From a virus, in IMG/VR virus record IMGVR_UViG_3300036804_000195, positions 1-56,281 of that record: a DNA stretch of 56,281 nt. The stretch is one strand, 5' to 3'. Positions 1 to 56,281 of the stretch are shown here, one piece after another. Every line of letters begins with the position of its first letter. The first letter of the stretch is position 1. A program made the position numbers and the translations under genes. The notes below the pieces were generated by a model. That model worked only from the letters and a program-made list of their open reading frames with translations. It had not been told where the DNA came from and made no database searches.

Positions 1-243
1 GCCGACGCCAAGCCGGCCGCGCCGAGCGGCAGCGGATGCCCGCTGTGCAGCCGACAGCACGCCACGTGCCAGTTCGAGGCCGGCGCCACCGGCTGCGTCA
101 ACGCCGACTGCGCCAACCCCCACCACCACGCCGGCTTAGGAGCAGCGAGTGACCAGCAGCGGCGGCGGCATAACGATCCACCGCAGCCAGCACGCGCAGC
201 AGTACGTCGTGGTGCCCAACGGGATCGCCCGCAACACGCGGCT
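1..243. repeat. Left copy of the terminal direct repeat
   Basis: These 243 bases match 56039-56281 without a gap except for four substitutions, at positions 128, 130, 131 and 144. The simplest reading is that the contig closes into a circle, or comes from a terminally redundant molecule, with a unit of about 56,038 bp. All four differences fall within 17 bases around the boundary between two genes, which suggests a mixed population or a local sequence conflict rather than random error. Confidence 0.9.
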
Positions 244-312
244 GACCTTCCGGGCCCGCGGCCTGCTGGTGATGCTCCTGTCGCTGCCGCCGGAGTGGCA
301 CGTGACCGCTGA
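1..312 (+). CDS. C-terminal part of the junction-spanning zinc-ribbon protein
   Basis: This is the 3' part of the gene that starts at 55787, continued across the contig junction. It carries Cys pairs (CPLCSRQH, then CVNADC) that look like a zinc ribbon. The frame stays open until TGA at 310-312, so it overlaps the next gene (start 149) by more than 160 bases. That is odd, because all other overlaps in this block are a few bases. A TAG lies at 137-139 in another frame, so a one- or two-base difference near 128-136 would end the protein just before the next start. The three clustered substitutions between the repeat copies lie exactly there. The last ~55 residues in this frame are therefore doubtful. 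Confidence 0.55.
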   Translation, partial: ADAKPAAPSGSGCPLCSRQHATCQFEAGATGCVNADCANPHHHAGLGAASDQQRRRHNDPPQPARAAVRRGAQRDRPQHAADLPGPRPAGDAPVAAAGVARDR

Positions 313-745
313 CATGCTCGCCGAGGACAACCCCGACAGCCGGACCGCGATCCGCGCGGCCATGCTCGAGCTGCGCGAAGCCGGCTACGTCCTCGTCCAC
401 CGGATCCAGGGCGAACGGGGCCGGTGGACAACCCGCCTCGAGGTCTTCGACACCGCCTCCACCGAACGCGCACTGGCCGCGTCCGGTCCGACCAGCGGCG
501 ATGCCACGAATCCGCAGGTCGCACCGAACGCCGGTGGACCGGCGGCCGGTCAGACGGCGTTTATACCTAAGTACAGAGGTAGCGCGCGCACGCGATCGCG
601 GCCGCGCGCCGAACCCGAGCCGCGGCCCGAATGGTGCGGCCGCTGCGACCGGGTCACCCGCCACGTCGACGTCGGCGACGGCGCCGTCGCCCGCTGCCCC
701 GACTGCCACCCCATCGCCGTCGCCGCCCGAAGGCCCGCGCCATGA
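149..745 (+). CDS. Winged-helix replication-type DNA-binding protein
   Basis: 198 aa; GTG start with AGGAG eight bases upstream. The N-terminal ~90 residues contain VPNGIARNTRLTFRARGLL, then a helix pair in which a TADMLA segment precedes SRTAIRAAMLELREAGYV. This is the pattern of helix-turn-helix domains in actinobacterial phage and plasmid replication or helicase-loader proteins. The middle is low-complexity. The C-terminus has CGRC and CPDC pairs that would bind one zinc. The position next to RusA and recombination genes supports a role in phage DNA replication, but no helicase or polymerase motif is present, so the exact step is inferred. It overlaps the next gene by four bases. Confidence 0.75.
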   Translation: MTSSGGGITIHRSQHAQQYVVVPNGIARNTRLTFRARGLLVMLLSLPPEWHVTADMLAEDNPDSRTAIRAAMLELREAGYVLVHRIQGERGRWTTRLEVFDTASTERALAASGPTSGDATNPQVAPNAGGPAAGQTAFIPKYRGSARTRSRPRAEPEPRPEWCGRCDRVTRHVDVGDGAVARCPDCHPIAVAARRPAP

Positions 746-978
746 GCCGCCTCAGCCCGGCAGCCGCCGCTGCGAAGGCCGCCCGCGACGTCGCCTACCA
801 CCGCGCCAGCCGCCGCGCCCTGGCGCAGCTCGCCCGCGAATACCCGCTCCGCTACGCCCAGCTTCTTGCCGCCTTCCGGTCGACGGGCACCGACAGCCCT
901 GAGCAGCAAGCCGCCCGCCGCGCCGTGCTCGAGCGCGACGCCACACTGCCCAGCCGAACGAAAGGAACCAGCACATGA
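742..978 (+). CDS. Small helical protein of the early operon
   Basis: 78 aa. The ATG overlaps the upstream stop (ATGA), so translation is probably coupled. Ala- and Arg-rich and predicted helical (repeated AKAARDVAY and ALAQLAREY heptad-like stretches), with no Cys pairs and no membrane segment. I do not recognise a family. It sits between the winged-helix protein and a Cys-rich protein in an unbroken chain of overlapping genes, so it belongs to the early replication operon. Confidence 0.6.
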   Translation: MSRLSPAAAAAKAARDVAYHRASRRALAQLAREYPLRYAQLLAAFRSTGTDSPEQQAARRAVLERDATLPSRTKGTST

Positions 979-1325
979 CCAGCCAGCCGACGTGGTCGCG
1001 CTCGGCGATCCGGGTCGTCATGACCGAATGCACGACCGGCCGGTGCGGGAGCTGCCCGGGCGGCATCTGCCAGCACCACTGCCACGCGACGCCAGCCAAC
1101 CCGATGCACGCGATCCGCGAAGCACTCGAGCTGGCCGAGCAACTGGTCGTCGCCGACGGTGAGAGGCTCGCCGCCGCCGCCCGGCTCGTCCGGGACTGGC
1201 GGACCGAAGCCGAGGTCGCCGAGCGCAATAACGGCACCCGCGGCCACATCACAGCCGAAGCGCTGCGCGGGTGCGCAGCCGAACTCCAGGAAGTTCTCAC
1301 CGAACAGGAAGGCCCAGCACAATGA
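975..1325 (+). CDS. Cys/His-rich small protein
   Basis: 116 aa, start overlapping the previous stop by four bases. Residues about 18-38 hold a dense Cys/His cluster (CTTGRCGSC, then CQHHCH) that could bind zinc. The remainder looks like one long charged helix from the ALELAEQ stretch onward. No family recognised. The tight packing on both sides (next ATG at 1322) argues it is translated. Confidence 0.6.
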   Translation: MTSQPTWSRSAIRVVMTECTTGRCGSCPGGICQHHCHATPANPMHAIREALELAEQLVVADGERLAAAARLVRDWRTEAEVAERNNGTRGHITAEALRGCAAELQEVLTEQEGPAQ

Positions 1326-1612
1326 CCGTTCGCATGTGGGCGACTTTGCCCAAGGATTTCGAGCGCAACGCGCTGCCGAGCATCGAGAAAGCGCTGCTCG
1401 CCGACCCCGACGCCGAGCACGTGATCATCGCCCGGGTGAACCGGAAGCGGGTCACCACCGACGATGACACGCACGAGACGATCCCGACCGCGCGGATCGT
1501 CCACGTGGAAGTCGCCACCGGGGAGCTGCATGACGCGGCGCTCGAGCTGCTCACCGATCTTTTCAAGGCCAGGACGAACCTGGACACGCTGCCGTTCCCC
1601 GACGATGAGTGA
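1322..1612 (+). CDS. Hypothetical protein upstream of RusA
   Basis: 96 aa; ATG overlaps the previous TGA. Mixed alpha/beta composition with MWATLPKDFERNALPSIEKALL at the start and a basic RVNRKRV turn in the middle. It has no recognisable catalytic motif. It overlaps the start of the RusA gene by eight bases, so the two may be made together. Function unknown. Confidence 0.6.
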   Translation: MTVRMWATLPKDFERNALPSIEKALLADPDAEHVIIARVNRKRVTTDDDTHETIPTARIVHVEVATGELHDAALELLTDLFKARTNLDTLPFPDDE

Positions 1613-2309
1613 CACCGCGCTGATCCACGACCCGTGCGGCATGCCGGCCAGCCTGTGCCGGTGCGAGGTCGAGCACGCCGCCGAGGCGGTCCGCGGCTCG
1701 CTGCACGACCTCGCCGCACGGGTCGAGCCGGCCATCGACGGCCTGGGCCGGATCCAGGCGCGGACCGCGCCGCTGACGATCACCGTGCACGGCGACCCGC
1801 AGCCGCAGGGAAACAAGACCGCCTACCTGACCAGCCTGATCAAGGTGAAGCCGGGCCCGCACATCCCGAAGTGCCCCGGCTGCGGCACGTCGCTGCGCGG
1901 CAGCATCTCCATGACCGAAGCCAGGCGGCCGAAGTCCCGCGCCGCATTCAAGGCGTGGCGGAACGCGGTGATCAACGCCGCGGCGCTCGCCAGGACCGGG
2001 CCGGCGATGACCGGGCCGCTCGGCCTGGCCCTCGTCGTCACGGTGGCGCGGCCAGCCGGGCATTACGGCACCGGCCGCAACGCCGGGCTGGTGAAGCCGG
2101 CGTACGCGAACGCGCAGCCGCACGTGCGGCCGGACGGCGGGAAGTACCAGCGGGCCGTCGAGGATGCGCTGACCCTCGCCGGGATCTGGGGCGACGACAG
2201 CCAGGTGGTCGCCTGGACCGGGCGGAAAAAGTACACCGGCCAGCCCGGCGCGCTCGCCGAGCCCGGCGCGCAGATCAGCGTCTGGCACATGCCGTGGGAC
2301 CAGCTATGA
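1605..2309 (+). CDS. rusA: RusA-family Holliday junction resolvase
   Basis: 234 aa. The C-terminal half has the RusA signature: PHVRPDGGKYQRAVEDALT followed by GIWGDDSQVV, supplying the conserved acidic residues that bind metal and cut four-way junctions. RusA proteins are usually about 120-150 aa. Here an N-terminal extension of about 60 residues and an inserted zinc knuckle (CPGCG, residues ~88-92) precede or interrupt the core. ATG at 1605 overlaps the upstream gene. Together with RecT and the exonuclease in the same block it would resolve recombination or replication intermediates before packaging. Confidence 0.88.
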   Translation: MSDTALIHDPCGMPASLCRCEVEHAAEAVRGSLHDLAARVEPAIDGLGRIQARTAPLTITVHGDPQPQGNKTAYLTSLIKVKPGPHIPKCPGCGTSLRGSISMTEARRPKSRAAFKAWRNAVINAAALARTGPAMTGPLGLALVVTVARPAGHYGTGRNAGLVKPAYANAQPHVRPDGGKYQRAVEDALTLAGIWGDDSQVVAWTGRKKYTGQPGALAEPGAQISVWHMPWDQL

Positions 2310-2668
2310 GCGGCCAGCAACCGCCCGCCGACCCGCGGCTGGCCGCGGCGGTCGCGCTGATCGGCCGGACGGGCGCCGACAGTTTCCAGCTCCGGTTTAA
2401 CGACGATGAGGCGCCGGTCGTGTGGATCGCCGTCGCCGAATACAGCAGCCTGGGCCACCACGAAACCGACGCGTCCCTGGACCCGGTGCGCGCGGTGCTG
2501 CGCCTGGCCGAGCGGCTCGTCGACGGCGGCCAGTGCATGCACTGCAGGCGGCCGTCCGGCCTCGACCCGGACTCGGTCGAGACCATGCCGCTCGACACGC
2601 TCGTCTGCTGGTACCAGTACGACCCGGAGCTGCGCACCTTCCGCCGCGGCTGCGAGGGCGACCAGTGA
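2306..2668 (+). CDS. Hypothetical protein with a C-x-x-C motif
   Basis: 120 aa; ATG overlaps the RusA stop by four bases. The N-terminal half reads as beta-rich (QLRFNDDEAPVVWIAVAEY). The centre has a long helix and CMHCRRPSG, a single zinc knuckle or half-site, and the C-terminus is aromatic (WYQYDPELRTFRRGC). This layout is common in small actinophage proteins of unknown role. No function can be assigned. Confidence 0.6.
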   Translation: MSGQQPPADPRLAAAVALIGRTGADSFQLRFNDDEAPVVWIAVAEYSSLGHHETDASLDPVRAVLRLAERLVDGGQCMHCRRPSGLDPDSVETMPLDTLVCWYQYDPELRTFRRGCEGDQ

Positions 2669-2955
2669 GCGGCGGCGAGGACGGCCTGATCTTCGTGCCG
2701 CCGCGGCGGCCGGGCCCGCGGCCGGTGACGTGCACGACCCTTCGGACCAGCGTCCGGATCCTCGGCGACGCGCAGGTCGACATGTTCCGCGCGATGTGCG
2801 CGGCCGCGGGCCGGCGGCCGCACGAGCTGGCGGCCGACATCGTGCTCGAGGCGATACGCGCCGCGCAGGAGGACCCGGATCACCAGGGGATGGTCAAGGC
2901 GATCCGGCTGGCCACGTCCGGGCTGCGGCTCGTCCGCGGCACCGGCCCGAATTAA
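2665..2955 (+). CDS. Hypothetical protein, ribbon-helix-helix-like
   Basis: 96 aa; GTG start sharing bases with the previous stop. After a basic, Pro-rich N-terminus there is a short strand (TSVRILGDAQ) followed by two helices (VDMFRAMCAAAGRRPHELAADIVLEAI). That order of strand, helix, helix resembles ribbon-helix-helix proteins, but the match is by shape only. It closes the overlapping gene chain before a 36-base gap. Confidence 0.55.
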   Translation: MSGGEDGLIFVPPRRPGPRPVTCTTLRTSVRILGDAQVDMFRAMCAAAGRRPHELAADIVLEAIRAAQEDPDHQGMVKAIRLATSGLRLVRGTGPN

Positions 2956-2991
2956 CGAAACAGGAATCCAGCCAACCGGAGGACACGCACG

Positions 2992-3774
2992 ATGGGCAAG
3001 CACAACTCAGCAACCGGAATGTACGTCGACGCCGACCCGGAGTACGGACTGGCGCAGGCATACCGCGAGGATCGCCAGTACCCGGGCGTCGACGAAACGG
3101 TGAGCTTCTCGCAGATCGGCGCCGACGCCGGCGCGGCCGAGCTGACCTTCGACGGCGCGGCCGCCGAGTCCGGTTACTACATCGAGCCGCTGCACGGCCT
3201 GGCCGGCGACATCCACTACGCGCCGTTCCACCCGGAGGCCGCGGTGTGCGGAGCGAGCGGCCCGCGCGGGATCCTCGGGACCCCGTACCCGGACCTGGTC
3301 GACTGCCCGGAATGCTTCGGGCACCTGACCGTCGTCACGCACCACCAGGAGCGGCAGATCCGGATCGCGCTGGTGTACCTGACCGAACACGGGAGCCACC
3401 CGAGCGCGGTCGCCCGCGCCGCGGTGATCCTGCGCGCCGGCCCGGGCGCGCCGCGAGCCGAGATGGGCGCCGGGCTGAAGATGGCCACCGGCCTCGAAGG
3501 CCAGAAAGTCCGCTGCTCGGGCTGCGGCACCAAATACGAGTGCAGGCCGGAGGACCCGCACTTCACCGACCCCGCCGACGACAAGGCCGGGCTGTGCCTG
3601 GCGTGCGTGATGACCGAGACCAGGCCGCCGGGGATGACTGAGGCGATCACGCCGAGCGCGGTCCACCCGCCACAGCGGCGCAAGCGGCCCGTCAAGGCCG
3701 CGGCGATCGACCAGGACCCGGCGCCCGCGGCCGAGCCCGACAACCCGCCAGCGGCCGACGGGGAGCCGCAGTGA
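2992..3774 (+). CDS. Zinc-ribbon protein, 260 aa
   Basis: ATG with a strong ribosome site (GGAGG, 11 bases upstream), the first independent initiation since 149. Residues ~103-106 hold CPEC, and a later pair, CSGCGTKYEC with CLAC, forms a probable second zinc site. The C-terminal ~60 residues are Pro/Ala-rich and disordered. The central region reads as helical. I do not recognise the family. Coding overlaps the next start (GTGA). Confidence 0.6.
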   Translation: MGKHNSATGMYVDADPEYGLAQAYREDRQYPGVDETVSFSQIGADAGAAELTFDGAAAESGYYIEPLHGLAGDIHYAPFHPEAAVCGASGPRGILGTPYPDLVDCPECFGHLTVVTHHQERQIRIALVYLTEHGSHPSAVARAAVILRAGPGAPRAEMGAGLKMATGLEGQKVRCSGCGTKYECRPEDPHFTDPADDKAGLCLACVMTETRPPGMTEAITPSAVHPPQRRKRPVKAAAIDQDPAPAAEPDNPPAADGEPQ

Positions 3775-4124
3775 ACGCCTCCGACCTCGCGCAGAGCGAG
3801 CACCACGGCGCCGCGCTGGCCGCGCTGCTCATGGGAGCGGCCGTCAACGGCCCGGGCCTCGACGCCAACCCGGCCGAGACCGTGCACGCCATCGCCAACG
3901 TGCTCGGCGACCTGACCAAGGTGATCGCCGAGATACGGCGGCTGCAGGAGCAGCGGCAGGCGATACGCGACCGGCACATGCCGCTGCCCGGCCTGACCGG
4001 ACCGCCGATGTGCACCGAGTGCAGCCTGCACGGCGCCCACGCGCCCTGGCCATGCGGAACCTGGAAGCTAACCGAACAGCCCGTGTCGGCTCGTCCGCCC
4101 GCGGCCGGGACGGACACGCTATGA
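3771..4124 (+). CDS. Hypothetical protein with C-terminal CTEC motif
   Basis: 117 aa; GTG at 3771 overlaps the preceding TGA. The first 65 residues are helical (AALAALLMGAA, then a coiled-coil-like IRRLQEQRQAIRDRH). The C-terminal part has MCTECSLHGAHAPWPCG, a compact Cys/His set that fits a zinc knuckle. Function unknown; part of the early operon. Confidence 0.55.
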   Translation: MNASDLAQSEHHGAALAALLMGAAVNGPGLDANPAETVHAIANVLGDLTKVIAEIRRLQEQRQAIRDRHMPLPGLTGPPMCTECSLHGAHAPWPCGTWKLTEQPVSARPPAAGTDTL

Positions 4125-4528
4125 CCAGCGCGGCTCCCGGCGCGCAGCCCGGCGGCAACCCTTCGTTGTCGCCGGGCAGGCGGGCGTGCGACCAGTGCGG
4201 CGGAGCGCTGCCAGGCAGGCGCCGGCGCTTCTGCAGCGACCTGTGCCGCCGCCGCGGCCACCGGGCCGAGCGGCGCACCGAGAACACCGAGTACCTCGAC
4301 GTGGTCGGACGGATGCTCCGCCACGCCGCCCGCCGCGGCAGCGTCGACCTCGAGGCGTTCGCCGCGCTCGGCGAGCTGGACGCCGAGCTGCACGACCTGA
4401 TGGCCACCGCGGCGCACGCGCTGCACGCCCGCGACTACACGTGGGGAGAGATCGGCCGCGCGTTCGGGGTGACCCGGCAGGGCGCCCGGCAGCGATGGGG
4501 AGGCGACCAGTTCGATGCCGCGCCGTAA
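4121..4528 (+). CDS. Zinc-finger plus helix-turn-helix DNA-binding protein
   Basis: 135 aa. Residues ~22-45 have CDQCGGALPGRRRRFCSDLC, a four-Cys knuckle followed by an Arg-rich stretch. The C-terminus reads YTWGEIGRAFGVTRQGARQRW, a clear helix-turn-helix of the sigma-region-4/LuxR-like pattern. A zinc knuckle joined to an HTH suggests a small transcription factor or DNA-binding accessory of the early block. ATG overlaps the previous gene; the 3' end overlaps the next. Confidence 0.65.
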   Translation: MTSAAPGAQPGGNPSLSPGRRACDQCGGALPGRRRRFCSDLCRRRGHRAERRTENTEYLDVVGRMLRHAARRGSVDLEAFAALGELDAELHDLMATAAHALHARDYTWGEIGRAFGVTRQGARQRWGGDQFDAAP

Positions 4529-4784
4529 CCACCGGCCGCCCGTCGGCGAGCCGGTACCGCGCCGCCAGCCGACGGCAGAGGACGCCGGGCTGCAGCCCGC
4601 ACAGCTCACCGACCTCGCGCACCGGGTCGCCGCAGCGGCCGTCACGGCGCGCGGGATGGCCGAGTCCGAGCCCGGCGACTCGCGGTGGGCGTACCCGCTG
4701 CACGGCATCGCCGACAGCCTCGACAGCCAGGCCGCGGCGCTGCGGCAGATCGCCCGCGCGATCGGCCGCAGGCACGCGCCCTAA
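4515..4784 (+). CDS. Small helical protein, last of the first early operon
   Basis: 89 aa; overlaps the upstream HTH gene by 14 bases in another frame. After a Pro/Arg-rich N-terminus it is helical (LAHRVAAAAVTARGMAES, DSLDSQAAALRQIARAI). No family recognised. The hairpin at 4792-4817 immediately follows its stop, which marks the end of this transcription unit. Confidence 0.55.
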   Translation: MPRRNHRPPVGEPVPRRQPTAEDAGLQPAQLTDLAHRVAAAAVTARGMAESEPGDSRWAYPLHGIADSLDSQAAALRQIARAIGRRHAP

Positions 4785-4791
4785 AACGTGC

Positions 4792-4817
4792 GGGGCCGCG
4801 CAGACCCGCGCGGCCCC
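4792..4817 (+). terminator. GC-rich hairpin after the first early operon
   Basis: A perfect 10-base stem (GGGGCCGCGC paired with GCGCGGCCCC) with a six-base loop lies eight bases after the stop at 4784. There is no U tract, as is common for terminators in high-GC actinobacteria and their phages. It separates the long chain of overlapping genes from the two-gene cassette that starts at 4844. Confidence 0.65.
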
Positions 4818-4843
4818 GGCCTAACAAGGAAAGGGAATCACCC

Positions 4844-5452
4844 ATGTATCAGATCATGCGGATCGGCATCGAGGGCGTCGGACACGGCCTCCTGATGAAC
4901 AACCCGGCAGGCATGGCCGCACACACCGACGAACTGGTGCGCGCCGGCAAGAAAATACCGGTGCCCTATGACGAGGCCGTCTCCAAGCTGTACATCGTCC
5001 CCGGCGGCAACCAGCTCTACGGTGCGTCCGACTGGTTCCGCGAGGCCGCACTCGTCGGGGCCAAGGCAGTGAGGGATACGAGCCGCAGCGGCCGCGCCAG
5101 CATGGTCCAGAGTTTCGGCGCCAATGTATTCCTGTCCGAGCCGTACTGCCCGCTCGTCCGCGCCAGCACCGGCAAGCCCATCACCAGCGCCGACGACGAG
5201 TGGGAGATATTCCTCAAGCGAGCCGTCGTCCAGGGCAACGGAATCATGCGCTCCCGGCCGCTCGTCCACGACTGGGCCTGCACCGTCGAATTCGAATACG
5301 ACGACGAGGGAATAGCGCCGGCGATGGTCGCGGCAATTCTCCACATCGCCGGCAAGTTCCCAGGAGTCGGCGACTACCGGCCCGGTAAGAAGGGACCGTT
5401 CGGAAGGTTCCGCGTGATGGAGCTGGACGGGGAAGGATGGCAGCCGTCATGA
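4844..5452 (+). CDS. Unrecognised protein of the two-gene cassette, LLMNNP motif
   Basis: 202 aa; ATG preceded by AAGGAAAGGG. The N-terminus reads MRIGIEGVGHGLLMNNP: a beta strand, then a conserved-looking LLMNNP turn, as in proteins built around an RRM/ferredoxin-like strand. A basic patch (RDTSRSGR) and an acidic C-terminal half (EFEYDDEG) follow, ending in RPGKKGPFGRFRV. I cannot name a family with confidence. By eye, codon choice is less GC-saturated than in neighbours (several AAA, ATA and ATT codons), which hints at separate acquisition. It overlaps the ParB-fold gene by four bases. Confidence 0.6.
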   Translation: MYQIMRIGIEGVGHGLLMNNPAGMAAHTDELVRAGKKIPVPYDEAVSKLYIVPGGNQLYGASDWFREAALVGAKAVRDTSRSGRASMVQSFGANVFLSEPYCPLVRASTGKPITSADDEWEIFLKRAVVQGNGIMRSRPLVHDWACTVEFEYDDEGIAPAMVAAILHIAGKFPGVGDYRPGKKGPFGRFRVMELDGEGWQPS

Positions 5453-6147
5453 GCGAGCTTGTGCCGGTCGCGGAGCTGAATCTGGACATGGGCCTCTATC
5501 CGCGGAACAGCGTCAGCGAGGCGCACGTGACCGAGCTGGCGCGGGTCATGGAAGGTGGCCACGAGCTGCCGGCCATCGTCGCCTGCCGCGCCACGAAGCG
5601 CATCGCCGACGGCGCACACCGCTGGACCGCTGCGGTGCGGCGCGGCAGCGAGACGATCGCAGTCGACTGGCGCGACTACGCCGACGACAAGGCGTTCTTC
5701 CGCGACGCCGTCCTGCTCAACTCCGGGCAGGGCCTGAACTTCACCTCCTACGACCGGCTGAAGGTCATCACGGTCGGCCGCGAGTTCGGGCTGAAGGAAA
5801 TCGACCTGGCCGGGCTGCTGCGCACGTCGCCCAGCTACATCAAGGCACTGATGCCGAGGTATGCCGTGATGACCGAGGACCAGAAACGCGGGAAGGCCGA
5901 GCGAACCAGCAGAGTGCCGCTGAAGGCCTCGACCCGGCACCTGTCCGGGCAGACCATCACGCCGAAGCAGGCCGACGCGATCAGGGGAAACGCTCCCGGC
6001 ACGTCGTACCTGCTGACGGTGCGCCAGCTCGCCAGCGCGCTCGAAAACGATCTGCTGCCGCCGCCGGGCCAGCACCCAGCGCTGTGGCAGGAACTGGAGC
6101 AGCTCGGCGAGATGATCGCAGCCGCCGCAGCGGCGACAGCAGCATAA
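5449..6147 (+). CDS. ParB/sulfiredoxin-fold nuclease-like protein
   Basis: 232 aa from the ATG overlapping the previous stop; an in-frame ATG at 5437 is the alternative. The core matches ParB-like domains: VAELNLDMGLYPRN, VTELARVMEGG, then the phosphate-binding GAHRWTAAVRRG with the surrounding strand (IADGAHR). A second half with FGLKEIDLAGLLRTSPSYIKAL looks like the HTH that follows the ParB domain. Such phage proteins can act as nucleases, DNA-binding factors or nucleotide hydrolases; the substrate is unknown. It is the last gene before the five-base repeat array. Confidence 0.7.
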   Translation: MSELVPVAELNLDMGLYPRNSVSEAHVTELARVMEGGHELPAIVACRATKRIADGAHRWTAAVRRGSETIAVDWRDYADDKAFFRDAVLLNSGQGLNFTSYDRLKVITVGREFGLKEIDLAGLLRTSPSYIKALMPRYAVMTEDQKRGKAERTSRVPLKASTRHLSGQTITPKQADAIRGNAPGTSYLLTVRQLASALENDLLPPPGQHPALWQELEQLGEMIAAAAAATAA

Positions 6148-6149
6148 AA

Positions 6150-6530
6150 AAGTGAGGATGTGGCGTCGCGAGGCGAGCCGCGGCATGGCGGGGCAACGCG
6201 CGGCATGGCGGGGCGAGGCGTGGTGAGGATCCGGCGCGGTTTGGCTGGGCCCGGCTTGGCATGGCTAGGTCAGGCGCGGCGAGGTGAGGCGAGGACGCGG
6301 CGGGGTGCGGCGAGGCATGGCATGGCCCGGCATGGCGAGTTGCGGCAAGGCGTGGCGTGGCCAGGCATGGCGAGGATTTGGCGTGGTGAGGTCGCGCTAG
6401 GCGCGGCGAGGCCTGGCGGGGCCAGGCGTGGTGAGGCGTGGTGAGGACGCGGTCAGGTCAGGCGAGGCGTGGTCAGGCCTGGCTGGGCGAGGCCAGGTGA
6501 GGTGAGGCAAGGGCGCGGCCCTGAGAGCCA
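6150..6530. repeat. Degenerate five-base tandem array, non-coding
   Basis: About 380 bases are built almost wholly from pentamers of the form NNGGC or NNGGT (for example GTGGC, ATGGC, GAGGC, CGGCG in register), with a few slips of one base. The plus strand is strongly G-rich and C-poor relative to the flanks. The period is five, not three, so every reading frame gives the same kind of Arg/Gly/Ala repeat and none looks like a real protein. It lies between the end of the rightward block and the convergent terminator. Function unknown. Confidence 0.85.
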
Positions 6531-6681
6531 ATCTAAGCGCCCGGGATCTGCCCGCGGCCGATAGCCCGGACCGGGCCGAGTTCGCCAGTGTGGCGCACAG
6601 CGACGGCCAGCGCAGGCCACCTGGGCCAAGTTGCCCAGCCAGACGGGCCATGTTTCACGTGAATCCACCGGGCATGACAAA
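6531..6681. other. Non-coding spacer between the array and the terminators
   Basis: No gene is visible here: reading frames are short and lack ribosome sites. The stretch separates the pentamer array from two hairpins and contains the 14-base segment TGTTTCACGTGAAT (6650-6663), which includes the palindrome TTCACGTGAA. Confidence 0.4.
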
Positions 6682-6712
6682 ACCGCCCCCGGCAGGCAGC
6701 ACCGGAGGCGGT
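6682..6712. terminator. Hairpin in the convergent intergenic region
   Basis: ACCGCC pairs with GGCGGT and an inner CCGG pairs with CCGG; the hairpin lies seven bases before a stronger one. Together they would stop rightward early transcription and leftward late transcription where the two blocks meet. Confidence 0.5.
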
Positions 6713-6718
6713 ATAAGC

Positions 6719-6757
6719 GGCAGGGGCCGGCACGAATGCCAGCCCCTGCCTTTCCTT
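6719..6757. terminator. Strong convergent terminator
   Basis: GGCAGGGGC (6719-6727) pairs perfectly with GCCCCTGCC (6742-6750) and is followed on the plus strand by TTTCCTT. This is a classical intrinsic terminator for the rightward block, and its stem could also end the leftward late transcript arriving from the protease gene. Confidence 0.8.
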
Positions 6758-6810
6758 GGGGTGGAACCGTAGCGCGCGCAATATGCGCGCAATTGAAGTG
6801 CCAGGCCAGC

Positions 6811-8013
6811 CTAGCCGCCGGCCTTCCGCCAGGCGAGGTAGGCGCGTTTCATCTGCTCGTTGTCGCCGATGTGGCGGAGCGCGGCCCACGGGTCGCCGAC
6901 GGCGGCCAGCGCCGCGTCCCGGTCCGACACCGGGGTGGGCGTCGGGGTCGGAGTCGGCGTCGGGGTGGGAGCGGGCGGCGCGCCCTGGAGGACGGCGAGC
7001 AGCCGGGCGCCGTCGGGGACACCGAACCCGGTGGCCTCGTCGCGGCCCGGGCCGGCGCGGAACGCGCCGTTGCTGCCGGAGGTCACGTCGAAGCACACGG
7101 TGGCGTTCGCGGCGACCTCGGAGGTGAAGTCGAACGATGCGCCGGCCAGCTCGAGCAGCCGCAGGTACAGGCCGAGGTGCAGCGGCGCGACCGCGCTGGT
7201 GCCGCCGAACACCGCCTGCTCGCCGTCGACGATGACCTGGTAGCCGGTCTCCGGGTCGGCGTTGCCGGCGATGTCGGGGACATCGCGGCCGGGGAACAGC
7301 ACCGACACGCCGCCGCCGCCAGCCGACGATGACGAGTCGTCCCAGACGACCTCGGCCGACCGCGCGCCGGCGGAGGTGAGCGTGAGGCGGGTGCCGCCGC
7401 AGCCGGTGACGTTCGGCGAGCTGGCCGGGTAGTCGACGTGCTTGCCCGACTCGCCGTCCCCGGACCCGGAGTCGCCGGACGCGGCGAAGATCTGGATCCC
7501 GGCTTTCTTCGCGGCCGCGAACGCCGCCTCCATCTTCGTGATCGTCGACGCCGACCACTCGTTTTCCGGGCCGCCCCAGGAGATGGAGATCGCGTCGACC
7601 TTGTCCGCGGTGGCGGCCTCGATCGCGGCGATGAAACCGGCGTCGGTGTTCGGAGCGAAGTACACGTTCAGGGTGGCGTCCGGAGCGAGCGCGCCGGCGA
7701 CCTCGATGTCCAGGAGGACCTCGCCGTCGGCGCCGTCCGGGCCGTCGCTGGTGTTCGAGCCGCCGGCGACCGGCTTCGACACCACGTGCGGCACGGGCAG
7801 GCCGAGCCCGCCGAAGTAGGCGTCCAGGTCCTCGGCGCCGAAGCCGCCGCCCAGCTCGATGATCCCGCCGGTGCGGCCCTTGCCGGTCGCAGCCGGGTAG
7901 TTGTAGGCCCCGGCGACCTGCAGCGGCGTGTACCCGCCGGCGGCCGCGAGAGGCTTGCGGAGGTAGGTGCTGGCGGCGATGAGCGGCGCGCCGCTCATGG
8001 TCGGTTCACTCAT
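6811..8013 (-). CDS. Sedolisin (S53) serine-carboxyl protease with C-terminal tail
   Basis: 400 aa from the ATG at 8013 (GAAAGGA ribosome site). The S53 catalytic set is complete: Glu98 and Asp102 in GEVLLDIEVAGALAP, oxyanion Asp181 in ASGDSGSG, nucleophile Ser273 in GGTSAVAP. The calcium-site region near the end of the core (DVTSGSNG, then TGFGVPDG) is also kept. Sedolisins are acid-active, usually secreted, and made with a ~190-residue prodomain; here there is no prodomain and no signal peptide. A (PT)n linker at ~348-362 leads to a 40-residue helical tail. Last gene of the late operon, overlapping the holin. It may act on the host envelope at lysis or ride in the virion; which one is inference. 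Confidence 0.9.
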   Translation of the reverse strand: MSEPTMSGAPLIAASTYLRKPLAAAGGYTPLQVAGAYNYPAATGKGRTGGIIELGGGFGAEDLDAYFGGLGLPVPHVVSKPVAGGSNTSDGPDGADGEVLLDIEVAGALAPDATLNVYFAPNTDAGFIAAIEAATADKVDAISISWGGPENEWSASTITKMEAAFAAAKKAGIQIFAASGDSGSGDGESGKHVDYPASSPNVTGCGGTRLTLTSAGARSAEVVWDDSSSSAGGGGVSVLFPGRDVPDIAGNADPETGYQVIVDGEQAVFGGTSAVAPLHLGLYLRLLELAGASFDFTSEVAANATVCFDVTSGSNGAFRAGPGRDEATGFGVPDGARLLAVLQGAPPAPTPTPTPTPTPTPVSDRDAALAAVGDPWAALRHIGDNEQMKRAYLAWRKAGG

Positions 8014-8263
8014 GGTCTGGCGTCCTTTCGCCCGGCGCGGCGGCCGGGACAGTCCGGTTCTGGTGGGGAGCGAGGTAGCCGGCGAGCAGCGCCAGGCCGC
8101 CGTCGGCGATGACATGCGCCAGGTAACCCGCGATCGCGGGAGGCGCGGAATGCCAGATCAGGTGCAGGCCGAGCTGCACGAGCGCCGCGGCGGCCGCGGC
8201 AGCGGCGCCGGAGGCTTTCACCTTGGGCGCGACCGGCCAGCGGCCGCTGCGGCGACGGCACAT
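8006..8263 (-). CDS. Holin-like small membrane protein
   Basis: 85 aa with a basic N-terminus, a hydrophobic Ala-rich segment (~residues 17-35), a second hydrophobic stretch (AGYLAHVIADGGLALLAGYL) and a charged C-terminal tail. Size, topology and position directly after the two cell-wall hydrolases fit a holin that would form the membrane lesions that end infection. Holins share no sequence, so the call rests on shape and context. The stop overlaps the protease ATG by eight bases. Confidence 0.65.
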   Translation of the reverse strand: MCRRRSGRWPVAPKVKASGAAAAAAAALVQLGLHLIWHSAPPAIAGYLAHVIADGGLALLAGYLAPHQNRTVPAAAPGERTPDHE

Positions 8264-8271
8264 GACCGGGG

Positions 8272-8469
8272 TTACTTGCCCTCGGCCGCGGCCACGAGCT
8301 GCGCGAACATCTGGTGCGCGGCCGCCTCGGCCTGCTCGGCGTCGGAGGCGATCATCGGCTCCAGGACCTCGATCCGCTGCTTCACCGTGTCCGCGAGCGC
8401 GGAGCCCTCGGCCTCGAGCTTGTCCTTGGCGGCCTGGAGGATGGCCAGGAACTGCTGAGCGAATGACAT
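8272..8469 (-). CDS. Small helical lysis-cassette protein
   Basis: 65 aa; ATG with a good ribosome site (AAGGAGA). The entire chain reads as amphipathic helix (FLAILQAAKDKLEAEGSALA, RIEVLEPMIASDAEQAEAAA), with no membrane segment. It sits between the amidase and holin genes. A helper or antiholin-like role is possible but not shown. Confidence 0.65.
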   Translation of the reverse strand: MSFAQQFLAILQAAKDKLEAEGSALADTVKQRIEVLEPMIASDAEQAEAAAHQMFAQLVAAAEGK

Positions 8470-8479
8470 TGCTTCTCCT

Positions 8480-9058
8480 TCAGTTGGCGTCAGCGCGCGC
8501 GGCCTGCTGGCCGGAGCGCAGGATCACGTCCGCCAGTGCGGCGGGCGTGACGTATCCGGGCCACCGGCCGTCGGAGAACAGGTGCACGCCCGCGTCGGCG
8601 TAGCACTGGTCGACGAGCTGGGAGCAGATCATGTGGCCGGTGGATCCGATGAACGAGCGCAGCCCCGGCGCCGGGATCCGGAGCCGGCGCATCGCCAGCG
8701 CCACATAGTCCAGCGCGGAGTAGCCGACCGGCGCGCGGCCCTCGACGTGCGGCCAGTCGGCGTACCGGTTCGCGGCCGCGGCGATGAGGGTGCGCTCCCC
8801 CGGCTTGAGGCCGATGACGCCGGTCGACCACAGGTCGCCGGGCTGCACGAGCGGGTACCGGCGGACCCGCTGCGCGCCGTGCGGCATGGCCTGCACGATC
8901 CACCCGTCGCCGGCGTAGACCAGGGCGTGCTCGTAGTTGCCGAACCCGTCGCCGTTGAGCCATTCGCCGGCCCGGATCAGCGGGCCGCCCGGACCGTGCA
9001 TCACCACCGCGGCGAAGTCGCCCGGCTGCACGTCGCCGGGATCCGGCTGCCCGGTCAC
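8480..9058 (-). CDS. Permuted NlpC/P60-like amidase/peptidase
   Basis: 192 aa. The GTG overlaps the lysozyme stop (GTGA). Residues 11-50 begin with QPGDFAAVV and reach YEHALVYAG with probable catalytic His44; the nucleophile is probably Cys145 in HMICSQLVDQCY. His before Cys is the permuted order of the YiiX/LRAT-like branch of the NlpC/P60 superfamily, which cleaves peptide or amide bonds in cell-wall or lipid substrates. The neighbouring lysozyme suggests the pair attacks peptidoglycan stems and glycan together. Long reading-frame extensions upstream are shadows of the lysozyme gene. Confidence 0.78.
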   Translation of the reverse strand: MTGQPDPGDVQPGDFAAVVMHGPGGPLIRAGEWLNGDGFGNYEHALVYAGDGWIVQAMPHGAQRVRRYPLVQPGDLWSTGVIGLKPGERTLIAAAANRYADWPHVEGRAPVGYSALDYVALAMRRLRIPAPGLRSFIGSTGHMICSQLVDQCYADAGVHLFSDGRWPGYVTPAALADVILRSGQQAARADAN

Positions 9059-9915
9059 GGCGCGCTGGTGTAGTAGACCAGGCCGCCGGGCATCCGGTTG
9101 TCGAGGTAGGCGCGGAACGCGGCGGCCTCGGCCGGGGTGGCATGCGCCAGCGTCACCTCGGTCAGGTGCGCGACCGTGGTGGCGCGCCGCGCGGCCAGCG
9201 TTGCCAGGCTGACCGACCCGTCGGCGACGCGGCGGAACGGGCCGGTCGGGGTGATGATCGCGGCGAGCTGGCCGAGGGTGCCGTGGAACACGCTGGTGTC
9301 GCATTTCCCGGCGCCGGGCCAGGAGGTGATGTGCGGGCCGAGCTGCCCGTCGGTGCATTGCCACAGCGTGTGCCCGACCGACGGCTCGGCGCCCTGGTAG
9401 GCGGCGATCCAGGTGCGCCGCCCGGAGGCGAACAGCGGGCCGAGCCCGTGGCCGAGGACGAACGCGACGTAGGAGTACAGCCAGGACCGCTGCGGCAGCG
9501 GCCGCGACGCGAGCCCGTACTCGGCGTCGGCGGCGGCCAGCCACGCGGCCGCCCGGCCGGCCTGACTGCCGGTGCCTTCCTCGAGGTCGCACACCGGGAT
9601 CTCCCACGGGTGCAGCGGCCCGGTGATCGCCCGCATCGCCTGGACGGAGGCGACCGGGTCCTGGCCGGCGCGCAGGTACTGGTAGATGCCGAGGAACCGG
9701 TACCCGGCCGCGGCCGCGGCGGCGCGGAAGTGCGCGAAGCCGTTGTCGGCGCGTGTGCCGTAGGCGACGCGGATGATCGCCGCGCCGCCGTTCTGCTTCT
9801 TGATGCCGGCCATGTCTGCGGGCTGCGGGTGGTCGGGCGGGTACTGGAACTCGGACAGGTCGGGGAGCAGGAGCAGCGGCGGCGAGGCGGCCGCGGACAG
9901 ATCTGGCGTCGACAT
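9055..9915 (-). CDS. GH25 family lysozyme (endolysin)
   Basis: 286 aa. The first ~200 residues are a GH25 (N-acetylmuramidase) barrel: Asp19 in LPDLSEFQ, the DLE pair (Asp110, Glu112) in VCDLEEGTG, WIAAYQG, and LWQCTDGQ near the end of the domain. It would cut the MurNAc-GlcNAc bond of host peptidoglycan. The C-terminal ~80 residues (from the repeated-looking ATLAARRATT and AHLTEVTL) probably form a small wall-binding module. No signal peptide, so export depends on the holin. Confidence 0.9.
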   Translation of the reverse strand: MSTPDLSAAASPPLLLLPDLSEFQYPPDHPQPADMAGIKKQNGGAAIIRVAYGTRADNGFAHFRAAAAAAGYRFLGIYQYLRAGQDPVASVQAMRAITGPLHPWEIPVCDLEEGTGSQAGRAAAWLAAADAEYGLASRPLPQRSWLYSYVAFVLGHGLGPLFASGRRTWIAAYQGAEPSVGHTLWQCTDGQLGPHITSWPGAGKCDTSVFHGTLGQLAAIITPTGPFRRVADGSVSLATLAARRATTVAHLTEVTLAHATPAEAAAFRAYLDNRMPGGLVYYTSAP

Positions 9916-9932
9916 GGGCGGGTGTCCTTTCG

Positions 9933-11099
9933 CTAGCGTTTCTTCTTACGGGCAGCAGCGCGGGCCTTGGCCTTGGCGGCCGCGGCGCGGGCCCTGGCGG
10001 CCGCGACTTTCTCGCCGCGGGCCGTGCCCGCGGATCCGGTCGGCGCGGAGATGATCGAGGCAACGGACAGGTTGAGGTACTGGAACGGGGTCACGGTCCC
10101 GGCGCTGGCCGAGTCGTCGAACTCGTACGCGCCGCCCAGGAACGTGACCGGGCCGGGCACGACCTCGCCGCCATAGCCGCCGTCGGTCATGATCACCTGA
10201 TAGACCTCGCCGGCCTGCTCGCAGCCGAGGTCGACGGCCTGCCCGCCGAGCGTCATCAGCTCGCCCGGCTGCACGGTGAACGCGCCGGAGAAACTGGCGT
10301 GCACAAACCGCTTGAAGATCGCGTTGCCGACGGCCTGCGCCGCGCCGGCGCTCATCGTCCCGGCCGACGACAAGTCCAGGTAGTCCTCCTGCCGGCCGTG
10401 CGCCGCGACCGACGCCGAGTTAGTCGCGGTGGTCAGCGAGTAGGACGCCGACCCCGACGCGGAGTCGGCCGAGGACTGGTAGCGGATGTGCAGCACGTTG
10501 ATGTCGCCGCCGAGCGTCCGCGGCTGCGGCTGCGTGCACGTCAGGATCCGGGTCGGCGTGACCGGCACCGACCTGACCGACAGCACCCCGGTCTTGGAGA
10601 CCTGCCAGACCAGGCCGCCGCCGGAGCACATGAGGTTCAGCAGATCGGTGATCTTCATCGACCCGGAGTCCTGCTGCTGGCCGAGCCACACGGTGCCCGG
10701 GACGGCAGTGCCGCCCGGGTTGATCCACGGCAGGCCGCGGGTGATCGCCTGATTCACCGCGTCGTTCTGATTGGTCCAGGTGGTGTAGACGGCGTCGTAG
10801 TCGGTGCCGGCGTTGCCGATGCCGATGCCGGTGACCGACCAGCCCGAGCCAGGCTGATAGACCGGCTCGATGACCTTGCCTGACCACTGCACCGACCCGC
10901 CGCGGTAGATCCGCATGATCCGGCCGGGGTTGAGCGCGTCGGTGCGCAGGTCCGCCGGAGCGGCCAGCGTGCACGACATCTGGTCGGCGCCGCCCGAGCA
11001 CGCGTAGGAGTACTTCAGTCCGCCGACACCGCCGAGCCTGCCCAGCCACCGCGGCTGGGAGCCGTCGGGCGCCAGCGTGACGACCTGCGACGTGCTCAC
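9933..11099 (-). CDS. Minor tail protein with a Lys/Arg/Ala-rich C-terminal tail
   Basis: 388 aa; ATG start. The beta-rich body (GGLKYSYACSGGADQMSCTL at residues ~27-46, WSGKVIEP, and DLGCEQAGEVYQVIM near the end) resembles tail-tip baseplate proteins of actinobacterial siphophages. The last ~25 residues are almost only Ala, Lys and Arg (the AKAKARAAARKKKR type), like a histone tail. Such a basic end could contact DNA or acidic cell-wall polymers. It lies between a small tail protein and the lysis genes, in the position of the terminal tail-tip genes. Confidence 0.65.
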   Translation of the reverse strand: MSTSQVVTLAPDGSQPRWLGRLGGVGGLKYSYACSGGADQMSCTLAAPADLRTDALNPGRIMRIYRGGSVQWSGKVIEPVYQPGSGWSVTGIGIGNAGTDYDAVYTTWTNQNDAVNQAITRGLPWINPGGTAVPGTVWLGQQQDSGSMKITDLLNLMCSGGGLVWQVSKTGVLSVRSVPVTPTRILTCTQPQPRTLGGDINVLHIRYQSSADSASGSASYSLTTATNSASVAAHGRQEDYLDLSSAGTMSAGAAQAVGNAIFKRFVHASFSGAFTVQPGELMTLGGQAVDLGCEQAGEVYQVIMTDGGYGGEVVPGPVTFLGGAYEFDDSASAGTVTPFQYLNLSVASIISAPTGSAGTARGEKVAAARARAAAAKAKARAAARKKKR

Positions 11100-11104
11100 C
11101 GGCT

Positions 11105-11395
11105 CTACTGCGGCCCGATGACCACGCGCTGGCTCGCACCGAACACGTACGGCAGCGTGTAGCTGTCCGGCAGCGACCCGGTCTCATACAGCGACGCCAG
11201 CGCGTTAGCGTCGGCGATCCCGGACAGCACCGCGGCGGTGTCCGCCGGGGTGAAGCCGAGCGCCTCGAGGTCGGCAGTCGGCACGCCGGAGGTGAACGCA
11301 TACAGGTCGGCGCACTGCTGCAGCGCGCGCCGCAGATTGAGCAGCGCATTCTGGGCCTGCTGCAGGATCTCGACCTCGGTGACGGAGCTGAGCAC
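11105..11395 (-). CDS. Small tail-region protein
   Basis: 96 aa from GTG at 11395 (GGGAG ribosome site). Helical first half (VTEVEILQQAQNALLNLRRA), then ALGFTPADTAAVLSGIADANALA, an arrangement seen in small helical proteins of actinophage tail modules. No catalytic motif. It is placed between two tail-fibre-like genes and is probably a virion or assembly component. Confidence 0.6.
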   Translation of the reverse strand: MLSSVTEVEILQQAQNALLNLRRALQQCADLYAFTSGVPTADLEALGFTPADTAAVLSGIADANALASLYETGSLPDSYTLPYVFGASQRVVIGPQ

Positions 11396-11412
11396 GCGCG
11401 TCTCCCTTCGCT

Positions 11413-11784
11413 TCAGACGGTGTAGAACCCGGCGAGGTCCACGACGCTGACCGTGAGCGTCTGCGGGTGAGCTGACAGCACCCCGGCGTTGCTCAGGGCG
11501 ACGCCCGCGAACCCGGCGTCCGCGGACCGGTAGTACACCGACCCCGACGGCCAGACCGAGGACGGCAGCGGGTTGCTGGCGTTGATGTTGATGCTGCCGG
11601 AGAACGCCGCGTGGGTGATGTTGCCGCGGAGCTGCACCATGCCGGCCATGACCCGCCAGGCCGGGAGCTGCCCGGTCGCGCCGCCCGGCGCCGACCACCC
11701 GGAGTCCAGGACGATCGACGTCCAGGGCGCGTTCAGGATCGCGTTCAGCCGCTGTTCGGTGGTGTAGGACTTCTCCGAGCCCAC
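11413..11784 (-). CDS. Small tail-tip/fibre-like protein
   Basis: 123 aa; the GTG overlaps the stop of the large upstream tail gene (CTAGTG). An N-terminal EKSYTTEQRLNAILN segment is followed by beta-rich sequence (AWRVMAGMVQLRGNITH, SGSININASNPLPSS). A strand pattern around 'VQLRGNIT' is typical of phage tail-fibre head domains. Possible receptor-contact role; family not certain. Confidence 0.6.
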   Translation of the reverse strand: MGSEKSYTTEQRLNAILNAPWTSIVLDSGWSAPGGATGQLPAWRVMAGMVQLRGNITHAAFSGSININASNPLPSSVWPSGSVYYRSADAGFAGVALSNAGVLSAHPQTLTVSVVDLAGFYTV

Positions 11785-14700
11785 TAGCTGATCCGGCCCT
11801 TCATCCACCGCGGCGAGTAGGTGAGCTGCACCGACGGCGCGCCCTCGGCGGCGTACACGAGCAGGCCCTGGTTTCCGCCGGGGTCGACGTCCAGGCCGGT
11901 GCCGGAGAACGCGGTGGCCTGGTCGAGGATCGACAGCGCGTCGGCGCGGTCGAACATGGAGCCGAGGACCAGGCCGACGTCGCGGCCGCCGGTCGGCTCG
12001 TCGACGTAGAAATTCTGGTAGTCGACCGACGACTGGATGATCACCGTCGAACCCTGGGTGTCCAGGAACAGGACGTCCAGGAACCGGTCGCCGGTCTGCG
12101 AGTCGCTGACCTTGACGGTGAAGTAGCCGTTCAGGTTCGCCTGCGGGAATTCCTTGCCGGGCAGCGTCAGCTCGCCGAGCACGACGAACGGGCCCGGCAG
12201 CGTGTTGGGCACGACCGACAGCGGCACCGTCGACTGCGCGTACGCGGCGCCGCCGGCCTGCTCGTACTGCGTGACCGTGACCGTCAGCGTGCTCGCCGAC
12301 GACGGCGCCGCCCATGTGTTGTTGACCAGGACGACGGTGTAGGTGCCGTCGAACCGGGCGTTCAGCCCGCCGATCAGCGACGGCACCTGGTACTCGATCG
12401 AGTTGTTCGGCAGGTCGTCGCCGCCGAATGACACGAACGGGCACAGCGTGACCGGCGCGTCGAACCGCGGCCGGTGCGCGATCAGCGTCGCGAAGCCGGG
12501 CTGCCCCTGGTACTGCAGCCGGACCTGGCCGCCAGCGCCAGCGCCGCCGGTCTTCACGTGCCCGGCCAGCGACGTGCCGCCGCCGCCGCCGCCGCCGGGG
12601 ATGGTGCCCGAGTCGGGGTTGGGCCGGACCGCCTGGTGGCCCTGGCCGCCTGCGCCGCCGCCGGTGACCGCTGCGCCGCCGGCGCCGCCGCTGCCGCCGC
12701 TCGCGCCGGCGTTGCCGTTCCCGGCCGTGCCCGCGGAGCTGCCGCCTCCGCCTCCGCCGGTGCCGGTGACGCCGAGACCGCCAGCGCCGCCGGAGTGGCC
12801 GCCGGAGCCGGCCGCGCCAGCGGTGCCGCCAGCCGTCGAGTTGGCCGCGGCGTTCGCGCCCGACGGCCCGGACACGGTCGCCGAGTCGCCGGTGAACGTC
12901 GACGGCGTGCCGGACCCGGATCCGCCGGGCGCGACGAACAGCGGGTACACGCCGCCCGGGGTGAGGCCGACCGCGGCGTTGTGCGCGTTGCCGCCGCCGC
13001 CTCCGCCGCCGCCGTCGACGGACGTGATGGTGGAGCCGTTGCCGCCCGAGCCCCACGCCCACACGTCCGCGGTCGTGACGGTGGCCGGGCACAGGAACTG
13101 CGCGCCGCCCGGGGTGGTGAACAGCCGCGTCGTCAGCACCGACACGCCGGCCTGCTGGAACTGCATCGACGCCGGAGCGCGCGCCGACCCGGCGATCCCG
13201 GCCAGGTCGAACACGGCGCCGCGCACCGGAGCTCCGGTCTGGGTGGCGACCGGAACCGCCTGCAGCGAGTCGAGGTAGAACGTCACATACCGCAGGTCGC
13301 CGGCGCCGCGGTTGGTGACCACGATCTGATACGAGGCGACGTCCGCGAAGTTGAAGCCAGGCGTCGGCGGCAGCGTGATGCGGATCCGCTGCCACACCGG
13401 GGACCCGGAATCGTTGGAGCCCTTGAGGTGCATGAGCGAGTGCGCCATGCACTGGACGCCGGCCCGGTCGGTGAGAGTGATGTTGAACAGGACGTCGCCG
13501 CCGGCGCGCAGGAAGCTGTGATAGTAGTTCGTCGACCCGAGCCCGGCCCAGAAGGTGATCGCGCCGAGCGCCGGCTTCGGCCCGGTCTGCAGGAGCACGT
13601 CGCCGACCTTGACCGGCGGGTTGTTCGACGGGGTGAAGCTGACGACCTCGGTGCCGAAGAAAGGCGCGCCGACACCGGTCACCGTGTACACCGGGGAAGC
13701 GCCGACAGCGAGCACGACGTCATCGATCAGGTGCGTCTCGCCGGCCGCTGACGTGGTGACGACGTTTCCGAACGCGACCGCCACCACAGCGCGAGCCGGC
13801 GCAGTGAACCGTGACGTCGCCTGCACCCAGCCGCCGGTCGAGTCCATCACCGTCGCGCCGTTGTCGAACGCGACCGAAGCACCGGCCGCGTCGTAGAAAC
13901 CGATCAGCGCGGTGCACTGCTGCGGCGTCGTCACTGCCCGGTACCACGCTGACATGAAAACCGTCTGGCCTGGCACGACGGGCATGCCGTTGAGGTGCGT
14001 CGGCTCGCTCGCCACAGCGAGCCGGCCGGCAGCGGTCGACGTGAACGCCAGCGAGGCAGAGCCGCCGTGCGCCGTCGCCGACAGCGCGATGCCGGAGCAG
14101 TTAGTGTCGGCGCCCCAGTTGCCGGTGGTGCCGCCTTCAAAGTCGCCGTTATGGACGTTGCCCGAGGCGACGGTGGCGAGCCAGTTGGGCGCGATCTGGA
14201 ACTGGTCCCCGGCTTTCACCCCGGCGGCGATCAGCTCGGACTGCGGGAACTCGGCCTGCCCGCCGAACAGGTTGTTCTGGTTCTGCATGTACAGGGCCCA
14301 GCCCTGCTGCAGGTTGAAGGCGTTGCCGCCGTCGGAGTACCGGGCAGCGATCCCGGCGCCGTCGGGCACGCCGAACAGCGACGGGTCCCACACCGCCGAC
14401 GACCCGGTGGGGCCGATACCGGAGATGTGCCAGTCAAAGGACAGCGCGACGTCGTCGACATAGTGGACCTCGGCGAGCACGGGCGCCGCGACCTGCACAT
14501 AGGGCACGGCGTAGCCGTCGGCCGGGGCCTTGGTGAAGTCCGCCCACAGCAGCGAGGTGAAGGCCGTGGTGTTGTCGCCGCCGGGCAGGCTGCCGATGGC
14601 CTGCAGGAAGTTGCCGCTGGTGTCGTAGAACCGGTGCCCGACGGTCACTGACCGGCCGGTGGCGGCGGCGCGGACCCATGCCTGCACCGATACGACGTTG

Positions 14701-15485
14701 CCCTTCTTGACCGGCATCCCGTTGACCAGCGGAGTGCCGAGCGCGGCGATCATGTCGGCGGTGCCGGTCGCGGTCAGCGCCAGCGACTGCGCGCCGGTGT
14801 GCGCCTGCGCGGCCGACGTCGCGACGGTGCACCCGGAAATCGCGACCCATCCGTGATTCGGGCCGTCGAACCCGGACTGCTGAGCGGTCAGCCAGTTCGC
14901 CGCCGAGTCGGCGGTGCCGGAGATCGCGGTGAAGTTGTCGAGCGTCAGCGCGCCCGGCGGCGCGGCGCGGCCGACCAGCGGCGACGGGAAGTCGACGGTG
15001 ACCGGCTCAGCGGACCGGCCGTACGGCGCGGCCGGGAACGACACCGTCAGGACCTTGACGCCCTGCCGCTCGATCCGGACGTCGTAGGTCGGCGCGGCCT
15101 GGCTTGCCCGGTAGCAGTCGAACACCAGCGGCAGCGCCGTCGCCGACGGGCCGTCGTCGCGGGTCCACCGCAGCGTGAACTCGGCCTGGTCGATGAGCCG
15201 GAGCAGGACCTCCTCGGCCGCGTCCAGGACCAGCCGCTGGTTAGCGATCGCGGGCGGGACGATGATCGTGACCGGCAGGCTGATGACACGGTTGGAGGCG
15301 CGGCGGCCGACGGGCCGCTCGCCGTCCATGATCAGCGACTCGACGTAGTCCGACGTCGGATCCGGGACGCCGAGGTCGTAGCCGTTGCCGAGGTGGAACA
15401 CCGCGCCGGCGCACGCGGCGATCGCCGACACCGCGCCGCCGCCGAGCAGCTCGATCTGGTCGCCGATGATCAGGCTGTCAGTCAC
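11784..15485 (-). CDS. Large distal-tail protein with carbohydrate-binding-like modules and a Gly-rich domain
   Basis: 1233 aa. The first ~160 residues (LNGYDLG-type loop, RLVLDAAEEVLLRLIDQAEFTLRW) resemble the siphophage distal tail (Dit) hub. Next come at least two jelly-roll units of the carbohydrate-binding type, each with HTGAQSLALTATGTAD- or HGGSASLAFTSTAAG-like openings and a YVDDVALS- or LIDDVVLA-like closing strand. Residues ~770-935 are very Gly-rich, with GGAGG and GGSGG runs. A further beta domain ends the protein. This probably binds host surface glycans while anchoring the tail tip. It follows the tape measure directly, as expected for a Dit/adsorption protein. Confidence 0.78.
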   Translation of the reverse strand: MTDSLIIGDQIELLGGGAVSAIAACAGAVFHLGNGYDLGVPDPTSDYVESLIMDGERPVGRRASNRVISLPVTIIVPPAIANQRLVLDAAEEVLLRLIDQAEFTLRWTRDDGPSATALPLVFDCYRASQAAPTYDVRIERQGVKVLTVSFPAAPYGRSAEPVTVDFPSPLVGRAAPPGALTLDNFTAISGTADSAANWLTAQQSGFDGPNHGWVAISGCTVATSAAQAHTGAQSLALTATGTADMIAALGTPLVNGMPVKKGNVVSVQAWVRAAATGRSVTVGHRFYDTSGNFLQAIGSLPGGDNTTAFTSLLWADFTKAPADGYAVPYVQVAAPVLAEVHYVDDVALSFDWHISGIGPTGSSAVWDPSLFGVPDGAGIAARYSDGGNAFNLQQGWALYMQNQNNLFGGQAEFPQSELIAAGVKAGDQFQIAPNWLATVASGNVHNGDFEGGTTGNWGADTNCSGIALSATAHGGSASLAFTSTAAGRLAVASEPTHLNGMPVVPGQTVFMSAWYRAVTTPQQCTALIGFYDAAGASVAFDNGATVMDSTGGWVQATSRFTAPARAVVAVAFGNVVTTSAAGETHLIDDVVLAVGASPVYTVTGVGAPFFGTEVVSFTPSNNPPVKVGDVLLQTGPKPALGAITFWAGLGSTNYYHSFLRAGGDVLFNITLTDRAGVQCMAHSLMHLKGSNDSGSPVWQRIRITLPPTPGFNFADVASYQIVVTNRGAGDLRYVTFYLDSLQAVPVATQTGAPVRGAVFDLAGIAGSARAPASMQFQQAGVSVLTTRLFTTPGGAQFLCPATVTTADVWAWGSGGNGSTITSVDGGGGGGGGNAHNAAVGLTPGGVYPLFVAPGGSGSGTPSTFTGDSATVSGPSGANAAANSTAGGTAGAAGSGGHSGGAGGLGVTGTGGGGGGSSAGTAGNGNAGASGGSGGAGGAAVTGGGAGGQGHQAVRPNPDSGTIPGGGGGGGTSLAGHVKTGGAGAGGQVRLQYQGQPGFATLIAHRPRFDAPVTLCPFVSFGGDDLPNNSIEYQVPSLIGGLNARFDGTYTVVLVNNTWAAPSSASTLTVTVTQYEQAGGAAYAQSTVPLSVVPNTLPGPFVVLGELTLPGKEFPQANLNGYFTVKVSDSQTGDRFLDVLFLDTQGSTVIIQSSVDYQNFYVDEPTGGRDVGLVLGSMFDRADALSILDQATAFSGTGLDVDPGGNQGLLVYAAEGAPSVQLTYSPRWMKGRIS

Positions 15486-15489
15486 CCGG

Positions 15490-18030
15490 TCAGCCTCCGC
15501 TCGGGTAGATGGCCGAGTAGCCGGCGCCGCGCGACGCGCTGGACAGCGCGCCGGCCAGGCCCGCGGACGTCCGGGACGGCGCGGCCGCGGTGACGCCCAG
15601 GAGCTGCTCGAGCAAAGCGGCGATGTACTCCAGCGTGCCGCCGCCCGCGCCGTCCGGGATGACCGTCTCGCCCTTGCCGCCCTCGCCGAAGCTGTAGGCC
15701 TTGCCGGAGCGGCCGATGCCGAAGATCGGCTCGGTGATCCGGCCGCCGAGCGCGTAGCCGTGGCCGGAGCCGACGCCCATGCCGCCGGACATGAGGGTCG
15801 GCCCGTACCGGTTCCGCGCGTAGTTCAGCGCCGCGTAGATGTTGGCCAGCGGGTTGTAGATGTCGTTGGGCAGCATCCGCGACCGGAAGGCCTCGAACGT
15901 CGTCATGATCACCTGCATGAGCCCGCGCGACGGGTCGCCCTGCTGGGCGTTGATGTCGGTCAGGTTGATCGCGCCCTGGTTGCCGCCCGACTCGGTCTGC
16001 ATCTGGTACAGCACCCGGGGCGCGAGCGAGGCGGGCAGGCCGAGCATCGACAGCGCCTCGAGGACGTCCGGCTTCCACCGGGCGACGCCGCCGGAGACCG
16101 CGCCGCCGACCGCGGAGGCGACAGCGCCGACGCCGCGCAGGCCGCCGTGCATGCCGATGCTGATGCCGGACATGATGTGCCGGCCGGCGTCGATCGCCCA
16201 CTTGGGCGGCGAGGCGATCCCGAGCCAGCCGAGGATCTTTCCGGGGATGTCCTTAAACCACTTGGTGACCCCGTCGAACACCGACTTAATGCCGTTCCAC
16301 AGGCCGGTGATGATGTTCTTGCCGCCCTGGACCAGCCAGTTCTTCGCCCCGTCGAACAGCCGCCGCACGTCGGTGAGGACGTTCTTGGCCCCGTCGGTGA
16401 TCTTCGACCAGTTCCGCACGATCAGCAGCACGGCGACGCCGACCGGGCCGGTCAGGATGCCGAGCAGCAGCGGCCAGTTGGAGCGGATCCAGTGCCAGGC
16501 GTCCTCGGCCGCGTGGAGGACGTCGCCGAACGCCTCCTTCACGATCCGCCGGAACGTGCCGGAGGTCTTGTAGGCGATGATCAGCCCGGCGACCAGCGCG
16601 GCCACGGCGACCACGACGATGCCGATGGGGTTAGCGTCCAGCGCCGCATTCAGCAGCCACTGCGCCCCGGCCCACGCCTTCGACGCCCCGGCGGCGATCG
16701 CGCCCCACGCCGCCGACGCCAGCGCCTGGGCGCGTAGCGCGAGCAGCTCGAGGCGAGTGCCGATGCAGGCGCCCTTGATCGCGTCCATGCCCGCGGTGAA
16801 CGCCGCGCCGGCGGACTCGAAGCCGAGCAGCCCGGCCGCGGACGCGGCGATCGACGCCGTCCAGGAGATGAACGCGATGGTGGCAATGCCGATCAGCACC
16901 GGGATCCCGAGCGGCCCGGTCAGGAACGTGAGCAGCTTGGTGAACAGCGGCATGAGCTTCTCGCCGAGCGACGCCGTCAGGTCGGTGAACTTGGCGCGCA
17001 GCGCCGCCATCTTCCCCGCGGTGGTGTCGGCCGCGGTGGCGGCCTGCCCGCCGATCCGGGAATTGAGCAGGCTCTGCGTCTGGGCGAGCCGCTGCGCCGC
17101 CGTCGCGGTCTTCGGCAGGACCTCGACGCCCAGCTTGTTGAAGGCCGACACGTCGCCCTCGGATGCCTTCTGCACGTAGGCCTGGGCCTGCGCCAGCGTC
17201 AGGTGATGCTTGGCCAGGTCCTTGATCGCGGTGCCGTTGCCGGCCATCGCGTTGGAGACCAGCGTCTGCGCGGAGGCGAGAGTCAGGCCCCTCTTGGCCA
17301 GCTCGGTCTGGGAGAACGCCACCGACCCGGTCGCGGCGTTGAGCAGGTCGAGCGCCTTCTCCTCGGTCAGGTGATGCTGCGCGGCGAACTGCGCGACACC
17401 GCCAGCGGACTGCACCTGGTCGTTGAGGATCTTGTACCCGGCCGCCAGCGCCGTCGCCTGGGTGGCACCGGTCGCGACGGTGATGTTCAGGCCCTTGAGC
17501 GCGCGCTGGTTGCCCGACGCCGCGCCCGCCAGCGCGGTGACCGCGGAGTTGAGGTCCTCGTGCTTGAAGGCGGCGAGGTCGGCGGCGTTGCCGAGCAGCC
17601 CGAGCGCGGTCTTGGTCGACCCGGTCGCGGTGACCAGCTTGGCCAGCGCCTGGTTGGTCTGCGCGGATGAGAAACCGAAGTCGGCGAGCTTCTTCTGCGC
17701 GGCCGTGACCGGCGCGGCGTAGTCCTTCCACTTGCCGCCGGTCTTGTCGATCGCCTTGCCGAGCAGCGCCTGGGAGTCCTCGAGCTTCGAGCCGGCGTCG
17801 AGCGACCCGACGATCGCGCCGGCGAACGCGACCGTCCCCCACTTGGCGATCTTCGGGGTGAGCTTGGCCAGGCCGCCGGTCAGCCGGGACCCGAACGTCG
17901 TCGCAGCCTTCTCACCGGACGCGGCCGCGGCCGGTCCCACCGCGGCGTCGGTCTCGGCCTGGAAGGCGGCCCGGGTGCCAGGCGAGGGGCGGACGCGGAC
18001 GAACGCGGTGGCCAGCGGAGTACCCGGCAC
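15490..18030 (-). CDS. Tape measure protein with lytic transglycosylase domain
   Basis: 846 aa; GTG with GGGAGG upstream. Long Ala/Gly/Lys-rich helical repeats, two hydrophobic stretches near the centre (PVLIGIATIAFISWTASIAA; IGIVVVAVAALVAGLIIAY) and Trp/Lys-rich tail repeats typify tape measure proteins. Residues ~675-770 form an SLT-type lysozyme domain: the catalytic-type Glu in YQMQTESGGNQGAIN, then SRGLMQVIMTTF and LANIYAALNYARNRYG. The protein sets tail length and helps DNA cross the envelope. At one kb of gene per ~40 nm (a rule of thumb), the tail would be around 100-130 nm. Confidence 0.93.
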   Translation of the reverse strand: MPGTPLATAFVRVRPSPGTRAAFQAETDAAVGPAAAASGEKAATTFGSRLTGGLAKLTPKIAKWGTVAFAGAIVGSLDAGSKLEDSQALLGKAIDKTGGKWKDYAAPVTAAQKKLADFGFSSAQTNQALAKLVTATGSTKTALGLLGNAADLAAFKHEDLNSAVTALAGAASGNQRALKGLNITVATGATQATALAAGYKILNDQVQSAGGVAQFAAQHHLTEEKALDLLNAATGSVAFSQTELAKRGLTLASAQTLVSNAMAGNGTAIKDLAKHHLTLAQAQAYVQKASEGDVSAFNKLGVEVLPKTATAAQRLAQTQSLLNSRIGGQAATAADTTAGKMAALRAKFTDLTASLGEKLMPLFTKLLTFLTGPLGIPVLIGIATIAFISWTASIAASAAGLLGFESAGAAFTAGMDAIKGACIGTRLELLALRAQALASAAWGAIAAGASKAWAGAQWLLNAALDANPIGIVVVAVAALVAGLIIAYKTSGTFRRIVKEAFGDVLHAAEDAWHWIRSNWPLLLGILTGPVGVAVLLIVRNWSKITDGAKNVLTDVRRLFDGAKNWLVQGGKNIITGLWNGIKSVFDGVTKWFKDIPGKILGWLGIASPPKWAIDAGRHIMSGISIGMHGGLRGVGAVASAVGGAVSGGVARWKPDVLEALSMLGLPASLAPRVLYQMQTESGGNQGAINLTDINAQQGDPSRGLMQVIMTTFEAFRSRMLPNDIYNPLANIYAALNYARNRYGPTLMSGGMGVGSGHGYALGGRITEPIFGIGRSGKAYSFGEGGKGETVIPDGAGGGTLEYIAALLEQLLGVTAAAPSRTSAGLAGALSSASRGAGYSAIYPSGG

Positions 18031-18036
18031 GACGAC

Positions 18037-18848
18037 TCACCTCCCGTTCGTGGCTTGCTGGGCGCCGAGCTCGGACAGGCGGGCGAACGCGTTCCGCTCG
18101 GCGGTGTCCCAGCCTTCGAGCGGCGCGTCCAGCTCGCGGTCGAGCTTGGTGCGGGCCTCGTCGTCCAGGCCCCCGGCGAGCCGCGCGTAAACGATGTTGG
18201 CGAACAGGCGCGGCGATATCCCTGCTAGCGGAGTAGATCCCCGACCGGAACGAGGCCAGCCGCCTGCGCAGGCGAGCTGCCCTTCGATCTCGGCGATCCG
18301 GACCGCGCCGCACGCGAGGAGCCTGATCGCCGTTTGGTAGGGCGCGCCGTCACCATCTCGATCACGTCGCCGACCAGCTCGAACAGCTCGTCGCCGTCGG
18401 CGCGCTGGTCGATTGCGTGCCGTTCGAACTCGGCCCAGTCGCCCGGGTCGTAGCCGCAGCCCGAGCGGTGGAGCGCCTCGCGGATGGTCTGCCCGTCGGG
18501 GACCGGGGCGCCGCAGGTGCACGGCGAGCCCGGGTGGATGCAGTCGCGGATCATGGCGTACATCGCTGACATGCCCGCCAGGTCCTCCGAGCCGAGACCG
18601 CCGTCGGCGGCGTGCGCGAACTTCAGCAGCGGCATGAGGCCGACGTCCTCGGCGACCCGGAACGTGCGGCCGAGGAACTCGACCTTGCCTTCGTCGGGGA
18701 CCACGGCGCCCTCGACGGCGCGCTGCAGCCCGGCGACCTCGGCGTCGGCGCGCGGCTCGCCAGGCGGAGCAGGCGGCCCGGGGTAGGGGCGTGCGAGAGC
18801 CTCGGCGGCGCGGCCGCGGCCAGGTGCTGGCGTCTTCCTGGGTGGCAC
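18037..18848 (-). CDS. Tail assembly chaperone, long form by -1 frameshift
   Basis: This is the extended partner of the ORF 18225-18848. The long form would begin at GTG 18848, shift -1 near 18336-18352, and end at 18037, just before the tape measure ribosome site. Downstream of the shift the second frame reads APYQTAIRLLACGAVRI, then LFANIVYARLAGGLDDEARTKLDREL, which looks like real protein, while upstream of the shift it does not. No start codon is suitably placed in that frame, so frameshifting is the best explanation. I see no canonical X-XXY-YYZ slippery heptamer; a GGCGCGCCC stretch at the transition is the only candidate. Confidence 0.6.
18225..18848 (-). CDS. Tail assembly chaperone, short form
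   Basis: 207 aa from GTG at 18848 with an AGGAGA ribosome site. The body has EGAVVPDEGKVEFLGRTF (a typical opening strand pair), EDVGLMPLLKFAHAA, a Cys pair in PCTCGAPV, and DELFELVGDVIEMVT. The position between the major tail protein and the tape measure is diagnostic of siphophage tail chaperones (lambda G/GT analogues). The last ~39 residues in this frame are Ser/Arg-rich and look out of frame, so the shift site probably lies well before this stop. Confidence 0.75.
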   Translation of the reverse strand: MPPRKTPAPGRGRAAEALARPYPGPPAPPGEPRADAEVAGLQRAVEGAVVPDEGKVEFLGRTFRVAEDVGLMPLLKFAHAADGGLGSEDLAGMSAMYAMIRDCIHPGSPCTCGAPVPDGQTIREALHRSGCGYDPGDWAEFERHAIDQRADGDELFELVGDVIEMVTARPTKRRSGSSRAARSGSPRSKGSSPAQAAGLVPVGDLLR

Positions 18849-18868
18849 GGAATCTCCTAACGGGTGAT

Positions 18869-18892
18869 GCGGGCGGCCGCGAAGCCGCCCGC
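18869..18892 (-). terminator. Hairpin after the major tail protein gene
   Basis: GCGGGCGGC (18869-18877) pairs perfectly with GCCGCCCGC (18884-18892) around a six-base loop. It lies in the 191-base gap between the tail-tube gene and the chaperones. A partial terminator here would give abundant tail-tube protein and less chaperone and tape measure, the usual need in tail assembly. Confidence 0.6.
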
Positions 18893-18895
18893 ACG

Positions 18896-18959
18896 ACAAG
18901 CCGCTGACCTGGGGAAACGACGAACAGCAATGGGGTGGGACGACCACCGCTGGATGGGG
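18896..18959. repeat. Dispersed repeat element, copy R1
   Basis: This 64-base core matches 43875-43938 at 51 of 64 positions with no gap (counted by hand), and weaker similarity continues for about 35 bases. Shared blocks are CTGACCTG, GGAAACG, AACAGCA and CCACCGCTGGATGGGG. A small stem is present in both copies at the same place (GGTGG/CCACC here, GGTG/CACC in R2). Beyond the core the copies differ by a one-base indel, so a shared coding frame is unlikely. Possible structured RNA, protein-binding element or mobile remnant. Confidence 0.7.
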
Positions 18960-19039
18960 GTCTGTCGCGCGTACGGCGCCCACAGGGCCTGCCAGGGGGT
19001 CATCGCTGTCCGCCGGCATGCCGGTCGCTGTCCGGGGTA

Positions 19040-19621
19040 TCAGCCCCGGATCGTGCCGGCAGTGAAGTACTGGAACGGGAACCCGGAGGCCGGGATCTCG
19101 GCGTGGAACTCGACCGGGATGGTGGCGATGTTGGCGCCCTTCTGGCGCATGATCGCCAGCGAGCCCTCCTGGAAGCACTGCTCCATGATCAGCCGCTCGG
19201 TGTTGTCCTGAGACTCCCAGCCGATCATGATCCGCACTTCGGAGCCGACCGCCGGAGGCGTCAGCTTGTTGAGCTGGGTCGCGCCGGAGCCGGTGACCGT
19301 GATCGTTCCGCCGTTGACCGCGCGGGACATGTTGGTCGCGTGGACCTGCATGAGCGCGAACTTGACCGACGCGGCCCGCTCGGTCGTGACGATCTGCAGC
19401 GGGTCGAAATACTCGGCCGCGAGGATCTCCGCGGTGGTGATCGTGTAGTCGAACTCCGACCCGTCGGAGGTGATGCCTAGCAGGTTCCACCCCGCCGGCC
19501 ATGCGTCGGTGAACACCGACCCGGCGACGGTGTTAGCGGGCAGAGACGTCAGGAGCGGCGCCTCATACAGATAGCCAGGCCCAGCGGCGATGGCATTCTT
19601 CGGGACGGTTGCGGCAGGCAC
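19040..19621 (-). CDS. Major tail (tube) protein
   Basis: 193 aa; GTG start with TAGGAGG eight bases upstream. It has a beta-rich chain with the order typical of siphophage tail-tube proteins: a loop, then WPAGWNLLGITSDGSEFDYTITTAEI, FDPLQIVTTERAASVKFALMQV, and a C-terminal VEFHAEIPASGFPFQYFTAGT. The gene lies just before the chaperones and tape measure and after a neck/tail-completion gene. Hairpins on both sides (leader 19622-19780 and terminator 18869-18892) suggest separately tuned expression. Confidence 0.85.
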   Translation of the reverse strand: MPAATVPKNAIAAGPGYLYEAPLLTSLPANTVAGSVFTDAWPAGWNLLGITSDGSEFDYTITTAEILAAEYFDPLQIVTTERAASVKFALMQVHATNMSRAVNGGTITVTGSGATQLNKLTPPAVGSEVRIMIGWESQDNTERLIMEQCFQEGSLAIMRQKGANIATIPVEFHAEIPASGFPFQYFTAGTIRG

Positions 19622-19780
19622 CGGTCAGCCTCCTACGGCGGGACGGGATGGTTTGGCGGCCCGCATCTTGTGCGGACCCTTCGACCGCCAGGGCGAGGGC
19701 GAGGCGGCCGGGCTAAAGGTGGCGTCAGGAAACCCGCTCCTGGAACTGCAACTTGCATGTCCAGGACCTACGGGCGGGAG
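19622..19780 (-). promoter_or_regulatory. Structured leader upstream of the major tail gene
   Basis: This 159-base gap has no gene. It holds a 7-base stem with a 15-base loop (TCCTGGA 19738-19744 with TCCAGGA 19760-19766), and a second nested structure (GGCGG...CCGCC enclosing CCGCA/TGCGG) near 19655-19692. The stems lie just before the ribosome site of the tail-tube gene and could be a terminator for the upstream genes, an mRNA-stabilising leader, or both. Confidence 0.4.
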
Positions 19781-20119
19781 CTAGCCCAGAATCTTCTTGA
19801 TGTCGGTCAGCGCCGGGCGCAGCGACCGGTGCGGCCGCCGGTCCCGGATCTTCTTGCCCTCGTGCACGATCGGGTACGGGAAGCCGGTCTTCGGCGCCCG
19901 CGCGGGCGAGTAGATGTCGACGTAGATCCCGGCCTCGTCTTCGAGGACGGCGTAGGCGATGTCGCGCTGCATCGTGCCGGTGCGCCGCTCGGCTCGCCGC
20001 TTGGCGCCGAGGACCACGACCTCGCCGATCGCCGTCATCAGGCCCTTGAGGACGCCCTCGCGGTCGTCGAACTCGGCGGCCAGCTCGGCTTCATCCCATT
20101 GCAGCGTGTAGCGGGCCAC
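19781..20119 (-). CDS. HK97 gp10-like tail completion / neck protein
   Basis: 112 aa. The sequence has the gp10 pattern: a helix with VVVLGAKRRAERRTGTMQRDI, a strand region DEAGIYVDIYSPARAPKTG, and the C-terminal VHEGKKIRDRRPHRSLRPAL. Proteins of this type sit at the head-tail junction and stabilise the tail terminator. Its position between head-completion genes and the tail-tube gene is standard. Confidence 0.82.
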   Translation of the reverse strand: MARYTLQWDEAELAAEFDDREGVLKGLMTAIGEVVVLGAKRRAERRTGTMQRDIAYAVLEDEAGIYVDIYSPARAPKTGFPYPIVHEGKKIRDRRPHRSLRPALTDIKKILG

Positions 20120-20128
20120 GTCAGCCGC

Positions 20129-20677
20129 TCAGGCGTCCTGGATCTGGAGGCCGAGCGCGGCCAGCTCGGCCTGGCACAGCGGCGCCAGCGGCCCGGTGGG
20201 CGCGTTGTGCCACGAGTTGATGGCCTGCAGCGCGGAGATGAGCTGCTGCGGCGGGAGCGCGGCCAGGTAGGTCGAGGACTTCGCGCAGCGGCCGACCCCG
20301 TCGAGGGTGATCGCCGCGAACGCCTGCGCGGCCGGAGGCGTGGCCGCCGACCCGGCGAGCCCGGTGTCGGTGTAGGCGGCGGTGTTGCCGGGCAGCACCG
20401 CGATGAGCGCGTTCTCAGTGTTCGTCACGGTGCCCCGGTAAACCTTGACCGCCTCGACCCCGGCGGGCGGCGCCGTCCAGGTGAGGTTCGCTGAGCCGTT
20501 CGCCACGATCGCGGTCGTGCCCTCGTTCGAGCCGACCGTCTCGCCGAACTGCGTGAAGAATGTGATCTTCCAGAAGTAGGTCGCGGCGGCGAACGTGCCG
20601 CCGGTGCCGACAGGAGCAGCGGCGAGCCCGGCCGGAGCCGAGCCGCCGGCGGTGGGCTTGATCTGGGTAGCGGTCAC
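20129..20677 (-). CDS. Structural protein with fibronectin-like domain
   Basis: 182 aa; GTG with GGAGG. After TATQIKPTAGGSA comes an ~85-residue beta sandwich of the fibronectin type III/Ig sort (TYFWKITFFTQFGETVGSNEG, ANLTWTAPPAGVEAVKVYRGT, AYTDTGLAG). The C-terminal ~55 residues are helical (LISALQAINSWHN, LCQAELAALGLQIQ). Both ends resemble the neighbour at 20681-20911, which lacks the sandwich. Probably a virion protein displaying an Ig-like domain. Confidence 0.65.
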   Translation of the reverse strand: MTATQIKPTAGGSAPAGLAAAPVGTGGTFAAATYFWKITFFTQFGETVGSNEGTTAIVANGSANLTWTAPPAGVEAVKVYRGTVTNTENALIAVLPGNTAAYTDTGLAGSAATPPAAQAFAAITLDGVGRCAKSSTYLAALPPQQLISALQAINSWHNAPTGPLAPLCQAELAALGLQIQDA

Positions 20678-20680
20678 GGC

Positions 20681-20911
20681 CTAGACCTCCTGGAGGATGA
20701 TGCCGGCGGCGTGGGCTGTCTTCTGCGCGGCGAGAGTGACGGCGCCCGCGGCGCCGGCGACGTCGAGCCACATGTTGATGGCGCGCAGGCATGCATGCTG
20801 GAGGCCGGGCGCGGCGGGCAGGCCGACAGCGTCTTTCTTGGCCCGCTTGTCGCCGGTCTGGCTGACGGTCGTGAACGAGCCGCTAGTCAGCGGCTTGATC
20901 TGGGTTGCCAT
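20681..20911 (-). CDS. Small structural paralogue without the Ig-like domain
   Basis: 76 aa; ATG with GGAGG. Begins ATQIKPLTSGSF, almost as the next gene begins, and ends with CLRAINMWLDVAGAAGAVTLAAQK, which parallels the C-terminal helices of that gene (AINSW). This looks like a duplication in which the downstream copy gained, or this copy lost, the fibronectin-like domain. Confidence 0.6.
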   Translation of the reverse strand: MATQIKPLTSGSFTTVSQTGDKRAKKDAVGLPAAPGLQHACLRAINMWLDVAGAAGAVTLAAQKTAHAAGIILQEV

Positions 20912-21248
20912 CGGAGCCTCCGTCCGGGGCAGCAGGCGCCGGGACGCCCTCGGGTGATGCGTCGAACGCCTCGAGCAGCTCGGCGCGGGAGCTGCCCTCG
21001 GCCTTGCCGGCGTCCATGCCGCGGCTCGTCATGAAAGCCGCCCACACCGACTGGCTGGCGTTGCGCGCAGGGATGTCCAGCGTCGCGCCCTCGACAGGCT
21101 CGACGTCGTCGCCGACAGCCAGCCACGCGCCGTCGCCTTCGACCGCGGACTCGTGCACGAGCTGCCCGGCCCGGTAGGCGAACGTGTACGGGTTTTCCGG
21201 CAGCGGGATGTCGCGGACCGCGCGGAAATGCATGCCCTCGGGGACCAT
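20883..21248 (-). CDS. Head-tail region hypothetical protein
   Basis: 121 aa from ATG at 21248. An N-terminal beta segment (FRAVRDIPLPENPYTFAYRAGQLVHESAV) is followed by a helical part (SQSVWAAFMTSRGMDAGKAEGSSRAELLEAF) and a Pro/Asp-rich end. A compact beta fold with an added disordered tail is usual among small head-completion proteins. No firm family. Confidence 0.55.
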   Translation of the reverse strand: MVPEGMHFRAVRDIPLPENPYTFAYRAGQLVHESAVEGDGAWLAVGDDVEPVEGATLDIPARNASQSVWAAFMTSRGMDAGKAEGSSRAELLEAFDASPEGVPAPAAPDGGSDGNPDQAAD

Positions 21249-21250
21249 GA

Positions 21251-21577
21251 TCAGACTCCAATGCAGTAGAACGTGACCTCGGCCGCCGTGCCGTCGACGG
21301 ACACGATGCACCGGCCGTTGGCGTCGCCGTAGCTGGCCGGGATCCGGATCGCCTCCACCGCCCCGGCTGCGATCGACACGGCCCGCGAGGCGACCGCCAG
21401 GCCGTCCGGCTGGAAGTTCATCGCGATGGTGACCACGTGCGCGCCCGCGCCGGTGTTGCGGGCGACCAGCAGCGACCCGGCCGGATAGGTGTCGGCCGTG
21501 CCGATCACCACGCCGGTCAGCGGCGGGCAGACAACGCCAGCCGAGGTGACAGGCCCGGCGGCGACTTGAGCGGTCAT
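21251..21577 (-). CDS. Small beta-rich structural protein
   Basis: 108 aa; ATG start. It is all-beta in character (GVVIGTADTYPAGSLLVARNTG, HVVTIAMNFQPDGLAV, VDGTAAEVTFYCIG). The strand pattern fits small capsid-decoration or connector proteins. It is between the head-tail connector and the next head gene, ending three bases before that gene's start. Confidence 0.55.
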   Translation of the reverse strand: MTAQVAAGPVTSAGVVCPPLTGVVIGTADTYPAGSLLVARNTGAGAHVVTIAMNFQPDGLAVASRAVSIAAGAVEAIRIPASYGDANGRCIVSVDGTAAEVTFYCIGV

Positions 21578-21592
21578 GATTCCTCCACGGGG

Positions 21593-22417
21593 TTAGCCGA
21601 AGCCATGTCGGCGTTCGCCTTCCAGGTACTGCAGGGCCCGGCCCGGCGGCTGGTACGTCGGGCCGATCTCGAAGCTGGCGACCTCGGCGAGGTCGGGATC
21701 CTGCTGGTCGGTCAGCGTGCCGCGCTGCGTCGCCCACAGGTCCCAGAGGATCTCGTGGTAGCCGGTGACGATGTCCTCGGGGATCTCGGTCCGCCCGGCG
21801 GTGTAGATCACGTTCCACGGCCCGAACCAGAACGGCAGCCACGAGCGGAGCCGCAGCGTGGCCGCCTCGGGGTTGACGACCATGTCCGAGAGCTGCCAGG
21901 ACGGGCCGCCGTCCCACACCGAGGTGACGGAGGTGACCGACGTCGCCGATACCAGCGGCCCGTTGACCAGGCCGATGACGTCGCGCCACGACCCGCCGAT
22001 GAAGTCGGTGAACTGGCGGATGACGCACGTGCCGACGATCCGCTCGGTTGCGCGGGTCGCCGCGGCCATGCACGAGCGGATCGACTGGTCCTTGCCGGTG
22101 TCGACGATCGACAGGTAGGCGCGGGCGGCGGCGAGGCTGCCGAGCGCCCGGAAGTTCCGCGCCGACTCGTAGTCGGTCTGCGCCGCGCCGGGCCCGGTGG
22201 TCAGCCAGTCGAACCGGTGCAGCCCGGCCTGGGTCATCACATAGTCGAAGATGTACACGCCCTCCTGCGCCGGAGGATTCACCGGATTGACCACGTGCGC
22301 GACCTGGTCGGGCGTGGTGATCGTCAGCGTCACGGTGTTCGCGTTCGCGGGCAGTTGCGTGACCGGGTCGGAGACCAGCAGCGCGGCGCGGTAGGTGCCG
22401 CCGACGTCGATCGCCAC
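21593..22417 (-). CDS. Head-tail connector protein (gp6-like)
   Basis: 274 aa. The first ~85 residues look like an Ig-like module (TYRAALLVSDPVTQLPANANTVTLTITTP, GVYIFDYVMTQAG). The remainder has the connector pattern: YLSIVDTGKDQSIRSCMAAATRATERIVG, then a beta segment and a long C-terminal helical end with GYHEILWDLWATQRG. Connectors of this class form the ring below the portal. The Ig-like N-terminal addition is unusual relative to the ~100-residue minimal connector. Confidence 0.75.
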   Translation of the reverse strand: MAIDVGGTYRAALLVSDPVTQLPANANTVTLTITTPDQVAHVVNPVNPPAQEGVYIFDYVMTQAGLHRFDWLTTGPGAAQTDYESARNFRALGSLAAARAYLSIVDTGKDQSIRSCMAAATRATERIVGTCVIRQFTDFIGGSWRDVIGLVNGPLVSATSVTSVTSVWDGGPSWQLSDMVVNPEAATLRLRSWLPFWFGPWNVIYTAGRTEIPEDIVTGYHEILWDLWATQRGTLTDQQDPDLAEVASFEIGPTYQPPGRALQYLEGERRHGFG

Positions 22418-22429
22418 GAGCGTCCCTCC

Positions 22430-24256
22430 TTAGCGTGCGCTGGTGATTGCGGCCGGGCCGCCGCTGGCCCGCGGCACCACCGACCGGCTGTCGGGTGACA
22501 CGGGCGCCGGATCCACCGACGCACTGACGGTGCCGGTGATCGCCGCCGGCTGCATGCCGGAGGACGCCTCGACGGTGACCGCCTGCCGGGAGATGATCGC
22601 CGCCTGGCCGAGCATGACGGCGCCGGCGATCGCGGCGATCCCCGCCGCGGAGCTGATAGTCGACGCCGAGCCGGCCACGCGCAGCGCCGAGGTGAGCGTG
22701 CCCGCGGCCGCGGTGAGCTGCGACGCGCGGCCGACGGCGGCGAGGGTGGCGCGGATCGTCCCGGCGGCGAGGCTGACCTGCGACGCGGTCCCGGCCGCGG
22801 CCATCCCCTGCGCGAGCGACCCGGATCCGGTGCTGGCGTTCGCGGCCGTCGCGGCCGCGGCCATCGCCTGGGTCAGCGCCCCGGCGCCGCTGCTCGAGTT
22901 CGCGGCCGCGCCGGCCGCCGGCCACGTAACCGAGCCCGCGCCGGACGTAACCGACCCGGACGCCGCGTCCGAGCCGGTGCTGTCGGCAGTCCCGGCGATC
23001 GCCAGCACTGAGGTCAGCGTCCCGGTGGCCGCGCTCGAGCTGGCCGCGGTGCCGAGCACGGCGAGGCGCAGCGTCACGGCGCCGGAGGCGGCCGAGGTGC
23101 TCGAGGCGGACCCGGCGATAGCGATCGGGGTGAATGTCCCGGCGGCGTGGCTCGAGTTAGCCGCGGTGCCAGCGGCCGCCATCGCCTGGGTCAGCGCGCC
23201 GCTCGCCGAGGTGGAGCTCGCGGCCGTCCCGGCGGCGACCTCTGCAGAGGTCAGCGTCCCGACGGCTGAGCTGGTGTTCGCCGCGGTGCCGGCCGCGGCG
23301 AGGCCGAGCGCCAGCGTCCCGGACGCGGAGTCGGCGCCGGTGCTGTCCGCCGACCCGGCGACGCCTGTGGGGCCGGATGTGACCGATCCGGAGGCACTGT
23401 TCAGGCCGCCGCCGGAGCCGGGCAGCAGCTCGACGCCAAGGAACGCCCAGAAGTCGCTGGTGAAGTTGATAGCCGGAGTGACCGTGCCGCCGGTCGACGG
23501 CGAGTCCGCGGCGTAGCTGTTGTTCGCCGCGGTGGCGTTGTTGCCCTGCGCGTTGAAGCGCAGCGTCGCCGGCGAGGTCGCGGTCGCTCCAGCGGTGGTG
23601 GTGCCGGAGCACGCGCCGGCGACGACCAGGCCGCCCGGCGTCGTCGACGCGAACGGAGCGCTGGCGGTGCCGCTCGAGCCGAACGCCGACACCGCCGTGC
23701 CGTGGCTGGCCGCGCCGCCGTAGGACAGCGAGCCGCCGGTGGTGAAGAAACCCGAGCTGGTCGTGACCGACACGGTGTTAGACCCGGTCGGCGGCGACAT
23801 GAGCAGCCAGAAGTCGATGCCGCCGGTGCCGACGTTATCCGACAGCACCGAGCCCAGCTTCGTCGCGGCGACGCCACCGTAGCTGACAGCGCTGATCACC
23901 GACCCGGCCGTGCCCGTCGGGTAGGTCGCCCAGATCAGGATCGCGGTCGCCGAGCCGCCGGCGACGTGCGTCCAGGTGACCGTCGACCCCGCGGGCGAAA
24001 TGGCCTCGCCGGAACTGGACGGCCCGACCGCGTCGAACGTGACCGAGCCGGGAGCGGGCGCATTGGAGGCGGTGCCGGCGATCTGCCAGGTGACCGGCGC
24101 TGCCAGCGGGCCGATGAGCTGGCTCCGCAGATACTGGTTGGCGAGCCGCGCATTAGCGAGCGTGACCTGTGCGCTAGCCAGCGCGTCGTTAACCAGCGCG
24201 CCCGAGCTGCCGCCGGTGAAGGCATACCGGCCCGGAGTGACGACCGGGCCGGCCAT
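22430..24256 (-). CDS. Repeat-rich structural protein with ~12 twenty-residue units
   Basis: 608 aa. Residues 1-280 form an N-terminal body: a helical start (LANARLANQYLRSQL), then a beta-rich jelly-roll-like part ending in FWAFLGVELLPGSGGG. From about 285 to 530 there are some twelve units of roughly 20 residues following the pattern G-T-L-T-x3-A-x-A-G-T-A-x-S-S-A. They are Ala/Gly/Ser/Thr only, with almost no charge, as in beta-solenoid or fibrous repeats. It sits between the head-tail connector and capsid accessory genes. It may be a head fibre or surface spike; this is inference. Confidence 0.7.
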   Translation of the reverse strand: MAGPVVTPGRYAFTGGSSGALVNDALASAQVTLANARLANQYLRSQLIGPLAAPVTWQIAGTASNAPAPGSVTFDAVGPSSSGEAISPAGSTVTWTHVAGGSATAILIWATYPTGTAGSVISAVSYGGVAATKLGSVLSDNVGTGGIDFWLLMSPPTGSNTVSVTTSSGFFTTGGSLSYGGAASHGTAVSAFGSSGTASAPFASTTPGGLVVAGACSGTTTAGATATSPATLRFNAQGNNATAANNSYAADSPSTGGTVTPAINFTSDFWAFLGVELLPGSGGGLNSASGSVTSGPTGVAGSADSTGADSASGTLALGLAAAGTAANTSSAVGTLTSAEVAAGTAASSTSASGALTQAMAAAGTAANSSHAAGTFTPIAIAGSASSTSAASGAVTLRLAVLGTAASSSAATGTLTSVLAIAGTADSTGSDAASGSVTSGAGSVTWPAAGAAANSSSGAGALTQAMAAAATAANASTGSGSLAQGMAAAGTASQVSLAAGTIRATLAAVGRASQLTAAAGTLTSALRVAGSASTISSAAGIAAIAGAVMLGQAAIISRQAVTVEASSGMQPAAITGTVSASVDPAPVSPDSRSVVPRASGGPAAITSAR

Positions 24257-24699
24257 TACTCAGCCCATTTGAAGTACACGTCCCACGTGACCGCCGCCGT
24301 GGAGAACTGCCAGACCACGAGGTCGGCCGAGATGGGGACGATGAACTCCTGCGGCTCGTAGGTGAAGATCACCCCGGCGCCGATCACGGCCGGGATCTGC
24401 ACCCGGCGCATCGGGTTGGTCGGCGCTGTCGGCGGCGACGTGCCAAACGAGGTCACGAGAGTCGTCAGAGCAGCAGTGTCGGCCGAGTCGAGCGCCTGGC
24501 CGAGCGTGCCGGTCAGCGTGCCAGACCCGGCAGCAGCCGGGCGGCCGATACCGACCTCGCCGGCGACACCGGACACGTTGAAGATGCCGATCTCCCGGAT
24601 GACTGCACGAGATCCCGACGCGGTTACGAGCGTGACGATCGGAGCGGCCGCCGAGCCGGGCGTCGCATGGCTGAGGCCGATCTCGTATCGGTTGCCCAT
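24256..24699 (-). CDS. Beta-rich structural protein
   Basis: 147 aa; ATG with GGGAG upstream. Strand-rich throughout (APIVTLVTASGSRAVIREIGIFNV, VQIPAVIGAGVIFTYEPQEF, WQFSTAAVTWDVYFKW). It resembles trimeric capsid-decoration or fibre-base proteins in composition. Its stop shares a base with the repeat protein's start, so the two may be co-translated and interact. Confidence 0.6.
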   Translation of the reverse strand: MGNRYEIGLSHATPGSAAAPIVTLVTASGSRAVIREIGIFNVSGVAGEVGIGRPAAAGSGTLTGTLGQALDSADTAALTTLVTSFGTSPPTAPTNPMRRVQIPAVIGAGVIFTYEPQEFIVPISADLVVWQFSTAAVTWDVYFKWAE

Positions 24700-24700
24700 G

Positions 24701-24997
24701 TCATCCGCTCCCTGCGTGGCCGAGCAGGATCAGGTCGACCGGCCGGATCAGTGCCGCAGCGGCCGCACCGCGCCGTGCGCACTCAGCACATGCGCCCTGG
24801 CACCGCAGCAGGATCACAGCGTGCGATCCACACAGCCGCACCCTGCGTGAGTGACCGTTAGCGCACGTGCGTTCCCACAGGGATGCCGGGGTCGTTCCGC
24901 AGAGCGCGTTACCTGCTCCGACGCCCGTCGCCTCGCACGGATGCGCGCGCGGCACCCGGAGATCGGGCAGCAGGGGTGACAACTGGTGGACAGTCAT
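24701..24997 (-). CDS. Cys-rich small protein, probable zinc binding
   Basis: 98 aa from ATG at 24997. The C-terminal half has CANGHSRRVRLCGSHAV then CQGACAEC, giving five or six Cys and several His in a zinc-ribbon layout. The last segment is hydrophobic (AAAALIRPVDLILLGH). It is located among capsid genes but not obviously structural. Function unknown. Confidence 0.55.
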   Translation of the reverse strand: MTVHQLSPLLPDLRVPRAHPCEATGVGAGNALCGTTPASLWERTCANGHSRRVRLCGSHAVILLRCQGACAECARRGAAAAALIRPVDLILLGHAGSG

Positions 24998-25005
24998 GGC
25001 AAGAA

Positions 25006-25506
25006 TCAGGGATTCGTCTGCGCGCAGACCGCCTCGAGGAAAACGGCCTGGTCGGAGTCGGTCTGGTTGAATCCTGTGACCTGCCACGCGCCAGTCGGCC
25101 ATCGGCTATTGATAGCGGGGTAGCTGGACTGTATTTCCATGCCGCCGTTGTTCGCGTAATAGCCGCCCGAGACGAGGATGGAGCCTGCCGGGCAGAGAGC
25201 AATGTCATTGAATTCAGTGCCAGCCGGCACGTCGACGGCGGGCGGCAGGACGGTCGCGTATTGCGGCATGCTCTGGTACCAGTTCAGGCTGGTTGATCCA
25301 GCAGGACAGGACTGGCCGGCACCGGTGTCGACGACGGACAGAGCACCGTTCAGACCTGGCTTGTAGCAGCCGTGCACGACGCCGTTACCGTCGGGAATTG
25401 ATGCATAGGCGACGCCGCCAGCGAGCATGAGCACCAGTCCGGTGGCAGTCGCTATTACCGAGAGCCGCCGCCGCCAGCTAAGGGAACCAAACCACTTCCT
25501 GAGCAT
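25006..25506 (-). CDS. Secreted protein with actinobacterial IPDGxGVVHGCY-type domain
   Basis: 166 aa from ATG at 25506 (AAGGAG ribosome site). A basic start (LRKWFGSLSWRRRL) and a hydrophobic helix (SVIATATGLVLMLAGGVAYA) form a clear signal peptide or membrane anchor. The exported part opens with SIPDGNGVVHGCYKPGLNG, then SVVDTGAGQSCPAGSTSLNW, a pattern I know from secreted proteins of many Actinobacteria. A beta-rich domain with two more Cys follows. Such a gene inside a head operon is unexpected; it may alter the host surface (moron) or be captured host DNA. Confidence 0.75.
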   Translation of the reverse strand: MLRKWFGSLSWRRRLSVIATATGLVLMLAGGVAYASIPDGNGVVHGCYKPGLNGALSVVDTGAGQSCPAGSTSLNWYQSMPQYATVLPPAVDVPAGTEFNDIALCPAGSILVSGGYYANNGGMEIQSSYPAINSRWPTGAWQVTGFNQTDSDQAVFLEAVCAQTNP

Positions 25507-25517
25507 TCCGTTCTCCT

Positions 25518-25946
25518 TTACACCTGGCAAGTAAAGCTAGACGCTGCGGCCTGGACCGAGTCGCCGGTCAGCGGCGTGCGCGCCGCGGTCAGCAGGAACG
25601 CGATCTCGACGTTGCTGGTCGTGCCCGAGGACGCGTCCGTGAGCATTCCCCAGGTGATCGTGCCCGGGGCAGAGGTGAAGGCGCCGAAGGTCATCGCGTT
25701 GGAATTTGAGATGACCGACGGGGACGCCGAGCTGGGCGTGCCGACCGTGTAGCCCTGCCTCGCGTAGCCGGTCGCCGTGGCGACCTCTGTCTCGGCGGCC
25801 ATCGTCAGGTCTGTGCCGGCAGCCGGCGCCGCTGTCAGCAGCGCCAGAAACGGCGCCGTACCCGACGCGGTCACCAATGATCCGGCCGCAGCCTGCAGCG
25901 CCCGCTTCTCCGCGTACTCCATGATCTGACCGGCGCCCAGTGGCAT
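25518..25946 (-). CDS. Beta-rich virion protein
   Basis: 142 aa; ATG with GGAGG. After a helical start (GQIMEYAEKRALQAAAG) it is strand-rich with Thr/Ser/Ala (FLALLTAAPAAGTDLTMAAETEV, GTITWGMLTDASSGTTSNVEIAF). Proteins with this opening and 'YARQ' turn are common in actinophage head or fibre modules, but I cannot name the family. Two genes downstream of the capsid cluster. Confidence 0.6.
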   Translation of the reverse strand: MPLGAGQIMEYAEKRALQAAAGSLVTASGTAPFLALLTAAPAAGTDLTMAAETEVATATGYARQGYTVGTPSSASPSVISNSNAMTFGAFTSAPGTITWGMLTDASSGTTSNVEIAFLLTAARTPLTGDSVQAAASSFTCQV

Positions 25947-25949
25947 GGC

Positions 25950-26288
25950 TCAGGCCTCCGTGAAGTAGGACGAGAAGAATGACGGCTCGATCGACGTCGC
26001 GCGGGCATCGCACTGAGCGTCGACCCATTCGAGCACGACGTATCCGTCCGGCAGCGTCTCCCGGATCGTGCACTGCGTGCCGTGCGGCATGTCGAGGTCG
26101 GCCATCGTCAGGTCGCGCAGCCCGGCGAGCCGCGCCTCCTGCTCCGGGGTGAGGTCGCCGAGCACCGCGGCGAGCTGGCCGAGCGCGGCCGGAGCGTACA
26201 CGTCAGCCGGGCGCGCCTCGAGCGGACCGTCGGCGTGATGCTGGCCGAGCCCGGCCTGCTGCGGATGCTGGTACACGTACCGGGTCAT
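25950..26288 (-). CDS. Hypothetical head-cluster protein
   Basis: 112 aa; ATG with GAGGAGGG immediately upstream. An N-terminal segment rich in Gln/His, a helix (LGQLAAVLGDLTPEQEARLAGLRDLTMADL), then a beta hairpin (TQCTIRETLPDGYVVLEWVD). No motif that assigns a role. It is encoded between the capsid gene group and the beta-rich virion protein. Confidence 0.55.
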   Translation of the reverse strand: MTRYVYQHPQQAGLGQHHADGPLEARPADVYAPAALGQLAAVLGDLTPEQEARLAGLRDLTMADLDMPHGTQCTIRETLPDGYVVLEWVDAQCDARATSIEPSFFSSYFTEA

Positions 26289-26386
26289 GGCCCTCCTCGA
26301 TTCGGTCGGCGCGGATTGGTGGGCGCCGCCGCGCCTGACGCCAGAAAGACGCGGCGGCGGAACGGGGAGGCGTCCAGCTCAGGGGG

Positions 26387-26701
26387 TCAGGTCTTGTCGC
26401 GCGGCGAGGACTGGCGGCCGGCCGGCGGGGTGCGGCGAGCCTTCTCCGCGGCGGCCTCGCGCTCGTCGGCGGCTTCCTTGTCGGCCTTGCGCGCCGCCGC
26501 GGCCTTCCGGTCGTCGGCCGCCTTGGCGCGGGAGGTGTAGCCGAACCCGGCCAGCGCCCGGTCGAAACCGGCCACGCGCTCTTCGGGCGCGCCCTCGTCG
26601 ACGGCGAGCTGCCGTTCGTTCAGCACCCGCTCGACGTGGTGGCCGACGCCCGGCCGGTCGGCGTAGGACTCGCGGATCTCGTCGCGTTCGCTTTTAGCCA
26701 T
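26387..26701 (-). CDS. Highly charged helical protein downstream of capsid
   Basis: 104 aa from ATG at 26701 (GGGAGG). It is helical and extremely charged, with a C-terminal run of Lys/Ala/Glu/Arg (AADDRKAAAARKADKEAADE). This resembles scaffold-like or internal head proteins, though it follows rather than precedes the capsid gene. A long open frame upstream (to 27187) is a shadow of the capsid gene. Confidence 0.6.
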   Translation of the reverse strand: MAKSERDEIRESYADRPGVGHHVERVLNERQLAVDEGAPEERVAGFDRALAGFGYTSRAKAADDRKAAAARKADKEAADEREAAAEKARRTPPAGRQSSPRDKT

Positions 26702-26741
26702 CGTGGCCTCCCGGATTTCGATGCGGTCGCGGGGATGCGGC

Positions 26742-26777
26742 GCGGGCGCGGCCGGGAGGTGCCCCGGTCGCGCCCGC
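26742..26777 (-). terminator. Very strong hairpin after the major capsid gene
   Basis: A 15-base stem with a single G-U pair (26742-26756 with 26763-26777) and a six-base loop starts 13 bases beyond the capsid stop. It would partly end transcription or protect the capsid mRNA, giving more capsid than downstream product. Confidence 0.75.
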
Positions 26778-26790
26778 GGAGAGCATCGGC

Positions 26791-28239
26791 TTAGAAGGTC
26801 GGCGTCGACAGGCCGGTGCCGCCGACGGACTGGACCGCGCCGGCGTACCGGCGCAGCGTGTAGGCGTAGTAGCCGTACAGGACCAGCAGCACGCCGAGCC
26901 GGGTGGCCTGCGGCTGCTCGGCGCGGATGAACACCGGGGCGTTGGGGTCCTCCCACAGGTGGCACTCGTCCTTGGCAACCACGTAGATCTCGTCCTGGTT
27001 GGTTCCGCCGCCCAGGTTGGAGACCACGTTGTTGTCGACCACGACGCCGAGCCCTGCTGGCAGTCGGCCGCGGATGCCGCCGTTGTAGCCGACGTTGGGG
27101 TTGAGCACGCCGCCGGCGTGCTCGGGGATGCCCTGGGAATTGATGAGCGGCCATGAGGTGACCAGCTCGGCGGACAGCCACCACCACCGCCGCGAGTGCA
27201 TGATCACGTGCGACGGGATGGCCTGGGCGAGCAGCGCCGCTTCGACCTGCGAGGTGGCCTGGAGGATCTTGGGGTACAGGCCGGTGACGGTGCCCGGAGC
27301 GGCGGTGTAGACGACCTGGGTGCCGGTCGCCAGCGCGGACAGGCCGGTGGTGGCCTGGTTGAGCAGGTTGCTGTCCAGGTTGGTGGCGTACCGGCGGAAC
27401 AGGTCCTGCATCGTGACCTCTTCGATGCCGGTCCCGCGGTCGATGGCCTGCCGGGACAGCAGCACCGAGCCCGCCGCCGTCTGCACGTTCTCGGTCAGCA
27501 GCGTGTCGTCGATCGTCTGCGTCGCCACCGCGGCGGGCAGCTCGGAGGGGGGGTTGTTGACCTGGGTCGGCGTGGTGATCTGCGAGATGTTGATCGTCAT
27601 GCCCGACTCGGGCAGGTCATGGTGGTTGCAGATGTCGGCGAACGGGCGCAGCGCCGCGACCGCCGGAGCGTACATGTCGGTCAGGTACTGCGGCACGGTC
27701 AGGCCGGCGAAGTTGCCGGTCGTGGTGTCGCCGGCGGCGCGCTGCAGATACTGCCCGCGCTCGACCCGCTCCTCGGCCATGTGCTGCGAGAGCCGGTGCT
27801 GCGATTCGGCGTCCTGGAACATGAACGCCCGGGCGACGTCGCGCAGGAACAGCGATCCCTTGCGGTCGGTGTCCGAGCGGTAGGTGCGCTCCTCGCGGCC
27901 GACGGTTACCGATGCGCGCTGCCGGTCGTGGCCAGGCCGCGGAACACCGGTCTCGCGGGACTCGCGCTGCAGCTCGGCGACCTCCAGCTCGTCAGCCTTG
28001 GCGCGGCGAGCCTGCTCGAGCTTGGCTTCGATGCCGGCGATGTCGGCCTTGGACTTGTCGCGGACCTTGAATAGGTCGTCGACCCGCTCGGAGTCCTCGC
28101 GGGACAGGTTGGCCTGCCCGTTCTGGCTGGCCTGGGCGAGGATGTACTTGATCTCGCCGATGGCCTTGTCGCGGGTCTTGACGGCCTGCTCGAGCTCGAC
28201 CTCAATCGAGTTGATCACGTTGTCGATCATGATGGGCAT
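26791..28239 (-). CDS. Major capsid protein, HK97 fold
   Basis: 482 aa from ATG at 28239 with TGGAG ten bases upstream. The first ~110 residues are a coiled-coil delta/scaffold domain (INSIEVELEQAVKTRDKAIGEI, DSERVDDLFKVRDKSKADIAGIEAKLEQARR) which the prohead protease would be expected to remove. The HK97-type core follows: VPQYLTDMYAPAVAALRPFADI, an extended loop, SRQAIDRGTG, IMHSRRWWWLSAELVTSW, and a C-terminal APVFIRAEQPQATRLGVLLVLYGYYAY. It follows the protease and portal in the usual order. Confidence 0.95.
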   Translation of the reverse strand: MPIMIDNVINSIEVELEQAVKTRDKAIGEIKYILAQASQNGQANLSREDSERVDDLFKVRDKSKADIAGIEAKLEQARRAKADELEVAELQRESRETGVPRPGHDRQRASVTVGREERTYRSDTDRKGSLFLRDVARAFMFQDAESQHRLSQHMAEERVERGQYLQRAAGDTTTGNFAGLTVPQYLTDMYAPAVAALRPFADICNHHDLPESGMTINISQITTPTQVNNPPSELPAAVATQTIDDTLLTENVQTAAGSVLLSRQAIDRGTGIEEVTMQDLFRRYATNLDSNLLNQATTGLSALATGTQVVYTAAPGTVTGLYPKILQATSQVEAALLAQAIPSHVIMHSRRWWWLSAELVTSWPLINSQGIPEHAGGVLNPNVGYNGGIRGRLPAGLGVVVDNNVVSNLGGGTNQDEIYVVAKDECHLWEDPNAPVFIRAEQPQATRLGVLLVLYGYYAYTLRRYAGAVQSVGGTGLSTPTF

Positions 28240-28314
28240 GGCGGTACTCCAGCCAAGAGCGTCGGAATGACAGGGGATGGCCGCCAAGGCCCGCGAGCGG
28301 CACCGGAGTGAACC

Positions 28315-28436
28315 CTCCGGCCGCCGGAGCGGTGCGCCGGGCTGAACCGCCAGGCGCCGCGTGCGGCTTACATCGACCCCGCGACGCCAGGCTGATCCGC
28401 CGGCGGGCGGGCACCGCCAGGCTGAACCGCCAGGCG
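28315..28436. repeat. Three direct repeats in the capsid gene leader
   Basis: Three near-identical 21-22-base units lie at 28335-28356, 28385-28405 and 28415-28436, sharing the core CAGGCTGAACCGCC (two with one or two changes). Each unit itself holds GCCAGGC or GCCGGGC twice around TGAACC. A short hairpin (CTCCGG/CCGGAG, 28315-28329) sits next to them. The stretch lies within the 216-base untranslated leader of the capsid gene and contains no gene. Regulator binding or an RNA structure is possible. Confidence 0.65.
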
Positions 28437-28455
28437 GGCACTACAGCGAGTCATA

Positions 28456-29904
28456 TCACAAACGGCGCGGCGGGTCGTCGAGGCGCAGCATCTGCTCGTA
28501 GAAGTCGACCGACCGGCCGCCCTGGGCGACCCCGGCGCGGCGGGCGACGTCGGCGACCAGCGTGCCCTCCGGCACGGTGATCTCGTCGCCGGACACGTCG
28601 GCGTAGGTGGTGCCGGTGACGCGGCCGCGCCAGTTGTGCCGGCCAGGAGCGCCAGCGGCCGCGGCCTCGCCGGCGTCGGCCTCGTCGTCGGGGTCGAAGA
28701 TCCCCATGAGGTCCATGACGTTGTCGACGATCGACTCGGCGCCCGCGATCATCGACACGGCCTGAGCGACCGGCTCGGGCAGCCCGGTCAGGTCCGCGCC
28801 CGACACGAGCTGCGACATCTCGTCGAGAGTGCCGTCCAGCGACGCGATCAGGTCCTTGACGTCGGTGTCGCCGTCAGCGGCACGAGTCCCGGAGAACCGG
28901 CGCGACAGCAGCGTCAGCGCCTGCCGCTGCGCCCCGGCGGGCAGGTGCGCCATGTCGGCCATCACCTCGCGGGCCCGGGCCTCGATCGAGGTGTAGGGGT
29001 TGGCGCCATAGTTCACCGCCGACACGTCGCCGCGGTCGAGGTCGACCTCGTCGATCGAGAAGTGCATGTACTCCTCGTCCCAGCCGCCGTCGGTGATCAT
29101 GAACGCGAACGACATCTCGGTCACGTTCTGGTCGTCGATGCCGATGAGCAGGTCCGACACGTCGGTGCGCTCGGGGTTGAGGTAGGACACCATGTGCAGG
29201 CCGCGCGGGTCGGCGTCCAGGAGCAGCGTCGGGTCGTAGCCCTTGGCGGCGACGGTGCGGGCCATCGTGAGGCCGCGGTGGTTGACCAGGAACGCGACGT
29301 CGGGGTTGGCGGCCAGCGTCTTGTCGAACGCGGTCGGCGCGACCGTCTCGCCGTACGGGCCGAACATGTCCCACATCTCGTACTCGATGCCGGTGATGGA
29401 GGCGTACCCGTCGAGCTGCCGCATCTTCTTGCCGTTCAGCATCACCGGAGCGGCCGCGGCGCGGAACGTGGCGCGGAACGGCTGCAGCCGCGCTGCCTCG
29501 CCGGGCAGGCCGCGCCGCGAGCCGCCGAGCCGCTCGGCGCGCAGCGACCGGAGATCCGCCCTGGACGGCGCGCTCTTCGACGACGGCTCGTAGTCGGGGT
29601 TGATGACCTTCATGTGCGCCTCCAGGTGAGCCTGCGCGGCCGCCTTGTTGGTCAGCCCTTGCGTCTGCGGGAGCCGCGACAGCGAATTCTTGACCCCGGC
29701 AGCGTTGGGCGGATCCGACGGGTGGTAGTGGTGCGGCAGCGCGTGCGCGGCCTGGGTGGCCGGGTCGCCGGCCTTCTTGCCGGCGCAGATGCCGTCATAG
29801 AACGCGGCCGGGTCGTCGGAGCTGGCGCCGTTCGACCACGCCTGCCCGGCATCCCAGGCGGAGTTGTCGACGCTGCCGGCGCGCAGCGCTCGCGGAGCGT
29901 TCAT
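28456..29904 (-). CDS. HK97-family prohead protease with extra terminal domains
   Basis: 482 aa, about twice the usual ~200. The S78/U35 protease core spans ~residues 155-300: GYASITGIEYEMWDMFGPYGETVAPTAF-type opening, His in FLVNHRGLTMARTV, and the probable nucleophile Ser in VTEMSFAFMI. The N-terminal ~130 residues (AWDAGQAW..., HALPHHYHP) form a separate domain, and a C-terminal helical/acidic extension follows. The protein should cleave the capsid delta domain during maturation. The extensions may act as scaffold or carry cargo. Confidence 0.88.
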   Translation of the reverse strand: MNAPRALRAGSVDNSAWDAGQAWSNGASSDDPAAFYDGICAGKKAGDPATQAAHALPHHYHPSDPPNAAGVKNSLSRLPQTQGLTNKAAAQAHLEAHMKVINPDYEPSSKSAPSRADLRSLRAERLGGSRRGLPGEAARLQPFRATFRAAAAPVMLNGKKMRQLDGYASITGIEYEMWDMFGPYGETVAPTAFDKTLAANPDVAFLVNHRGLTMARTVAAKGYDPTLLLDADPRGLHMVSYLNPERTDVSDLLIGIDDQNVTEMSFAFMITDGGWDEEYMHFSIDEVDLDRGDVSAVNYGANPYTSIEARAREVMADMAHLPAGAQRQALTLLSRRFSGTRAADGDTDVKDLIASLDGTLDEMSQLVSGADLTGLPEPVAQAVSMIAGAESIVDNVMDLMGIFDPDDEADAGEAAAAGAPGRHNWRGRVTGTTYADVSGDEITVPEGTLVADVARRAGVAQGGRSVDFYEQMLRLDDPPRRL

Positions 29905-29916
29905 GGACAGGGCCTC

Positions 29917-31224
29917 CTACGTGGGCGGGACGGTGTCGCCGGGTGTTTCGTCGCCCGGGTCGTTGCTGTCGCCTGGCGGCAGCGCCAGCGGCGGAGCAGG
30001 AGTGTCGTCGGCGGCCGCGCCGAGCGGCACCGCAGTGCCGACCGGCGGGAACAGCGTCAGGAACTGCTCGATCTGCGCCTGGGTGAGCGGCGGCCGGTTT
30101 TCGAGCTCGCGGGCCTCGTCGGGGCTGAGGGTCCGCGAGGCGATCTGCTGAGCGATGGCGGCTGCCCGGGTCATCGGGTCCAGGCGGAGCAGCGCGTCGG
30201 TGTTGAATTTCACGTACCGCGGCGACGGGGTGATGCCCGACAGCGCCGCCTCCCGGCGGATGATCGCCGGGCCGAGGTTCATGATCAGGAGCTGCAGGTT
30301 GCGCTGGCTGATGTTGGCGTACGTCATCGTCCGGGTGCCGCCGGTGGGCGTGCCGTCGATGAGGTCGACCGGCACGTCAAAGAAACGGGCGATATCGGGG
30401 ATCGACGACTTCATGGCCTCGATCCAGTCGTTGCTCGCCGACTGCGCCATGATCATCTCGTAATCCCAGTCCGAGCCGTGCACGAACGGCTCGCCGACGG
30501 TGATCGACGCCCGCCATGATTCCTTGACGATCGCCGCCTCCTTGGGGTTGATCGTCTTGGCGGTGTTCTTCAGCCGGGCCCGCGGCACCGCTCCCCCGGC
30601 GAACCAGTTCGTGGCGAAGTCCTGCACCGTCAGGTACTGCGAGATCTCGTAGGCGGCGTAGGCGACCGGCGACAGGCCGACGAAACAGCCCGCCGCGGTG
30701 TAAGCCTTCTCATGCCACACGACCTCGGGGTCGTACAGGGTGCCGCAGATCCGGTACTTCCACAGCGCGCCCTTGCGGACCAGGACGGCGCACTCGCCGA
30801 TCGGCGCCATCTCGATCCGGGCGGCGTTGCCGAGCCCGTCGACGGCGGTGATCAGCCCGATGGTGTTACCGGCCCGGTCGAGGTCCATCTGCGTGCCGTA
30901 CAGCCATTCCGGCATGCCGGTGTTCCCGCGGCCGAGCGGCGCGCCGGAAGGGTTGACCAGCACGGGCGGCTTCGGGCACTCGATCTGCACGCCGCCGACC
31001 CGGCGGAACAGGTCCAGCGGGAACGTCGAGATCAGCCCGGCGCGCAGCCGCAGCGCCGACCACACCGCCGAGTGCCGCAGCGCGCGGTCGTTGTCGACGT
31101 AGCGGCCGGGCCCGGGCGCGGAGCGGATCGGGATGAGGTCCATCGGCGAGGTGATGCCGAAGATCCGCTTATCGTGCGCGGCCGCAGCGGCGGCGGTCAT
31201 CGGCCGCCCGGCCAGCAGGCCCAC
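29917..31224 (-). CDS. Portal protein (HK97 family)
   Basis: 435 aa; ATG start. Features of HK97-type portals are seen in order: VDNDRALRHSAVWSALRLRAGLISTFPLDL, the wing strand/turn EVVWHEKAYTAAGCFVGLSPV, AYEISQYLTVQDFATNWFAGGAVPR, and TMTYANISQRNLQLLIMNLGPAIIRREAAL leading to the crown. The C-terminus is Pro/Asp-rich. It would form the dodecameric DNA gate. It starts one base after the stop of the small membrane protein upstream. Confidence 0.95.
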   Translation of the reverse strand: MGLLAGRPMTAAAAAAHDKRIFGITSPMDLIPIRSAPGPGRYVDNDRALRHSAVWSALRLRAGLISTFPLDLFRRVGGVQIECPKPPVLVNPSGAPLGRGNTGMPEWLYGTQMDLDRAGNTIGLITAVDGLGNAARIEMAPIGECAVLVRKGALWKYRICGTLYDPEVVWHEKAYTAAGCFVGLSPVAYAAYEISQYLTVQDFATNWFAGGAVPRARLKNTAKTINPKEAAIVKESWRASITVGEPFVHGSDWDYEMIMAQSASNDWIEAMKSSIPDIARFFDVPVDLIDGTPTGGTRTMTYANISQRNLQLLIMNLGPAIIRREAALSGITPSPRYVKFNTDALLRLDPMTRAAAIAQQIASRTLSPDEARELENRPPLTQAQIEQFLTLFPPVGTAVPLGAAADDTPAPPLALPPGDSNDPGDETPGDTVPPT

Positions 31225-31512
31225 TTAGAGCCTCGAGTCGAGCCGCAGCAGGAACGCGCCGAGAACGCCGAACCCGGCGGCCAGGCCGAGCACGGCGCCG
31301 CCGTAGGAGGCGGCCAGGCCCGCAGCCGCCGACACCATGACCATGCCGGCGACGCCGGGGATCGCCGGGGTGGCCTTCCACGCGGCCGCGCCGCGCCAGG
31401 CCACGCCCGCGCGGCGGAGCAGCCTGGCGGCGAGCCGCTGCGCGCCGGCCCGGACGCGGGCGCGCACGTCGAGCTGCCCGGCCTCCAGCTCGTCCAGGAT
31501 CGTCGTCGTCAC
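31225..31512 (-). CDS. Small membrane protein between terminase and portal
   Basis: 95 aa; GTG with GGAAGGCGG. A basic amphipathic N-terminal half (RARVRAGAQRLAARLLRRAG) is followed by two hydrophobic segments (GVAGMVMVSAAAGLAASYGG and VLGLAAGFGVLGAFLLRL). Role unknown; its position between terminase and portal is conserved in several actinophages as far as I recall, but not linked to a defined function. Confidence 0.65.
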   Translation of the reverse strand: MTTTILDELEAGQLDVRARVRAGAQRLAARLLRRAGVAWRGAAAWKATPAIPGVAGMVMVSAAAGLAASYGGAVLGLAAGFGVLGAFLLRLDSRL

Positions 31513-31538
31513 GGATCCGCCTTCCTACTGGTGAGTAA

Positions 31539-33317
31539 TCAGCTCAGCCCGGCGGGCACGGCGACGCCGCGGTGCGCCAGCTCGGTCAGGCCGGCGGCGT
31601 CGAGGATGCCCGACCGGTACAGCCGCTCGATGTCCATCGGCCCGTACGCGCCGAGGTCGCACAGCCGCACGACCTCGTCGAGGTCGAAATGCACCGACTC
31701 CGCGGCGTCGTAGTTGGCGGCCTCGGCGGTCTTCAGGAACAGCCAGTGCGCCAGCGTCTCGGCGCACAGCGGCGAGATGTCGACAGCCGAGTTGACCCGG
31801 TCCCACGCCCACTGGCCCGACAGGTTCCGCTTCGCCGCGCCGGCGAGAGCACGGAGCATGTCCTTGTCGTCGGCGTGCCACAGCAGCTCGTCCCGCGCGG
31901 CGTCGAAAAACTGGCCGCAGCCGTGCCCGAACTCGGTGGCGTTCGGCGTGATCACATTCAGGCCGGCTTCCTCGAGCTTGCCGATCAGCGCGCCCGCGGC
32001 CGACCGCGGGTCGATCGCCCAGCCGAGCGGCGACCACCGCTTGTCCATCGCCGCGGCCCGGGCGATCACCCAGGAGATGCCCGGGTCGTGGTCGGTGATC
32101 TCCACGTACCTGCGCTCGCCGTCCAGCGCGCCGCACACCGCGATCGACGTCATCGCCCGGTCGGGAGTCGAGTCGATGCCGAACGCGGGCCGGTCGGGCC
32201 ACGGCTTGTCGCGGAGCACGGTGCGATCCCACCAGCCCCTCGGTATGACGGCCCAGCCGTCGGTAGCGGCCGGGTAGGTGCCGACACCGAGCCGCTCGTT
32301 GGCGAACGCCTCCTCGTCCATCGCGGCCTCTTCGCGCTCGACCGCCTCGACGGTCAGCCCGATGCCGGCCTCGCGGACCAGGCCCTTGCACGGGACCAGG
32401 CGGCGGCCGCCGCACTTGCAGTCCGGGCCGTGGTCGACGCGGTAGCGCATCACGCCGAGCGCCGGATTGGAGCGGAACCAGGACGCCCGGTCGTGCGGCT
32501 CGTCGTGCAAGTTGCAATCCGGGTCGCAGTCGCGGGTATGCGGGTCGATCGAGTACTCGGCGAACATGAGCGACCGGTCGCCGCCAGCCAGCGCGCGGCG
32601 CCGGACCCGGGCGAGCTGGGTGGAGATCGGCACGCCCTTGACGGTCAGCCCGGCCGAGCCCATGTACCACACCTGCGGGCCGCCGACCGTGGCGTTGGTG
32701 CGGGCCGACAGGGTAGGCAGCGACGCGGCCACCGCCGAGGCCGCCAGGATCATCGCCTCGTCGTAGGCCAGGAAATCGCCGGTGAACCCGCGCCCGGATC
32801 CGCCGGAGCGGGCAATGAAGTCCAGGCGGCCGCCGCCCCACTTGCGGGTCAGCTCGATGCCTTCCTCGCCGTGCGACTCGGCGATCTTGCCGACCTTGCG
32901 GTCCAGCTCGGGCGTCGACTCGATGAGCCGCCGGATCCGGACGAACGCCTTCCGCGCGGTCTTGAATTCGTGCGCGGTGTGGATGAGCTGCTGCTCGCCG
33001 AACAGGAACAGGCCGGCCAGCTCGCGCGCCTCGAGGATCGACCCCTTGCCGTTCTGGCGCGAGACGATCAGCGCGACCTCGAATGCCGCCCACTTCTCCA
33101 GGTGGTCGCGGCAGGCGAGCCCGAACCCGGGCGCGCAGTGCGGGCACTGAGCGATGCCGAGCGCGTCGGTCAGGATGTCCCGTTCCCACGGGTCGAGGAT
33201 CAGCCCGGCGACCTCGGCCAGCGCGATGCACTCCGGGCCCGCGGAGGACACGCGCGGCGGCGACCACGCGATGCGCGGCGGAGCGCTAGCCTCGAGCAGC
33301 GCGGCGGCGGCGGTCAC
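31539..33317 (-). CDS. terL: Terminase large subunit
   Basis: 592 aa; GTG start overlapping the small-subunit gene by 32 bases. ATPase: a Walker A-like SRQNGKGS (86-93) and Walker B with Asp187-Glu188 in FLAYDEA. Nuclease: acidic residues in AFGIDSTPDRAMTSIAV and further downstream. Two unusual Cys clusters are inserted, one before the ATPase (CPHCAPGFGLACRDH, 58-72) and one between domains (CDPDCNLHD, then CKCGGRRLVPC). The enzyme cuts concatemers and drives DNA through the portal. The N-terminal and linker Cys clusters may bind zinc. Confidence 0.93.
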   Translation of the reverse strand: MTAAAALLEASAPPRIAWSPPRVSSAGPECIALAEVAGLILDPWERDILTDALGIAQCPHCAPGFGLACRDHLEKWAAFEVALIVSRQNGKGSILEARELAGLFLFGEQQLIHTAHEFKTARKAFVRIRRLIESTPELDRKVGKIAESHGEEGIELTRKWGGGRLDFIARSGGSGRGFTGDFLAYDEAMILAASAVAASLPTLSARTNATVGGPQVWYMGSAGLTVKGVPISTQLARVRRRALAGGDRSLMFAEYSIDPHTRDCDPDCNLHDEPHDRASWFRSNPALGVMRYRVDHGPDCKCGGRRLVPCKGLVREAGIGLTVEAVEREEAAMDEEAFANERLGVGTYPAATDGWAVIPRGWWDRTVLRDKPWPDRPAFGIDSTPDRAMTSIAVCGALDGERRYVEITDHDPGISWVIARAAAMDKRWSPLGWAIDPRSAAGALIGKLEEAGLNVITPNATEFGHGCGQFFDAARDELLWHADDKDMLRALAGAAKRNLSGQWAWDRVNSAVDISPLCAETLAHWLFLKTAEAANYDAAESVHFDLDEVVRLCDLGAYGPMDIERLYRSGILDAAGLTELAHRGVAVPAGLS

Positions 33318-33789
33318 GGGCGGCCTCCACCTCGTCGAACGGATCCTCCTCCTCGCGGTCGTCGCGGCCAGGCTGCGCAGGAACGGGCACGCCAGGCACG
33401 CCGAGCCCGGCCTGCTCGAACAGCGCCGACCGGCGCCAGGAGATCCGCAGCAGCCGGTCGATCGCGCGCAGCGACAGCGCCGGGTCGTGCCGGGCGCCGT
33501 CGGAGGACGCGGAGCGGAGCAGGTTCTGGGTCACGCGCTCGAGAGTGTCGAGCCGCTCCAGCTCGAGCAGCACGAGCTGGTCGACGCCAGCGGACACCAG
33601 CTCGGAGCGGCGAGCCTTCATGGCCCGGCCGAAGTCCTGCGCGGCCGCGCCCGGGGTCTTGTGCCCGGTCTCCTTGGCGATCGCCGCGAACGTCGCCCCG
33701 GCGGCGCGCATCTCGAGGACCTGCTTGCGCCGGGCGGCGACCTTGTCGCGGTCACGCGTCGACGGCGACACCAGCATCCTTATCGGCAC
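33286..33789 (-). CDS. terS: Terminase small subunit
   Basis: 167 aa; GTG at 33789 (an in-frame ATG at 33777 is the alternative). The N-terminal domain is an HTH: KQVLEMRAAGATFAAIAKETGHKTPGAAAQDFGRAM, as expected for recognition of the packaging site. A coiled helical middle (LVLLELERLDTLERVTQNLL) would form the ring, and the C-terminal end is charged. Overlaps both the methyltransferase gene and terL, so all three are co-translated. Confidence 0.85.
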   Translation of the reverse strand: MPIRMLVSPSTRDRDKVAARRKQVLEMRAAGATFAAIAKETGHKTPGAAAQDFGRAMKARRSELVSAGVDQLVLLELERLDTLERVTQNLLRSASSDGARHDPALSLRAIDRLLRISWRRSALFEQAGLGVPGVPVPAQPGRDDREEEDPFDEVEAARDRRRRAARG

Positions 33790-35005
33790 GTATCGGCTTT
33801 ATTCCGGTGAATGCCTCGAAGCGGGCGCAGATGACGTCGGCGAACCGCGGATCCAGCTCCACCATCACCGACCGGGCCCCGAGCTTGTGCGCCGCGATCA
33901 GCGTCGACCCCGACCCGGCGAACAGGTCCAGGACCAGGCCGCCAGGCGGGCACGAATTCTCCAGGCACCGCACGATCAGCTCAACCGGCTTCATCGTCGG
34001 GTGCGCCTCCGACCGGCGCGGCCGCGGGAACTCCAGCACCGACGTCTGCGTGTTGCCGCCGAACCAGCCATCCGCGCCGCGGCCGCGCTTGGACTCCGCT
34101 CCCCCGGTGAACCCGTACTCGAGCTGATCGTGCCGGTAGCCGAACGCGACCGGCTCGTGCCGGTAGTGGAAGTCCGAATGGCCGAGCACGAGCGAGTCCT
34201 TGACCCAGACAAGGCCCTGCCGGTAATCCCAGCCCGCGGCCTTCCACGCGGCCAGGAACGCCGCTGCGCCCGGACCGGCCGGGTGGCACACATACACCGC
34301 GGCGCCCGGCCGGAGCACCGCGGTGGCCGACGTGAACGCCGCGGCGAGCAGCCCGGGCACCTCGGCCTCCGTGTCGCCCTGGATCGACACCCCGGCGGCC
34401 GACTCGTACTCGACGCCATACGGCGGGTCGGTCCACATGCAGTCGGCCAGGTCGCCGCCCATCACCGCCTCGACGGCCGCCAGGTCGCCCGCGTCGCCGA
34501 CCAGGAGCCGGTGATCGCCGAGCAGCCACGTATCGCCGGGCTGGGCCACCGTATCGCCAGGATCGGGCGCGTCCGGCACGCCTTCGTCAGGTTCTCCGCG
34601 AGTTTCCGGCCCGCGTAGCGACTTCAGATCGACCTCAGACCAGCCCGTGGCCACGAAATCGCCGTCCCACGACTCGAGCTGCTCGAGCTGCAGCGCCTCG
34701 TCGTAGCCGCCCAGCTCCGCCAGCCGGTTGTCCGCGGCGTTGACGCGGGAGGCCTCGCCGTCGTCGGTGTAGGCGCCGACCTCGACGCGGACCTCGGTCA
34801 GGCCCTCCTCGCGCATCGCGAGGACCGTGTGGTTGCCCGCGACGATCTGCAGCCGCCCGGCCTCGACCTCGCGGACCAGGATCGACCGGAACTGGCCGAA
34901 CCGGCGAACCGACTCGCGGATCGCCGGGACGTCGCCGAGCCGCGCATTGCCCGGAAACGGGTCCAGGACGCCGATCGGCACCACATCGGTGCGCAGGTAC
35001 TCCAC
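33752..35005 (-). CDS. ParB-domain DNA methyltransferase fusion
   Basis: 417 aa. Residues 1-100 are a ParB-like domain (PFPGNARLGDVPAIRESVRRFGQ, IVAGNHTVLAMREEG). Residues ~160-417 are an amino-methyltransferase of the beta class: catalytic motif IV DPPYGVEY at 193-200 comes before the AdoMet motif DLFAGSGSTLIAA near 365, with HPTMKPVELI between. It should methylate adenine N6 or cytosine N4 in DNA. The ParB domain may choose the site. Lying between an HNH endonuclease and the terminase, it could protect phage DNA from host restriction or mark it for packaging. Confidence 0.9.
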   Translation of the reverse strand: MEYLRTDVVPIGVLDPFPGNARLGDVPAIRESVRRFGQFRSILVREVEAGRLQIVAGNHTVLAMREEGLTEVRVEVGAYTDDGEASRVNAADNRLAELGGYDEALQLEQLESWDGDFVATGWSEVDLKSLRGPETRGEPDEGVPDAPDPGDTVAQPGDTWLLGDHRLLVGDAGDLAAVEAVMGGDLADCMWTDPPYGVEYESAAGVSIQGDTEAEVPGLLAAAFTSATAVLRPGAAVYVCHPAGPGAAAFLAAWKAAGWDYRQGLVWVKDSLVLGHSDFHYRHEPVAFGYRHDQLEYGFTGGAESKRGRGADGWFGGNTQTSVLEFPRPRRSEAHPTMKPVELIVRCLENSCPPGGLVLDLFAGSGSTLIAAHKLGARSVMVELDPRFADVICARFEAFTGIKPIRADKDAGVAVDA

Positions 35006-35006
35006 G

Positions 35007-35444
35007 TCAGACAGCCCGCGCGGCCGGGCACGGCCAGCCGCCGATCGCCGGAGAGCCCGCGGTCAGCCACGAGCTGTATGCCATCCGCGCCGCGACCTGC
35101 TCGTCCTTGGCGAACCGGCGCATCACCGCGAACTCCTCGACCCCGGCGCGCTCGACCAGGTACCGGATCAGCGAATGCTGCCGCCGGTGATGGTTCGGGC
35201 ACAGCACGAGCATCGTCGTCTGGTCCGCCGCGCCGCCGAGCGAGATCGGGAACTCGTGATGCTCGTCGAAGCCGCCCGCGCCGATCATGTGCGACGTGCA
35301 CTCCAGCGACGCCAGCGAGCACGCCGTGCCAGGCGCGTCGATCGCCGGAGCAGCCACCGCGGCCGCACAAGCCGCGCACACCTGGCCAGCCGGGAACTGG
35401 TTCCCGCACGTGGCGCACAGATCACGGTCTGGCGTCATGTCCAT
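35007..35444 (-). CDS. HNH endonuclease next to the terminase genes
   Basis: 145 aa; ATG with AAAGGA. The N-terminus has two Cys pairs (CATCGNQFPAGQVCAAC). The HNH core is DEHHEFPISLGGAADQTTMLVLCPNHHRRQHSLIRYL. HNH proteins of this kind beside terminase genes assist packaging cleavage in several siphophages; others are homing enzymes. The C-terminus adds a helical region. It starts two bases... after the methyltransferase ATG region, within one operon. Confidence 0.88.
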   Translation of the reverse strand: MDMTPDRDLCATCGNQFPAGQVCAACAAAVAAPAIDAPGTACSLASLECTSHMIGAGGFDEHHEFPISLGGAADQTTMLVLCPNHHRRQHSLIRYLVERAGVEEFAVMRRFAKDEQVAARMAYSSWLTAGSPAIGGWPCPAARAV

Positions 35445-35717
35445 GATCCTTTCTGCGTTCGAATTTCTGCGCGGCCGTTCGAATTTTCATCCCGAGTCAC
35501 AAAACGGGGAGAGAAAAGTGCGTTAAGCCGGCATCACGCGGCCTGGATGTGAAAAAAACGCTTCTTCTTCGGCCATTTCCGCAGGTCAGCGGCTTGATCG
35601 TTTGCGGTCGCGAACGAGCGGCGAGGCGGCGAGGACGACCGGATGGCGCGCCGATCTTGATTCGCGTGATCATTTAGCGATGTGACTGCGCCGATCGCAT
35701 CGACGTTCGAATGACGG
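35445..35717. promoter_or_regulatory. Intergenic region with CGTTCGAAT repeats
   Basis: No gene is seen in this 273-base gap, which is notably A/T-rich for this genome. The 9-mer CGTTCGAAT occurs at 35456-35464, 35476-35484 and 35704-35712; the first two are exactly 20 bases apart and lie just upstream of the HNH start, as operator pairs often do. A copy of the dispersed 20-mer AAGCCGCTGACCTGCGGAAA lies on the minus strand at 35576-35595. The late promoter for the packaging and structural operon may lie here, but no good -35/-10 pair stands out. Confidence 0.45.
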
Positions 35718-36323
35718 TCACCAGCGGGAGGTGCGGGTCGGTACGCGGACGACAGCGCCGCGCTTGCGGAGCATGTTGCCGAGCCGCGCGCCGTGGTGCC
35801 GGTTGCAGTCGGCGTGCTCGAGCCGCTTGTTCTCGGCTCCGTAGGCAGCGCCGCCGAGGACGCGAGGCACGATGTCGCCGAGGTCCAGGCCCTGCCACAG
35901 GTGCATGCCGATGTTGGGCCAGTGCAGGCAGCGGCGACCATACGGGCACGGGTCGCCGTCGACGAACTCGGCCAGCCGGATCTTGCGGGTCCGCTGGTGT
36001 TCGGAGCCGAGCCCGGACAGCGTCGTGATGCCGGGGGTCTTGCGGATGTGGCGCGTTCGACGGCGCCGCTTTGCGTTAGCCACGTTGGCCTTCCTCCGAA
36101 CGGCATCACACTGGCGCGAGCAGTACATCGGCTGCTCGCACACCGCGACCTGAGCATGCCGAGCCGGGATGAACTCGGTGGCGCACACCGGACAGGTAGC
36201 GCACGTGATCTGACGGATGCGCCGGACCTCGTTGCGGCACGGGCGGCAGGTCGGATCCGGGAGCGAACCGCGACCGCAGAGCACCGGGAGGCCACACCTG
36301 CTGCACACGCCGATCCTTGGCAC
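35718..36323 (-). CDS. HNH endonuclease with zinc knuckles
   Basis: 201 aa from GTG at 36323 (weak ribosome site; start uncertain). Three Cys pairs lead the protein (CSRCGLPVLCGRG, CRPC, CPVCATEF and CSRQC), then a basic linker. The HNH motif follows: LDLGDIVPRVLGGAAYGAENKRLEHADCNRHHGARLG. The usual DH of HNH is DLGD here, so the first catalytic His may be missing or shifted. The gene stands alone between intergenic regions, as homing endonuclease genes often do. Confidence 0.75.
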   Translation of the reverse strand: MPRIGVCSRCGLPVLCGRGSLPDPTCRPCRNEVRRIRQITCATCPVCATEFIPARHAQVAVCEQPMYCSRQCDAVRRKANVANAKRRRRTRHIRKTPGITTLSGLGSEHQRTRKIRLAEFVDGDPCPYGRRCLHWPNIGMHLWQGLDLGDIVPRVLGGAAYGAENKRLEHADCNRHHGARLGNMLRKRGAVVRVPTRTSRW

Positions 36324-36355
36324 GAGCTGGATGCTAGCTCGGCGTCCCGACGGTC

Positions 36356-36622
36356 TTAGCGGCCATAGCGGAGCTTGCAATACCAGACCAGCGCGGCGGT
36401 GCGCAGCCGGGTGGTCTGCAGGCGCAGCCTGCACGTCCACGGCAGCGGCGTGAGCACGACAGGACGGCCGTCGCGGACAGCGGACTGCCACCGCACCGCG
36501 GCGGCCGCGAAGCCGCACCCGGCCGCATGCTCGACACGGCGCCCAGTGTTGCCGAGCGGCGCGCCAGGCCAGCGGCCGCACGACGGGCAGACACCAGCCG
36601 ACGTGATCGGGCCGAGTTCCAT
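36356..36622 (-). CDS. Small zinc-ribbon protein
   Basis: 88 aa from ATG at 36622, overlapping the stop of the next gene upstream. CPSCGRWPGAP near residue 12 and later EHAAGCGF give a possible zinc site. The C-terminal half is basic (RLRLQTTRLRTAALVWYCKLRYGR). Function unknown; last of a chain of small overlapping genes. Confidence 0.6.
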   Translation of the reverse strand: MELGPITSAGVCPSCGRWPGAPLGNTGRRVEHAAGCGFAAAAVRWQSAVRDGRPVVLTPLPWTCRLRLQTTRLRTAALVWYCKLRYGR

Positions 36623-36738
36623 CACGCGGACCCGCGCGGCCTGATGTGCACCATCGACCCCGCTGGCCGGCCGCACCAGCACAGCACCTGGCCGTTCTCG
36701 TCGACGGCGTGCAAGCCGTTGGGCTGGTAGGCGTGCAT
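36622..36738 (-). CDS. 38-residue protein with CWCGRPAG motif
   Basis: A very small gene with ATG and TGA that overlap both neighbours (ATGA at each side). The product contains HAVDENGQVLCWCGRPAG, a single Cys knuckle. The perfect overlap at both ends is the main evidence for translation, since the gene is too short for composition tests. Confidence 0.6.
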   Translation of the reverse strand: MHAYQPNGLHAVDENGQVLCWCGRPAGSMVHIRPRGSA

Positions 36739-37250
36739 CACGGCCGCCCGCGGACTTCGATGTGCGCGAGCGGGTTAGGGCAGTGGTTCTCCGGGCCCGA
36801 CTCGATAGGGCGCGGCTGGTTGAAGCGCCACGCGGCGTCCTCGGCCGTGCCGATCTCGCGGACAATGTACGGGTCGTTGCCCGGGCCATGCGACGGCGCA
36901 TAGGGCTGCTCGCCGGCGATGGTGAACGCTTCGCACAGCTCGTGCAGGTCGACGTCGCGGCACCGCTCGAGCAGCCACCGCCGCCAGCCACGAGCGTCCC
37001 AGGTTGCGGGCGGCACCGGGAAGTAGTTCATGACGCGGGTCAGCAGCTCCGGGTGCTGCGTGTCCGGCGCGGTGACCAGGATGCACAGCGTCAGCCCGGA
37101 GGACTCGCCGCGGCCGTACTCGGCCGGGTCGCGCACGACATCGGCGAGCGTGACCTTCCAGTCGCGGCCGGGCAGGCTGAACTCGGCGAGCAGGTCGGCG
37201 AGCGGCTGCGGGTACGGCGCGGTCTGGCGCATCTCGCGCATGGCGTCCAT
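36738..37250 (-). CDS. Hypothetical accessory protein, 170 aa
   Basis: ATG at 37250; overlaps the next gene by ATGA. Mixed alpha/beta: PLADLLAEFSLPGRDWKVTLADVV at the front, a strand with LTLCILVTAPDTQHPELLTRVMNYFPVPPATWDARGWRRWL, then helices. The 'VPPATWD-W--WLL' segment is recurrent in actinophage accessory proteins in my memory, but the role is unknown. Confidence 0.6.
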   Translation of the reverse strand: MDAMREMRQTAPYPQPLADLLAEFSLPGRDWKVTLADVVRDPAEYGRGESSGLTLCILVTAPDTQHPELLTRVMNYFPVPPATWDARGWRRWLLERCRDVDLHELCEAFTIAGEQPYAPSHGPGNDPYIVREIGTAEDAAWRFNQPRPIESGPENHCPNPLAHIEVRGRP

Positions 37251-37253
37251 CGG

Positions 37254-37370
37254 CTACCGGGCCTTCCGTTTCCAGGCCAGCACGCACGCGAAGGCAAGAC
37301 CGCCGGACACGACGCCGACCACTAGGTCATTGAGCAACTGCGCCCACCACGGCGCCGCGAAGCTGGTCAC
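37254..37370 (-). CDS. 38-residue membrane protein
   Basis: GTG at 37370 to TAG at 37254. One hydrophobic segment (LLNDLVVGVVSGGLAFACVLAW) with a basic C-terminal tail (KRKAR) makes a single-pass membrane peptide, positive inside. The start lies four bases beyond the previous gene's stop. A small phage membrane peptide may alter entry or lysis; this is inference. Confidence 0.55.
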   Translation of the reverse strand: MTSFAAPWWAQLLNDLVVGVVSGGLAFACVLAWKRKAR

Positions 37371-37374
37371 GTTC

Positions 37375-37542
37375 TTAGAGCTGGCCGGAGCGGCGAGCCC
37401 ACGGCGTGGCGAGGTGAACCGCCAGGCAGAGCAGGCCGATCAGCGCGAACGTGGTCGCGGTCAGGAACACGCCGCGGCCGATCTGCGCGAGCTGCAGGAG
37501 CAGCGCGATGGCGAACGCCACGATGGCAGCGAATCCGAACAT
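37375..37542 (-). CDS. 55-residue membrane protein
   Basis: ATG at 37542 with a strong ribosome site (GAGGAGG, ten bases upstream). Two hydrophobic segments are present (FAAIVAFAIALLLQLAQIG and TFALIGLLCLAVHLATPW) with a short loop and basic end. First gene after the terminator at 37571-37607, so it probably begins an operon with 37254-37370 and those downstream. Confidence 0.65.
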   Translation of the reverse strand: MFGFAAIVAFAIALLLQLAQIGRGVFLTATTFALIGLLCLAVHLATPWARRSGQL

Positions 37543-37570
37543 GAGGGGTTGCCTCCTCTGGAAGCGGGTC

Positions 37571-37607
37571 GCGGGACCCGGCGGCGGGTCACAACGCCGG
37601 GTCCCGC
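37571..37607 (-). terminator. Strong intrinsic terminator
   Basis: A perfect 13-base stem (37571-37583 with 37595-37607) encloses an 11-base loop. It lies in the 201-base gap 37543-37743, which holds no gene, after the membrane-protein operon that ends at 37744. It separates that operon from the small-gene operon starting at 37542. Confidence 0.8.
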
Positions 37608-37743
37608 GTCATTTCGCCAGGCCCAGCCAGAGCCGCGAAACGTAATGGAGGCATAGGCCTCCAACGCGCACAATAACTCATCCGAAACCCGCTGTGTGCC
37701 CTCGTGTCGGCCGGCGCGCCGGGTGCACGCGGTTACCAGCGGG

Positions 37744-38100
37744 CTAGTCCGGCAGGCCGCCTGTGGCCAGCGTGAGCCGCACGACCTGAGCGCGGAGCTT
37801 GAATACCTCGCCCTGCAGGTCAATGTTGGACTGCTGGAGGTCGGACGCGGACTTGCGGAGCGACGCGATCTCGGCGCGCGTCGACTCGAGCTCGGTGTGC
37901 AGGGTGTTGAGCGCGCCCTCGTAGATCTCCTTCGCGCGCTGGTAGGCGGCCGCGTCGACGGCGACGATCGCCGCGGTGGCCTGGACCTCCTGGGTGCGGG
38001 TCTGCTCGCGGTTGGCCGACCGGGACGACTGGATCGCCCACCACGTCATCGCCGCCGACAGGAGGCCGAGCAGGATCTCGACCACGAGCGAGTTACTCAC
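37744..38100 (-). CDS. Membrane-anchored coiled-coil protein
   Basis: 118 aa; GTG at 38100 overlapping the previous stop (GTGA). An N-terminal membrane segment (LVVEILLGLLSAAMTWWAIQ) is followed by a long heptad region (REQTRTQEVQATAAIVAVDAAAY, LESTRAEIASLRKSASDLQQSNIDLQGEVFKLRAQ). The layout is like phage spanin-type or exclusion proteins, but it is far from the lysis genes. It is paired with the multi-pass protein 38097-38567. Confidence 0.65.
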   Translation of the reverse strand: MSNSLVVEILLGLLSAAMTWWAIQSSRSANREQTRTQEVQATAAIVAVDAAAYQRAKEIYEGALNTLHTELESTRAEIASLRKSASDLQQSNIDLQGEVFKLRAQVVRLTLATGGLPD

Positions 38101-38567
38101 TGCAGCTTGCCCAGCCTGCCGAGGTCGCCGAGGTCGGGCAGCGTGGGCCGGATTTCGACGCGGGCATGCTCGGGCCAGGAGCCGACCAGGATGACGGTCA
38201 GCGAGAATGCCAGCCAGACGACCAGCGACACCCATCCGTCCGGCTCGTGCTGAACCAGCCACACGTCGGCGAACAGCGCCGCCCATGACGCCTTGAGCGC
38301 GGCCACGACGCCGAACTGGAGCCAGTCATGCTGGCGGGCTGGCACGCCCGTCAGCGCGACCAGGCCGACGCCAATCCACACCCATCCCCACACCGACTGG
38401 CTGAAGATCAGGTGCGGGCCGTGGTGCAGCGCCGCGACCGCCGTGTCCAGGAGCGCCTTGCCGTACGACACGTCCAGGACCGTCAGGAACAACAGGAACG
38501 CGCCGCGCCGCCCGACCCGGTGAATGACCCGGTGCGCGAACCGGCGCACAGCCTGACAGGCGATCAC
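38097..38567 (-). CDS. Multi-pass membrane protein
   Basis: 156 aa from GTG at 38567. About four hydrophobic segments: AFLLFLTVLDVSYGKALL, VWGWVWIGVGLVALTGV, a middle AALKASWAALFADVWLV, and VVWLAFSLTVILVG. A basic N-terminus (RRFAHRVIHRVGRRG) fits positive-inside topology. No family recognised. It is co-encoded with a membrane-anchored coiled coil, suggesting a two-component envelope complex. Confidence 0.65.
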   Translation of the reverse strand: MIACQAVRRFAHRVIHRVGRRGAFLLFLTVLDVSYGKALLDTAVAALHHGPHLIFSQSVWGWVWIGVGLVALTGVPARQHDWLQFGVVAALKASWAALFADVWLVQHEPDGWVSLVVWLAFSLTVILVGSWPEHARVEIRPTLPDLGDLGRLGKLQ

Positions 38568-38576
38568 GGCCGGAGA

Positions 38577-38669
38577 CTACCCGCGAGGCGCGCCGTCATG
38601 ACGGCAGAGTATCCGCATCAGCCCGGAATGCCGGAACGGCCCGCCGGGGGGGTCAGCGGACCGTTCCAT
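38577..38669 (-). CDS. Possible 30-residue peptide
   Basis: ATG at 38669 with GAGG nine bases upstream, stop ten bases before the next gene. Sequence is Arg/Pro/Gly-rich without a recognisable motif. Spacing and a plausible ribosome site are the only support, so this may be chance. Confidence 0.3.
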   Translation of the reverse strand: MERSADPPGGPFRHSGLMRILCRHDGAPRG

Positions 38670-38697
38670 GTGCAGCAACCTCGCTCGAGGACCGAGC

Positions 38698-38841
38698 CTA
38701 CCGGCTGCCGCCGTCATCGCGCGTATCCAGCGCGCGGCGCCGCTCCCGCGTCCGCGGCCGCGGAGGCGACCGGTGCGGCTTACGGCCGCGGCCGGTCTTG
38801 CGTTTCGACGCCTGCGGCTTGCGGCCGCGCTTGCCGGCCAC
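38698..38841 (-). CDS. Small very basic protein
   Basis: 47 aa from GTG at 38841 (GGAG about 12 bases upstream). Over 40% Arg and Lys (GKRGRKPQASKRKTGRGRKPH), with repeated GRKP steps like AT-hook or histone-tail peptides. It would bind nucleic acid or acidic polymers. It immediately follows the MmpS-like gene. Small size keeps confidence moderate. Confidence 0.45.
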   Translation of the reverse strand: MAGKRGRKPQASKRKTGRGRKPHRSPPRPRTRERRRALDTRDDGGSR

Positions 38842-38848
38842 GAACGCC

Positions 38849-39439
38849 CTACTCCGACTGCCAGTGCAGGCCGCTGGAGTCGGTCGGCGCGGCCTGCGCC
38901 GAGCACAAGCCACCGGAGTTGTCGCCCGCGCTGTCAGCCGAGCCGTGCGCGACGGTGAGCGGCTGGTCGCCGGGCCCGCCAGCGATGATCGCGCAGGACA
39001 CCGAGCCCGCGCTGGTGAAGTCGACGTTCAGCGAGTAGTACTCGGCTGACCCGTCGAACTTCATCCGGTACACGCGGCGGCCGTCCATCGCCGGGAGCGT
39101 CTTGTCGTGGGTAGCGGTGTTCGAGCCGAAGCTGATGTCGACCTGGCCGAACTCGCTGGCAGGCACGTGACCGGTCACGACGAACTCGACGTACGTGGGC
39201 GACGCCGGAGCAGGAGCAGCCGGAGTAGCCGGAGCGGACGTTGCCGGCGCGGCCGCTGGCGCGGCGGGAGCGGTTGTTCCCGCGGCCGCCGGGTGCTGCG
39301 ACGGCGAGCTGGCCAGCGTGGCGATCACGATGATCAGCACGATCAGCGTGGCGGAGCTGGTCAGGAACCAGCGCAGCAGGTGCCGCTTGCGAGGCGGCGG
39401 AGGCGGAGTCGGCTGGTACGGGCTGGGCGTCTGGTACAT
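38849..39439 (-). CDS. MmpS-like membrane-anchored protein
   Basis: 196 aa from ATG at 39439 (AAGGAAGG). A Pro-rich cytoplasmic start (PSPYQPTPPPPPRKR), one membrane helix (FLTSSATLIVLIIVIATLA), an Ala/Pro/Thr linker, then a beta-rich outer domain (YVEFVVTGHVPASEFGQVDISFG, YRMKFDGSAEYYSLNVDF, two Cys). This resembles the MmpS/DUF-type actinobacterial accessory proteins. In a phage it would sit in the host envelope during lysogeny or infection, possibly excluding other phages. Confidence 0.65.
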   Translation of the reverse strand: MYQTPSPYQPTPPPPPRKRHLLRWFLTSSATLIVLIIVIATLASSPSQHPAAAGTTAPAAPAAAPATSAPATPAAPAPASPTYVEFVVTGHVPASEFGQVDISFGSNTATHDKTLPAMDGRRVYRMKFDGSAEYYSLNVDFTSAGSVSCAIIAGGPGDQPLTVAHGSADSAGDNSGGLCSAQAAPTDSSGLHWQSE

Positions 39440-39498
39440 GATCGGGCCTTCCTTGGACTTCGTGACGGGGATACGAACCGAACTGGTCGTACCGCGCC

Positions 39499-39530
39499 GC
39501 GCCCGGGATTGTGCCGAGGTCCCCGGGCGC
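39499..39530 (-). terminator. Terminator between accessory operons
   Basis: GCGCCCGGG (39499-39507) pairs perfectly with CCCGGGCGC (39522-39530). It lies after the stop of the gene at 39559 and before the MmpS-like gene, marking a transcription boundary in the 119-base gap. Confidence 0.65.
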
Positions 39531-39558
39531 GACGCCGCGCGGTCAGTTACCAGAGCGG

Positions 39559-40713
39559 CTAGGAGCCGCGCGAATACCCCTCGACGTCGACGTCGCCGGC
39601 GTCGGCCTTCCACATCCGGCCGAAGATCGGCAGGTCGTACAGGCCGCGCGGAGCCGGAGTCGGCGACGGCTGCGTGCAGGCTTTCTGGCCGACGTGATCG
39701 GCGACCGGTGCGCCGCACACCGCACAGTCCGCGCCGCCGACGTTCGGGGTTTCCAGCTCGTCCAGGTGCGCAGGCTCGACGATGACCCGGTACGCCGAGC
39801 CGGAGCAGGCGACCAGGAATCCGGCCATGCCGACGCCCAGCTCGCCGCCGGAGTCGACGACCTCGCCGACCACCTCGGCCTCGGCGGCGCCGCGGGCAGC
39901 GAGCCGCGCGGCGCGGTCGACGTGACCGGCGAGCACGCGCGCCAGGTCGAGGTAGGTCAGCGGATCCGGCGCGTCGTCGACGACAGCCGCGCAGACAGCC
40001 GGCGCCTCTTCGACGTCGACCTCGAAGCCGTCCGGCCCGTACAGCACGCCCGCGATCAGCGTGTTGCCGTCAGCGGCGGATTCCCTATCGTCCGGGAGGC
40101 TTGGGCAGCCCGGCTGGTGCGGAACCGGCATGCCAGGCCACGACTGCGCGCCGCACGTAAGGCACGACCGAGGCGGCCGGATCGGCGGGTGCGCGGACGG
40201 GCCGCGGCGGCAGACTGAGCATTCGGTCGAGGGCGCGTAGCCGGAGCGGAGCGTGAACTCGTGGTCGGCGTCGGCCTCGGGGTAGGGCAGGCCGAGTCGG
40301 CTGGCTTCGTAGCCGGCATCGATCGCGTCCGAGTCCGGATGCTCGGGCAGCGGACCGCGGGCGGCGAGGCTGCGCTCGGCGAGCGTGGACCCGAGGGCGT
40401 CGATCGCCGCGGTCTCGTCGTCGAACGCGGAGCACGCGGCGCAGCGGCCGCCCTGGTGCCAGGTCGGCGCCTTGGCTTCCGGCTCGCCGTGGGCGACGTG
40501 CTCGCACACCGGGCGCACCGACAGGAGGTACCAGCGGCCGAAGCCGTCGCGGACGGTGGTGCGGCCGCCGGTGGCGTCCAGGACGGCGACATCGCCGGAC
40601 GCTTCGAGGCCGCCGATCCGCGCCAAGCCGGGCTGGGCGCCGCGCCGGTCGATCGACTCGGCGATGATCTCGGTGATCGATTCGAGGTGCTCGGGCGAGG
40701 TGAGGCTGGGCAT
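39559..40713 (-). CDS. Multi-zinc-finger hypothetical protein
   Basis: 384 aa from ATG at 40713. At least four Cys pairs are spread along it: CEH...CAAC, CSVCRRGP, CLTCGAQSWPGMPVPHQPGC and CAVCGAPVADHVGQKAC, suggesting several zinc ribbons separated by helices. A helical middle (YLDLARVLAGHVDRAARLAARG) is acidic. No enzyme motif. It follows the 281-residue protein by a one-base overlap, so both are made from promoter A (41589-41618). Confidence 0.6.
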   Translation of the reverse strand: MPSLTSPEHLESITEIIAESIDRRGAQPGLARIGGLEASGDVAVLDATGGRTTVRDGFGRWYLLSVRPVCEHVAHGEPEAKAPTWHQGGRCAACSAFDDETAAIDALGSTLAERSLAARGPLPEHPDSDAIDAGYEASRLGLPYPEADADHEFTLRSGYAPSTECSVCRRGPSAHPPIRPPRSCLTCGAQSWPGMPVPHQPGCPSLPDDRESAADGNTLIAGVLYGPDGFEVDVEEAPAVCAAVVDDAPDPLTYLDLARVLAGHVDRAARLAARGAAEAEVVGEVVDSGGELGVGMAGFLVACSGSAYRVIVEPAHLDELETPNVGGADCAVCGAPVADHVGQKACTQPSPTPAPRGLYDLPIFGRMWKADAGDVDVEGYSRGS

Positions 40714-41558
40714 TAGAGGCTCCGATTCTGGCTGGGCTGGTCGATGGTGAGGCCGAGCACGTCGGCGGCGAGCAGGAGTAGCTGGCCGCGGAGGGCGTCG
40801 CGGCTGATGACCTGCCGCTCGGCGCCGGTGTTGATGAGGGCCAGCTCGCACTGCGCCTCCTGGACCAGCGCGCGGAACTGCGAGCGGAAGCTGTCGTACA
40901 GGACGCCCAGCTCCTCGAGGCCGGCGAACGCCTCGGCCTGCGCGGCGGCGAGGATCTCGTGTGCGCCGCACCGTTTACAGCCGACGTAGGCTCTGGCAGC
41001 CAGCGCCGCGGGAGTCGAGCCCGGGCCAACGCCGAGCGCGAGGTTCAGCGCGTGGTTCCGGCGGGTGACCGAGCAGCCGGCCGAAGTGTGGATCACCTGG
41101 GTCACGGCGGAGATGAACAGCGCCGGGGACGCAAGCAGCGCGACGGCGGCCGCGGCGGAGGCTGCGTACTTGCCGCCCTCGAAGGTCGCGAAGGTCGCGC
41201 CGTCGGTCAGCGTGTGGAACTCGCCGGCCTTGAGGGTGACAGCGACCGGCCAGGCGCCAGCCAGCACCGCAGCGGTGCTCTCGCTGGGAACGCTGAGGAT
41301 GTCGCCGTCGCGGATGGCCTCGTCGCACTGCGAGGCGTCATAGGCGTCGGCGGAGCTGGCGAACACGTGCACGGCCGGAGCGGCCGGGGTTGTTGCGCAG
41401 CAGCAGTCGAAGTCGCCGCGGGGCGCCTCGTCAAGAGCGTGGCACTCGGGGAACTGCGTGGCGTGCACGCGGACCGGGTCGAGGCTGGCGTACAGCAGGC
41501 CTGGCATGGCGTGGTCGGCGAGCAGGTGAGCGGCGGCTGGGGTCTGGCTGGCGTTCAT
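40713..41558 (-). CDS. Hypothetical accessory protein starting MNAS
   Basis: 281 aa; ATG with AGGAGGAACC. Cys cluster near the start (FDCCCATTP), an Ala-rich hydrophobic centre (AASAAAAVALLASPALFISA), CKRCGAHE, and a long C-terminal helix. The ribosome site and first codons (MNAS) are shared with the unrelated gene at 48760-48945, as is the promoter, so the control region has been duplicated. Function unknown. Confidence 0.6.
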   Translation of the reverse strand: MNASQTPAAAHLLADHAMPGLLYASLDPVRVHATQFPECHALDEAPRGDFDCCCATTPAAPAVHVFASSADAYDASQCDEAIRDGDILSVPSESTAAVLAGAWPVAVTLKAGEFHTLTDGATFATFEGGKYAASAAAAVALLASPALFISAVTQVIHTSAGCSVTRRNHALNLALGVGPGSTPAALAARAYVGCKRCGAHEILAAAQAEAFAGLEELGVLYDSFRSQFRALVQEAQCELALINTGAERQVISRDALRGQLLLLAADVLGLTIDQPSQNRSL

Positions 41559-41588
41559 GGTTCCTCCTGGGGTCCTCGACACGCCTAC

Positions 41589-41618
41589 AGCGTACCACAG
41601 TGTAAGCGTAGCGAGTAA
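41589..41618 (-). promoter_or_regulatory. Repeated promoter, copy A
   Basis: On the minus strand TTACTC, 18 bases, then TACGCT. The block is nearly identical to copies B (43805-43834) and C (48976-49005), sharing CTTACACTGTG in the spacer. It lies 31-60 bases upstream of the ATG at 41558, ahead of a strong ribosome site. The flanking 41622-41640 is a copy of the dispersed CTGCGGAAACG motif. Confidence 0.65.
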
Positions 41619-41632
41619 TCCGTTTCCGCAGT

Positions 41633-42703
41633 TCAGGGCGCGACCTGAAGGAACGACAGGTGGTAGTCGGCGAAGCTGCCGCCGACCGCGTACGACAGGA
41701 GCACCTGCCCGGCCGGAGCCGGCTGCTCGGGGTGCAGGCTGACCGCATACGACACGTCGCCGGCGCCGACCGGAGCCGGCCAGGTCTTCGCCACCGTCCA
41801 CGGGCCGGTGATCGCCTTGGCGCGCAGCTCTTCGACCGAGTTGGAGCCGTAGGCGTCGCCGCGCTTGGTGAACGCCTGCCACGTGCCCGTCGAGGTGCGG
41901 CGGAGCGCGACAGCGGTGCCGGGCTGGTCAGCCTGCGGGATGACGCCGGCGTGGATCTGCCACTTCGATGGCACCATGAGGTCACCCGGCGGCACGAACG
42001 CGACGTCGCCCTGCTTGACCGAGGCGCCGTCGGATCCGCCGAGCCAGTAGCCGCCGCCGGCCAGGCGCACGGCCGAGGACCACACCTCGACGCCGAGCGC
42101 GCCAGTCTGAGCCGGAGTGTTGACGATGCCCTCGTAGGCCAGCGCCGGGCTGAACTCGACGACAGCCAAGCCGACCACGGTGAAGCTGCCGGACGCGGTC
42201 GCGGCGATGCGGCCGCAGATCACGTACACGTGCGAGGCGCCGGCGATCAGCGCGCCAGCCCACAGCCACGACCCGTCGCTGCCGTTGGGCAGGTACTGGT
42301 ACCCGGAGTAGCCGAACTGGCCGGCCGCGTAGCCGTCCTGGCCGGAGTGCAGCGGCGTCAGGTCCTGGGCGCCGGGCGCGGACTGGACGGCGAGGGTGTC
42401 GTGAGGGTAGCCGAACGGGCAGTTGCCCGGCAGGCAGATGGGCTGCGAGCCGGCCTGCAGCGTGTCGCCGAACACCCAGAGCACGCGGCCGTCGGGCAGG
42501 CGCGCGGAGGCGCCGCCGTCGGCGCGGATAGCGGTGAACTGCGCGTCGAGCTGCGCCGTGGTCTCGGGCGCGAGCGCGGCCGGGCTGGCCGAGCGGGCGG
42601 GCTGGGCGCGGGACGGGGTGGCGTCGGCGCAGCCGGCGGCGAGCACGCCGCCGGTGATGACGGCCAGGGCGAGGACGCGGCGCACCGCGGGGAACGTGTT
42701 CAT
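41633..42703 (-). CDS. Lipoprotein with DUF4185-like beta-propeller
   Basis: 356 aa; ATG overlapping the previous TGA. Signal sequence RRVLALAVITGGVLAAGCADA with a lipobox (LAAGC; Cys near residue 25), so it should be lipid-anchored on the outside of the host membrane. The body follows the pattern of the DUF4185/sialidase-like propellers: LWVFGDTLQAGS, FGYPHDTLAVQS, GSWLWAGALIAG, YWLGGSDG, and GPWTVAKTWPAP. Possible glycan binding or hydrolysis, superinfection exclusion, or surface remodelling. Last gene of the operon from promoter B. Confidence 0.75.
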   Translation of the reverse strand: MNTFPAVRRVLALAVITGGVLAAGCADATPSRAQPARSASPAALAPETTAQLDAQFTAIRADGGASARLPDGRVLWVFGDTLQAGSQPICLPGNCPFGYPHDTLAVQSAPGAQDLTPLHSGQDGYAAGQFGYSGYQYLPNGSDGSWLWAGALIAGASHVYVICGRIAATASGSFTVVGLAVVEFSPALAYEGIVNTPAQTGALGVEVWSSAVRLAGGGYWLGGSDGASVKQGDVAFVPPGDLMVPSKWQIHAGVIPQADQPGTAVALRRTSTGTWQAFTKRGDAYGSNSVEELRAKAITGPWTVAKTWPAPVGAGDVSYAVSLHPEQPAPAGQVLLSYAVGGSFADYHLSFLQVAP

Positions 42704-42948
42704 TCGGACCACCAGCTACGTCGGCCGTTCTCGGGATGGGGACCAATCTCGGCGACGGTCTGCGCGCCGAGCGGCGGCGGAACCGGGCCGCCGCGAGTGA
42801 CTCGGAGGTGGCGCCAGCCGCCGGCGAACATGCGCTGGACCTCGGCGGCCAGGTCGGACCACGGCGCCGAGCCCATGACGGGCGTGCCGTCCTTGCGGAC
42901 GCCCGAGTAGGAGTAGCTCGGCTGGGTGGCAGCGGCGGCGGCGCTCAT
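42700..42948 (-). CDS. Small hypothetical protein of the promoter-B operon
   Basis: 82 aa; overlaps both neighbours by ATGA. Contains GTPVMGSAPWSDLAAEVQRMFAGGWRHLRVTRG, a compact alpha/beta pattern, and a Pro-rich end. No family recognised. Confidence 0.6.
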   Translation of the reverse strand: MSAAAAATQPSYSYSGVRKDGTPVMGSAPWSDLAAEVQRMFAGGWRHLRVTRGGPVPPPLGAQTVAEIGPHPENGRRSWWSE

Positions 42949-43322
42949 GCCCGCACCGCCCGGCGGGCCTCGGCCTCGGCGATGGCGAACAGGAGGTCCT
43001 CGGCCTCGCGGAACTCGCGGGCCGTGAACTTGGCGAACTTGCCGACCGGGGCGAGCCACGCGACGGCGGAGTTGAGCGCGGCGATCACGATGTCGCGCGG
43101 CATGGCGTCGGAGAGCTGGACCTGCCACAGCTCGACCATCCGGCGGTCGAAGCCGTAGACGTCGATCCGGTCGCCGTCGTCGGGGTGCACGACGATGCGC
43201 AGCGACGCGCCGGAGGCCAGCGAGTCGGTCAGGTCGTAGGCGCGCCACGGGTAGGGGTAGTCGCCGCCGGTGGGCTTGAGGCCGCGGCCGTTGAGGACGT
43301 AGGCGAGGGTTGCGGTGTTCAT
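42945..43322 (-). CDS. Hypothetical protein of the promoter-B operon
   Basis: 125 aa from ATG at 43322 (AAAGGAA). Strand-rich first half (LAYVLNGRGLKPTGGDYPYPWRAYDL, ASLRIVVHPDDGDRIDVYGF), then helices (SDAMPRDIVIAALNSAVAWL, EAEDLLFAIAEAEARR). Looks like a complete small alpha/beta domain; unknown function. Confidence 0.6.
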   Translation of the reverse strand: MNTATLAYVLNGRGLKPTGGDYPYPWRAYDLTDSLASGASLRIVVHPDDGDRIDVYGFDRRMVELWQVQLSDAMPRDIVIAALNSAVAWLAPVGKFAKFTAREFREAEDLLFAIAEAEARRAVRA

Positions 43323-43549
43323 CGTGAGGTGTTCCTTTCGCGGACTACGCGCAGCGGGAGCAGCGCGAATTCTTGGGGGAAGTCGATGCCGGGGCAGGCG
43401 CCGTGGGAGCCGTGCGAGCCGGTGCGCCGGCAGACCGGGGCGGGCCGGCTGCCGACGTGGATCGGGTGGGTGCGCGGCTGGTAGCAGTCGGCGCACCGGT
43501 CGCGGCGGGTGCTGGGGACGTAGCCGTGGCGGCCAATGTCAGCGCTCAT
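43319..43549 (-). CDS. Cys/His-rich small protein
   Basis: 76 aa; ATG overlapping the upstream stop. CADCYQPRTHPIHVG and a later CRRTGSHGSHGACPG provide a possible zinc site. Ends in a basic tail. Role unknown; co-expressed with the HTH gene upstream. Confidence 0.6.
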   Translation of the reverse strand: MSADIGRHGYVPSTRRDRCADCYQPRTHPIHVGSRPAPVCRRTGSHGSHGACPGIDFPQEFALLPLRVVRERNTSR

Positions 43550-43797
43550 CGGGAACTGAACCTCCGGATCCCGTAGCTGCCGCCGTCGTGGCGGGCGCCG
43601 ATCTGGTGGGCGCACATCCAGTCGAGGACCGGGCGGACGCGCCAGAGCGGCTGGCGCGCGAGGCGAGCGATCCGGCTGGGAACCAGCCACTGGCCCGGAC
43701 GCGCCTCGAGGACGGCCTCGACCTTGTCGGCGAGGTCGAACTCGGCGTCGGTGAGCAGCGCCGCGTGCGGGCTGCTGCAGGACCAGGTGCTCTCCAT
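43546..43797 (-). CDS. Winged-helix DNA-binding protein, leaderless start
   Basis: 83 aa. EFDLADKVEAVLEARPGQWLVPSRIARLARQPLWRVRPVLDWM is a winged-helix pattern, followed by a wing-like HDGGSYGIRRF. The ATG at 43797 is only seven bases beyond the -10 box of promoter B and has no ribosome site, so its mRNA is likely leaderless. As first gene of the operon that ends with the lipoprotein, it may regulate its own promoter. Confidence 0.7.
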   Translation of the reverse strand: MESTWSCSSPHAALLTDAEFDLADKVEAVLEARPGQWLVPSRIARLARQPLWRVRPVLDWMCAHQIGARHDGGSYGIRRFSSR

Positions 43798-43804
43798 ACC
43801 CCAC

Positions 43805-43834
43805 AGCGTAGCACAGTGTAAGCACATCGGGTAA
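43805..43834 (-). promoter_or_regulatory. Repeated promoter, copy B (leaderless)
   Basis: Minus strand TTACCC, 18 bases, TACGCT, then seven bases to the ATG at 43797. Same sequence family as copies A and C. The short -10 to ATG distance places the expected transcription start at the initiation codon. Confidence 0.7.
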
Positions 43835-43874
43835 TCGTGGGAGCACATTCTAAGCGGCAGCGAGCAGGCGCGCG

Positions 43875-43938
43875 ACAACGCGCTGACCTGCGGAAACGCC
43901 TAACAGCACCGGGTGAGGGTAACCACCGCTGGATGGGG
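43875..43938. repeat. Dispersed repeat element, copy R2
   Basis: Second copy of the 64-base element seen at 18896-18959 (51 of 64 identical by hand count). It lies in the 246-base gap 43798-44043 between divergent operons. Just downstream it has GGGCC/GGCCC and GCC/GGC pairings that could extend an RNA structure in the rightward direction toward the gene at 44053. Confidence 0.7.
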
Positions 43939-44052
43939 GGTCCAGGCCGCGTGTGGCGATCACAGGGCCGCGCAGGCCCATGTGGCTTATGTCCGGATCA
44001 GCGCGCGGCCCGCCAGCGGCGAGACACCGCGGGAATCCGTAGCATGCAAGAC

Positions 44053-44283
44053 ATGAGCACGGCCACCGACGCCGACACCACGATCACGCTGACGATCGAT
44101 GAGGCCGCGGCGTGGCTAGACCCGCCGATCGGCGCGGCACAACTGAAGGCGATCGTGATCGCGCTGCGGATCCGGCCGGCGGCCAGCCGCCACGCGGGCG
44201 CGCCGGGCAGGCCGGCGAACGCCTACGACGCGGCCGAGCTGATGCGGCTGCACGCGGCGATCGCGCCGTGGCTGAGCGGATGA
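44053..44283 (+). CDS. Winged-helix/excisionase-like DNA-binding protein
   Basis: 76 aa from ATG at 44053 (in-frame ATG at 44044 is the alternative). ITLTIDEAAAWLDPPIGAAQLKAIVIALRIRPAASRHAGAPGRPANAYDAAELMRLH has the order helix, turn, helix, wing of MerR/excisionase-type domains. A TAGCAT box lies seven bases before 44053 and there is no ribosome site, which again suggests a leaderless mRNA, though the -35 is weak. Divergent from the promoter-B operon. Confidence 0.65.
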   Translation: MSTATDADTTITLTIDEAAAWLDPPIGAAQLKAIVIALRIRPAASRHAGAPGRPANAYDAAELMRLHAAIAPWLSG

Positions 44284-44495
44284 GGACTGACGCCGAGCGC
44301 ATCATCGGCGCGGCCGAGACCGAGCTGGAGAACACCCGGCAGATCTGGCAGAAGCACCTCGGCGACTGCCCGCTGAAAGCCGCGGCCGGACATCACGGCT
44401 GCGCCGAGTGCGCATCGATCAGCCGTCACCTCGAGCGCTGCCAGGAGCAGGTCGAGCTGCTCGGCCAGCCAGCCGAAACCGGCGCCTTGTTCTGA
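44280..44495 (+). CDS. Small helical Cys-containing protein
   Basis: 71 aa; ATG overlaps the upstream stop. Two helices (AERIIGAAETELENTRQIWQKHL, SRHLERCQEQVELLG) flank CPLKAAAGHHGCAEC, a Cys/His cluster that could bind zinc and hold a helical hairpin. Function unknown. It converges on the leftward gene at 44527. Confidence 0.6.
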   Translation: MRTDAERIIGAAETELENTRQIWQKHLGDCPLKAAAGHHGCAECASISRHLERCQEQVELLGQPAETGALF

Positions 44496-44526
44496 CGCGG
44501 CGATCGCGCCGTGGCTCCGCGCGGAG

Positions 44527-44763
44527 TTACGAGAGGTCGCCGAGGATCCGGTAGGTGAACATCACGCCGGAGCCGTCCTCGGCGACGTCGGCCGACAGGA
44601 TCTCGCACTCGCCGAGGACGCGGCCCTCGGCCGACAGCGGGACGACCTTGCCGATCTCAGAGTCGAACGCGCCCGGCGCGAACCGCTCCTGAAACTCGCC
44701 CTTGCCGGGCACGTCGACAGTCCCGGCGCGCTGCCAGAAACTTACGACCGCGCCGGGAGTCAC
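44527..44763 (-). CDS. Small beta-rich protein following the HTH gene
   Basis: 78 aa; GTG overlapping the upstream stop (GTGA). Mostly strands (VSFWQRAGTVDVPGKGEFQERF, GRVLGECEILSADVAEDGSGVMFTYRILG). No family recognised. Pairing directly with a Cro/CI-type regulator, it might be its partner or target, but this is context only. Confidence 0.6.
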   Translation of the reverse strand: MTPGAVVSFWQRAGTVDVPGKGEFQERFAPGAFDSEIGKVVPLSAEGRVLGECEILSADVAEDGSGVMFTYRILGDLS

Positions 44764-45008
44764 TTCGCGGCCTCTTCGAGCAGAGCGGCTGGCTTGACCT
44801 TCAGCGCCGCGGCGAGGTCGCGGACCACCTTGGGTGAGGCGCCGTGCACTCCGCGCTCGAGGCCGCCGACGTGGCTGGGCGACATGCCCGCTGCCTCGGC
44901 CAGCTCGTCGATCGACATGACGGCCTGCTGCCGGGCGGCGCGGAGCCGCTCGGGTGACAGCGGGGCGCGGCGGCCGGGACGCTTGATGACGCCGTTCTGC
45001 TCGTTCAT
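44760..45008 (-). CDS. Cro/CI-type helix-turn-helix regulator
   Basis: 82 aa; ATG. After a basic N-terminus, RLRAARQQAVMSIDELAEAAGMSPSHVGGLERGVHGASPKVVRDLAAALKVKPAALLE is a complete XRE-family HTH. It differs from the phage repressor at 51316 and could control a local operon or act as an anti-repressor system. Promoter D lies upstream. Confidence 0.8.
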   Translation of the reverse strand: MNEQNGVIKRPGRRAPLSPERLRAARQQAVMSIDELAEAAGMSPSHVGGLERGVHGASPKVVRDLAAALKVKPAALLEEAAK

Positions 45009-45094
45009 GCCGGGACTCCAATTCCAGGGCTGGGCCAGGTTGAGTCCCGGCCGCCCGGACGTTCATGAAACGGGCGCTTGCGCTGGCTGGCCAT
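45005..45094 (-). CDS. Possible 29-residue leader peptide
   Basis: ATG at 45094; its TGA overlaps the ATG of the HTH gene (ATGA), as real genes do throughout this block. Basic N-terminus (SQRKRPFHERPGGRD) then Pro-rich. The ribosome site is weak. The overlap is the main support. Confidence 0.35.
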   Translation of the reverse strand: MASQRKRPFHERPGGRDSTWPSPGIGVPA

Positions 45095-45176
45095 CGTGTC
45101 CGTGCTCGCGCCGTCCGAGCCGCTGCAGCGGGCACCGGGCGACCTCGCAGGCCAGACCGGGGAAACAACTAACAAC

Positions 45177-45206
45177 AGCGTAGCACAGTCAGCGCGAGTG
45201 AGAGCT
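45177..45206 (-). promoter_or_regulatory. Repeated promoter, copy D (partial)
   Basis: Shares ACTGTGCTACGCTG with copies A-C, giving the same -10 TACGCT, but the -35 half is not conserved (AGCTCT). It would drive the HTH regulator at 45008. The dispersed GGAAAC...TAACAACAGC motif lies beside it at about 45154-45180. The gap 45095-45222 has no other gene. Confidence 0.45.
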
Positions 45207-45222
45207 GAGCGCGAGCAGGTGA

Positions 45223-45627
45223 TCAGCCATCGCCGACGCCAGCGCATGAGCGGCTGCACGAGCCGTCGCGGCTGAGCGCTGCGCCGCATAGCGGGCACGA
45301 CACATCGTCCTCGCGGCTCGCCGTCTGCGGCTCGGCCGGGCCGATCAGCCAGCGGTCCATGACGGCCCGGCTGACGATCTCGGCGAGCGCCTCAGCCATG
45401 ACGGGCGGGTCGGCGGTGTGCCAGGCCTCCCACGCTGCGACCTGCCGCGGGAACGCGAGCCGGAGCTGGTGGCGGTTGCCGGGGTCGGCCTTGGCGATCA
45501 GGCGGAGCAGGTCGCCGGTGAAGGACGTCTCATCGCCGCGGAGCGCGAGGCAGAGGTCCCGGAAGGTGACAACGGGATGGCCGGCGGGCAGCACGCCCAT
45601 GCCCGCCTCGAGGTTCTGACTGGTCAT
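45223..45627 (-). CDS. Hypothetical protein with C-terminal zinc knuckle
   Basis: 134 aa from ATG at 45627 (TTG at 45636 possible). Helical body (FRDLCLALRGDETSFTGDLLRLIAKADPGNRHQLRLAFPRQVAAWEAW) and a C-terminal CPLCGAALSRDGSCSRSC. A TACCAT box sits eight bases upstream of the ATG without a ribosome site, so this too may be leaderless. Divergent from the gene at 45775, with an inverted repeat between them. Confidence 0.6.
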   Translation of the reverse strand: MTSQNLEAGMGVLPAGHPVVTFRDLCLALRGDETSFTGDLLRLIAKADPGNRHQLRLAFPRQVAAWEAWHTADPPVMAEALAEIVSRAVMDRWLIGPAEPQTASREDDVSCPLCGAALSRDGSCSRSCAGVGDG

Positions 45628-45638
45628 GAGCCGCAATG

Positions 45639-45673
45639 GTACACCGGGTTACGTCGGCTTTACGCCGGGGTAC
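45639..45673. promoter_or_regulatory. Inverted repeat between divergent genes
   Basis: GTACACCGG (45639-45647) and CCGGGGTAC (45665-45673) form an inverted repeat with one mismatch and a 17-base spacer. A rightward promoter (TTACGT, 16 bases, TACACT at 45671-45676) and a leftward -10 (TACCAT) overlap its arms. It is well placed to be an operator controlling both directions. Confidence 0.5.
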
Positions 45674-45774
45674 ACTGCTGCCACTGCCGCGTAATCCTGC
45701 GCGGCGAGCAGGGCGGGCCCGGACGGTGCTGAGCACACCGCGACCCGGGCCCTGACCGAGACGGAGCCTCGGCT

Positions 45775-46011
45775 ATGACAAATGATCCCAACCCCACGGC
45801 CGAAGCCTCGGCCGACCCCCGCGACCAGGCCGCCGAGTACAGCGAAGCGCTGACAGCAGCCGGGCAGAAACTCGACGGCGCGCTCGCCGACCTGCGGGCC
45901 GCGCAGGACGCCGGCGAGATCACGGTCGTCGAGGCCGCCGATCAGCGGGTCCTCATCCTGGAGATCCACCTCGCCGACCTGACCCGGCTGCGGGAGCAGT
46001 ACGGTAGCTGA
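45775..46011 (+). CDS. Small acidic helical protein
   Basis: 78 aa; ATG with GGAG. Strongly acidic and helical (EYSEALTAAGQKLDGALADLRAAQDAGEI, EIHLADLTRLREQYG). The two helices resemble a coiled-coil hairpin. It is a single-gene rightward unit with its own terminator. Acidic single-gene inserts in phages are sometimes protein inhibitors, but there is no direct evidence here. Confidence 0.65.
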   Translation: MTNDPNPTAEASADPRDQAAEYSEALTAAGQKLDGALADLRAAQDAGEITVVEAADQRVLILEIHLADLTRLREQYGS

Positions 46012-46023
46012 CCGGGGAACGGC

Positions 46024-46056
46024 AAAGGCCCGCGCCAGCAAATGGCGCGGGCCTTT
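46024..46056. terminator. Bidirectional intrinsic terminator
   Basis: AAAGGCCCGCGCC (46024-46036) pairs perfectly with GGCGCGGGCCTTT (46044-46056). It has A-rich and T-rich ends on both strands, so it can stop the rightward gene at 46011 and the leftward operon ending at 46064. Confidence 0.9.
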
Positions 46057-46063
46057 GTCTTGC

Positions 46064-46216
46064 TCAGGCGCCCGCAGGCTTCCCGTTGGCCAGGAAGTCC
46101 CAGTGGTCATCGCCGGCCAGGAGCACGCCGGTGACGGTCGCGCCCGGGCCGCCGGTCAGGCTGCCGTTGGCGCTGGTCGAGCCCTGGTGGCTGCACGATC
46201 CTTCGAATAGTGACAT
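46064..46216 (-). CDS. 50-residue protein with strong ribosome site
   Basis: ATG at 46216 with GGAGGAGGTG about ten bases upstream, one of the strongest sites in the window. Gly/Ser/Thr-rich (GSCSHQGSTSANGSLTGGPG), then VTGVLLAGDDHWDFLANG. One Cys. Unknown function. Last gene of the 48592 operon, just before the bidirectional terminator; the strong site predicts high output. Confidence 0.6.
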   Translation of the reverse strand: MSLFEGSCSHQGSTSANGSLTGGPGATVTGVLLAGDDHWDFLANGKPAGA

Positions 46217-46242
46217 CTCGTTTTCACCTCCTCCCCTGGCGG

Positions 46243-46863
46243 TCACTCGCCCTGCACGAGCCCGTCGTTCCACGCGAGCACGGGCCGGCCGGTGACCTTG
46301 GAGTAGTCCGGGCGGCCGAGCGGCCGCGAGCCGTCGGAGTCGGCGCACCCGGGCAGGAAACACGCCACGACCCCGGACGGCCGGGCGACGCGCAGCGAGT
46401 AGGTGCCGCAGTACGGGCAGGCGGGCGGCAGGCCGGCCGGGCTGCCGCGGCGCAGCGGAGTCCACGTCGGCGCCTCGTCGATGCCCGGCAGGCGCGCCGC
46501 GGAGCTGGCCCATGACGCGAGCTTGCGCGCCGCCTCGGCCGCGACGCCGCGCGGAGCGGTGGCGCCGATGTCGGCGATCGACCGGATCGCGCGCAGCGTG
46601 TTCTCGCTCGACCCGCCGCGGGCCCGGACGGGCAGGCCCGCGTCGACGCGGAGCTGCCGCTCGAGGCGCCGCGCGCCGGCGTGGATGGTGGTGAGGACGT
46701 CGCCCGCGGCCGGATTCCACGGCGGCCGCGACTCCGTCGACCCGGACATGGTGACCGACGGCTGGCCCTCGGCGGCGTGCTCGGGCAGCAGCGCCTCGAG
46801 CAGCGGCAGGTAGTCGGCGAGGTCGGCGGCCGCGTCGCCGAGCGCCGAGCCGCCGTCGGTCAC
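46243..46863 (-). CDS. Accessory protein with zinc-ribbon C-terminus
   Basis: 206 aa; GTG overlapping the upstream stop. Helical first two-thirds (AAADLADYLPLLEALLPEH, GDVLTTIHAGARRLERQLRVDAG, ENTLRAIRSIADI). The C-terminal third has PPACPYCGTYSLRV and VVACFLPGCAD, a four-Cys ribbon, as in many actinophage accessory proteins of unknown role. Confidence 0.6.
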   Translation of the reverse strand: MTDGGSALGDAAADLADYLPLLEALLPEHAAEGQPSVTMSGSTESRPPWNPAAGDVLTTIHAGARRLERQLRVDAGLPVRARGGSSENTLRAIRSIADIGATAPRGVAAEAARKLASWASSAARLPGIDEAPTWTPLRRGSPAGLPPACPYCGTYSLRVARPSGVVACFLPGCADSDGSRPLGRPDYSKVTGRPVLAWNDGLVQGE

Positions 46864-47216
46864 GACAGGATCACCGCGAGCACGAACACGAGCAGGCAGA
46901 TCAGCAGCACCACGGCACCCGCGGCGACCGGGCCCAGCCACCACCGATCCGCGTCGCGGCGGCGGCGAGCCCGGTAGCCGGAGGCAAGGTTCTTCGAGCA
47001 CCACCCGTGGCCGCAGTCGAGCATCTCGGGGTCGTAGTACCGCTCGGCGACGCCGGCCAGCCGCTCCTCGAACTCGGCGTACGCGGCCGGGCGGACGCCG
47101 AGCGTGGCCTCGAGCACGGCGATATGCCACGCGCTCGGCCGGTCATGCATCTCGCACCGGCCCGCGAGCCGGCGGAGGATCGCCTCGGCGACGGTCGGCC
47201 GCTGCGGCAGGATCAC
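46860..47216 (-). CDS. C-terminally membrane-anchored protein
   Basis: 118 aa; GTG start overlapping the previous stop by four bases. The soluble part holds MLDCGHGWCSKN, a small Cys/His motif, and helices. The C-terminal 25 residues are a hydrophobic helix (GPVAAGAVVLLICLLVFVLAVIL) after an Arg-rich stretch, so the protein is tail-anchored facing the cytoplasm. Function unknown. Confidence 0.65.
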   Translation of the reverse strand: MILPQRPTVAEAILRRLAGRCEMHDRPSAWHIAVLEATLGVRPAAYAEFEERLAGVAERYYDPEMLDCGHGWCSKNLASGYRARRRRDADRWWLGPVAAGAVVLLICLLVFVLAVILS

Positions 47217-47455
47217 GGCACTTCCCTGAGACGTCGCTCGATGGCGACTGTCGCTGCTGCGTCACTGGCAGCCTGCTCGGCTGTGGCCGGCACTATGGCC
47301 GGCTCAATCCAGTCGCCGACGGCGACCACGCGGCGCTGCGCCTGGCAGCCGGGCGCCGGATCCATGAGAGCCCAGCACGAGATCCACGCGCCGACCACGA
47401 TCCCGTCTCGGTCGCCGACCTCGGCGGCGTGGCCGCAGGACAGGGTGATGATCAC
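47213..47455 (-). CDS. Small Cys-containing protein
   Basis: 80 aa; GTG overlapping its upstream neighbour. Begins IITLSCGHAAEVG, then WISCWALMDPAPGCQAQRRVVAVGDWIEP: a beta-rich piece with three Cys and one His, possibly one zinc site, then a helix. Unknown function. Confidence 0.55.
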   Translation of the reverse strand: MIITLSCGHAAEVGDRDGIVVGAWISCWALMDPAPGCQAQRRVVAVGDWIEPAIVPATAEQAASDAAATVAIERRLREVP

Positions 47456-47835
47456 CGCAGGTCCAGGAGGCGGCGCTGCGGCGCGGTCAGGCCGCGGCGG
47501 CCGCCAGCCTTATGCAGGACGCGGCGGCGCTGCGCCGGAGTGAGCACGAGCCGGCCGCCAGCCTTGTAGCGGGTGATGCGCGCGTGCGCTGTCAGCCGCG
47601 GCGCCGACGCCGGGATGACGCGGCCGACGCCGCCCAGCTCGTCCTGGATCGCGGCGAGCCGTGCCGTCCTGCCGTTGCGGCGGCCGCCGATTGTCCAGTC
47701 ACGCGGGCCCGGCGCGGGATCCGGAGCGCCGTGCGGCAGCGTGGCAAGCCGGGCCTTAATCGCCTGGGCCATGCGCTCCTCGCTGGTGTGCTGCGCGGCG
47801 TCGAGGCGCGACTGGTCACGCGGGCGGCGAGCCAT
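47452..47835 (-). CDS. Basic hypothetical protein
   Basis: 127 aa from ATG at 47835, sharing a base with the upstream TGA (TGATG). Arg-rich throughout (TIGGRRNGRTARLAAIQDELG, TPAQRRRVLHKAGGRRGLTAPQRRLLDLR), with two similar 'LTPAQRRR/LTAPQRRL' segments at the end separated by KAGGR. That internal repeat suggests paired DNA- or RNA-contacting helices. No family recognised. Confidence 0.6.
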   Translation of the reverse strand: MARRPRDQSRLDAAQHTSEERMAQAIKARLATLPHGAPDPAPGPRDWTIGGRRNGRTARLAAIQDELGGVGRVIPASAPRLTAHARITRYKAGGRLVLTPAQRRRVLHKAGGRRGLTAPQRRLLDLR

Positions 47836-48425
47836 CACATCGCCAGGACGGCGCGCTCGAGTTCGGTCAGGTCCCACACCGACAGGACGGCCCACAGGTC
47901 GCCGCGGATGTGGCGGATCAGCGCCGGGTCCTTGGGCGGGATCAGCTCCCACGACTCGACCTCCCAGAGGAGGTGGCAGTGCCGGAGGCGGCGGAACTTC
48001 GGGCGGTGCCGCGGCGGGATCAGCGGCATGATCGTCCGCCCGGATCGCCAGTCCGCGCCGGCCGGCTTGTCGATGCCGGGGACGCGAATGCTGTGCGCGC
48101 CGACCAGCGCGCCGCGGTTGTCGAGGCTGTCGCCGTGGAAGTAGACCAGGCCGCGGTGATAATCCCAGTGCACGCGGCACTCGGTCTCGGTGGCCTGGCC
48201 GACGGCGATGCGCGGGAAGCCGGCGCCGCGGGCCTTGTCCTCGAAGAAACCGCCGGCGCGGATCGTCTCCGACAGGCGGATTACCTGCAGGCCGCGAGCG
48301 GCGGCGCGGTAGCCCATCGCGATCGCCTCGTCCTGGGCGTTGCGCTCGACGCGGACGGCGGCCTCGTACTCGGCGAGCCGGGCCTTCGCCTCGGCGGGCG
48401 GGATGTCGAGCGTTGCGAGATTCAC
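47835..48425 (-). CDS. Hypothetical accessory protein, 196 aa
   Basis: GTG at 48425 with CAGGAGG. Opening helix (PAEAKARLAEYEAAVRVERNAQDEAIAMGYRAAARG), a beta region (CRVHWDYHRGLVYFHGD, SIRVPGIDKPAG), and basic stretch PPRHRPKFRRLRHCHLLW. The final part ELIPPKDPALIRHIRGDLWAVLSVWDL is helical. Unknown function; largest gene of its operon. Confidence 0.6.
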   Translation of the reverse strand: MNLATLDIPPAEAKARLAEYEAAVRVERNAQDEAIAMGYRAAARGLQVIRLSETIRAGGFFEDKARGAGFPRIAVGQATETECRVHWDYHRGLVYFHGDSLDNRGALVGAHSIRVPGIDKPAGADWRSGRTIMPLIPPRHRPKFRRLRHCHLLWEVESWELIPPKDPALIRHIRGDLWAVLSVWDLTELERAVLAM

Positions 48426-48592
48426 GGCTGCCTCCTGGCGTCGGGGCGCGCGAGCGCGGTGCGGATCATGCGGGCGGCCCATGCCAGGGCGGCGGGGTCG
48501 TCGAGGACCAGCTCGCCGGTTTCCGGGGCGCCAGCGGGCGCGGCCGCGCGCGGCGGGCGCGTGGCATCCCGGGTGGAGCTCTGGCTGGTCAT
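48422..48592 (-). CDS. 56-residue leaderless first gene of an accessory operon
   Basis: ATG at 48592 to TGA overlapping the next GTG (GTGA). The product has a disordered basic start (STRDATRPPRAAAPAG) and a helix with DDPAALAWAARMIRTALARPD. There is no ribosome site, and a good promoter (TTGCGT, 18 bases, CAATCT) places its -10 exactly seven bases upstream of ATG. The gene is supported by promoter spacing and overlap. Confidence 0.6.
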   Translation of the reverse strand: MTSQSSTRDATRPPRAAAPAGAPETGELVLDDPAALAWAARMIRTALARPDARRQP

Positions 48593-48599
48593 GCCCGAC

Positions 48600-48629
48600 A
48601 GATTGCACGGGTTTCGCGGCCGAACGCAA
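48600..48629 (-). promoter_or_regulatory. Leaderless promoter of the 48592 operon
   Basis: Minus strand -35 TTGCGT (48624-48629), spacer 18, -10 CAATCT (48600-48605) preceded by TG, then seven bases to ATG. It should drive the seven leftward genes from 48592 to 46064. A near-copy of the dispersed 16-mer AAGCCGCTGACCTGGG, with one change, lies upstream at 48639-48654 on the plus strand. Confidence 0.65.
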
Positions 48630-48718
48630 GACCGGGTTAAGCCGCTGGCCTGGGCTTTCGTGCGTTTCCGCGAGTTTCACGGCGCGAGTTGCGAAAGTTT
48701 CTCGCCAGGCAGCAAAGC

Positions 48719-48745
48719 GGCCCGGCCGGTAGATCCAGCCGGGCC
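48719..48745 (-). terminator. Terminator of the 48945 gene
   Basis: GGCCCGGC (48719-48726) pairs perfectly with GCCGGGCC (48738-48745), 15 bases after the stop at 48760, and is followed on the minus strand by GCTTTGCT. It isolates the 61-residue gene as its own unit. Confidence 0.75.
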
Positions 48746-48759
48746 AGCGTTGCGGGGAG

Positions 48760-48945
48760 TCAGGTGACCTTGAGCAGCTTCACGGCGGCGCCGCGCTCGA
48801 GGTACCAGTCGTAGGCCTCGTTCGCCTGCCGGAGCGCCTCGGCGTCGCCCAGCTCGGCAGCGGAGAACACGGCGCTGTCCTCCTCGAACGGCCGGCCCTT
48901 CGAGTCGTAGGTGTTCACGAAGTAGATCGCGGTGCTGGCGTTCAC
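48760..48945 (-). CDS. 61-residue protein starting MNAS
   Basis: GTG at 48945 with AGGAGGAACC, the same ribosome site as the gene at 41558, and the same first residues (MNAS). Then AIYFVNTYDSKGRPFEEDSAVFSAAELGDAEALRQANEAYDWYLERGA: a strand and two helices, acidic. Alone between promoter C and its terminator, so regulated separately and probably expressed in lysogens or early. Function unknown. Confidence 0.7.
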   Translation of the reverse strand: MNASTAIYFVNTYDSKGRPFEEDSAVFSAAELGDAEALRQANEAYDWYLERGAAVKLLKVT

Positions 48946-48975
48946 GGTTCCTCCTGCTTGGCTGGGCACACCTAC

Positions 48976-49005
48976 AGCGTAGCACAGTGTAAGCGAGCGG
49001 CGTAA
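48976..49005 (-). promoter_or_regulatory. Repeated promoter, copy C
   Basis: Minus strand TTACGC, 18 bases, TACGCT, nearly identical to copies A and B, ending about 30 bases before the GTG at 48945. A copy of the dispersed CTCACCTGCGGAAACGG motif adjoins it at 49009-49030, overlapping the integrase stop. Confidence 0.65.
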
Positions 49006-49028
49006 TCCGTTTCCGCAGGTGAGCGGCT

Positions 49029-50498
49029 TTATTTCCGGCGCCAGGTGATGGCGACGCGGCCGAGGTCGACGGACGGCGACCGGCCGCCGACCTGGGTCGC
49101 CCGGGACACGGTCACCGCGGCGATGAACATGCGCAGGAACTCGCGCTGCTCCCCGAGCGTCATCTTCGGCCACGCGGCCCGGGCGGCGGCGATGCCGTCG
49201 CGGGCAGGCGGCGGCCGCTTGTCGGCCAGCTCGGCGCGGAGCGCGGCTTCCCGGTCGGCGAGAGCACCGCGGGCAGCCTGCCATTCAGCCGAGGACAGGC
49301 CGCCTTCGCCCCACGCGGCGGCGAGGCTGGCGCGGCGGCCGTCGACGGCGGACAGCGCCGTGGTGATCTCGTCGCGGCGGGCCGCGTGCGCGTCCTCGGC
49401 GATCGCGTCGAGGAACTCCGGCTTGTCCAGGCGGGCGAACAGCTCGCCGGTCACGTGCGCCTCCACCGGCTCGAGCGACACGCCGGTGCAGGAGCGGCCG
49501 CCCTGCGCGGGGTGGCACACGTAGTACGGGACGTCGCGGCCGCCGCGGCGGGCGCCGCCCTTGAGCTGCTTGATCGACCCGGCCATCGGCGCGTCGCAGA
49601 CACCGCAGCGGATGAGGCCGCCCGACAGGAGGTAGCGGCGGCCAGGCGACCCGGTGTGCTCGGCGCCGACGGGGTAGGCGCCGCCGCCGGAGCGGGTGAC
49701 GGTGCGGGGCCCGGACAGGCGGGCGCGGCAGGCCTGCCAGGTGTCCTCGTCGAGGATCGGCTCCCACGCGCCGCGGCCGGTGATGACGCCGCGGTGCACG
49801 CGCCACCCGGCGACGGTCGGCCGGGTCAGCCAGTTACGCACCGACCTCGGCTGCAGCGCAGCGCCGCGGACGCCGGCCAGGCCGCGGGCGCGCATCGCCG
49901 CGGCGACCGAGGTCAGCGACCAGCCGGCCAGGACCAGCACGGCGGCCTCGCGGATCGCGTCGGCCTCGGCGGGCACGACGGCGTAGGTGCTGCCGCCGCC
50001 CTCGGCCGGCACGTGCCGGTAGCCGAACAGCACCGAGCCCGGCGCCAGGCCGCGGGCGGCGTTGTCGTCCAGGCGGTCGTGCACGCGTTTCTTCATCCGG
50101 CGGACCTCGGCGGCGGCGAGAACGGCCTTGATGCCGGCGATCTCATCGCCGACCCGGACGATGCCGTCGCGGCGCGTGTGGACCTCGTCGATGCCGGCGG
50201 CGACCAGCTCGGCGGCCAGCTCGAACCAGCCGATCTCGCGGCGCTGCAGCCGGTACTGCTCGATGGCCCAGACCTGGCTGACGGCGCCGGCGGCCAGGTC
50301 CTCGCGGAGCTTCTCGTAGCCGGGGCGCCAGACGTCGTCCTCGGCGGCCGACAGATCGTTGTCGGAGTAGACCACGACGGGCAGGCCCGGCCACACCACG
50401 GCGGCGTAGGCGCGGCCGTACCGCTCCTGCACGGCGACGCCCTCGGCGCGGCCGCTGCGGTCCTTGCTGATCCGGACATACAGCGCGACATTGCTCAC
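49029..50498 (-). CDS. int: Large serine integrase
   Basis: 489 aa; GTG start. The N-terminal resolvase/invertase catalytic domain has the nucleophile Ser11 in ALYVRISKDRSG, then VYSDNDLSAAEDD and AIEQYRLQRREIGWF. The recombinase domain includes GYRHVPAEGG, a hinge, and VRNWLTRPTVAGWRVHRGVITGRGAWEPILDEDTW. The zinc ribbon domain is present (LIRCGVCDAPMAGS and YYVCHPAQGGRSC) and a coiled-coil C-terminus follows (ALSAVDGRRASLAAAW). It integrates phage DNA site-specifically at an attB in the host and, with a directionality factor, reverses it. Confidence 0.95.
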   Translation of the reverse strand: MSNVALYVRISKDRSGRAEGVAVQERYGRAYAAVVWPGLPVVVYSDNDLSAAEDDVWRPGYEKLREDLAAGAVSQVWAIEQYRLQRREIGWFELAAELVAAGIDEVHTRRDGIVRVGDEIAGIKAVLAAAEVRRMKKRVHDRLDDNAARGLAPGSVLFGYRHVPAEGGGSTYAVVPAEADAIREAAVLVLAGWSLTSVAAAMRARGLAGVRGAALQPRSVRNWLTRPTVAGWRVHRGVITGRGAWEPILDEDTWQACRARLSGPRTVTRSGGGAYPVGAEHTGSPGRRYLLSGGLIRCGVCDAPMAGSIKQLKGGARRGGRDVPYYVCHPAQGGRSCTGVSLEPVEAHVTGELFARLDKPEFLDAIAEDAHAARRDEITTALSAVDGRRASLAAAWGEGGLSSAEWQAARGALADREAALRAELADKRPPPARDGIAAARAAWPKMTLGEQREFLRMFIAAVTVSRATQVGGRSPSVDLGRVAITWRRK

Positions 50499-50519
50499 GG
50501 CTGGTTCCCTGGCTGGGCG

Positions 50520-50569
50520 GTTGCTGGTTCCAGTGTTACATCCGAGGTCAGGCGCCCCGAGCTAGCAAC
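50520..50569. promoter_or_regulatory. Candidate attP: imperfect 50-base dyad upstream of the integrase
   Basis: GTTGCTGG (50520-50527) and CTAGCAAC (50562-50569) are imperfect inverted arms symmetric about 50544/50545. Serine-integrase attP sites are about 50 bases, imperfectly dyad-symmetric, and normally next to int. The position, just upstream of the integrase start and outside any gene, fits. The same arms could be an operator or a terminator for the gene at 50576. Confidence 0.35.
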
Positions 50570-50575
50570 AGCCAC

Positions 50576-51247
50576 CTAGCCCGCCTGCCTCGGGGTCAGG
50601 CACACGCTGATCTTGACGACCGTCATGCACGGCGACGGCGACGGAGATGGCGGCGGCGAGCTGGCGGCCGGCGACGCGGGCGGCGGTGACTGCGAGACGC
50701 CAGTACCTCGCGCCGGGCGCGATGTGGCGGCGCTCGGATGCGCGGCAGGGCTGGGCAGCACCGCGGGGATCTCGTGCGGGCGGGGCGACGCCGGCGCCGG
50801 GCGCCTCGAGTGCGGCGGCGGCGAGCCCGACGATAAAGGCGAGTGCGGGAGGTGCAGCGGCGGCCGCGCGGCGGGCGGGCTTTCGTCCTCGACCCAGAGC
50901 ACGGCGCCGGTCCCGGCCGCGGCCGCGGACAGCAGCGCGGCCGACGCGCCGGTGGCGATGATCCCGGCCTTCCGCCGCCGCCGCGGCCCGGCAGGCCTGG
51001 GCGGGGAGCGGCGAGGCGCCCCGGTGGCCTCGCCGTCGCTGGCGACCAGGCGCAGCCGCCGCTCCGGGCCGCCGGGATCCTCCGGCTGCCGCGGTTCGAG
51101 GTGCCGCACCTGGCCGCCAGGCTGGTCCTCCTGGCCCGCGAGGTAGAACGCCTCGGCGACGTGCTCGATCTGGTCGCGTTCGCGGCGGAGGTCCTCGACC
51201 TCGCGCGAGAGATCGCCGACCCGGCTTCTCAGGAACCTGAGCCTCAT
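50576..51247 (-). CDS. Coiled-coil membrane protein with Pro/Ser-rich outer tail
   Basis: 223 aa from ATG at 51247; an earlier in-frame ATG at 51326-51328 overlaps the repressor stop (giving 250 aa). The N-terminus is a short coiled coil (RLRFLRSRVGDLSREVEDLRRERDQIEHVAEAF). A basic stretch then one membrane helix (AGIIATGASAALLSAAAAGTGAVLWV) leads to a long Pro/Ser/His/Arg tail. Position between repressor and integrase is typical of lysogenic-conversion or exclusion genes. Function unknown. Confidence 0.6.
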   Translation of the reverse strand: MRLRFLRSRVGDLSREVEDLRRERDQIEHVAEAFYLAGQEDQPGGQVRHLEPRQPEDPGGPERRLRLVASDGEATGAPRRSPPRPAGPRRRRKAGIIATGASAALLSAAAAGTGAVLWVEDESPPAARPPLHLPHSPLSSGSPPPHSRRPAPASPRPHEIPAVLPSPAAHPSAATSRPARGTGVSQSPPPASPAASSPPPSPSPSPCMTVVKISVCLTPRQAG

Positions 51248-51315
51248 ACGCCCGTCGCTTTCCCGCGGCCCCCTGGCCGCTTCCCGCACAGCAGCACCCC
51301 GCACCGGGAGCCGCG

Positions 51316-51663
51316 CTAAACCGACCATCTGCCCTGGTCGTCGTTCTCGCGGATCAGCAGCCGGTAGCGGTCGACCAGGACGCGGACCGTCTCGGGCGGC
51401 AGGCCGGCCTCCGGATCGGACAGGCGGCGGCGCAGCCGCTCGACGGCCTCCTCCTCCGGCGAGCGGCCCGACGGCGACAGGCTCACGCCGAGCGCGACCT
51501 CGAACCGGCTGGTCGCGTTGCGGAGCTTCGCGGTCCGGCCGAGCTCGATGTTGGCCACGGTTTTGCGGTTGACGCCGGCCCGGCGGGCCAGCTCCTCCTG
51601 CGACCAGCCGCGGAGCTCACGGGCACGCCGGATCTGCGACCCGATTCCGGGCGGTTGATCCAC
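51316..51663 (-). CDS. Phage repressor, XRE-type HTH
   Basis: 115 aa from GTG at 51663. QIRRARELRGWSQEELARRAGVNRKTVANIELGRTAKLRN is a complete XRE/Cro-CI HTH. The C-terminal half (EEAVERLRRRLSDPEAGLPPETVRVLVDRYRLLIREND) is helical and likely dimerises. It lacks a LexA-type Ser/Lys autocleavage domain, so induction would need an antirepressor or another signal. No ribosome site; the -10 box is six bases upstream of GTG, suggesting a leaderless message. Convergent position to the early block and operators supports the immunity role. Confidence 0.85.
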   Translation of the reverse strand: MDQPPGIGSQIRRARELRGWSQEELARRAGVNRKTVANIELGRTAKLRNATSRFEVALGVSLSPSGRSPEEEAVERLRRRLSDPEAGLPPETVRVLVDRYRLLIRENDDQGRWSV

Positions 51664-51669
51664 ACGCGC

Positions 51670-51698
51670 ATGCTGCCCGCCAAATACCCGGAAGTCAA
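51670..51698 (-). promoter_or_regulatory. Leaderless repressor promoter
   Basis: Minus strand -35 TTGACT (51693-51698), 17-base spacer, -10 CAGCAT (51670-51675), then six bases to GTG 51663. It resembles lambda PRM in giving a leaderless repressor mRNA. The gap 51664-51867 has no gene. Confidence 0.6.
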
Positions 51699-51741
51699 GG
51701 GAAAGCAGGGAAGGGAAGGGAAACGTAGCGGTAAAGCAGGT

Positions 51742-51817
51742 CCCCGTAACTTGCCTACCATTCCCAAAGTTGGCCTTGAAACCTGGCCGTTCTTGCTTTA
51801 AGTTTCCCGTTACTTGC
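51742..51817. promoter_or_regulatory. Three operator-like repeats in the switch region
   Basis: Direct copies of the motif CCCGTTACTTGC lie at 51742-51754 (one change), 51785-51796 (two changes, one base shorter) and 51805-51817. Copies 2 and 3 are about 20 bases apart and copies 1 and 2 about 43, close to whole helical turns. They overlie or abut the early promoter, as repressor operators should. Confidence 0.65.
51776..51804 (+). promoter_or_regulatory. Early rightward promoter
   Basis: -35 TTGAAA (51776-51781), 17 bases, -10 TAAGTT (51799-51804). Operator copy 2 lies in the spacer and copy 3 begins at 51805, over the expected transcription start, so repressor binding would block it. It drives the excisionase-like gene and the recombination genes. 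Confidence 0.65.
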
Positions 51818-51867
51818 TCAACGATTCCCGCGCAAGATTGCAGACCCCCCGAACCCGGAGGACAGCG

Positions 51868-52137
51868 GTGCTCACGGTCACAGAGGTTTCTGAGCGGCTC
51901 CACCTGACAGGCGACACGGTCCGCGCGCTGATCGCCAGCGGCGAGCTGCGGGCGATCAGGACACGCACGAACGGCGGCCACTACCGGATCAGCGAGGCCG
52001 ACCTCGCCGACTACCTGGAGCGCAGCCGGGTCGTCCCGGCCGAGGCCGCGCCGGCCCGGTCCTTACAGCACGAAGGCCCGGCGCGTCATCCGCGGCGGGC
52101 CTCCTTCGCACGTTCCCGCACGCACGCAAACCCCTGA
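51868..52137 (+). CDS. Excisionase-like MerR-type DNA-binding protein
   Basis: 89 aa from GTG at 51868 with CGGAGGA upstream. LTVTEVSERLHLTGDTVRALIASGELRAIRTRTNGGHYRISEADLADYLERS is the classical excisionase/MerR winged helix. First gene of the early block, facing the repressor: it may be a Cro-like early regulator, or the directionality factor that turns the serine integrase to excision. The C-terminal ~30 residues are basic and disordered. Confidence 0.8.
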   Translation: MLTVTEVSERLHLTGDTVRALIASGELRAIRTRTNGGHYRISEADLADYLERSRVVPAEAAPARSLQHEGPARHPRRASFARSRTHANP

Positions 52138-52147
52138 GCAGGCGACA

Positions 52148-52444
52148 GTGTACGCGAATCCCTACCCCAAGCCACCCGCCGGCGGCACACCCGCCGAGGT
52201 CACCCGCGCCGCCCGGCAGCTCGCACCGGGCCTCCTGGCCTTCATCGGCGAGCACGACGTCCCCGGCCACGGCCGTGCCCCGGCGCACGGCTGGGTGACG
52301 ATCACCAGCGTCCTCGGCGTCCACGGCTACCCCGGCCTGACGGCCGTCTGCTGGACCGCCGGAACCGCCAGTGGCGTCGCGTTCTACCCGAACCTGTGGC
52401 CGGTGCTGACCCGCGGCGCCGCGACCTTCTGGGCGACCGCATGA
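52148..52444 (+). CDS. Small hypothetical early protein
   Basis: 98 aa; GTG at 52148, weak ribosome site. Contains RAARQLAPGLLAFIGEHDVPGHGRAPAHGWVTITSVLGVHGYPGLTAVCW: a helix then strands, compact and apparently complete. The last codons overlap the ParB-like gene by ATGA. Function unknown. Confidence 0.55.
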   Translation: MYANPYPKPPAGGTPAEVTRAARQLAPGLLAFIGEHDVPGHGRAPAHGWVTITSVLGVHGYPGLTAVCWTAGTASGVAFYPNLWPVLTRGAATFWATA

Positions 52445-53244
52445 GCGCCGACCGGCAGGACTTCGTGCCCGTGGCGCTGCTGAGGCCGCACCCGGCCAAC
52501 CGGCGCGACCACGGCGACCTGAGCGAGCTGACCGAATCGGTCCGCCGCACCGGGCTGCTGCAGCCGGTCGTCGTCGAGCCCGACCCGCAGCACCCGGGCA
52601 GCTACCTCGTCACCGCCGGAGCCCGGCGCCTCGCCGCAGCGCGCGCCGCCGGGATGGCCGAGGTCCCCGTCACGATCCGCGAGCCCGTCACCCGCGGGCC
52701 GGCCGGGGCGATCGCCACCATGCTGACCGAGAACTGGCAGCGCCTCGACATGGGGCCCGTCGAGAAGGCCGAGAAGCTGGGCCAGCTCCGCGACCTCGGA
52801 TACACGCCCGCGCGGATCGCGGAGATGACCGGGCTGCGGACCTCGACGATCAGCCACTACCTGACGTTCCTCGAGCTGGACCAGCCGACCCGGCAGCGGG
52901 TCCGCGACGGCCTGGTCACCGCGGGCGACGCGGTCGAGGCCGTCCGGCAGGCCCGGGCGATCCGCCGGACCGGCAGCAAAGCCGCGCGGCCGAAAGGCGG
53001 GAAGCCGCGGCCGGTGTCGGTCGACGCGTTCTGGTTCAACTACAAGCACCCGCTCGCCGATGAGGTCCAGGTCATGTGCGAGCTGGCCGGCCACGACCAG
53101 CCGATCGCCCGCGGCCGGTCACACAACGAGAAGTTCGGATGCGGCCGCTGCTGGGAGAAAGCCATCCGCGCCGACGAACGCGAACGCGCCCGGCCGCGAC
53201 AGCCGCCAGCCACCGTCTCCTTCAACCCCGGCGGCCGCGCATGA
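52441..53244 (+). CDS. ParB-like DNA-binding protein of the recombination operon
   Basis: 267 aa; ATG overlapping the previous stop. Full ParB order: ALLRPHPANRRDHGDLSELTESVRRTGLLQPVVVEPD, ITAGARRLAAARAAG-like GARRLAAARAAGM, MLTENWQRLDMGPVEKAEKL, then HTH YTPARIAEMTGLRTSTISHYLTFLEL. A C-terminal added domain carries NEKFGCGRCWEKAI. It may load recombination proteins, partition DNA or regulate; no ParA partner is in the window. Distinct from the ParB-fold gene at 5449 and from the methyltransferase fusion. Confidence 0.82.
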   Translation: MSADRQDFVPVALLRPHPANRRDHGDLSELTESVRRTGLLQPVVVEPDPQHPGSYLVTAGARRLAAARAAGMAEVPVTIREPVTRGPAGAIATMLTENWQRLDMGPVEKAEKLGQLRDLGYTPARIAEMTGLRTSTISHYLTFLELDQPTRQRVRDGLVTAGDAVEAVRQARAIRRTGSKAARPKGGKPRPVSVDAFWFNYKHPLADEVQVMCELAGHDQPIARGRSHNEKFGCGRCWEKAIRADERERARPRQPPATVSFNPGGRA

Positions 53245-53444
53245 GCGGCCAGCAGCGGGACGCGTGCGTGAACTGCGGCGAGCGGTGCGCCGACACCGAC
53301 CTCGGCTGGTGCCACGACAGCACCGGCCTCTACGAATGCCAGGCCCGCGGCGAGCGCGGGATCCTCGCCAACCCGGGCAGGCCGAGCCCGACCCTCAAGG
53401 CCGCGCTCAAGCGGCGCAAGCGCCAGGGAGGCGGAGCCCGGTGA
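53241..53444 (+). CDS. Small zinc-binding protein before the exonuclease
   Basis: 67 aa; ATG overlapping the ParB-like stop. DACVNCGERCADTDLGWCHDSTGLYECQARGERG holds five Cys and one His in a small double knuckle; the C-terminal end is basic (LKAALKRRKRQGGG). Coupled to the exonuclease start (GTGA), so it may be part of the recombination machinery. Confidence 0.65.
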   Translation: MSGQQRDACVNCGERCADTDLGWCHDSTGLYECQARGERGILANPGRPSPTLKAALKRRKRQGGGAR

Positions 53445-54394
53445 AGCTGCTACTGGACGCCGGCCAGGTCGAGGCCGACCGCAGCCGCTGGCTCGAGGTC
53501 CGCCGCCGCGGCGTGACCGCCTCGGAGATCGCCGCGATCATGGGCGTCCCCGGCGCCTACGGCACCGCCTCGTCGGTCTACTACGAAAAGACCGCCGGGT
53601 ATGAGCAGGACGACAGCCTGTCGATGCGGATCGGCCGCCACTTCGAAGGCCTCGTCGGCGAGATCTTCGCCGAGCAGCACCGCGAACTCGCCGTCGCCGA
53701 CGGCGGCCTGTACGCCGCCGACGGGCAACCGTGGGCAATGGCGACCTTCGACCGGCTCGCCCGCCACCTCTGGCGGCCGCCGGTGCCGGTGCAGATCAAG
53801 ACCTCGGCGACCTACGACGGGTACGGGCCCGACGGCAGCGATGAGGTGCCGCCCCACTACCTCGCGCAGGACCTGTGGGAGATGCACGTCTCCGGCGCGG
53901 CCGAGGTCTGGATGCCGGTGCTGTTCACGAACGGCCGGTCGATCCGCACCTACCGGATCGCGCGCGACGCCGACGCCGACGCCGACATTGCCGTGATGCT
54001 CGCCGAGGCCGAAGCCTTCCTCGAGCGGGTCGCCCGCGCCGAGCCGCCGCCGGTCGACTGGCGGCCGCAGACCACCCGCGCGCTGAAACGCGTGTACGCC
54101 GACGCCGAGGACCGCGACACCGAGATCCCGGACGCGCTGCGCGATGAGCTGCGCGCAGCCAAGGCCGCGCAGAAAGCCGGCGACAAGCGGTGGGGCCAGG
54201 CGGAGAACGAGCTGCGCGCCGCGATGGGCAAAGCGCTGCGCGCCGTCGACAGCCACGGCGACCGGGTCGCCTTCCGGTCCCTTTTCAGCCAGCAGCGCAT
54301 CGACGTCAAGCGGCTGCGCGCCGACTGGCCGGCCGCCGCGGCCGCGTGCGCCAAGTCCAGCCCCGTCGACCGGATCAACCTCACCAGGGAGTGA
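53441..54394 (+). CDS. YqaJ-type alkaline exonuclease
   Basis: 317 aa from GTG at 53441. N-terminal SRWLEVRRRGVTASEIAAIMGVPGAYGTASSVYYEKTAG matches the YqaJ/lambda-exonuclease opening. Catalytic residues follow the family order: Glu in HFEGLVGEIFAEQH, Asp in ATFDRLARH, and the Q-x-K type VPVQIKTSATYDGYG. The C-terminus (RALKRVYADAEDRDTEIPD) is an added helical domain. It resects double-strand ends to give 3' overhangs for RecT, encoded immediately downstream. Confidence 0.9.
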   Translation: MKLLLDAGQVEADRSRWLEVRRRGVTASEIAAIMGVPGAYGTASSVYYEKTAGYEQDDSLSMRIGRHFEGLVGEIFAEQHRELAVADGGLYAADGQPWAMATFDRLARHLWRPPVPVQIKTSATYDGYGPDGSDEVPPHYLAQDLWEMHVSGAAEVWMPVLFTNGRSIRTYRIARDADADADIAVMLAEAEAFLERVARAEPPPVDWRPQTTRALKRVYADAEDRDTEIPDALRDELRAAKAAQKAGDKRWGQAENELRAAMGKALRAVDSHGDRVAFRSLFSQQRIDVKRLRADWPAAAAACAKSSPVDRINLTRE

Positions 54395-54398
54395 CGCC

Positions 54399-55787
54399 AT
54401 GCCACGACAGAACGTCCGCGACGCCGCCGCACAGCCTGACAAGCAGCCCGGTGCCGTTACCGGCAAGGAGGTCGAGCGCCGGGAACTGCGGGCAATGCTC
54501 CATGATATGCGGCCGGAGTTCGAGAAGCAGCTCCCCCGGCACATCCCCCCCGACTACTTCATGCGGGTCGTGCTGTCCGGGCTGCAGAACAGCGACCAGG
54601 CCGCCGCGCTCGCCAAATGCAACCGGGCGTCGCTGCTGGCTGCGCTGCTCGAGGCGGCCCGGTACGGGCTGATGCCCTTCACCGACGAGGCCACGATCGT
54701 CCCGTTCGGCGACACGGCGACGTTCATCGCCCAGTACCAGGGCCTGGTCCAGATGTTCTACCGGACCGGCCAGGTCGCCAAGGTGACCGCCAAGCTGATC
54801 CACCGCAACGACGAATGGGCCGAGGGATACGGCGACGGCCAGGGTTTCTACCACAAGCCTCGCCGCTTCGACGCGAACGGCGAGGCCGTCGACCGGGGCC
54901 CGGTCATCCTCGCCTACTGCTACGTGACGCTGAAAGACGGGTCGCGGACCGAGGTCGAGATCGTCACCCGCCAGGAAGCCATCGACGTCCGCGACAACCG
55001 GTCCAAGTCCTGGCAGCGGGCCGAGTCGAACGGGAAGCGCAACTCGGCGTGGCACACCGACTTCGACGCGATGTGGCTCAAGACCGCGGTGCGCCGCGAG
55101 GCCAAATGGGCGCCGAAGTCGCCGGAGCTGGTCGAGCTGCTCATGGCCGACGCCAAGGCCGACAGCGCCGACACCCCGAGCCGTGCCGGGGCGCCAGCGG
55201 CCGCGTGGGAAGCCGACATCAACTACGGCACCGTGGTCCAGGGCGAGGTCGTGCACGACGAACCTGAGACTTCCGCTGCACCGGGGATGGCCTCGCAGCG
55301 GACAGAAGCGGCGGCGGGGACGGAGGCCGGACCGGAACCCCCCGCCGCCGCGACCCAAGAGCCCGGAGCGGATGGCCGCGCAAGCGACACTGGGGTCCGC
55401 GCCGGGACGGGAGGTGCAGCCGCAGCAGCAGACCCCGAGGCGGCCGGCCTCGAGGCGGAGCGCGCGGCTGCACCTCCCGACCAGGCCACCGACATCCGCA
55501 ACCGCGACCGGATCGCCGCGGCGCTGACCCGCCGCCTCGAGCGGGCCGGCATGGCAGGCAAAGCAGGCGCGGAGAACAGGCTGCTCGCCCTCGGCGCCCT
55601 CGCCGCCGGCGACGCCGCGCCGCTGCGGCTGGCCGCAGCCGAGGACCTGACACTCAAGCAGGCCCGCGAGGCCACCGACGTGCTCGACCGCATCCAGGCG
55701 ATCGCCGGGCAGGACGGCAGCGACCTCGGCGCCATCCTGGCCGGCATCGCCGACGGCACCGCCCGCCAGCTCAAGGACACCGACTGA
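54399..55787 (+). CDS. recT: RecT-family single-strand annealing protein
   Basis: 462 aa from ATG at 54399. The RecT core (~residues 25-260) shows LRAMLHDMRPEFEKQLPRHIPPDYFMRVVLSGLQ, CNRASLLAALLEAARYGLMPFT, IVPFGDTATFIAQYQGLVQMFYRTGQVAKVTAKLIH and SWHTDFDAMWLKTAVRREAKW-like WHTDFDAMWLKTAVRREAKW. The C-terminal ~200 residues are unusual: a long Ala/Pro/Glu linker, then a folded-looking helical domain (IAAALTRRLERAGMAGKAGAENRLLALGALA). It anneals complementary strands and forms the phage recombination pair with the upstream exonuclease. Confidence 0.92.
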   Translation: MPRQNVRDAAAQPDKQPGAVTGKEVERRELRAMLHDMRPEFEKQLPRHIPPDYFMRVVLSGLQNSDQAAALAKCNRASLLAALLEAARYGLMPFTDEATIVPFGDTATFIAQYQGLVQMFYRTGQVAKVTAKLIHRNDEWAEGYGDGQGFYHKPRRFDANGEAVDRGPVILAYCYVTLKDGSRTEVEIVTRQEAIDVRDNRSKSWQRAESNGKRNSAWHTDFDAMWLKTAVRREAKWAPKSPELVELLMADAKADSADTPSRAGAPAAAWEADINYGTVVQGEVVHDEPETSAAPGMASQRTEAAAGTEAGPEPPAAATQEPGADGRASDTGVRAGTGGAAAAADPEAAGLEAERAAAPPDQATDIRNRDRIAAALTRRLERAGMAGKAGAENRLLALGALAAGDAAPLRLAAAEDLTLKQAREATDVLDRIQAIAGQDGSDLGAILAGIADGTARQLKDTD

Positions 55788-56281
55788 TGCCCCCGGCCCA
55801 GCGGCCCGGCCGGGAGCAGCCCAAACTGTGCGCCTGCGGCGAGACCTTCGTGTTCGGCCGCACCGCCGCCGGAAAGGCCATGCCGCTCAACCCGCTGCCC
55901 GACCCGGCAGGCAACGTCGCCGTCTACCGGGACGCCCACGGCGTCCTGCGCGCCCGCGTCCTGGCGCAGGACGAGCAGCCGCGGCCGCACGAGAAACGCG
56001 CCATGCCGCATTTTGCGACGTGCACCGAGCGGAAGAAAGCCGACGCCAAGCCGGCCGCGCCGAGCGGCAGCGGATGCCCGCTGTGCAGCCGACAGCACGC
56101 CACGTGCCAGTTCGAGGCCGGCGCCACCGGCTGCGTCAACGCCGACTGCGCCAACCCCCACCACCGCAGCGGCTTAGGAGCGGCGAGTGACCAGCAGCGG
56201 CGGCGGCATAACGATCCACCGCAGCCAGCACGCGCAGCAGTACGTCGTGGTGCCCAACGGGATCGCCCGCAACACGCGGCT
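55787..56281 (+). CDS. Zinc-ribbon protein, N-terminal part, runs off the window
   Basis: ATG shares a base with the RecT stop (TGATG). The N-terminus reads CACGETFVFGRTAAGKAMPLNPLPDPAGNVAVYRDAHGVLRARVL: a Cys pair, then an RTxxGKxMPLNP segment I recognise from small actinophage proteins of unknown role. A second set of Cys (CPLCSRQHATC, CVNADC) lies within the terminal repeat. No in-frame stop before the window ends; it continues as 1-312. See the note there about its C-terminal end. Confidence 0.6.
   Translation, partial: MPPAQRPGREQPKLCACGETFVFGRTAAGKAMPLNPLPDPAGNVAVYRDAHGVLRARVLAQDEQPRPHEKRAMPHFATCTERKKADAKPAAPSGSGCPLCSRQHATCQFEAGATGCVNADCANPHHRSGLGAASDQQRRRHNDPPQPARAAVRRGAQRDRPQHAA
56039..56281. 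repeat. Right copy of the terminal direct repeat
   Basis: Repeats bases 1-243 with substitutions corresponding to 128, 130, 131 and 144. In the zinc-ribbon frame they change His-Ala to Arg-Ser and leave the fourth site silent. Confidence 0.9.

Follow-up and report, generated by a model that had tools for sequence, protein, structure and literature searches.

The S53 (sedolisin) proteases characterised so far are zymogens with a large prodomain, which is not itself part of the family definition. A 400-aa gene in a virus record from IMG/VR (positions 6811–8013, minus strand, ATG at 8013 and stop at 6811) encodes such a protease with no prodomain at all, and raises the question of how a phage makes and restrains the enzyme, and for what use. 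The sedolisins studied so far work in acid; their prosegment is described as a folding aid, and a linker is removed at low pH (PMC6278154). In human TPP1 the prosegment is both inhibitor and chaperone (PMC2914745), so that its loss could impair the folding of a phage S53 protein. A phage making a prodomain-less S53 protease must solve folding and self-damage in another way.

Gene Layout of the Phage Record

The window analysed here is the whole virus record IMGVR_UViG_3300036804_000195 (56,281 nt), in which we identified tailed-phage head and tail genes and a serine integrase gene. The integrase gene (window 49029–50498) indicates that the phage is probably temperate. An actinobacterial host is suggested by the G+C content of 70–75% and by a portal protein distantly related to mycobacteriophage portals. 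The late genes are on the minus strand and include a GH25 muramidase endolysin (9055–9915), a 192-aa protein similar to the protein adjoining the endolysin in contig L011 (8480–9058), a 65-aa gene of the same cluster with no assigned function (8272–8469) and a holin-like gene of 85 aa (8006–8263), which overlaps the start of the S53 gene by 8 bases. An AAAGGA-like ribosome site lies ahead of the S53 ATG. Judged by eye, the 192-aa protein is perhaps a permuted NlpC/P60-type amidase; PHROG 1128 labels it enoyl-CoA hydratase-like, a doubtful name.

The first-pass annotation of this DNA had placed the protease as the last late gene, directly after a holin. It is indeed the final minus-strand gene ahead of a convergent operon, and is followed by a strong 14-bp hairpin (6719–6750, minus strand; z-score −3.96 for the 126-nt stretch), which is a probable transcription end between the two operons. 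The holin part of the statement stands less firmly. One or two hydrophobic stretches occur in the 85-aa product, yet Pfam and PHROG searches gave no holin match for it, and the label therefore rests on position and hydropathy.

Family Membership, Active Site and Predicted Fold

In a phmmer search against the PDB the window protein matched kumamolisin-As (E 2e-80) and sedolisin (E 2e-19). Pfam also reports a Peptidase_S8 match (41 bits, cut-off 21.8), since S8 and S53 are related. Membership of S8 (subtilisin) was rejected, as the protein has Glu98, Asp102 and Ser273 in the S53 arrangement instead of an Asp-His-Ser triad, and S53 structures match the model far better than S8 structures do. Within the catalytic core (residues 24–343; 6985–7944, minus strand), Glu98, Asp102, Asp181 and Ser273 (codons 7720–7722, 7708–7710, 7471–7473 and 7195–7197, minus strand) align exactly with E78, D82, D164 and S278 of kumamolisin, which gives the Ser-Glu-Asp triad and the oxyanion Asp of S53. 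Glu53 and Trp146 correspond to E32 and W129 in the same alignment.

The predicted calcium-binding region runs from Asp309 to Asp325 (7039–7089, minus strand) by alignment to kumamolisin-As, with D309, V310, G321, G323 and D325 at kumamolisin positions 316, 317, 334, 336 and 338. By this alignment, the positions of the single calcium site that S53 enzymes have towards the C-terminus of the core are kept. An AlphaFold model built on 31 phage proteins has a pLDDT of 86.6, with most of the core above 90. Its 17 best PDB matches are all S53 enzymes, with 1sio at 1.2 Å rmsd. Because the S53 alignment, the fold and the calcium positions are all kept, the window protein is very likely catalytically competent. 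The initial reading as an S53 protease, with the same four residues in sedolisin-type motifs and a calcium-loop pattern near the core end, is thus borne out by PDB homology, by the alignment and by the fold comparison with kumamolisin that it had proposed. The first of the two outcomes that it had named as refuting, a fold of another kind, did not arise, since the predicted fold is S53.

Prodomain, Leader and a Deleted Loop

A domain search for Pro-kuma_activ found no prodomain anywhere in the window record or in 15 other records of phages with prodomain-less forms, while the control record L018 did give the domain. A prodomain encoded by a separate gene was also looked for in the phage records and not found. 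Hydropathy showed no signal peptide or hydrophobic N-terminal segment in the window protein, and the original claim that it lacks both prodomain and signal therefore holds.

We compared the phage proteins with 80 relatives fetched from species genomes, and 79 of these, that is all the non-phage ones, encode a prodomain. Two genes considered as prodomain-less cellular forms (L080 and L068) were dismissed, as prodomain sequence precedes a start that is either broken or placed late. The sole prodomain-less match in a cellular genome (L065) is on a prophage-like contig of Mycolicibacter heraklionensis strain Davo and is the same as viral contig L029; no further prodomain-less copy was found among 401 genomes of the Mycolicibacter family.

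In place of the prodomain, the window protein has an N-terminal leader of 23 residues with a TYLRKP motif (residues 1–23; 7945–8013, minus strand). Of 54 phage leaders, 30 have a Y-hydrophobic-basic motif of this type, where shuffling gave 8.8 on average and at most 18; the excess is inflated by the shared ancestry of the phage members. The motif occurs in 4 of 50 cellular linkers. A further difference from the cellular enzymes had been missed in the first-pass annotation. At residue 241 (junction at 7285–7293, minus strand) the window protein has a deletion of ≈24 residues corresponding to the LPxWQ...GR loop, and this loss is common to the window protein and eight related phage proteins, whereas the cellular enzymes have the loop.

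Other N-terminal arrangements were seen among the phage proteins. Three (L017, L026 and L223) have a shortened N-terminal domain of ∼80–120 aa instead of a full prodomain, which for L026 has no Pfam match, and one from outside the actinophages (L025:9908-11287) has a Sec-type hydrophobic N-terminus before an HYRRP leader.

Linker and C-Terminal Tail

The core is followed by a (PT)n linker (approximately residues 345–362; 6928–6981, minus strand) and a C-terminal helical tail (residues 363–400; 6814–6927, minus strand), in agreement with the first description. The model places three helices in the tail (364–372, 375–382 and 386–399) with pLDDT values of 50–67. A linker with a short C-terminal module is common among the phage S53 proteins; others carry a short tail of a different, beta type, or none at all.

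If the tail served for docking to the phage, it might be expected on further phage proteins. A search for it gave no support to this: no other protein of the S53 loci carries it, and known phages yielded no confident match. The tail is not clearly phage-only either, since a prodomain-bearing protein from a Frankia MAG (L066) ends in a tail that weakly resembles that of L052 (E 0.01–0.2). This Frankia gene (L066:8127-9710) lies in a chromosome-like context and may be related to the donor lineage.

Relatives Among Phages

Scans of IMG/VR for close relatives with a single protein as query gave no match. Three alignment-based scans were therefore used, as the single-protein query was insufficient, and ∼50 distinct contigs besides the window were found to carry prodomain-less S53 genes. 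E98, D102, D181 and S273 are invariant in all 31 aligned phage proteins, which are 33–55% identical to the window protein, and such invariance across divergent proteins implies that the enzyme has been kept active. In the tree, the window protein is inside a supported clade of nine actinophage-like phage proteins, and the hypothesis that all prodomain-less phage forms arose once was not rejected (p-AU 0.66). The first-pass annotation had named a lone host-derived insertion as the other outcome that would count against it; with ∼50 phage contigs and a phage-only clade, the protease is instead a phage lineage and has long been resident in phages.

Sequenced phages give a different picture. Three different queries found no S53 match among 50,697 GenBank phages, a search in which the portal protein was found in 704 records, and BFVD gave S53 matches only from giant eukaryotic viruses. 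The earlier remark that no phage system built on this family was known agrees with our finding none in PHROGs, in BFVD, among the 50,697 GenBank phages or in the open literature searched.

Another set of viral S53 proteins, distinct from these, keeps the full prodomain (L033, L038, L039, L042–L044, L046, L048, L050, L051, L053, L057 and L058). Most of these end in a YPKxNYGxR-type motif, and two are very long (L050, 1430 aa; L051, 1132 aa). In L059:8399-10813 a prodomain-less phage S53 gene is split after SISWG, adjoining an active-site motif, by an intein-like insert (LAGLIDADG_3 at E 7e-8 and a weak Intein_splicing match).

Lysis Genes Near the Protease

An endolysin lies within one to four genes of the S53 gene in 11 of 15 contigs of the actinophage group (the window with its GH25 enzyme, L007, L008, L011, L012, L014, L021, L029, L052, L149 and L152). 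It may be upstream or downstream and is of several unrelated types; the actinophage members L009, L010 and L178 have no endolysin nearby. All seven contigs with a GH25 or Amidase_2 domain, which as whole contigs span 41–139 kb, have one copy each, at most 1.4 kb from the S53 gene. A rough uniform-placement estimate for these seven is ∼4e-9, which is overstated because the contigs are related and the counts are not independent.

Elsewhere the settings vary. In the second large phage clade the PHROG tally of 97 S53-neighbour genes is mixed, with only two endolysin matches, and outside the actinophages a holin is downstream of the S53 gene in L040 and a weakly Rz-like spanin gene upstream in L181. 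Within single loci of the actinophage group, L151 has the order holin (phrog_443), endonuclease, S53, and L152 the order S53, SNase, GH25; the nuclease genes (L151:7555-7962 and L152:9197-9559) directly adjoin the protease gene. Holin proximity was rejected as a general rule, as hydropathy showed no enrichment of small membrane genes near S53 genes over more distant positions (14% vs 17% and 15% vs 11%). The first-pass interpretation, release at lysis to break wall or S-layer proteins or packing into virions through the tail, is thus upheld in part, with wall and S-layer proteins still candidate substrates. The link to lysis genes recurs in the actinophages, and these data support its conservation in that group only. 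In L186:7701-9029 (identical in L187 and L209), outside the actinophages, a two-TM, holin-like N-terminal segment, for which no convincing family match was found, is fused in-frame to the S53 domain.

Possible Roles of the Protease

We consider it an even call that this S53 endopeptidase, specific to phages and lacking a prodomain, forms part of the lysis module in actinophages, is latched by pH and is released at lysis. The protease would be made late, in the cytoplasm, and would fold without a prodomain. S53 catalysis requires protonated carboxylates, so the near-neutral pH of the cytoplasm would keep the enzyme nearly inactive and take the place of the inhibitory prodomain; we infer this to be the simplest latch for such a protein. 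When holin and endolysin open the cell, the protease would be freed without a signal peptide and would reach the wall and the outside. In acid soil or in an acidified wall zone it may then cut envelope or debris proteins, its likely substrates, and thereby help to free the virions. A broader proposal can be made only tentatively, namely that near-neutral pH and a basic leader of 15–25 residues (Y-hydrophobic-K/R) together replace the prodomain, and that a lysis-released acid protease would be a further class of actinophage lysis enzyme beside holin, endolysin and lipid-esterase.

The main rival is a virion-associated protease, docked to the tail tip through its C-terminal tail and cutting surface proteins at adsorption. 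Lysis and tail genes adjoin in such phages, so proximity cannot separate the two roles and keeps this rival alive: the S53 gene directly follows minor-tail or tail-like genes in L007, L008, L011, L012, L014 and L029. The frequent linker and short C-terminal module would also suit a docked protein, as would the inclusion of S53 domains in proteins of 1100–1430 aa in some large aquatic-type phages, but searches with these long proteins turned up no tail family. Three findings weaken the case for docking through the tail: a weakly similar tail occurs on the prodomain-bearing Frankia protein in its chromosome-like context, neither other proteins of the loci nor, with confidence, known phages were found to have it, and many phage members have no helical tail. 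We regard a virion role as possible but doubtful.

The protease could also be cargo, a general extracellular enzyme freed at lysis that digests surrounding proteins or defence factors without contributing to lysis. One protease secreted by actinobacteria is reported to lower phage infectivity (PMC13175485), and extracellular proteolysis can therefore matter to phages. The variable neighbours outside the actinophages, the SNase and endonuclease genes beside the protease in L152 and L151, and the many cellular S53 relatives from soil and bog bacteria fit this explanation, but the repeated placement beside a single endolysin in actinophages does not, and we hold it to be unlikely. Lastly, the phage could have captured a host protease recently, with prodomain and function since lost. 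This would be in line with the S53 genes common in soil bacteria and with the lack of any match to the phage gene in 50,697 GenBank phages. It is already disfavoured by the open frame, by catalytic residues that do not vary among 31 divergent proteins and by the phage-only clade of nine, nor is one origin for all the prodomain-less phage forms rejected; we give it very little credence.

Comparison With Known Systems

With a natural prodomain-less phage lineage one could ask directly what purpose the prodomain serves, and whether pH alone restrains such an enzyme. Actinobacterial envelopes are complex, and a protease recurring next to endolysins would mean that phage lysis of these bacteria also includes the cutting of proteins. 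The contrast between no S53 match in 50,697 GenBank phages and ∼50 environmental contigs shows how much of lysis biology the cultured phages may fail to cover, and the prophage-like contig in a cultured Mycolicibacter strain makes the system testable.

The closest known enzymes are kumamolisin and kumamolisin-As (MEROPS S53), with which the window protein shares the fold (rmsd 1.2 Å and TM 0.87 by target length, for the predicted model), the catalytic residues, the E32–W129 pair, the calcium site and ∼48% core identity. The window protein differs in having no prodomain of ∼180 aa, no signal and no 24-residue loop, and adds the phage leader, the (PT)n tail and a phage late-gene setting. Pseudomonas sedolisin (E 2e-19, 31% identity) and human tripeptidyl-peptidase 1 (E 1e-7, 24% identity) share family and active-site layout, but unlike the phage protein they are secreted or lysosomal zymogens with prosegments. 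The best viral structure matches are S53 proteins of giant eukaryotic viruses (Homavirus and Barrevirus, 40–43% identity), which differ in their length of 741–972 aa, in infecting eukaryotes and in having no lysis-cassette setting. The accessory genes of actinophage lysis cassettes are similar in lying on the late strand and adjoining endolysin and holin-like genes, but have no S53 member in the PHROGs matches, GenBank phages or papers searched. The protease is thus a phage-specific, prodomain-less variant of a known family, associated with lysis genes in actinophages, and this association points to a lysis-associated phage enzyme of a type not yet described.
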